NCBI GenBank assembly: GCA_009602725.1 | Contig: WELB01000134.1 | Coordinates: forward strand, 215,251-250,833 | Direction: 5' to 3' | DNA length: 35,583 bases | Source of the DNA: Spirogloea muscicola | Taxonomy: Eukaryota; Streptophyta; Zygnematophyceae; Spirogloeales; Spirogloeaceae | Shown here: positions 1 through 35,583 of the stretch, piece after piece | Numbering within the stretch: position 1 is the first letter of the stretch | Layout: each line of letters opens with the position of its first letter | The notes under the pieces: model-generated | Seen by the model: only the letters and a program-made list of their open reading frames with translations | What the model was told of the DNA's origin: nothing | The model's database searches: none | Position numbers and translations under genes: made by a program

Positions 1-400
1 GTCGGCGGCGGCGGCGGCGGAGGAGGCGACGGCGGCGACGGCGCGAGGCGCAGAATGCGGCGTGAGATGCGGCGGCGAATGTGGGGGCGGCGGGGGAGGG
101 GGCCGCTAAGTCGCCCCCGGGGGGGTGGGAAGGAAATTCCTCAGGAATCTCCTTCTCCTTAACGCCCGGGAGGATATCCAGACGCGCGGGGTTAGGTCGC
201 CCCCCCCCGCCCCCGCGGTCCAACGTGGCGCGATCGTAACGGCCCTGTGCGGGCGCGACGGCCCAGATCGACGGCCCAGCGTCGCGACTGGAGCCACGTC
301 AGCCGCGGCAGGGGCTCCCCCGTGCCGGCCGCCACCTGGTGGCACGTTGGCGCCATCGATGACGTGAGTAGCATCTGCCGTGGAAAGAGGTCTCGTTGCT
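1..400. other. GC-rich stretch with GGC triplet repeats; no supported gene
   Basis: The first 80 bases are almost pure GGC/GAC triplets, and the next 300 are very GC-rich with C and G runs. Several open frames overlap on both strands, as expected from composition alone, and none resembles a known protein. It could be the 5' end or CpG-rich promoter of a gene lying to the left, but nothing here proves it. Confidence 0.4.
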
Positions 401-535
401 GATGTCTTTCCTTAGCACTCCGGCTTCGTCGGACCTCGCCCATTCCTCTGGGCTGGCCTCTCCCAGCCACCAGTCAATCTGGCCGCGCTTATTCTTTTTG
501 GGCACTGCGGCTGCTCAGTATTGGTTACGGAGCAG

Positions 536-945
536 GCATAGACTTTCCTGCAGCCGGGTCGCTGGCGCAAGTGTATCGCATGCGCTTGGCCGTCTCGCTG
601 CAGTGGTCCATGGCCCGTGCGCTGCACCTTCGTGCCGGAAGAGCCCTAGCTGCTGCCTCTGGCTCTGTCCAGGAAGAAGGCTCGCCCATAGAGAAAGAGG
701 GGCTGGCAAAGCCAGCCCAAAAAAGAATGGACAATGTCCAAAGCCGAAGAATGAGATGCCGAGGAAGGACTCCTCTACTCTACCCAGGGGACCCACTCCC
801 TATCCTCAATGGGCGAGCCCTTTCTTTCTGGCCGTGCTCTCGCTGCGGGCTCTGGCTTTCGTCAGGGTGATAGCTTCCCAGCAGTAGTCTGTCGGATCTG
901 AGGCTCCTCACTCGTACGTACTGAGTGCTCCATCCTCCCCCTGTT
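536..945 (+). mobile_element. Retroelement fragments: ORF C-terminus, inverted 3' module, second tail
   Basis: Bases 553-672 read in one frame as a segment with AGSLAQVYRMRLAVSLQWSM followed by ARALHLRAGRALAAASG, found again at 1735-1850 and inside each unit of the 305-bp array. This arrangement (a basic 'RRLSVALQ..A..L..R' helix) is typical of the extreme C-terminus of reverse-transcriptase ORFs in non-LTR-like elements; that identification is inference. At about 672-760 a piece of the element's 3' module is inserted in the opposite orientation: a GGGGCTGG/CCAGCCC hairpin at 699-720 followed by AAAAAAGAATGGACAATGTCC. From about 800 to 945 the sense tail resumes with the conserved GGCTTTCGTCAGGG stretch. 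The order is scrambled and no long frame survives, so these are nested, decayed insertions. Confidence 0.6.
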
Positions 946-1009
946 TTACCATAGCTTCCTCAGGCCCCTTTGTAGCTGCTCACCGCTCTTAGGCCCCTCT
1001 GAACCTTTG

Positions 1010-1262
1010 TGAATTCTTTTTGGGCTGGCTTTTCGCAGCCCTTGCCCACATTGGGAGTGCCACTTCTCTCTTTCTTACTTCCAGGACCCTAGCATCTCTG
1101 ATCTGCGGCTGCTCAGCAGGAATTACTGAGTCATTCGTAGTTGCTTTGTTTCTTCTTGTGCTTGTTTCTCTTAGCGCTTCCCCTGGCTCCCTTCTCGTAC
1201 TTTGTCCATTCTTTTTTGGGCTGGCTGTTCCAGCCCCTATCCTCAATGGGCGAGCTCTTTCC
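1010..1262 (+). mobile_element. Retroelement 3' end (ORF tail, UTR and hairpin), sense copy
   Basis: Bases 1082-1131 encode the family's C-terminal signature (SISDLRLLSRNY then a stop), and the following 130 bases are its 3' UTR, ending in a T-run plus hairpin GGGCTGGCTGTTCCAGCCCC at 1218-1237. Positions 1079-1261 are the near-exact reverse complement of 18188-18382 in intron 1 of the inositol kinase gene, which shows this is a dispersed repeat. A second hairpin of the same type (GGGCTGGCTTTTCGCAGCCC) lies at 1021-1040, so two 3' ends are nested. Confidence 0.7.
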
Positions 1263-1416
1263 TTGCATATTGATTGAGAACAGGATTGGTGCTCGAAACG
1301 GCTTCCAGCCCAAAAAGTCAGGGCAAGGTCCAACAAGCCGAAAGACGTCTAATAAGCCACACAGCTATGCACAGCGCCTCCAGATTGACTGGTGGCACGA
1401 GACCTGCAGCGGAGGG

Positions 1417-1466
1417 GACCTCAGTAATCCCGGGTTGGCAGCAGCAAGTCGGAGAATCTCCGCATC
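1417..1466 (-). mobile_element. Short antisense retroelement tail
   Basis: On the minus strand this reads through the same tail as the sense copies: a 'SDLLLP..DY, stop' equivalent followed by GAGG. It is a small fragment between two sense-oriented fragments and shows that insertions occurred in both directions in this block. The surrounding 1263-1526 holds no other recognisable feature. Confidence 0.4.
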
Positions 1467-1526
1467 ATTGCGGATGTTGTGGCTACCGCCTCCGTCGACT
1501 CTGCCAACCCCACCAAGTCGGCATCA

Positions 1527-1914
1527 ACAGCAGGGCACGCAGTCGGCATAGCGGCCCGTAGCGAGGAGCGCCAATATGTGGATCACCCGGCTGGAGATGA
1601 GTTCGTGGCGCTTGCGATAGACGTGCACGGGGCCTTCGGCAGTCGCTGGCTGGACCTTCTGCAGCGGCTTGCCTGGCAGGCCATCGGTCGTCGGGAGGGT
1701 CCGCAAGGGGAGCTGCTCGGCTTCAACGCTGCCGGGTCGCTTGCGGAGGTCTTCCGTATGCGTCTCCTCTGTCTCCTACCAACGCTCACTGGCTCACGCC
1801 GTGCACTTTCGGGCAGGCCGCGCCATGGCTGCTGCTTCTGGGTCTCGTTGGGGTGCCTCTTTTCCAGCTGCAAGTTACTCCGACTTGCTGCTGCTACGTC
1901 GGGGTTACTAAGCT
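1527..1914 (+). pseudogene. Retroelement ORF C-terminal domain, frameshifted
   Basis: The plus strand encodes AGHAVGIAARSEERQYVDHP, then AGDEFVALAIDVHGAFGSRW, then LDLLQRLA, a linker, AGSLAEVFRMR, and, after a frameshift near 1775, AVHFRAGRAMAAASG...FPAASYSDLLLLRRGY and a stop at 1912-1914. The DEFVALAIDVHGAFG/LDLLQRLA block recurs independently at 1950-2100 (minus) and 2300-2430 (plus), with differences that mostly conserve the protein, so it was a real coding sequence. A 'DxxGxxG....LL..LA' segment followed by a basic helix is the usual end of reverse-transcriptase ORFs in many plant and algal elements. The catalytic RT domain is absent, consistent with 5' truncation. Confidence 0.6.
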
Positions 1915-1917
1915 CCT

Positions 1918-2130
1918 CTCCGCTGGGCTGCTCGTTCTGCTGCCCTTGGCGGCGGGACACAGCACGCCGCGCAAGTCGCTGGAGGAGGTCGAGCCACCGA
2001 GTCCCAAACGCCCCGTGTACGTCGATCGCCAGTGCGACAAACTCGTCGCCCGCTGGGTGATCCGCTTATTTGCGCTCCTTGACGCCCGCCGCTTGGCGAA
2101 CTGCATAGCCTGCCTCCTCCGCCGGTCGTT
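1918..2130 (-). pseudogene. Retroelement ORF C-terminal domain, inverted copy
   Basis: On the minus strand this encodes AGYAVRQAAGVKERK, an in-frame stop, then ADHPAGDEFVALAIDVHG, AFGTRWLDLLQRLARRAVSR and a Gln/Asn-rich tail. It is the third parallel version of the same protein block and lies head to head with 1527-1740, so the two form an imperfect inverted repeat about 250 bases apart. The stop codon and missing flanks mark it as a decayed fragment. Confidence 0.6.
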
Positions 2131-2284
2131 GGGAGCTCGTGGAGTCAGAGCAGTCGCTGGTGACAACGTCGGCGATGATCCGTGAGCCCCCCGCCCAGCG
2201 TGCTGGCGACGGGCGTGGAGACGGCCATGCGTACCAGCTTGCAGGGGCTTAGGGCCTAAGGAGAGCTTTCTGGCTATGCAGTCC

Positions 2285-2633
2285 GTCAAGCGACGGACGC
2301 CGAGGAGAGGATATACGCCGATCACCCCCTCTGCGGCGAATTTATCGCGCTCGCAGTCAACGTCCGGCTTTTGAGACTCGCTGCTTTGCTCGACCTTCTC
2401 CTGCGTCTTGTGCCGCGTGCTGTGTCCCGCCTGCCAAGGGCAGCAGCCCAGCTTCAAAGCCGTCGGGTCTCTTGCTCAATTTTTACAGGATGCGACTTGC
2501 CATCTCCCTGCAGCAGTCTTTCGCATTTGCCGTCACTTGCCGCCTTGGCTGTTGCCTCCAGGTTCCGTCGGGGTAACGCTTTTCCACCCTGTACTTATTC
2601 TGATCTGCAACTGCTGACTAGAGATGATTGAGC
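2285..2633 (+). pseudogene. Retroelement ORF C-terminal domain, second sense copy
   Basis: The reading frame gives AVRQATDAEERIYADHP, GEFIALAVNVRLLRLAALLD and LLLRLVPRAVSRLPR, then shifts frame into a degraded version of the MRLAVSLQ...HALHLRAG block (about 2490-2560), and ends in SDLQLLTRDD near 2628. This is the same domain order as at 1527-1914 but more diverged. Bases 2634-2725 lead into the tandem array and contain no other recognisable feature. Confidence 0.5.
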
Positions 2634-2725
2634 GCCCACTTGCAGAAGTCATGGAGAGTAGTATCCTCTCTTTTGTGCCTTCCGGCCCTTTCAGAGCGCT
2701 GGACGTAGATAGAAAGGCGCATACG

Positions 2726-5165
2726 GTAGACCTGGGCTCACGAGCCAGCGGCGTTGAAGCGGCGTGTCAACGCCGCTGGCTTGCTAGCTCGCTAGCTCAG
2801 GTCTATTGCATGCGGCTCTCATTTCCCTCCAATGGTCCATGGCCCACGCCTTGCACCTGCGTGCTGGCGGTGCTCTAGCTGCAGCCTCTGGCTTTCGTCA
2901 AGGGGACTGCTTTCCGGCGGCTAGTCTTTCTGACTTGCGGCTGCTACTTTGAGGTTACCAAGTGACCATCCTACATGGTACTTGCTTACTCATTAGAGAG
3001 GGGAGAGGGAGAGGGAGAGGGAGAGGGGGAGTAGACCTGGGCTCACGAGCCAGCGGCGTTGAAGCGGCGTGTCAACGCCGCTGGCTTGCTAGCTCGCTAG
3101 CTCAGGTCTATTGCATGCGGCTCTCATTTCCCTCCAATGGTCCATGGCCCACGCCTTGCACCTGCGTGCTGGCGGTGCTCTAGCTGCAGCCTCTGGCTTT
3201 CGTCAAGGGGACTGCTTTCCGGCGGCTAGTCTTTCTGACTTGCGGCTGCTACTTTGAGGTTACCAAGTGACCATCCTACATGGTACTTGCTTACTCATTA
3301 GAGAGGGGAGAGGGAGAGGGAGAGGGAGAGGGGGAGTAGACCTGGGCTCACGAGCCAGCGGCGTTGAAGCGGCGTGTCAACGCCGCTGGCTTGCTAGCTC
3401 GCTAGCTCAGGTCTATTGCATGCGGCTCTCATTTCCCTCCAATGGTCCATGGCCCACGCCTTGCACCTGCGTGCTGGCGGTGCTCTAGCTGCAGCCTCTG
3501 GCTTTCGTCAAGGGGACTGCTTTCCGGCGGCTAGTCTTTCTGACTTGCGGCTGCTACTTTGAGGTTACCAAGTGACCATCCTACATGGTACTTGCTTACT
3601 CATTAGAGAGGGGAGAGGGAGAGGGAGAGGGAGAGGGGGAGTAGACCTGGGCTCACGAGCCAGCGGCGTTGAAGCGGCGTGTCAACGCCGCTGGCTTGCT
3701 AGCTCGCTAGCTCAGGTCTATTGCATGCGGCTCTCATTTCCCTCCAATGGTCCATGGCCCACGCCTTGCACCTGCGTGCTGGCGGTGCTCTAGCTGCAGC
3801 CTCTGGCTTTCGTCAAGGGGACTGCTTTCCGGCGGCTAGTCTTTCTGACTTGCGGCTGCTACTTTGAGGTTACCAAGTGACCATCCTACATGGTACTTGC
3901 TTACTCATTAGAGAGGGGAGAGGGAGAGGGAGAGGGAGAGGGGGAGTAGACCTGGGCTCACGAGCCAGCGGCGTTGAAGCGGCGTGTCAACGCCGCTGGC
4001 TTGCTAGCTCGCTAGCTCAGGTCTATTGCATGCGGCTCTCATTTCCCTCCAATGGTCCATGGCCCACGCCTTGCACCTGCGTGCTGGCGGTGCTCTAGCT
4101 GCAGCCTCTGGCTTTCGTCAAGGGGACTGCTTTCCGGCGGCTAGTCTTTCTGACTTGCGGCTGCTACTTTGAGGTTACCAAGTGACCATCCTACATGGTA
4201 CTTGCTTACTCATTAGAGAGGGGAGAGGGAGAGGGAGAGGGAGAGGGGGAGTAGACCTGGGCTCACGAGCCAGCGGCGTTGAAGCGGCGTGTCAACGCCG
4301 CTGGCTTGCTAGCTCGCTAGCTCAGGTCTATTGCATGCGGCTCTCATTTCCCTCCAATGGTCCATGGCCCACGCCTTGCACCTGCGTGCTGGCGGTGCTC
4401 TAGCTGCAGCCTCTGGCTTTCGTCAAGGGGACTGCTTTCCGGCGGCTAGTCTTTCTGACTTGCGGCTGCTACTTTGAGGTTACCAAGTGACCATCCTACA
4501 TGGTACTTGCTTACTCATTAGAGAGGGGAGAGGGAGAGGGAGAGGGAGAGGGGGAGTAGACCTGGGCTCACGAGCCAGCGGCGTTGAAGCGGCGTGTCAA
4601 CGCCGCTGGCTTGCTAGCTCGCTAGCTCAGGTCTATTGCATGCGGCTCTCATTTCCCTCCAATGGTCCATGGCCCACGCCTTGCACCTGCGTGCTGGCGG
4701 TGCTCTAGCTGCAGCCTCTGGCTTTCGTCAAGGGGACTGCTTTCCGGCGGCTAGTCTTTCTGACTTGCGGCTGCTACTTTGAGGTTACCAAGTGACCATC
4801 CTACATGGTACTTGCTTACTCATTAGAGAGGGGAGAGGGAGAGGGAGAGGGAGAGGGGGAGTAGACCTGGGCTCACGAGCCAGCGGCGTTGAAGCGGCGT
4901 GTCAACGCCGCTGGCTTGCTAGCTCGCTAGCTCAGGTCTATTGCATGCGGCTCTCATTTCCCTCCAATGGTCCATGGCCCACGCCTTGCACCTGCGTGCT
5001 GGCGGTGCTCTAGCTGCAGCCTCTGGCTTTCGTCAAGGGGACTGCTTTCCGGCGGCTAGTCTTTCTGACTTGCGGCTGCTACTTTGAGGTTACCAAGTGA
5101 CCATCCTACATGGTACTTGCTTACTCATTAGAGAGGGGAGAGGGAGAGGGAGAGGGAGAGGGGGA
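2726..5165 (+). repeat. Tandem array: eight 305-bp units
   Basis: The unit starts with GTAGACCTGGGCTCACGAGC at 2726, 3031, 3336, 3641, 3946, 4251, 4556 and 4861; a ninth start at 5166 diverges after three bases. All units appear identical by eye. Each has three parts: a hairpin-forming stretch with 15-base arms (first copy 2743-2757 and 2767-2781), the 3' end of the local retroelement (MRL..., ALHLRAG-like and SDLRLL-like sequence, now frameshifted), and a (GGGAGA)n purine microsatellite. The small ORFs in each unit are remnants, not genes. Identity between copies implies recent unequal crossing-over or gene conversion, or an assembly duplication. Confidence 0.95.
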
Positions 5166-5350
5166 GTAAAGGGAACCCCAACTGAATGTCTGGGGCTACA
5201 CTTAGCTCAAGCTACTGTTTTTCTGTGTATGCCTTGCCATGCTTGGCAGAACATGACCATCAGCTTGATCAGCTTTGCCGGGTGTGGAGCTTAGATGTCA
5301 TACAAAGGCTCCGCCACTGCTAAACGCCGGCGACCGTGCAGCCGTCCAGC
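5166..5350. other. Intergenic gap, array to RST1 3' end
   Basis: About 185 bases between the tandem array and the RST1 stop codon. It should contain the RST1 3' UTR and polyadenylation region (minus strand). I see no clear AATAAA-type signal and no other feature. Confidence 0.4.
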
Positions 5351-8300
5351 TTATATCGTCGTCAGAAGGCCCGAGACATAGCCAAGCTCCTCCAATGACA
5401 GGTGGGTCCGCAGAGCAACGAGCGTGCCTCTAACGGCTGCAACGATGCAGTCGTGGTCGAGAAAGGGGGACTGGCAGCTCGCAGAGCCATCTCGGAGGCG
5501 CCGTAGCAGCTTCAGAACTTTCTGCACTGCCAAAACGACAGCCGCGCTGTCCTCCTGCGCCAGCAAGCACGGAAGGGCAAAGGGCAGGTCTCCTATAGCC
5601 GCTCTCCCGCTGGCCTGCAGGAGCATCGCCGCAGGCGCCCATGCGCTGGCTAGCAGGGAGAGCAACAGTACCGCCTGCACGCACCGCAACAGACTTATAG
5701 CAGATAAAAATCTGATCACCAAGAGCCACGTGACTGCTACATCATCACAAGCTAGCATCTGAGTGTCAAAGCTTGTGCATCCAAGAAGGTGACTGCAGCC
5801 GAGGACAAAAGGTGAAGCTTGTACAACTCCTGGGGTCTAAGGTCCAGGATATTACAAGAGCCGCCAGTGACATCCTCATAGCTCTCTTATATCCACACAT
5901 TCAGAATGCAACTTCATGAGAAAATTGCAAGTGCATGGGCAAAGCGTTTCAGAAACGAGTAGCTTCCTCACCACATCACAGTATCTACAGAGGAGGGCAA
6001 TGTCGAGCACGCTGGCGAGCCACCGCCGCCGCTCCACAACGCCCACGCCCTTCAGTGCCCTCGCCAGCTCGATCGCGTGAAGCTCAAGCCCGGCCGGCGC
6101 TTTGTCAACCAGCCAATGGACACATGGCTGGAGCTCCGTGGGCGGCAGGACCTGGTGGGCAACTAGCCGGGCCCTCAATAACATGGCCGTTGGGACCTCC
6201 TTGGAGAATGAGGACTGCAGATGGCTAGTGGGCCCGACCTGCAGAAGGAACAAGCACACAGCCTATGCTTCATTGCCCTATTGAATCGGAAGATCGAGTC
6301 AGCACCTAGCTGGATGGTAGAGCAGACAGTGTTCAGTGAGATACCTCACAGCGCACGACTCATCCACACCCATACCCACGACAACAACAACCACATCAGC
6401 ATTGGGCCCACCTCATGACTGCTAATTACACACTTTTAGAACCTCTGTATCAGCCGAGTGCCAAGTGACCGGTTGCCGTGAAGTGTATAATAGTATGTTA
6501 TACACTCATCTCAAGTACTCAATTTCTTTATTGCTTACATTTTGCTTAGCACCCGATATTCACACAAGTTCTGAAATCAACAACCACAACAACAGACGGG
6601 CAAGCGAGGGTGCCCCAAATTTCTAGACTCTGGCCTTCGAATACTGTAAACTTAGGCCCATGTTATACCCCAGGCTAAGTAGAGCTAGTGTGGCCAATGC
6701 AATGGAGACTCACTTGCAAAAGGGCTTGGAGGGACTCCGCTTTCAGCTTCGCCATGGCTTCCACGGCAGCTTCATACTCACTGTCGCCCCTCCATTCCTC
6801 ACTAGAATCTGGCAGAGGCAGCTTACCAAGCAAACTCCGCATAAGCCGCTCGGCTCCTTCCACGAGCTGCAAGCTGGCAGACAGCTGCACGTTTTCGAGA
6901 GACTGGTGCAGCCCCATCCAAACGGCCTCCCTCTCCTCGGAAGCATCGAGCCCATCTGGAGGAGTGGCTGTGTCTGCTGCGCCACTTGAGAGGTCCACAA
7001 GGACTGCTCCCAAATCATGGAGCAGCTGGAGCGACCTGGCAGCGCTGAACACCGCAAGTAGCCGTGGCAGGTGGCGAGCGACCAGCAATCGCTCTCTGCT
7101 CGTCATTGCAAGAAGCCGTGTCAAGTCCAGATTCTCGGCCAGCCACACTGCAAGCAGCTCCTGGCGGTCAGCCTGTACCACGGCGAACAAGATGCACTCT
7201 TGCCTAAGTGCTGCCCCAGATGGGTCACCATTGTTCCTATAGAGGCAGTGCTGCCGCATCAGACGGTGCAGCAGTTTGCCCCAGGCCAGCGACGGCAGGC
7301 GCGGAGCCTGTGAGAGGCATCGCAGCACCGATGCTTGTCGAGACCCTGTTGCACTGTCAACCTGCAGATACACTTGCAAGAGAGACAGGAATCAGCCTGA
7401 CAACACGTCGGCGGAGTAAATTTCACAGAGACCAAGTGCGTGCATTTGTAAGCAGTTGATGCAGATGGTCAGTGCCTGCGTGCCCACAGACTGACCAGCT
7501 TTGGGCACGAATGTCAACTATCGCCTCTAGACGCCCATGTGTTGCTACTTTACAGGGCCAATATTATGCCAGGGTCAGGGTACTAAAAGTCAAGGGCTGA
7601 GGATTTGGGCAAGGTATGAAGCATGGGCTTCAGCGTACGTGTGAAGGGCTGCTCTGAAGCAGCCAGACGATTGCTGGGCGAAGGGTCCCCTCAGCCGGAG
7701 AGCTCTCCAAAGGCAGAATGCCTTTTACTCGCAGGCCCCCAGCTCCACTTTCTGCAGCATCGTCAGTCTCATTCGCAACTCCAGACCGCCAGACAGAGTA
7801 TGTGGTGCTGCAGAGAGCCAGTGCTCGCCCAGCTTCCTCCCGTAATCCAATCTCCTTCTTGTAGACCTCAATGAGCGCCTGCACGCCGACCCGGATCTCT
7901 TCTTGCATTGACGGCTCGCTGAGGAGCCGGTCGAGGAGTCGTCCTGGTGTGACTTGAGACATTGCCTGCCATTGATACCATCACCCTCAACTCTGTGTCA
8001 GACAGGTAATGCTTGGTTCAAGATGGCAAATTCAGTAGGGGAAATAATAGATACGACAACTGAGTAGATAAGACAGCTAGCAATGGGAAATGTAAGGCAA
8101 GGCAAGGAGGAGTACCGGTGTCTCATCAGCGAGAGGCTTGCTATTAAGAGCCATAAAGTCAGTAGTAGCACCAATTGCTTGTGCGAAGCCAATCATAGCC
8201 GCCCCTCTCAACAACTTCTCTTTGTTGTCATCCTTAGATAGCTTCACAAGGGTCTTGACCACCTTCATAGCAACATCTGATGCGAGAGAGTGACCATGGC

Positions 8301-11300
8301 GCAGAGCCGTGTGCAACAGGCCTCCAATGGCAGAAGCAGGTGCTACTTTGAGCCTGCACTCTGAAATCATGCCAGGGCTCCACAAGTCGGTACCAAAGCC
8401 TTCCACAAGCAGCTCCATGCGAGTCAACAAGACGTCGACCTCGGCTCCAGAGATCAAGTCGTACTTGGAAGCGGCAGCCACGCATGCCGGCAGCGCTTGC
8501 ACAGCGCCGCTTGCAAGCCCTGCACCACTTAGCCTGACTGCACCCTGTTGCGGGACTGCTTGCCCTCCAAAGTCACAGACACCTTGGCCCTCCTGTTCTG
8601 GTATAGCCCACTGAATCAGCAAGTCAAGGAGTCTGCGAAGAAGCTCCAGGTCCCCTGCACGTCCGACTGCTTCAGCTGCTAGTCCAAGTCCGCAAACAGC
8701 TCCCACGACGCTTGCATCGTCCCTCTCGTCTTGTCCTACACCTTGAGCAGTCAAGCCCAAGCTGGCTTGCATTAGCCTGGGCAATCGTTGTGCAAGATTG
8801 CCGCTGCCAGCCGTCAGCCTGGGCAGACGACACATGGAGTCTGTTCGACTGCCACTTTCAATCAGCAAGCCGGGAGCGCGGCTGTCCCACTCCCCAAGAA
8901 ACGCCAGGAGACTGTCCAGAATGGTGGCAAGTAAGGCCGACTCCTCTCTGATTGCTTCCTCTTCTGCCTCTGCAACCCAGAAGCTTGCTTCAGAGGTATG
9001 CAGCAGCAGGCTCTGACTGATCCAACCGAGGGACAAGCCTGCCGCGACGTGCATCATCGGATCGACTTCCTCACACGCCATTCGCTGCAAAGACCCGTTT
9101 GTCATCGAATCAGGAGATGCCAGCATGGTGCCTTTGGCAACAGAACATGAACCAAGCAAGTTGCGTCTAACTGCCAGTTGTGAAGTTGATGCAATAGATG
9201 AGGTGGGGTGTACACGGTAGCGTGACACGAACCTCGCTCAGATGCTCGACAAGCTTGACTTTGGTCCTCCACTGTAAGCAGGGGAGTCTCTGGCCAGCCA
9301 GCCCTGTGCCTAAGATGCTCTCAGCTGTTGACAACGACGTCGGCATGCCAGTGACAAACCAGTCGGCTGCTTCACGGGCAATGCTGCTTGGAAGAGCCGT
9401 GGCAAGGCTTGCCAGAGCCAGCATGCGAGCTGCGACCATTCCTGCCGTTGCAGCTTCATTTCTCAGCTCCTGGTCATTGCAGCAAACCCTTGTAAGGAAG
9501 CTGAAATGAGTGTTCACAAGTCAGTCACTTGGAGGTTCATCGGTGCTCCTCTCTGATCTGGCTTGGTCTTGCCACCTTCCTAATGCGTGTCACATCAAGA
9601 GTCAACAATGACATCCAATGTGGATTTACTAGATTGGGGCCTCTGCAGGTTGATTAGCATCTGTTGATCCTCAGTACTTGGAACATACCAACCAGAGGCT
9701 CTCGGCTGCGGTTTCCTCCATGGAGTATCCCTCTTGGCCCTGGATTCCTTCGGCATGAAGCAGTGCAGCTCGGCATTTGATCCACCTCATGAAGAACGTT
9801 GACCAACTGGCCATTGGACCGAGGTCTGCCCCTGACCACCGCAAGTAGGTGACGAGCTCCTTGAAGAGGGCACCGAAGCTCTTGTCTCTAGACCTTAGTG
9901 CCTGTATCAAAATATATATAATATAGTACCCCAGTGGGCAGTCAAGGCATCTGTACCATGGCATCAGGTTGACAAGCTTACAAATAAGGGTCTGCATCTT
10001 GTGGACCAATCTTAATGCACCACAGTAAAGCTAATAGTTGTGGCTACGGGTTGTTATGGGCAAGCTCCACAGACAAGACTTGCTCCACGTAATCAAGAAG
10101 CAATATTAGTCTGATGCTGCCAGGTCTTCAGATGCCAATGTGAAGCGCAACAAATGGAGGGTACCCATTGAATCTGGAGTTAAGTAACGTCTTCACCTGC
10201 ACATAGGCCCTCTTAACGCCTGGCCGAGGCTTTCCTTCTGGTTTCTGTGGTGTGGGTGGGTCAAACATGAGCAGCTCTGCTTCTGGAGCAACGTGTGCTG
10301 TGGCCTCTGCAGCACACAGGAGATGCACGTCAGAGATTGTGTTGTTGACTTGACGGTTTGGGCAACTGCCTTCACCTAAACCCTAAACCCAAACCCTTAA
10401 CTTAACCATGTGTTGCACGTGGAGGTCATGGACGGGGTGTCACAGCTTACGAGTCTGATGAGAGAGGACCAAAGGAACGGCCTGGAGAAGCTTGTGTCCT
10501 CTCTTCAAAGTGGAGACTTGAACCAAAGCGGCTCCGCGGCCCAGCTTCCTGCTCACATTAGCGGAGGATATTCAACAGCTTCTTATTAGTAATACAGAAT
10601 AGTCAAAAGTGTTTGACATCGAGTACCCAAGAGAGCAAACAGATGATGCAGATCAAGCACTTCCTTCTGCGAAGCTACTCCTTGTCGTGTACGATGAGAA
10701 GTCTTGCATATTATGCTGACACAACATCTTCAAATGCAGAAGTTTAAGATCACCTGTCGTCGTACAGGAAGCACTTGACGACCAATTTCTCAATCTCAGG
10801 ACGAGGCAGTGGCCACTTATCGCTAAGCCAGACGCCAACTACTTCTGAAAAGGGAAGGCTAAAGACATCCTCCAGGCCTGCCAGCTGCCAAGTCATTGGC
10901 CAAATACACACTAGTCGGTGGTCCTTCTCACACTTCTGCTGTCACTCGTGACTCAGTATAGCAATTATGTGCTAGCAACTGCCAACCGATTCTCACAAAA
11001 CTCCAGTCATAATGACATGACCAGATCAACATGCATGCTCATCACCTCGTAGGCTGCTAGAGCCGAAGCTGCAGCGGCCGAAACTTCTTGGCGTGCACAA
11101 GATCCGTCATGGCGAACCTGAGCCCACAGAACCTGCATTATGCTACCCGCTACGCTAGGATGGGCTGCTGCATCTAAGGCGCCAAATTGCAAAAACCTGC
11201 AGTAGCTGCAGACAGATGAAGAAACAGAACCTGAGTCATAAGTAACGGCGAGATGTTCAGAAGGACCCCTGTGCAGCAACACACTAGATGAAGAGTTGCC

Positions 11301-14300
11301 AGCAACTGCGACAACATTATTCGCATTCGCAATGACAGTCTTCTAAGTGCAGTGCCAATGCTACAAACTTATACGCCATGTCTGCATGGCAACGTACACA
11401 GACTTACCAAGCGGCAACAAAGGACTCCTGGGGGACGGTTGGCATCTCTGAGGAGACAGCTTTCCAAGCCGTGTAGAAATCTGTGAGCAGGGACGCAGTA
11501 CAGCTGCTGAAGTGTGAGGTACTTACATTGAGGTACATATGCAAGACAATACATACAGGCAGAGAGTAGAAGATGCTCAGTAAGTGGTACGCAGGCATTA
11601 AGTGAGCGCTGAAAAGAAAGAGAGCTCAGATTTGCATCTTACCCAGGGCATCTTGCTGGCACAGAAGAGCAATGCTTTGCAGGGACAGTGCCAGCACAGC
11701 ATCAGCTGGGGACTTCAAGCCCGCCTGCAGTCAGCTAGTCCTAATCATGGATGAGTCAAATGAATGCGCAAATGCAAGCCACTCCCCAATGCTGCTTTCA
11801 CTATCTCTGAGGGCCTTAGCAGAAGTGCAGCAACAGATAATACATGATATCAGATGGGCAGGGGCCTTAAATGATCAAGCTGCTTGTCCAGAAATGGTAC
11901 GACTGAAGACCTTGATCAGGAGGACAACTTCGACCCCTCTCCCTGGATCGTGGTTGCAGATGTCATAGATGCAGCTTGCAACAGCCAGCTGAACAGCCGG
12001 TTCGGGGGCCCCAGCTGCTTCCTCCAAGACTTTCTAAGAAGCGACAATCATCCACGATGTCAAAATCTTTGCAGTGCAGAAGTAAGTAAAGCAAGAAGTC
12101 CAATGAAGCTGATTAGTGCTCTTATCAGAATTAGGACAATTACTACGCCCTATCTGCGAGAGCGACTACGCTCCTGCTTCGCCTACCCTTGGGCACCCAA
12201 TGCTTACGCTGCCCTGACATGATTTTCGAGTCACTTTATCAGTAATATGATGATGCAATGCTGCAAAATGGAGATGACACCCCTGGATTGCTAATAATTT
12301 TCAAGACAGTAGAAGCTGAGCCTCAATGATGCAATGCCAAATCCTCCCCTCTACCATTCAGGCCTGCCTTCTTGAGTACAGTACGTACACGTAGCTCAAG
12401 GAAGACGCGGTCATTATGCTGCCAGGCTTTGCAGAGCAGCCTTAAACCCACTGCCATCAATCTCCTGCAAAAGTCACATCGATGCTGTTATACCACATGC
12501 TCGAGACTAAGAGTGCTACATCAGCAGATTTTTGACTTGAATTGGTCAAAAATTGGCACTGAAAAAAGGACTGAAGAAAGCACACCAAAGTAAACCAGCA
12601 GTGCTGAAAGACTAGGCAAGGACTAGACTTGAGCAAAGACCGAAGACAAGCAGACAGATATCAATCGGATCTGCTTCAGACTGACGCAAGGAAGACTGCA
12701 CCCTGGCGTCGATTACAACCTAGCAACAATCTGCAACGGCGTCCTAGAAGGTGCTCGGCTTCATGATGAAGCACATGTCATGCATGTCAGGAGTCACGAT
12801 TGATTGTGCTGAAGGCTCCAACTCAATATCAACTCACTTCTGCTGGAGGCACTAATTGACCCGTGCCCCTCAACTAGGCAACCAGTAAAGTAGCCATACC
12901 GCTCTATTTACAACCTGGTCTGCTGGATAGTTACAGCAGACCTAGCAGGGTGACATCTGTACGTCCAACAGTGCCAGCCTACGACGCATTATGATTCAAC
13001 AGCATGTCTAGGCAATGTGTTGTGGTAAAAGGTGCAGCTGGTGCTCAAGAGCATACCATGAGCCTGAGACCAGTAACTGCTGTATTGCTCGCAGCGTAGG
13101 TCCAACAGTGGCTGGATGGCCTGCTGTGGCTGGTAGCGCCTCAAGCATGACTAGCTGTGGAGCCAGCAGCCACTTCTGGTCAGCAGCTTCTGGGCGACCC
13201 TCACCCCATGTGACATGTACTAACGTATCACCAATGCAAGTAGCTTCCATTCATACAGCAGCTTGCTTCAAAGAGATATACAAGCCACATGCGAAGTCTG
13301 ACGACGCCATTCAGTCAGAGTGTGCACAGAGGATACCTGTGAGTGGGGTGAGAAGGTGCTCTTCTGCATCTTGGGTCTTCGCTCATCTGCAACATCGCCC
13401 ACCTTGTCCCCGTCATCTTGATGTTCCTGCTCTGTTCTGCTCTCCAAGGTGATACTTAGGCAGAACAGGATGAGTGGCAGGATCGAGATGCCCCACAAGG
13501 GCTCTGCAGCACCAATCGCTGCCAAGGTCCTAGCTGCCGCCGCTTGCACAGCCACCAAAGGATGGAGAGCTAGCGCTGTGACCAGCACCAAAGCGAACTC
13601 GACCACACCTGCAAGCAGTAGCGTTCACTGACAAGTTCTGAGCCACATTGCAGTCCATGTCGGAGGTCAATCTCGTCAGGGCGTCACATTTAACAGTGAC
13701 GAAGCTACTGTCAATTAGCGTCGTATTGTGTAAATGAGCGGCTTCATGAGCGGTTGAAGTCTGCCTTGGCCATATTTAGAAAGCCCTATGCTTCTAGGAA
13801 CAAAGAAGCTGTTATAATTGGTGTAATGAGGTAGCAAGCAGCCTCACCAGCCGGGAGATTGACGCCTGAGCTGATTGTCCTCCGGCCAGCAGCCGCTACA
13901 GCCTGCTCTCTAGCAACCCGGAGGTAGGATGAGAGTTGGTTAAGCCAGGCCTCAGCGTGGCTTCCCTTGGCTCTCCCATCTCTGACCTCACGCCTTCCCA
14001 GTGCCTCCAGTGCGCCAGGTGATTCAGTATGAACGTTTCTCTCCTCCCACCAGACTCTGCACTGGACCTGCAGCAAGACAGCCTGCACACTTTAGGACGT
14101 GGGGCGTTGAGCTGCACAGTGCATGTAGACCGAGGATGAAGCATGTCAACCACAGTCCATGTAGTGCATGTATGAGATACGAGGAGCAAGGGAATGATGA
14201 TTACAAAGAGGAATCTGAACCGTTAAGATCCTGAAGTACACCACAAAGCTAACAGTCTCTTACCAAAAGCGTAGGTGCATACGTACCCCCTGCCAGAGGC

Positions 14301-17278
14301 GGGCAAGCAGGCCCTGCAGAGACTCGCATAGTCGGTGCGTGCTGTGCGACAGGTGCTGCAAGTGCTTGTGTTCGTTGGGCTGTGTCTTGTTGCAAGGTGC
14401 GATTGAAGAAGCGCCGAGTGGCAAGCCCAGGCGCCTGACAAGTCCTGAGGCGCTTGCTTGGAGGTGAAGTGACGGGAGGGTCATTGCCTGGATGGTAGGG
14501 AAGACCGCTGCTGCACGGAGGGAGGGAGCCAAGGACCCTGCATGGAGGCGAGGGAAATGCTCGGCTTTGTTTGAGAGACAAAAGAAGGTCCAAGGTCGGC
14601 CTCAATTTGGTGTTCTACAATGCGCGACTTCTTCGAGAAAGTGTCAGTGAGCAGGCCAAGGAGGTTAACAGTATAGGTGGACCTACAATCTTCACTGCAA
14701 CCCTTGCCAAATGTTTGAAGCAAATGAGCAGAAGATGGAGACTCTGGACCAATCGTATGTTCCTGCATTGTCTACTTCAAATCAGACACAGATGTCTTAT
14801 TTCTACGCATCCACATATTGTTGTGTACCTGTCATTTGGCCGACAAGGCGCAGCAGCTTGAGCATTCCGCTCTCCTCCTCGGTGTTCAGCAGCAGCCCAA
14901 CTACTGGAAGCAGTAACGGCTCCTGAGATGACGACCTCAGCTTGCTCACGATTCTCACGGTGCAAGCCAGCAGCGAAGCTGTGGCAGCCCTTTGAGTTTT
15001 GAAGTCGTGGCAGAGATTCAAAAGCGTGCATGACAGCTCTTGCTCCATATCTAGGAGTACTGGCTGAAGCTCATCCACAGCATGTGCACTATCTCGGAAA
15101 GTAGCCATTGCATCAACTATAGCATCTGCTGCAGCTATGACGAGTCCCCTCGCCTGCAATGAGTTGTCCAGGGCGTCATGCCAACGTGTCAAGGGTCATT
15201 GGCAAGTGCTGGCCAATGACTGGCCAATGCTGGCCAATTACTTTCTGCTATGATGGGGCGGGAAAAACACGAACAAGTAGAAGCACTATTGCTCATTACA
15301 CCTTCTACAATGTGCAGTTGCACCAGACACACAGCTCGCAAATGCTGCAGAATACAACCAATAGCAACGAATGCCGTCACGTGGACTTACAATGGGATTT
15401 CCACTTCCGTACAACGGAAGGATCTGGATGAGAGTCTGGAGCAGCGAACTAGCAGATGCGCCTTCTGAGCTGGTCGCCAGCTGGCACAGGAGCAAGTGCA
15501 GGGAGGAGGCGAAGAAGACCGAGGAGGTGGAAGGTGACATGATAGTCGTCGGCGCCAGCAGCGCAGAAAGGAAGAAGGGCCGAAGCGCGAGGCAAGCGCT
15601 TGGTCCTATTGGGACAAGGGCGGCCACCTGACGCAGCAGCTCCACGTGCCCATCCTCTTGTGATCTAAGCACCTTAGAGAAGCAGGACATCACTGGCATA
15701 TTCGGAAGTTAGATCAAGAACCACAACTATAGAAGTACCAATCTGTGGGTTAAGCTGAACATTAGCTTGTAGAACTGCCATGGTAGTTAGCAAGACACGA
15801 CACATTGTTGCCTGTGAGCACATGTATGTACGCCCTTGCGTGTGAGTTTACAGAGAAGGATTCAACAGCAACATCCTCAGAATATTCAGAAGCTGCCTAT
15901 TTTGACATGACTGCTAGCAATCTCATGGTGATCTTCTGAAGCTGGAATGGAAGCAGGATGCCCACCATTGTGAATGGGTGGGACAGTGTCGTATAGGCTG
16001 GCTGACTTGCCCCAGTGCTTGCGCTTTGACTGAGCTGAAGTTTGTACAGGGCACCTATGCCGGTAACAACGGCAGGTGCAGCCTCTGCTGGAATGGTGCT
16101 GAATACGGCAATTACCTCCCGCAGGCCTGGCCGCAGAGAGACATGAGCTAGAGGTGAGGCACTCGAGGAAGAAAGCCAGAGGACTTGTCATTGTGTGAGG
16201 ATGCAGAGGTGCTTAGCTTTGTAGTCTTATAGTGATGGCATGCAGTTTAGACCTGTCACAGTTGATGTCCATATTGGCCATGGCCCTGACCCTACTGCTG
16301 TGATGCTAGTGGCAGCTCACAGGAACAAGAGACTCTTTCATATTTATTCATCTTCTTGCGCAAAATGTCTACTATACTCTCTACTGATCTTCAACTCATG
16401 CAAGCCATGCCCATAAGCCTCAATACAACAGTCTGTGCAAACCACAGCAATGGCGACTGAAGTCAGCTTGCCGACCAATTACTGCAGCGCAGCATCGATG
16501 TGAGTGGTAGAGGTTCATGCTGCAATCACCTTGTCCAGGCGCCAGAGCGCTAGCAGCTGTCAATTGGCACAGGCCCTTAATGGCCTCCTCGACCACCGAG
16601 GGGCTGCTGTGCATCAGGCACACCCTGATGGCAGCCAGGTCCAGCTCTGACAGGGCCTCGTGTCGGGAAGCGGCTGAGGCCTGGCGCTGCAACACTTGGC
16701 GGAAGAGGGCCTCGACCGCCCGGCGCTGCACGGCAGTGTGCGGAACCTGCGCTTGGCCGACGGCCCTGCCCAGTTTGCATTAGCGGCTGGACAGGGATTC
16801 ACAGCATTCCAAACCCCTGAACCCTAAGTCCTAAACCCTAATTCGCAGACCCTGAACCCTGGATCCCAAATCCTAAGCTCGCATATTGAGCCAAATCCCC
16901 CAAGCGTGCATACTGAGCCAGTACTTGCACTTGGTGCTGCAGCTCGTGTTCGTCGGACTGCTAGCTTGCCCTTTCTGCGCAATGTGTATGGAGCAGCTTG
17001 ACTGCCTCGATTTGTCGGCAGCTAAGGAGCTCGCTCGAGCTGCCGCAACTTGAGGCCGGGCTAACGCCAAGCAGCAGCGCAGACGTATGCGGCTGGGACT
17101 TGCAGACCCCAGCTGCATGCCGAAGAAAAGAAGTGCAGGGCCCAAATTTGTGTGTCCTGGTCCATCGCCGCTGTCGCCTGGGTTGCCAGGTTGCGACACC
17201 GACTGCAGCCTGGGCGTCGGGCCTGGCACCAGCAGCAGTTGAGGCTGCACTGAAGGCCCTTACCCTTAGGCTGGCCAT
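5351..17278 (-). CDS. RST1: RST1/focadhesin homologue (HEAT/ARM repeat protein), 24 exons
   Basis: RST1 (human focadhesin) is a large helical-repeat protein that, with RIPR, links the cytoplasmic exosome to the SKI complex in plants; mutants affect wax, embryos and RNA silencing. Minus-strand exons: 17264-17278, 16530-16746, 15966-16126, 15391-15672, 14829-15153, 14287-14537, 13848-14067, 13403-13608, 13057-13175, 12389-12464, 11911-12033, 11643-11724, 11408-11480, 11046-11196, 10754-10884, 10451-10548, 10197-10306, 9689-9901, 9233-9469, 8116-9084, 7639-7965, 6714-7361, 5972-6238, 5351-5674. All use GT-AG, phases agree, and the sum is 5625 bases (1874 aa; Arabidopsis RST1 is about 1840). Recognisable stretches include the N-terminal VPHTAVQRRAVEALF, DFYTAWKAVSSEMP, FGALDAAAHPSVAGSIMQVLW and the C-terminal LRTHLSLEELGYVSGLL. 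Least certain are the 15-base first exon (MASLR) and the 5' ends of exons 15, 19 and 20. Confidence 0.88.
10376..10404. repeat. Telomere-like motif in an RST1 intron
   Basis: CCTAAACCCTAAACCCAAAC and flanking bases are degenerate copies of the plant telomere unit CCCTAAA. They lie in the intron 10307-10450 of RST1. Too short for a telomere; similar interstitial motifs are common in plant introns and promoters. Confidence 0.7.
15195..15241. repeat. Short TGGCCAAT tandem repeat
   Basis: TGGCCAATG/TGGCCAAT occurs three times in 35 bases, preceded by a related ATTGGCAAGTGC, in the RST1 intron 15154-15390. No function is evident. Confidence 0.6.
16811..16876. repeat. Degenerate telomere-like repeat in RST1 intron 1
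   Basis: About seven imperfect CCCTAAA/CCCTGAA units in 65 bases (for example AACCCTAAGTCCTAAACCCT), inside the proposed first intron of RST1 (16747-17263). This supports plant-type telomere chemistry; it is not a chromosome end, since genes lie on both sides. Confidence 0.75.
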
Positions 17279-17907
17279 GATGTCGCCGGCTGGACCGCCA
17301 CCACCATGCCCCCCAGCTCCCTGTCGACGCGCCATGAGGTGACCTCCTCGTGCCACCCCAGCTCCGCAGCAAGTCCGCAACCTTGGTGATACTGAAGCTA
17401 GGGCCGCAGGAAGGTTTTTGGGATGCCCTCCATGCTCGGGACTAACACCGTGGACTAATAGTGGACTAACAGGGGACTAAAACTGCAGTGGAGTACAGTG
17501 CATACATGCACTTGTTGAAGCTCCAAGAAAAGCGCTAAAAGCGCACAGCGACGCAAGTGGCCACCAGGCACTCAGTATCCACTGTTGAGGACAGTGGCTC
17601 TCCTTCAGGGCTCTCCTTCATTTTCCCTTCAGGAGGCAAGGGCAGTGAGCAGCAAGGCAAGCCCGAAAGAGAATCGACAACCCTTTTCCGAGAAAAAATG
17701 ACCAGAGTTCGCAAGGGGCCAGAAAAAGAAAAGCGGTAACGAGCCCACAAGCGACCCAAGTAGCTACTGGGTGCCCAGTACCTTCCTTACCCAGTCAGCC
17801 AGCCGCCAGGCCCGTCCCCGGTCCAACTGCCGGCCTTGCTCGCCGCCAGCCCCGCCGACAGTCGCGGCGCGGCCCTCGCGCGGCGGCGTCGCCGCNCCGG
17901 CGAGGCC
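17279..17907. promoter_or_regulatory. Shared divergent promoter region of RST1 and ITPK
   Basis: About 630 bases separate the start codons of two divergently transcribed genes, so both promoters and 5' UTRs must lie here. It contains four GGACTAA motifs in 40 bases (17441-17480) and a short direct repeat GGCTCTCCTTCA near 17600, and becomes very GC-rich next to the ITPK start. One unresolved base (N) is at 17896, twelve bases before the ATG. No TATA box is obvious. Confidence 0.5.
17442..17480. repeat. Clustered GGACTAA motifs
   Basis: GGACTAA occurs four times in about 40 bases, twice within GTGGACTAA, in the intergenic space between two divergent genes. It may be a regulatory cluster or a small tandem duplication; the sequence alone does not decide. 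Confidence 0.5.
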
Positions 17908-20349
17908 ATGGCGGCGGCGGCGGCGGCACCGGCGGCGGCGGTGGTGTGCGGGTACGCGCTGACGGCGAAGCGGTGCGAGAGCTTCTTCCAGGCGGAGCTG
18001 CTGGAGGAGGCGGAGCGCCTGGGCGTCGAGTTCCGGCCGCTCGACGCGGCGCGCCCGCTCGAGGGCCAGGGCCCCCTCGACATCGTCCTCCACAAGCTCT
18101 CAGTAAGCGGCACTGAGAGCGCCCACGCCTCGTGTTGCCATAGATGGCTCTTCCAATGGCTCTTCCAGTGTAAGGCAATGGCTGTGGGAGGCCAGCCCAG
18201 AAGAAAGAGCTCGCCCATTGAGGATAGGGGCTGGAACAGCCAGCCCAAAAAAGAATGGACAAAGTACGAGAAGGGAGCCAGGGGAAGCGCTAAGAAAAAC
18301 AAGCACAAGAAGAAACAAAGCAATTACGAATGACTCAGTAACCCCTGCTGAGCAGCCGCAGATCAGAGATGCTAGGGTCCTGGAAGTGGGTCCCCAGGAC
18401 AGAGCCAGAGGAGTGTACAAGGCAGTAAGACTCTTCCAGTAGAGGGCGATGGTTCAAGTCTCGAAAGGGCCGGAAGGTGCAAAAAGCGGGACACAGTGTT
18501 GCCAATGCTCCCCCAATTGGTTTCGCCAATTGTGGCACCCCTCACGTTGGCGATGGGCCGCCGTCGCCGGCGCAGGGAGAGGCCTGGAAGGAGGCGCTGG
18601 CGCAGTACAAGCGCGACAACCCGCACGTCGTCATCCTCGACCACTTCGACAGCGTCCAGCGGCTCAACGACCGCGTTACCATGCTCGAGGTTCGCGGTTA
18701 CCCATAGCTTAACCAAGATACACTATCCTGATGTGGGCCTCATCCTTGACTCCACCGCGGTCTAAAAGCGACGGTCGCCGTGTGCGCAGGCGGTGGAGCT
18801 CCTGGACCAGGCGAGGCTGGGCGCGCCGGCGGCCGTGCCACGTCAGCTTACTGTGCCCGAGGGCACTGACCCAATGGACATTCCTGGTCTCATCGCTGAC
18901 GCCGGCCTCCGGCTACCGCTCATAGCCAAGCCCCTCAAGGCCGACAGCTCGTCCAAGTCGCACAACATGTGCTTCGTGCTCAAGACCAGCGCGCTGTCGC
19001 GCCTTACACCTCCGCTGGTTGCCCAGGTACGCACCTGGTGCTTCATACTCTGCCTCGTATGACACATTGCGGCCCTCAGGACAAGCTTGTCCTAGTGTTG
19101 AGCTCGTGGCGCAGCTGCTGGACGTGGTGCTTCATGCAGGAGTTCATGAATCACGGCGGGCTCCTCTTCAAGTTGTACGTGATTGGCGAGAAGCTGATGG
19201 TGTTCAAGCGGCAGTCGCTGCCAGACATCCCACTCGAGTACTGTGCAGACAACACTGGCAGTGCCAACGGCGGCCATGAGGAGCCGTCCTTGGGCCAGGA
19301 ACCGGAGCAGGTACTCATCATTTCTTGGGCATCTGCTCAGAGCCTAAGTTCGGAGGACAGAGGCATCTCCTGTCTGGTGTGTGGTATGCTTCCGACATTG
19401 TGCTTCATGTGAGCTGCACTTAGCAGGCTGGCGGGCACGAGGATGGTATCATGGAGTTCAACAAGATTTCCAATCAGCACCTGGAGGAAGAGGAGCTGGA
19501 CAACCTGCGGGTACGATGCGCCTACTTAGCCGCACCAATGCAGAAGTTGATGCTCAGGTCGTACGTGTGGACCCCGTGATCCTTGTCCACCTGCAGTCTT
19601 CAGCCTGACTTAGAGGCTGGCTGCTCTATTGTACATGCAGGTCGTGGACCCTCCGCCGGACTTCATGAATGAGCTCGGGCGACAGCTCAAGGGCCTCCTT
19701 GGTCTCCAGATGTTCAATGTTGACGTCCTCCGGGAGAACGGCAACGGTGACAAGTGAGTACTTGAATGGTTTCTGCCTTACTTCCTGATGTGGGTATGTA
19801 TTGCTCCTATGTCCTGCACACCTGAGCATCGTTCAGCCCAGCAACAATATAAAACTTTCCCATGGTAACTTCCAACTGCTCAACAGTTTAGGCCTTGGGT
19901 TGTAAACGAGTTGCAAATCTTATCAGGTGTCAACAACGCCTACTTAAGAAAGTGCTCTGGATCTCTCCCCTGTCCATGCTGTCTTCTTATCAATAGCGCT
20001 TGCTCACACCTAAGTAGTGGCCTCGCTGTGGTGGCATATTGTGGAATGCAGGTACTACATTGTGGACATCAACTACTTTCCTGGGTACGAGCGACTGCCT
20101 GAGTACGAGCATTTCTTCCCCAAGTTCATCCGGCGGCTGGTCGACCGGGCCAACCAAGAGGTCGCCGAGGACGCTGTCACTGCCATTGCGGCAGAGCCTG
20201 AGCTGAAGATGACGACGCCAACACCGTATCGCCAACTAGCGAGCAAGCGGCGGTGGAGCAAGCTCAAGACGTGCATGCTTCTTGCCAAGCCGCTCATGTC
20301 ACTGTCCAGTCTCACGGCTGAGCTTGACCTGTCCGATCCTCTGGATTGA
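17908..20349 (+). CDS. ITPK: Inositol 1,3,4-trisphosphate 5/6-kinase (ITPK), 7 exons
   Basis: An ATP-grasp kinase that phosphorylates soluble inositol phosphates on the route to phytate and, for some plant ITPKs, makes 5-InsP7, linking it to phosphate signalling. Exons: 17908-18102, 18576-18689, 18790-19026, 19140-19310, 19427-19510, 19641-19753, 20052-20349; total 1212 bases, 403 aa, all GT-AG with matching phase. Family marks: VVCGYALTAKRCESFF near the N-terminus, HVVILDHFDSVQRLNDR, the nucleotide-binding IAKPLKADSSSKSH (Lys about residue 150), EFMNHGGLLFKLYVIGE, SLPDIPLEY, and the metal-binding DINYFPGY at residues 310-317. It is longer than a typical plant ITPK1 (about 320 aa), with an Ala-rich N-terminus and an extra C-terminal tail. 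Intron 1 (473 bases) holds an antisense retroelement tail. Which ITPK subclass it belongs to is not resolved. Confidence 0.93.
18188..18440 (-). mobile_element. Retroelement 3' end in ITPK intron 1
   Basis: Bases 18188-18382 are the near-perfect reverse complement of 1079-1261, including the hairpin (18227-18246), the A-run (T-run on the element's sense strand) and the 'SISDLRLLSRGY, stop' ORF end. Similarity to the fragment near 765-800 continues to about 18440. The element is antisense to the host gene and lies wholly inside the intron. Confidence 0.8.
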
Positions 20350-20928
20350 CCCATGTGGATATCTGACGTCAACTTGGCGTGCTGTTGATGAGCGTGACTG
20401 CTTGTGGTGCTAGTTGTGGATGAGCGTTGTCACCTTACCTTTAAGCTTCCCTTCTGGTTACTCTTTTATTTTTTTATTGACTACAATCAAAGTAATGAGC
20501 TCTGAATTATCAGGCCTGCCCTCTGCAAGTCCTGGTGTCTTGCAATTACTACCTGAGCATTGCTGTCGCAGTTTCTTGTCTAAGAAGTCCAGCATGCCTG
20601 TGAATTGCATCAAGGCCAGCAGTAGTCTTTGGGCATGCAGCTGCATGGGATGCACATTGGAAGTTGTCGTTCACTTGCAAGAGTTGGTAAACGCGTCGGT
20701 ACAAGGATGGCACATAGCCAAGAACCAGATACACCTGAGGTCGACAAGTACCTGCGTTACATCACCAAATTGCTGCAATATGGTGCATAACCTTCTTCTT
20801 AGGAAAGTCGCAAATTTGGACCATACAATGCACAACCTACTACTAAGTCAACCGACAATTTCATGCTTCACTATTACGAGTACTCAGAAGTGCTGCGAGC
20901 CATCGGTGGTCGGTTGGCAGGTTGCACC
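20350..20928. other. Convergent intergenic region between ITPK and LTO1
   Basis: 580 bases between two stop codons on opposite strands, so it should hold both 3' UTRs. A T-rich stretch at 20462-20480 follows the ITPK end. No RNA gene, repeat or coding similarity was recognised. Confidence 0.5.
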
Positions 20929-22407
20929 TCAAAAAGTTTCGCCTGCACTCTCTGAATGGAGGTAGCCGCGATACTCTGGACGGACGCCAAGCACTGAAAC
21001 AATTGTCCTGAATTTGGCCCTCAGCACCTCCAGCTTGTCGTGAATGCTCTCATCCTTGGAACAGGGATGCAAGACTGGCGCTTTAGAATATCGGCTCAAG
21101 AGAGGGTGCACCTAATCTGTATAAGAGCATGACTTCACATCATATAACAGTACCCATGTAAGTCCTAAAGAGTCTGAGGACAGATGAATTTTAGGAGGCT
21201 TTGCATGTCGGGAGAGGACCTGCGGGTGGAGCAAAGGGAAGGTTTCCAGGAGGTGACCGAGCTGCTGTATGCTCCTCTGAGCTCTGCATGTGGCTCAGAA
21301 TACGACGACACGGTGACTCACTGGGGGTTAGGGAGCAAGATGCGTGCACATTGAGCTGGGGCATTGCTGCACAAGTGACCAAGGAATGGGCGCTTGGCAA
21401 GCATATGCACATTGACAAAACCAGTAGACTGTCAAGAACAGAGCTACGAACTCAGGGCTCAACGATCGCAGTCTCTAGAGCGTCAGAAGGTGGGTGCAGG
21501 CAAATTGGTCGACCGGGGCAAGAAGATGCCGGGCTCGAGCTCTGAGGCCCGCGTCCACACGGTTATGCAGCCAAGATAGAAGCCCAGCTCCTCGCCTGCA
21601 CGGCAAGCGCGCCTCAGCAAAAAGGTCTCGCTCGAGGTCGGGGAGCCCCAAGCCCGAGTGACCATGCAAGAAGAGCCAGATCCTGCAATTGAAGCTAAGG
21701 ATGGCCTCTGATAATGTGCTCAAGAGCAAGGGTGCGGAAGACTGCTGCCACTGAGTGGCAGAGGACTTTCGTGACATCTCGCCCTTGTTTGGCATAGGCT
21801 TTGGTTTTGTGGTTCTGGTTCCTGGGACTAGAGACTGTAGGGTCACATCACCACTCCTGAGCTTTCAGGTGAATGCAGATTGCTTATGAACCCTACAGTC
21901 TCCAAAGCCAAGACCAGTTGTCAACTTAGAGTCCTTGTAATGCAGCGCTTGTTGCAGCCAAGAGAGAGCCCAGAGCGCGGCCTCTTACCCATCTGGAAGC
22001 CAACCCGAAGGCCAGCGTCCCGTCCCTCGAGCAGCCCGGCCTCAGTGCCATCCCTGCTCGTCGCAGACGTCCCGCAATGACTCAGCTTGTAATGATGGTC
22101 TCAGAAGCCCGTTGAGGTGAAGTGGCTGGATGCTCAAGCCGTCATGGAGTCACGTGGTCATGAGCAACTCATGCAGGCGGCTGCACATGCTAGACCTGAT
22201 CTTGCAGTCAGCCCCAGATGAGCTTAAAATTCAAGTCCATCTTCCTCTGATCCCAGGACTAGCTGTGGGCAGCGAGGGGTCAGCCGAACAACTCATGCAG
22301 GTGGGGTGCAGCAGATGCGCATACCGGTAGCCGTCCTCGTAGCCCTCACGTAGGTGCTGCACCTCCAGGTCCACTGACGAGTCGAAGATGTCGCCAGAGC
22401 TGTCCAT
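20929..22407 (-). CDS. LTO1: LTO1/ORAOV1-like adaptor (Yae1 domain), 5 exons
   Basis: LTO1 with YAE1 acts as an adaptor that brings the cytosolic Fe-S assembly machinery to the ABC protein ABCE1/Rli1, needed for ribosome recycling. Minus-strand exons: 22325-22407, 21989-22053, 21514-21595, 21220-21283, 20929-21054; 420 bases, 139 aa (human LTO1 is 137), with phases 2, 1, 2, 0 all matching. The N-terminus has FDSSVDLEVQHLREGYEDGY, followed by the glycine-spaced Yae1 motif (GTEAGLLEGRDAGLRVGFQM, then GEELGFYLG), a helical middle, and VLRAKFRTIVSVLGVRPEYRGY near the end. The protein ends in Phe; known LTO1 proteins end in Trp or another aromatic that serves as the CIA-targeting signal, so this is compatible. 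It is divergent from the next gene and convergent with ITPK. Confidence 0.9.
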
Positions 22408-23033
22408 GGACGCCGCACCAATGTGCAGTGCGTGCGACGCGCTAGCAGCGTAAGCTGTCTTGTGAAGGCGTATGCCGTGTCGGTGCTGCGACACGCCAAA
22501 GCTGACGGCGGGAAGCGGATGTGTCGAAGTGGCCAGGTCAGGAGCTGAAGTGAGCCGCTGAAGTGGCACACGACGCCCTTGATCGGCACGGAGCTCTGAG
22601 GCCTTCAGGCACCCGCCTTGGCTGCAATGGCGGATCCTTTGTGGGCGGTACGTCAGGTGCAGCGTGTGCTGAGCAACAAGAGCCACGGGGAAGTTGACCC
22701 AGAGAGGCCCGAGAAGATGTAACAGTTGGAGAGGGGACTGCGGCAGGTAGTTGTAAGGTGGACAATGAGAAAGGAAAAGGCCTTCCAATGTAAGGCTTGT
22801 GCGACAGGAAAGAGCTGTGGTGTAAGGGGCAAGAGGGGGGAGAGAGACGAGCCGAGTGAAGTAATGAAGGCGAGGTGTCTACGATATGGGGTCAAGTAAG
22901 GCGTGAATGGGAAGCAGAGAGGTGGGGCGGGAGGNAACAGGTATGCTGGTAAGGATAAGGTGGGGAGGGAGGGAGGAGGGAGGGAGGGAGGGGGAGGGAG
23001 CTCTGAGCTTAGCCAGAGTGGAGCGCCAGTGTC
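22408..23033. promoter_or_regulatory. Divergent promoter region, LTO1 and unknown gene
   Basis: About 625 bases between two start codons facing away from each other. The right half is G-rich on the plus strand, with a (GGGA)n tract at about 22960-23000 and one unresolved base at 22935. The left half is open on the minus strand without recognisable domains and may be 5' UTR of LTO1. No specific element was identified. Confidence 0.45.
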
Positions 23034-26000
23034 ATGGAGGCGCTGAAGCGGCTGGAGGCCGTGCAGCGCGTGCTGCAGCTCCTGGCCGAGCACGGCGCCG
23101 GCAACGGCGCCGGCGACGGCGACCGCCAGCTTGCGGAGATACTGGCGGTGCTGGTAATGCAGCAAACCCAAGTCGCAGCAACTCACGGCAGTGGTTGTGC
23201 GACTGTGCTCATTGTGTGCGAGCCCACTATCGTTGCTAAGTACAGTAGTATTTCTGCTGGCCTCCTGGCAGGCGGCGGGAAGTGCGAGCGCGGCGGAGCT
23301 GGAGGCGCGGCGCCTGGCGCTGGGCGAGACGCTCCTCACTGTGAGCTCGGCACCTTGCCTCAATTTTGTCTCAATTTTGCCTCAGTCTGCCTCAGTCTTG
23401 CCTCAATCTTGCCTCAGTCTTCAGGCGGCTGTCAGGAGCTCAGCGCCTCCGAGGATAACGCGGCGCTGCTGCAGCTGCCTGCAAAGCGCTTGACCAATGA
23501 GCGCTGAATGACGAGCCTCAGCGCCGCTTGTGCAGCTGCCGGCGGGGGTTGTCGAGGGCGCTGCAGGCCTCTGCGGCTCAGGCAGGGCAGGTGCAGGAGC
23601 TGCACTTCAATTGCTACTTCGACTGCAACGACTGAAAGCCTGACGCCTGAACCTCAAGCTCTAGGCATGCGTTGAGGTGTTGAGCTGTGCTGCCTGTGCT
23701 GTGCCAACAGGTAAGGCACTTGTGCATAACGTGCACGAATGCAGCTCTGCCACAAGTAGGATCCAATGGCAGCTTGCAACTTGAAAGTGGCCCTGGTGGT
23801 GCACAGGCTCCAGAGAAGGAGCTGATGGAGCTCCGAAGGACGGGGGCATAGCACGTGTCGTCGCAACGCAGCAGCAGCGCCGTCATACCATCGCACCCTC
23901 TGTAACACGGCAGCAGCCGCCGGCGGTCAGCTTGCCGGCCATGGAGCGCGCACGGTCGACACTGGAAGACTTTATCAGGTAGAACCCCCTTTGCTGGAGC
24001 GCTGGAGCGCTCGAACCGCTCGTTCCATTGGTAAGAAGTTGCTGCTGGTCACACAGTCGACTGGAGGACCTCGTGGCCTTCAGCCACGTTGCCCACAGAT
24101 GGGGCACAACACCTGCCATCCTGACGCAGCCGCTCGGCTGGTCGAGCTCTTGTGGATCAGAGCAGCTCGTACTTCATATTCCACGGGCTGGACAGCCGCC
24201 GGCCGGAGGACGTTTGCCGTCACCTCCCCACTCTCTGCTTTGTCGAGTCCTTCATCTATCAGGTGCATGACCACCCGTCACCTGGGTTTGAGCCACTTCC
24301 AAAGTGCTCATATAGTGCTCATTCTGGAGTCAACATTCATCAGAACACAGACAGATACTGCTGAGGAGGTCAAGAAAGTATATTGCTAGCTTTGATTGGA
24401 TTTGCTGGACTTGCTGTTCCAATGACTGTGTTTGGCCTCCTGGTTGCAGCTCGACGAAGCAAATGAAGTGGCTGTTGGACCCACCGCAGATGATCTCACA
24501 GGTGACGACCACAGTGCATTGACATGCGGAGCTGCAGAGGAGGGCATGGAGCAGCTGAAGGAGCTGCTTAGGATCCGAGGTGTCCTGTTTGACAGGTGGG
24601 TCTGGAACGTTTGCGAGGTGCTCAGAGCTCCTACTTCATATTGCCAATTGTAAGAAAATATTCAGGACCATGCTTAAAAGTGCGCAGAGGACAAGGTCTT
24701 ACTATGACTTTTGGCTTTGGTAGCCAGCCTTACTATGTCTTGTACGATAGACTCACAAAGGCGATAGCATGCAGACTGAATGCCGAGCTGGCTGAGGGCG
24801 TGGGGTACTGGGCGCTGGAGCGCGAGCTCTGCGAGGCCGTGCGGAGCGGAAGGCTGGCAAGGGTTCTGGCCCAGCTTTAAGTGTCTGCGCAGAGTGCAAG
24901 CGCTGCTGCCTGGCGAGCACCAGAGTCTGATGCAGAGGCATACCATTTGGTATCTTTGCAGGTTGAGAGGGAAAAAGTTCTTCTAGCATTGCGGTGGAAG
25001 TCCTTTGACTACCGGGTGCTCAACCTTCTGCTATACCGGCTGACCTCCCGACCTGTCAGTCTTACTGACGACTCATCCTGTTGCAGAAGTTGCTCCAATT
25101 GCATGTATTGTCCATTTTGCAAAGCTTCTTCTGCGCAAGCATCTACCTGCTGAATGATCTCGAGACTGCAACTGAACGGCGAGTTGGCATGCCATGCATG
25201 ACCAGGTGAACGAGGCCCACATGTCCTTCTTGGCGGCGTCTGAGACCCTGGTCGAGATCTGTGACGACCTGTGAGGCCCTTTCTCACATTTGAAGGTCCC
25301 GCTCTCTGAAGACATATTTATCAATCTTGCGCACTTGGTGTCCTTTCAACAACTGAAAGTCTGAGAATGTGCCGTCAGCTTGGAGTTTTTTAACTCGGTG
25401 CTCTTGCCTCATTTTCTGGGCCTGCAGCTTGGATTATGAGGTATGGTGTTGTAATTTGCCTGCAACCATATTGCAGTTGCACAGAAGCCCTGCCCGAGCT
25501 TTCTTGCCTCCTCCCCCCCACCTTGACCTCCTCCTGTGAATGTCTTCTTTCTCTCTTGGCCAATTCTGCCGCGAGGGCATACTTGCAAGAGTTTCTTGTG
25601 CTTTGAGTTCCTCATTGGTTAAGAGTCTCCGGCTGTGTCTGATACGCTGCCTTACTGGCCTTTTTCATGGTGCAGGACGACGTCTTGCGAGGCTCCTTCA
25701 ATGTGCTGCGCATGTTTGTGGCTATCTATGGACCTCAAGAGGGGCCCGTTGAGCTGGTGAGCTGTTGCAACACAAGTCCGTGCTACTCACCAACGGCTGT
25801 AGTGTACCTGTCATTTGCCCCATGTGTAGAGTTTCTTGGCCCCTGAATACTGGCCTGAATGTCTTGCGGCTGTTCGTGTCTGTGAAGGCAAAGCTGATCG
25901 GAGATGTAGAGGAGACCTATGAGACTCTTCTTGCTGGTCTTGAGCCCAGCCTTGCGGAGTCGTACCGCCACCGCTGCGAGGAGGCGGTCCTACAAGGTAA

Positions 26001-26272
26001 TACTCCAGCAGAACTGGCACTACTCACTCGGCCTGTGGCAGCATGTATTGAAGTCTTCCCTTTGACGGTGAGACTCACTCCTTGCAGTCCACTCCTATCA
26101 AGCTGCACCCTGGACTCGCTTTCACTGTTGGTGGCCGTGTGCACTGGGGTGAGCAGGAGGAGGTGGAGGCAGCGGTCGGCACGCGCTGGGCACCTGGAGC
26201 ATACCGGGGATCATCAGCGATGAGCAGGCCTTCCGGGAACGCTGCGGCGTCGCTGGAGCAGAGCATGGGTGA
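23034..26272 (+). CDS. Conserved plant protein of unknown function, about 12 exons
   Basis: I recognise this as a plant-conserved family without a known role, but cannot give a name. Proposed exons: 23034-23153, 23272-23340, 23914-23978, 24166-24262, 24450-24595, 24775-24862, 24962-25054, 25206-25270, 25428-25440, 25676-25756, 25888-25996, 26157-26272; total 1062 bases, 353 aa, phases closed. Characteristic runs: RARSTLEDFI then SSYFIFHGLD, HLPTLCFVESFIYQ, LNAELAEGVGYWALEREL, FDYRVLNLLLYRL, MSFLAASETLVEICDDLLDY, FNVLRMFVAIYG, YETLLAGLEPSLAESYRHRC and LGTWSIPGIISDEQAF. It looks soluble and mostly helical, with no signal peptide or membrane segment. One exon is only 13 bases. The start and the stretch 23341-23913, which may hide one or two more exons, are the weakest parts. 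Confidence 0.75.
23355..23424 (+). repeat. TGCCTCARTYT short tandem repeat
   Basis: About six imperfect 11-base units (TGCCTCAGTCT, TGCCTCAATTT and variants) just inside intron 2 of the unknown gene. Its C/T-rich nature could act as a polypyrimidine tract; otherwise it is a simple repeat. Confidence 0.75.
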
Positions 26273-26290
26273 CTGCCCTTGTGGGGGGCT

Positions 26291-26470
26291 TTAGTCCTCC
26301 ATAAACCTTTTGCGTTCAAGAAGCAGCAGATTTATGCCGACATATAGTATGCAGCAATTCGATTCTGCAGATGCAAATATACCACCCGTAAAGTTCTCAG
26401 GCCACAGGTCCGAGGGCAAATGGACGCAGATTGCACTCCGGCTGCAGAGATAGTCGGTGTTGCCAGCATA
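26291..26470 (-). other. Possible coding fragment, unrecognised
   Basis: The minus strand is open over a stretch reading SLPYAGNTDYLCSRSAICVH then LPSDLWPENFT, preceded by a CCCTGCAG acceptor-like site and followed by a GT donor-like site; a downstream frame stops at 26291. The residue composition looks protein-like rather than random, but I recognise no family and no joining exon. It may be a gene remnant. Confidence 0.2.
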
Positions 26471-26792
26471 GGGCAGTGACTGCAGGGCGAGACGGCCATG
26501 AGAGTTTGGCCAAGAGTTGGGCAAGAGGTGCCAGCTAAGTGATTACGTGCTCTGGGTCTTGGGGAGGCATATTTCGACAAAGACTGAGGTTGAGTCAGCA
26601 TCAAGACTGAAGTGCGCTGGCGGTGCAGAGCAAACGGGGAGTCTGCTTCAAGTTCAGTATCAAGGTGCTCAGTCTACTGGTTGCATTTGTGGAACTCATA
26701 AGTGGCTATGCAGCTAGAGCCCACAGCATGACCATGTATTGAATTGGTGCCATACGTGACACTTGCACTTGCTCAGCTGGCTAGTAGGCCAG

Positions 26793-27074
26793 ACAAGCAG
26801 TGTAACACGCGCGAGCCCCAGAGACATCGAAGCTCGGCCCTACAAGGGCTTGCTTCAGCAAGCTCCAGGTCTTCAGCAACTTGAGCTTGCAGAGAAAGGA
26901 CTAGGTGCTGGCCTGCCAGGTTCCACTGATGGGGCCCAAATTCTGACGGCCACGCTGACAAAGTGGAACTCGAAGCACGTCATAGCTGCCCATGACGAGC
27001 AGCGACGTGCGCACCACCAACGAGCCAGTTTTGATGTGATGTCAGTGTCAAGCGAGGAGGCTGAGGGCTGTTGA
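26793..27074 (+). other. Possible coding fragment, unrecognised
   Basis: A plus-strand frame reads RASPRDIEARPYKGLLQQAP, GLQQLELAEKGLGAGLPG, DGAQILTATLTKWNSKH and ends RASFDVMSVSSEEAEGC, stop. The composition is plausible for a soluble helical protein, and the upstream frame 26581-26717 is similarly open. No family was recognised. It could be the last exon of a small gene or a domesticated or decayed repeat, since the 3' hairpin of the local retroelement follows at 27110. Confidence 0.25.
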
Positions 27075-27104
27075 GAAGATGAAGCAGCTCTTTCAGAAGG
27101 CGGC

Positions 27105-27175
27105 CAGGGCGGTGGAAAGCCAGCCCACAATAGAATGAACAATGTTCACAGGAGCCGGAAAGCGCAGATACCATC
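27105..27175 (-). mobile_element. Retroelement 3' hairpin module, antisense copy
   Basis: GGTGGAAAGCCAGCCCACAA followed by TAGAATGAACAATG matches, with substitutions, the module at 699-745 (AAAGCCAGCCCAAAAAAGAA then TGGACAATG). Only the 3' end is recognisable here. Confidence 0.45.
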
Positions 27176-27649
27176 ATGGATGCCTGCTCAGTGTTGAGAT
27201 ATAGTCACAGGCTCGTCACTCGGGCATCGCAAATGTGCAGTGGAGAGTCAAAGACATTGGGGTTCTGAAAAGCCCCACGTACAGCAATACTTGTGAGAGT
27301 GTGACTCTTTTGTTCGCTGATTTTGACTCTCACTCAGAAGGCAACTATTGTGGGCCACGTTCCGTCTGGACGTAAAATCAAAGGTGATGGCTGAGGTGAA
27401 ATGCGGCCACAGGACAACATGGCCACAATCCACCATTTTCATGAAGCCGCATTGGGCCAACTACTGAACACGGCTACATAGGCAAGCCCGTGACGTACCT
27501 TCTGCAGAATGTATTGTCTTAGCATGTGTCAAGCTCAAGATGGAGCTGAAAAGTCGGTCACCCGTTCTGGTACATAACACCTTTGAAATTACAGTAGACG
27601 CTTCAGACCATGGTGCTGGGGGGGGCGAAGGCGATGCAAACACATCTCA

Positions 27650-27941
27650 AAGTACTTGCCAGCTCCTGCAGAAGCAACAAAGAAGCAACAAAGCAGAGAG
27701 CTAGAAAAAGAGGATGGAGAAGGGGAGAGCGAGTGAGACAAAGATGAAAGGGAGGAGAGCAAGTGAGAGAGAGCTGACAAGGGAGAGAGCCGACGAGGAA
27801 GAGAGAAAGGAGGCACACAGATATGTATACATACGTGCATAGAGTGAGACAGAGATTGTGAGTGAGCGCGACAACGAAGGGTGAGGAGGAGTAGAAGTGA
27901 GGAAGAAAGAGAGAGACGGACGGGGGGGGGGGGGGGAGAGA
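27650..27941 (+). repeat. Long polypurine tract ending in G-run and N
   Basis: For nearly 300 bases the plus strand is mostly A and G (GAGA-rich), ending in a run of about 16 G at 27922-27936 and an unresolved base at 27942, exactly where the left arm of the big inverted repeat begins. Such tracts are hard to sequence and assemble. It is unlike the flanking gene sequence. Confidence 0.85.
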
Positions 27942-27942
27942 N

Positions 27943-29045
27943 CCGCGGCCGGACTGGCCCTCGGCAGCCCCATTGGTTGCGGCCTGTGCTTCGCTCCGGC
28001 TGCCAGAGTGACCGCCAGCTGCACCGCCTGGTGGCGGCGGCAGCACGAGCGCAAGCGAGTCCGGCTTTCCGGTGCTGCCGCCAAATGTGGGCCTCGGGTG
28101 TGGGGGCGCCCGCGACCGGCTCCACTGCCGGGGCATCAGCGCAGCTGCTGGCGCGGCAGTAGCGGCGATGGCGGCGGTGGCAGCCATGCCCCTCGGGCTG
28201 TGCTGCGTGACCTTGGGCGACCAGCTGGGCCACACAAAGTCGACCCGCCGGATGAAGAGCTCAGGCACGGGCTTGGGCAGCGGCGGCTGCGTGCCCGCCG
28301 CCGAGGCGGCAACGGCGGCGGCCGCGTAGACGTCGGCAGCCTCGCGGGCCGCGCGCAGCAGCCGCATGTGCAGCAGCACGTAGTCGTAGCTCGACGGGTC
28401 CACGCTGAAGAGGTACCTGCGCAGCCCCAGCCAGCAAACTCGGCAGACAATCAGCAAAACCATTAGCAAAATTACCACTTACTGCACATTTAGCATGGCC
28501 CTGCCGCTGCAACTCAGCCTCATTCTCGTCCTCTTGTTGTTGCCCATTCTGTACTTTGCCTAGAACTGTATAACTCTTCATTTCAAGTAGATTGTATTCC
28601 AGTTAGCTGACAGTATCTTCAGTCGTAGGCTGGCCATTTCCCAGCCCTCGGCCCCTTTGGACGAGCTGCCGCTTCTTCAACGTCTCGTCCTCTTGTCCAT
28701 TCCAGCCGGGCCTTCTTGCCGGCTTTGGCCGTGCTGGCCGAGCTCTAGCTGCAGCCTCCAGCATTCGCCAAGGGGGCTGCTTTCCGGCGGCTCGCCTTTC
28801 TGACTCGCGGCTCCTAGCTAGAGCTTACTAAGTGATTATCCCACGACGCTCTTTGCAACGACCATCCCAGCTTCAAGGAAAAACGGGCAATGTGATAAAG
28901 ACGGAGGAGGCCGACCTCTGCGGCAGGCGGTGGAGGTGGGCGAGCATCTCCACGCCCGCCGACGGGCCCTGGCCGGCCTCCAGGACCCTCTGCGCGGCAG
29001 CGGCAGCGGCAGTGGAGTCAGCGCCACTGGTTCAGGCGGCGGCGG
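27943..29045 (-). pseudogene. Left arm of inverted repeat: truncated inverted copy of the kinase 5' part
   Basis: This arm is the reverse complement of 29169-30271, apparently without mismatches (mirror positions sum to 58214). On the minus strand it carries copies of kinase exon 2 (28916-28989), intron 2 with its retroelement insertion, and the first 474 bases of exon 3 (27943-28416), where it breaks inside the coding sequence at the N. The ACT and catalytic domains are missing, so it cannot make the kinase. Confidence 0.9.
28616..28835 (+). mobile_element. Retroelement 3' part in the left arm
   Basis: Bases 28754-28831 encode ASSIRQGGCFPAARLSDSRL then LARAY and a stop, the family's C-terminal signature, and a degenerate hairpin (GGCTGGCC...CCCAGCC) lies at 28628-28645. 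The mirror copy in the right arm is listed separately. Confidence 0.7.
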
Positions 29046-29059
29046 AGGCGGAGCCGGCG

Positions 29060-32000
29060 ATGGCGGCAGCGCCGCGCGACGGCGCCAAGGCCGCCCGCAT
29101 CAAGAAGGCGCTGCTGCAGGCGCGCCCTCGACGCCGCCCGAGCCCACAAGCCGCAGCCTTTGCCGCCGCCGCCGCCGCCTGAACCAGTGGCGCTGACTCC
29201 ACTGCCGCTGCCGCTGCCGCGCAGAGGGTCCTGGAGGCCGGCCAGGGCCCGTCGGCGGGCGTGGAGATGCTCGCCCACCTCCACCGCCTGCCGCAGAGGT
29301 CGGCCTCCTCCGTCTTTATCACATTGCCCGTTTTTCCTTGAAGCTGGGATGGTCGTTGCAAAGAGCGTCGTGGGATAATCACTTAGTAAGCTCTAGCTAG
29401 GAGCCGCGAGTCAGAAAGGCGAGCCGCCGGAAAGCAGCCCCCTTGGCGAATGCTGGAGGCTGCAGCTAGAGCTCGGCCAGCACGGCCAAAGCCGGCAAGA
29501 AGGCCCGGCTGGAATGGACAAGAGGACGAGACGTTGAAGAAGCGGCAGCTCGTCCAAAGGGGCCGAGGGCTGGGAAATGGCCAGCCTACGACTGAAGATA
29601 CTGTCAGCTAACTGGAATACAATCTACTTGAAATGAAGAGTTATACAGTTCTAGGCAAAGTACAGAATGGGCAACAACAAGAGGACGAGAATGAGGCTGA
29701 GTTGCAGCGGCAGGGCCATGCTAAATGTGCAGTAAGTGGTAATTTTGCTAATGGTTTTGCTGATTGTCTGCCGAGTTTGCTGGCTGGGGCTGCGCAGGTA
29801 CCTCTTCAGCGTGGACCCGTCGAGCTACGACTACGTGCTGCTGCACATGCGGCTGCTGCGCGCGGCCCGCGAGGCTGCCGACGTCTACGCGGCCGCCGCC
29901 GTTGCCGCCTCGGCGGCGGGCACGCAGCCGCCGCTGCCCAAGCCCGTGCCTGAGCTCTTCATCCGGCGGGTCGACTTTGTGTGGCCCAGCTGGTCGCCCA
30001 AGGTCACGCAGCACAGCCCGAGGGGCATGGCTGCCACCGCCGCCATCGCCGCTACTGCCGCGCCAGCAGCTGCGCTGATGCCCCGGCAGTGGAGCCGGTC
30101 GCGGGCGCCCCCACACCCGAGGCCCACATTTGGCGGCAGCACCGGAAAGCCGGACTCGCTTGCGCTCGTGCTGCCGCCGCCACCAGGCGGTGCAGCTGGC
30201 GGTCACTCTGGCAGCCGGAGCGAAGCACAGGCCGCAACCAATGGGGCTGCCGAGGGCCAGTCCGGCCGCGGAACAAGGAACTGGGGCGGTGATGGAGGCA
30301 GCAGCGGTGGCGGCGGCGGCGCCGTCCGCCACCTGCTGAGCACCGCCCGGTCACTGCTGCTGCCCAGCAGCCTCTTTGCAGACGGAGGGGGCGGCGGCAG
30401 CGGCGGCGGTGGTGGCAGAGGTGCCGGCAGCGGAGGTGGCAGCAGCAGCAGCAATGGCAGCGGCGAAGGCCTGTCAAACCACGGCGTCATGGAGGGATTT
30501 GAGCTCACGATGGCGTACACGGACAAGCCCGGGCTGCTGCGCATGGTGACCAGCGTCCTCGGCCACCCCGCGGTGGAGCTCGACGTCCGCGAGGCGCACA
30601 TCTTCACCACCAATGACGGCATGGCGCTCCAGGCATGCCCTTCTTCCTGTCGTGGCCTCCTGCTCACACTCACTTCCAGTGTCGTCGTCTATCTACGGCG
30701 CATGAGGCTTGACTGGGTGATGGCCGCCTCCATCTTGGGCGCAGGTGTTTGTCGTGACAGGCCAGCCTGGACGGTGGTCGATGGAGGAGCTGCAGCTCAA
30801 ACTTGAACTGGCCATGGCTGAGGCCCTGCGCTTGGGGCCGTCGCTGTCGGTCAGCCCGGAGTCGAGCAACCGAGGGTCCTCCGGCCGCGGCGCCGGCGGC
30901 AGCAACTGCAGCAGCGGCCGCGGCCCCTCGGCAGAGAGTGTGGCGCACGCCGCTGCCGAGGTGCTGCAGCAGCAGGGCCTGGCGTCGGCTGCCGATGCAA
31001 CTTTTGCCCATGGGGGTGAGTACGAGAGCGCCAACGAGCAGAGCCGAGGGCAGTCGAGACGGAGCTCGTCCACGTGCGGTGACGACGGCGACATCAGCTG
31101 GATAGACGAGGCGTCAAGTGGTGCGGCATCGCCGCAGCGCTGGCCTGCATCTGGGGGGGCCAGCACGTCGAACGTGGGTGAGGAGGGCGGCGCCAGCAGC
31201 AGCAACGGCGGCAGCGAGAGCTGGAGCGGCGGTGGTGGAGGGAGGCGGCGGCAGCGGCGGCGGCGGCTCGTGCGTGATGCGCGAGCGCTGGTAGAGCAGA
31301 TGGATCTCCAGGACTGGGCCATCGATTTCCGCGAGCTCACGCTGCGCGAGAGCCGTGGCACGGGCTCGACGGGCAGCCTCTACGCCGGCACGTACCGCAG
31401 CCAGGACGTGGCTGTCAAGGTCATGGTCGCTGGGCAGGATGTCGGCGCGAGTGCGGGCGACTTGGACGAGCCTGTCGGCACTGCGGCCGCCGACATCCTG
31501 GAGACGTTTCAGCAGGAGGTCAGCATAACCAGCAGAAATGTACCTAAGTGGACTCCCTGGGAGCCACTCAGAGACTTTTCTTGAATGTCATTCCTCACTG
31601 GCAGGCGGCTCTTTGTCTAATTTGTCTAATTGCAATTATTAAGACGCCTGCTTGCCACCCAGGCTCACACATTTTGCTCGATATGTATGTTAGGCTACTT
31701 ACTGAGCCCTGTCAATATTCCAGACGACACAGCCTGCATGTTTGTACTCGTGGTTACGGGTTTCTGCTGCTGTGGGCAGGTGATGATGCTGAGGCGGATC
31801 CGGCACAAGAATGTGGTGCAGTTCATCGGAGCCTGCTCAGCGTGGCCGTTGCTCTGCATTGTGACCGAGCTCATGGCAGGCGGGAGCGTGCGTGACGTCC
31901 TCGACCGCCGCGGCCGCGGCTTCGAGCCCGGCGAGGCGGTCCGCATCCTTAGGGACACCGCGCATGGGATGGACTTCTTCCACAAGTGCGAAACCATGCA

Positions 32001-33644
32001 CCACTTATTTCCTCCTCCAAGCTACCTGCATTGCCAGCCTTGGTGGAACATCATGGAGGACAACTGCTAGCTTGATTGGCAAACTCTTTCTATGCTAAGG
32101 TTGGCTTGTCGCTCACTTGGCAAGTCATGCTCGTGCATGACCTGCTGGCAGGCGGGGCATGATCCACCGCGACCTCAAGGCTGCCAACCTCCTGATGAAC
32201 GAGCAAGGGGTCGAAGCACAAAACAGAAGCACCAACTCTGCTTTTGCCTCTGCCTCCCATGCAAACTCGCGTTCAGGTGCTGAGTTGCAAACCCTTACTT
32301 GCAATGGTTGCACTTTGGAGCGGCAGGTGGTGAAGGTGGCGGATTTCGGAGTTGCGCGCGTCGAGCCTGGCCCGCTGCGCCGCGCCGCGAGCATGCGGGT
32401 GCTGTCTGGCATGGAGGTGGCCGTTCTGAATTCACTGCAGGACCAGCACCCAGAGGCTGCAACTAGGACCTCTTTCACCAAGAAGGACGAGGTGGAAATG
32501 ACGGCAGAGACTGGGACATACCGCTGGATGGCACCCGAGGCAAGCTGATGCTTGCTGCTCGTTCTGAACTGAAGTCTCTGGATGTTTGTCCTGTCATAAT
32601 TGGAGCATATCTCATTACTGGATTCAGTGATCCTTGCAGGTCTTGGAGCATCAGGTCTACAATCACAAAGCGGACGTATACTCATACGGCATCACTATCT
32701 GGTAAGACCATCCAATGTCTTAGTTGCCTGGGTCGCTGTGGAAGAACCCTTAATGATCTTTTTAACGACGGGACCAAGAACTGTGCCTGGACCTGCGATA
32801 CAAGCAAGGGCCGCTGTGCGAACTGGGCGAGATGGGATGTGAATGTAACGCCAGACTGATCAGAAATGATATCCTAATTGTGCAGGGAATTGCTCACAGG
32901 CGGCATTCCATACGCAGGGCTTACGCCAATACAAGCTGCGTATGGCGTCATCCTCAGGTAAGAGCAGCCTGGTGCTTGCAATTCGGCGCCACAAGTGCGT
33001 CTGTGCACCTCTTGCAACGGCGCCTTCGCATCTACCCTACTGCACATTTGGCTGTCCTACTTTGCCAAGGGCTGTCAAGCACTACCTCAACGATATCACC
33101 AAGACCTGCCTCTGCTGCATCCTTTTGCTATTCCGAGCACAAGGCCTTGCAAAGATGGCGCCCTCATATTGGCATCATCGACTGCAGTTAATTGCAATGT
33201 GTCGATTGCAAATGAAGGCCACGTGCAACACCTTTGTCTGTGACCCCCTCAGGCTTACCTCAATACAGACTTCTGCATTCATTGAGTGGCTTCCCTTGGA
33301 AATGCTTCATCTTGGCTCTGCAGGCAGCTTAGACCTGATATCCCGAGCACGTGGCCACCAAAGCTAGCCTCCCTGGCGCAGGCCTGCTGGGACGAGGACC
33401 CCGCCAACCGGCCAGAATTCAGCGAGGTGAGCTCGGCATTTCCAACAGCCAAGCAGGACATGCGCGGCAGCAATCACAGGGGTATCGAATGTGCTCAATT
33501 TCAGAGAATGACTCTTTGCGCTTGCCACTTACTGACTACACAGTCAATGCTCCTTGCCAGATCCTGCTCTTGCTTGACAAATTGGAGTACGGCAAGCTTC
33601 CCCCCTCTCGCGCATGGCGCCCGTTCTTCTTGCTAGGCAAGTGA
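29060..33644 (+). CDS. ACT-domain Ser/Thr/Tyr protein kinase (STY8/17/46 type), 11 exons
   Basis: Plant ACT kinases of this class are cytosolic dual-specificity kinases; Arabidopsis STY8/17/46 phosphorylate chloroplast transit peptides. Exons: 29060-29119, 29225-29298, 29798-30632, 30745-31518, 31780-31985, 32152-32209, 32327-32539, 32640-32701, 32886-32957, 33324-33426, 33561-33644; 2541 bases, 846 aa. N-terminal region with HLHRLPQRYLFSVD; Ala/Gly/Ser-rich linker; ACT domain about 276-350 (DKPGLLRMVTSVLG, VFVVTG); second low-complexity linker; kinase domain about 513-830 with ATP lysine 548 (VAVK), HRDLKAAN with Asp 657, DFG at 675-677, GTYRWMAPE ending at 740. All catalytic residues are present. 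Introns 1, 3 and 7 would use GC donors. The first exon is the weakest: without the GC intron, an in-frame TGA lies at 29180. Confidence 0.87.
29379..29598 (-). mobile_element. Retroelement 3' part in kinase intron 2
   Basis: Mirror of 28616-28835. It lies inside the 499-base intron 29299-29797, antisense to the kinase. Its ORF tail (29383-29460, minus) ends at the family's usual stop. The insertion explains why this intron is longer than most of the others. Confidence 0.7.
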
Positions 33645-34061
33645 AGATATGGCCAGTTGGGCAATGGGCCACCTATTCTTTCATACACCAATTTTTGCAC
33701 GAAGTTAGCAGTAGTCCATCTGGCCGATGGGCACGGCTGCAGCATGCTTTGGTAGCCGCATGGCTTTTCGTGTTGCAATTTACGTGACAGGGCTGCCGCT
33801 TGAACGAAGTACCTGGCGCTCACGAGCACAGGAGAGACTGCCAAGCAATTTGAGCTCCTGATTTGGAGGTCTTGTTGAGCTACTGAGCGGCCTGAGGCTG
33901 AGAGTCACAGCCAACTTTGTGACGCATAGTTGAGCCAAAGTGAGGGACCTGCAGACAAGGAGGCTGGCAGCCTGACTGATGCACACATGGCCAAGTTGAC
34001 CAGAAGATAATCTGGCATCAGGCATCTGGGAGTGGAGGGTTTGGCGTGGCTTCCAGGGGCC
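33645..34061. other. Convergent intergenic region, kinase and UBA gene
   Basis: 417 bases between two stop codons on opposite strands; expected to hold both 3' UTRs. I recognise no repeat, RNA gene or coding similarity. Confidence 0.5.
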
Positions 34062-35583
34062 TCATGGAGCCAACTGGGCGAGGGCGCGCTCCCGGTCATT
34101 GTCGTACATGGCAAGTGCACCGGCCACGGCCTCTGAGCTGAACCCCATCTCCGTTAGCTGGCCGTACGCGGAGCAGAAGTCCACGACCTGCAGCGCACTT
34201 CTGTGTAAGTCAACTTCAGCTGGCATCTCTGCGAACAATCTTTACTACTTGCTCTAAGTCAGAACTGCTCACCTTGTTCTGGACATCGCCATAAGTTGCA
34301 ACGGCGAGGACAACTGCCTCCGTCCGGAGGCCCATGGCGGCGTACTTGTTCACCACTGGGTCGTCCGCGAAGCCCTGCGCCGGCACGCCGCCGCGAGCAC
34401 CGAGCAGTGGGCTTGAGCAATGTGGACTGCCAAGCTGACGAGCTGCACTGACCGCCACCGCCGCCTGCACTGACCACCATCGCCACTCGACATACCCCAG
34501 CGACGCTGCCATTGGAGTAGCCAGGCGCCAGGCCACCGTCGGCAGCATGCCAGCCACTGGCGGCGCCAACGCCGCCATCCCGCTCCTGCTGCTCCGCGTC
34601 AGCCAGGATCTGGCGCTCCAGCGTGAAGTCCGGCTGGAAAGTGCTCCGCGGCACGTCGCCGAAGTGCGGCGAGAGCTGGACCTGCTTGCCACAGAGGTAA
34701 GCACGCCGCTTGATGGGCAGTGGAAACATGCAATGGGGATTATGAAGTGGCTCTCCCAAAGGGGGCAAGGGCTGTCAACAGAAACGACAAGGTCCAAGGG
34801 GTCGAGCATCGCCTTCCCCAAGCTTTGCCTGTAGAATAATCACTTTAGTAACCTGTAAGATCACTTAGTAACCTCTAGTTAGGAGCCGCAACCGTTTTCC
34901 CAAAGCTCTGCCTGTAGAATGATCACTTAGTAACCTCTACTTAGGGCCAATTTACACTCGACCGGTCGGTCACGGCTGTAGGGTACGTGTCGCGCATTGT
35001 ATGGACGCTCGAAGTCAAGACTATGCCAATTCGAGGCCAAGGCGAGGCCAATGAGTGAAGGACCGGTCTAGTGTGAATTGGCCCTTAGGAGCCGCAAGTC
35101 AGAAAGGCTAGCCGCCAGAAAGCAAATTCCTTGACGAAAGCCAGACGTGGTTTGCACCCGCGATCTCCGGCTTGGGCTGCAGCCTGGGGACTGCTGAAGC
35201 TGGCAGGAAAGAAGGAGCAGCGCTACGAGCTGCAGGTGGTGGCGCAAGGGACGCTCACGGCGGGAGCGACGCGGTACTCGGGCTTGATGGCGACGCGGAT
35301 GCCCGAGCCGCCTGCCACGGCAGCAGGGGCCCACGCTTTGGCAGGTCAGCGCAGCGCCGGCCCGAGCTGACGGCCGGCGCTGGCTCCGCAGAAGCCTTAG
35401 AGAATACAGATATGTACAGATTGATATTGATGTTATGACGATATCATTGTGCTAAGATTGTATTCTGCGGCGGCGGCGCTGGCGGCGCGGACTTGCGGAG
35501 GCGGCGAGCGGGACGGGCGGCGGCGTCCGCGCGGGCGTCCCGACGGGCTGCGCGATGCGGGGGTAGAAGCTGGCGGCCTCCCC
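34062..35583 (-). CDS. Plant UBA-domain protein, C-terminal part; runs off the right edge
   Basis: Minus-strand exons: 35493-35583 (partial at the window edge), 35259-35311, 34496-34681, 34273-34374, 34062-34187; phases 1, 0, 0, 0 match. The order of conserved pieces fits a land-plant family of small ubiquitin-associated proteins: ASFYPRIAQPVG, then SGSGIRVAIKPEYRVAP, then LSPHFGDVPRSTFQPDFTLE with RQILADAE, then DPVVNKYAAMGLRTEAVVLA, and finally a UBA-like three-helix end with LTEMGFSSEAVAGALAMYDN. UBA domains bind ubiquitin, so a role in ubiquitin-dependent sorting or turnover is likely but inferred. The intron 34682-35258 is enlarged by a retroelement tail and a MITE. The N-terminus is outside the window. 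Confidence 0.85.
34832..35145 (-). mobile_element. Retroelement tail(s) in UBA-gene intron, interrupted by a MITE
   Basis: On the minus strand, 35145-35088 then 34943-34905 read as the family tail (SGFRQG, LAASLSDLRLL, stop, AGTGATC). A 141-bp element splits it at 34944-35084. A second, partly duplicated tail end lies directly next to it at 34832-34895: both contain CACTTAGTAACCTCTA and GCCTGTAGAAT. The element is in the same orientation as the host gene and lies within the intron. Confidence 0.75.
34944..35084. mobile_element. PIF/Harbinger-like MITE (141 bp, TTA target duplication)
   Basis: 24-base terminal inverted repeats at 34944-34967 and 35061-35084 match at all but two positions; they begin GGGCCAATT and end at ACCGGTC. 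The element is flanked by TTA on both sides (34941-34943 and 35085-35087), the three-base duplication made by PIF/Harbinger transposases. It is too short to encode a transposase. Removing it and one TTA restores the uninterrupted retroelement tail seen at 34870-34893, which proves the insertion point. Confidence 0.9.

Follow-up and report, generated by a model that had tools for sequence, protein, structure and literature searches.

A perfect inverted repeat at the 5' end of a RAF-like protein kinase gene in Spirogloea muscicola is very probably an assembly foldback

The stretch of Spirogloea muscicola DNA analysed here (the window, 35,583 bp) contains the 5' part of a protein kinase gene folded back on itself as a long inverted repeat. 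The question raised by this locus is whether the organism carries an antisense copy of its own gene or whether the second arm arose during assembly. Natural inverted duplications feed double-stranded RNA and small RNAs, and the repeat shares with them the anatomy of a gene copy able to form a hairpin; it differs in that the junction in the window is unsupported as DNA of the organism. If the repeat were real, which we consider improbable, a duplication too young to have gained a substitution would have put an antisense copy in place of the promoter in one of the three sister kinase genes, and the resulting self-targeting hairpin could silence all three. Based on comparison with two other contigs that hold the region, C97 and C164, we conclude that the left arm is very probably a foldback introduced by the assembly (or by a read or library) and absent from the DNA of the organism.

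The inverted repeat and the gene it contains

The two arms are complementary at 1103 of 1103 positions and enclose a spacer of 123 bp, with coordinates (Table 1) that agree with those of the first-pass annotation. At the inner edge there is a mismatch at offset 1104, followed by 5 more matches, after which the likeness is gone; a repeat finder that extended the run beyond this mismatch gave a length of 1109 bp. On the outer side the likeness between the two arms is lost at once, and the left arm is bordered immediately by one of the three Ns of the window (17896, 22935 and 27942). The first-pass annotation correctly ended this arm at an N but counted 16 G in the run before it; the run has 15 G (27922-27936), and 5 bp separate it from the N. 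The right arm has its outer end in mid-exon, where an open frame (29736-30806) runs across it.

The kinase inverted repeat is far beyond chance. A search for inverted pairs with a minimum length of 60 bp, a minimum identity of 97% and a separation of up to 20 kb listed four pairs in 235,583 bases of the contig that holds the window (C134), and the kinase repeat was the only one more than 98% identical. The arms have taken no independent substitutions, and 0 substitutions in 1103 bp places an upper bound (95%) of 0.27% on their divergence, compared with about 12% between C134 and C97.

Table 1. Features of the kinase inverted repeat, in window coordinates.
Feature	Position	Strand	Reading
GGC tract GGCGGCGGCGG	29035-29045		Fold start; C97 contig break within ~5 bp of the inner end of the tract
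Single N	27942		Taken as a contig join concealing missing sequence; compare the N at 22935
Left arm	27943-29045	-	Probably a spurious reverse-complement copy (foldback) of the 5' part of the kinase gene
Spacer	29046-29168	+	Genuine 5' part of exon 1; on C97 it runs straight into the right arm
Right arm	29169-30271	+	Genuine gene: remainder of exon 1, intron 1 and beginning of exon 2
Remaining part of the RAF-like protein kinase gene, with the kinase domain exons	30272-32701 (end approximate)	+	PF07714; PDB matches

The gene belongs with the RAF-like MAP3K protein kinase genes, and a protein kinase domain is present. The frame 31630-32070 matched PF07714 in Pfam with an E value of 2.6e-13, and MAP3K12, KSR, B-Raf and CTR1 were among the best 60 of the 227 PDB sequences that matched the kinase frame. 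On our reading of the splice signals, the right arm runs from within exon 1, through an intron 1 of about 500 bp bounded by GT...AG (about 29299-29797), into the 5' part of exon 2; an antisense copy of exons 2-3, as had been proposed, does not fit this structure. Nor was the proposed start of the kinase within the spacer established. The frame opened by ATG 29060 meets an in-frame TGA (29180-29182) before it reaches the conserved exon-1 peptide RVLEAGQGPSAGVEML, which lies in the same frame, and in both C97 and C164 this peptide is likewise preceded by an in-frame TGA at the equivalent position. ATG 29060 is thus a doubtful start for the kinase protein, and the TGA may be read as a sign of a hidden intron, of another start or of a decayed 5' end. 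By eye, the upstream exons may resemble those of plant kinases of the STY8/17/46 type, which have an ACT domain N-terminal to the kinase; a search for an ACT domain upstream of the kinase returned no Pfam family for two upstream frames, even at E≤5.

Sister copies and the shared break point

A search of the 153.1-Mb genome of the organism (471 contigs) used the right arm as a query and scored 40 of 453 candidates. Among these there were 49 matches, four of which covered the whole arm: the two arms of the window, C97 (88%) and C164 (82%). The remaining 45 were short, and 43 of them were the dispersed intron element described below. A query made up mostly of the spacer (29040-29175) matched the window and C97 only, C164 being N there. 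On C97 the spacer match (C97:263638-263775) adjoins the arm (C97:262525-263635) in the order of the right arm, which indicates that the spacer goes with the right arm and that the left arm is the odd one. The right arm is collinear with the sequence that follows it on both C97 and C164, and C97 carries the left flank (27000-27941) as well, in the order expected and without a change of strand. Neither C97 nor C164 showed a second arm, the latter being all N upstream of exon 1 in the stretch taken. The third copy, on C164, spans at least 29150-34301 at about 86%. To judge from these alignments, two or three diverged versions of the region appear to be present in the genome, through duplication, triplication or hybrid origin.

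A plus-strand alignment against C97:258500-275000 covers 18870-27941 and 29037-34192 of the window in blocks that are 83-89% identical. When the ranges spanned by hits of 100 bp or more close to the expected diagonal are counted, C97 covers 14,228 of the 15,323 positions of 18870-34192; the sole uncovered stretch, 27942-29036, is the N and nearly the whole left arm, leaving one arm without a counterpart in the relative and with an N at its end. In the place of the left arm, C97 has 726-752 bp that are absent from the window, then a single N and then exon 1. The left flank matches as far as 27916, which gives the 752 bp, or, under looser scoring in G/A-rich sequence, as far as 27941, which gives the 726 bp. 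It is likely, not certain, that the match reaches the base next to the N, the last 25 bases being G/A-rich and weakly aligned. C97 also has 1.1 kb extra at window 27643/27644, which has no bearing on the argument about the left arm.

The segment missing from the window was itself compared with the genome as a 755-bp query from C97, which gave 58 matches with 40 of 55 candidates scored. Among these candidates it matched itself over 753 of 755 bases and, besides C18, otherwise short stretches; its last ~315 bp matched two places on C18, at 99% and 89%. The closer of these (C18:372704-373018) is the counterpart of the 315 bp before the C97 N (C97:263777-264091), is entered via a shared GCC tract, and runs on into other sequence on both sides of the shared piece. 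We infer that C97:263777-264091 is a probable chimeric contig end beside a single N and not a natural copy.

The C97 N sits 19 bases before the ATG that matches 29060 and maps to about 29040-29044, the exact place varying with the alignment of the GGC repeats. The fold point of the window (29045/29046) is the inner end of the GGC tract, so that the C97 N lies within ~5 bp of it. On C164 the sequence starts at about 29132, inside exon 1 and 87 bp inward of the fold point; the N run that precedes it is at least 4.6 kb long and may be something other than a scaffold gap. Two copies would then seem to have been misassembled beside one point via GCC/GGC tracts, C97 onto another locus and the window onto itself. 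The stretches that match the kinase 5' end and promoter appear doubtful on C97 and are all N on C164 in the stretch taken, and the real promoter and 5' end of the kinase seem to be absent from the window.

Foldback or inverted duplication

Four observations support an assembly foldback: the arms are identical, an N stands at the outer edge, the window lacks the segment that C97 carries there, and the C97 contig breaks at the fold point. An artefact is favoured because it explains all of these jointly. The first-pass annotation had leaned towards an assembly cause from the placement of the N at the arm boundary, and this leaning appears well supported by C97, less firmly by C164. In the mechanism that we propose, the contig of the kinase gene would have ended shortly before exon 1, at a GC-rich (GGC)n tract, and this end would have been extended along its own opposite strand for 1.1 kb, entering via the complementary (GCC)n tract within exon 1. 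The false end would then have been joined by a single N to the contig carrying the true upstream flank. The responsible step could have been a chimeric read, a gap filler or a graph path. Two published reports (PMC12870357, PMC6218980) describe palindromic foldback chimeras as a known artefact of long reads and of whole-genome amplification. These chimeras are similar to the repeat here in that a sequence is followed by its own reverse complement with identical arms; in contrast, they occur in reads, whereas here the structure is in a scaffold. Several points stand against a foldback. About 315 of the 726-752 bp on C97 are doubtful, being C18-like, and may be no part of the truly missing sequence; the C164 break is displaced from the fold point by the 87 bp given above; and a recent true inverted duplication would have identical arms too.

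Such a duplication would be real and very recent, would have replaced the promoter of the gene, and would give rise to a hairpin transcript and thus to small RNAs against the kinase and perhaps against its two sister copies. The arms being perfectly complementary, a transcript across both could fold completely, and their identity taken alone is compatible with an age below ~2% of that of the C97-C134 split. Furthermore, foldbacks are uncommon at gaps in this contig. C134 15251-250833 (window included) contains 17,377 N in 15 N runs, 8 of them single, and when 4-kb flanks on each side were considered only the run at window 27942 was bordered by a near-perfect inverted repeat. A rate of 1/15 indicates that a foldback is not routine at gaps in C134 and counts mildly against an artefact; the artefact reading thus rests on the C97 comparison. 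The chance that either outer end of a randomly placed inverted repeat adjoins an N run is about 2.5 in 10,000. A duplication, however, would also demand that the upstream segment present on C97 had been lost and that the outer end of the new copy had fallen exactly on an N, and the inner end coincides with the C97 contig break. A real duplication should read through without interruption at either end of the added arm, and the outer end here is an N; nor does a second arm appear on C97 or on C164, within the stretch of C164 that is sequence. We therefore consider a real duplication improbable. The antisense RNA that the first-pass annotation had envisaged gains no support, since the left arm replaces sequence held by C97 and C97 breaks at the fold point; no sign of a dsRNA source emerged.

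The capture of part of the kinase gene by a foldback or terminal-inverted-repeat mobile element is less probable still, to the point of being hardly credible. C134 does contain a foldback-like inverted repeat (C134:131996-132994), with 456-bp arms that are 97.4% alike. Against capture, one arm of the kinase repeat is simply the gene where it is expected, and both C97 and C164 are collinear with it; the outer end falls within an exon next to an N, with no target-site duplication visible; and, among the 40 of 453 candidates scored, whole-arm matches besides the window arms number one each on C97 and C164. An assembly foldback remains our preferred reading. It carries a warning that a single N in this assembly can conceal missing sequence and border a false foldback, and that a perfect inverted repeat ending at an N is not to be taken for biology without reads.

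Other Ns and repeats in the contig

A comparable situation is seen at the N at 22935, where the unaligned block has 93 bases in the window (N included) versus 202 on C97, ~110 bp more. This difference suggests that sequence can be missing behind a single N in this assembly; an ordinary indel between the copies also fits.

The dispersed element of ~110 bp is present within the window in intron 1 of the kinase gene (29370-29484), at 2858-5109 and at 35086-35145. Its copies are mostly 81-86% alike, carry CTCTAGCT / AGCTAGAG near their ends and occur at no fewer than 43 places in the genome. C97 and C164 hold the element in the same intron, which indicates that it predates the split of the copies. 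Eight of its copies in the window lie in an array (2726-5168) made of eight head-to-tail copies of a 305-bp unit at 100% identity, each unit containing one element. This array may be either very recent or a loop introduced by gap filling.

The foldback-like repeat at C134:131996-132994 has a loop of ~90 bp and starts 272 bp from an N run. It contains ~30-bp tandem units by eye and, on the same by-eye reading, looks like a mobile foldback-type element.
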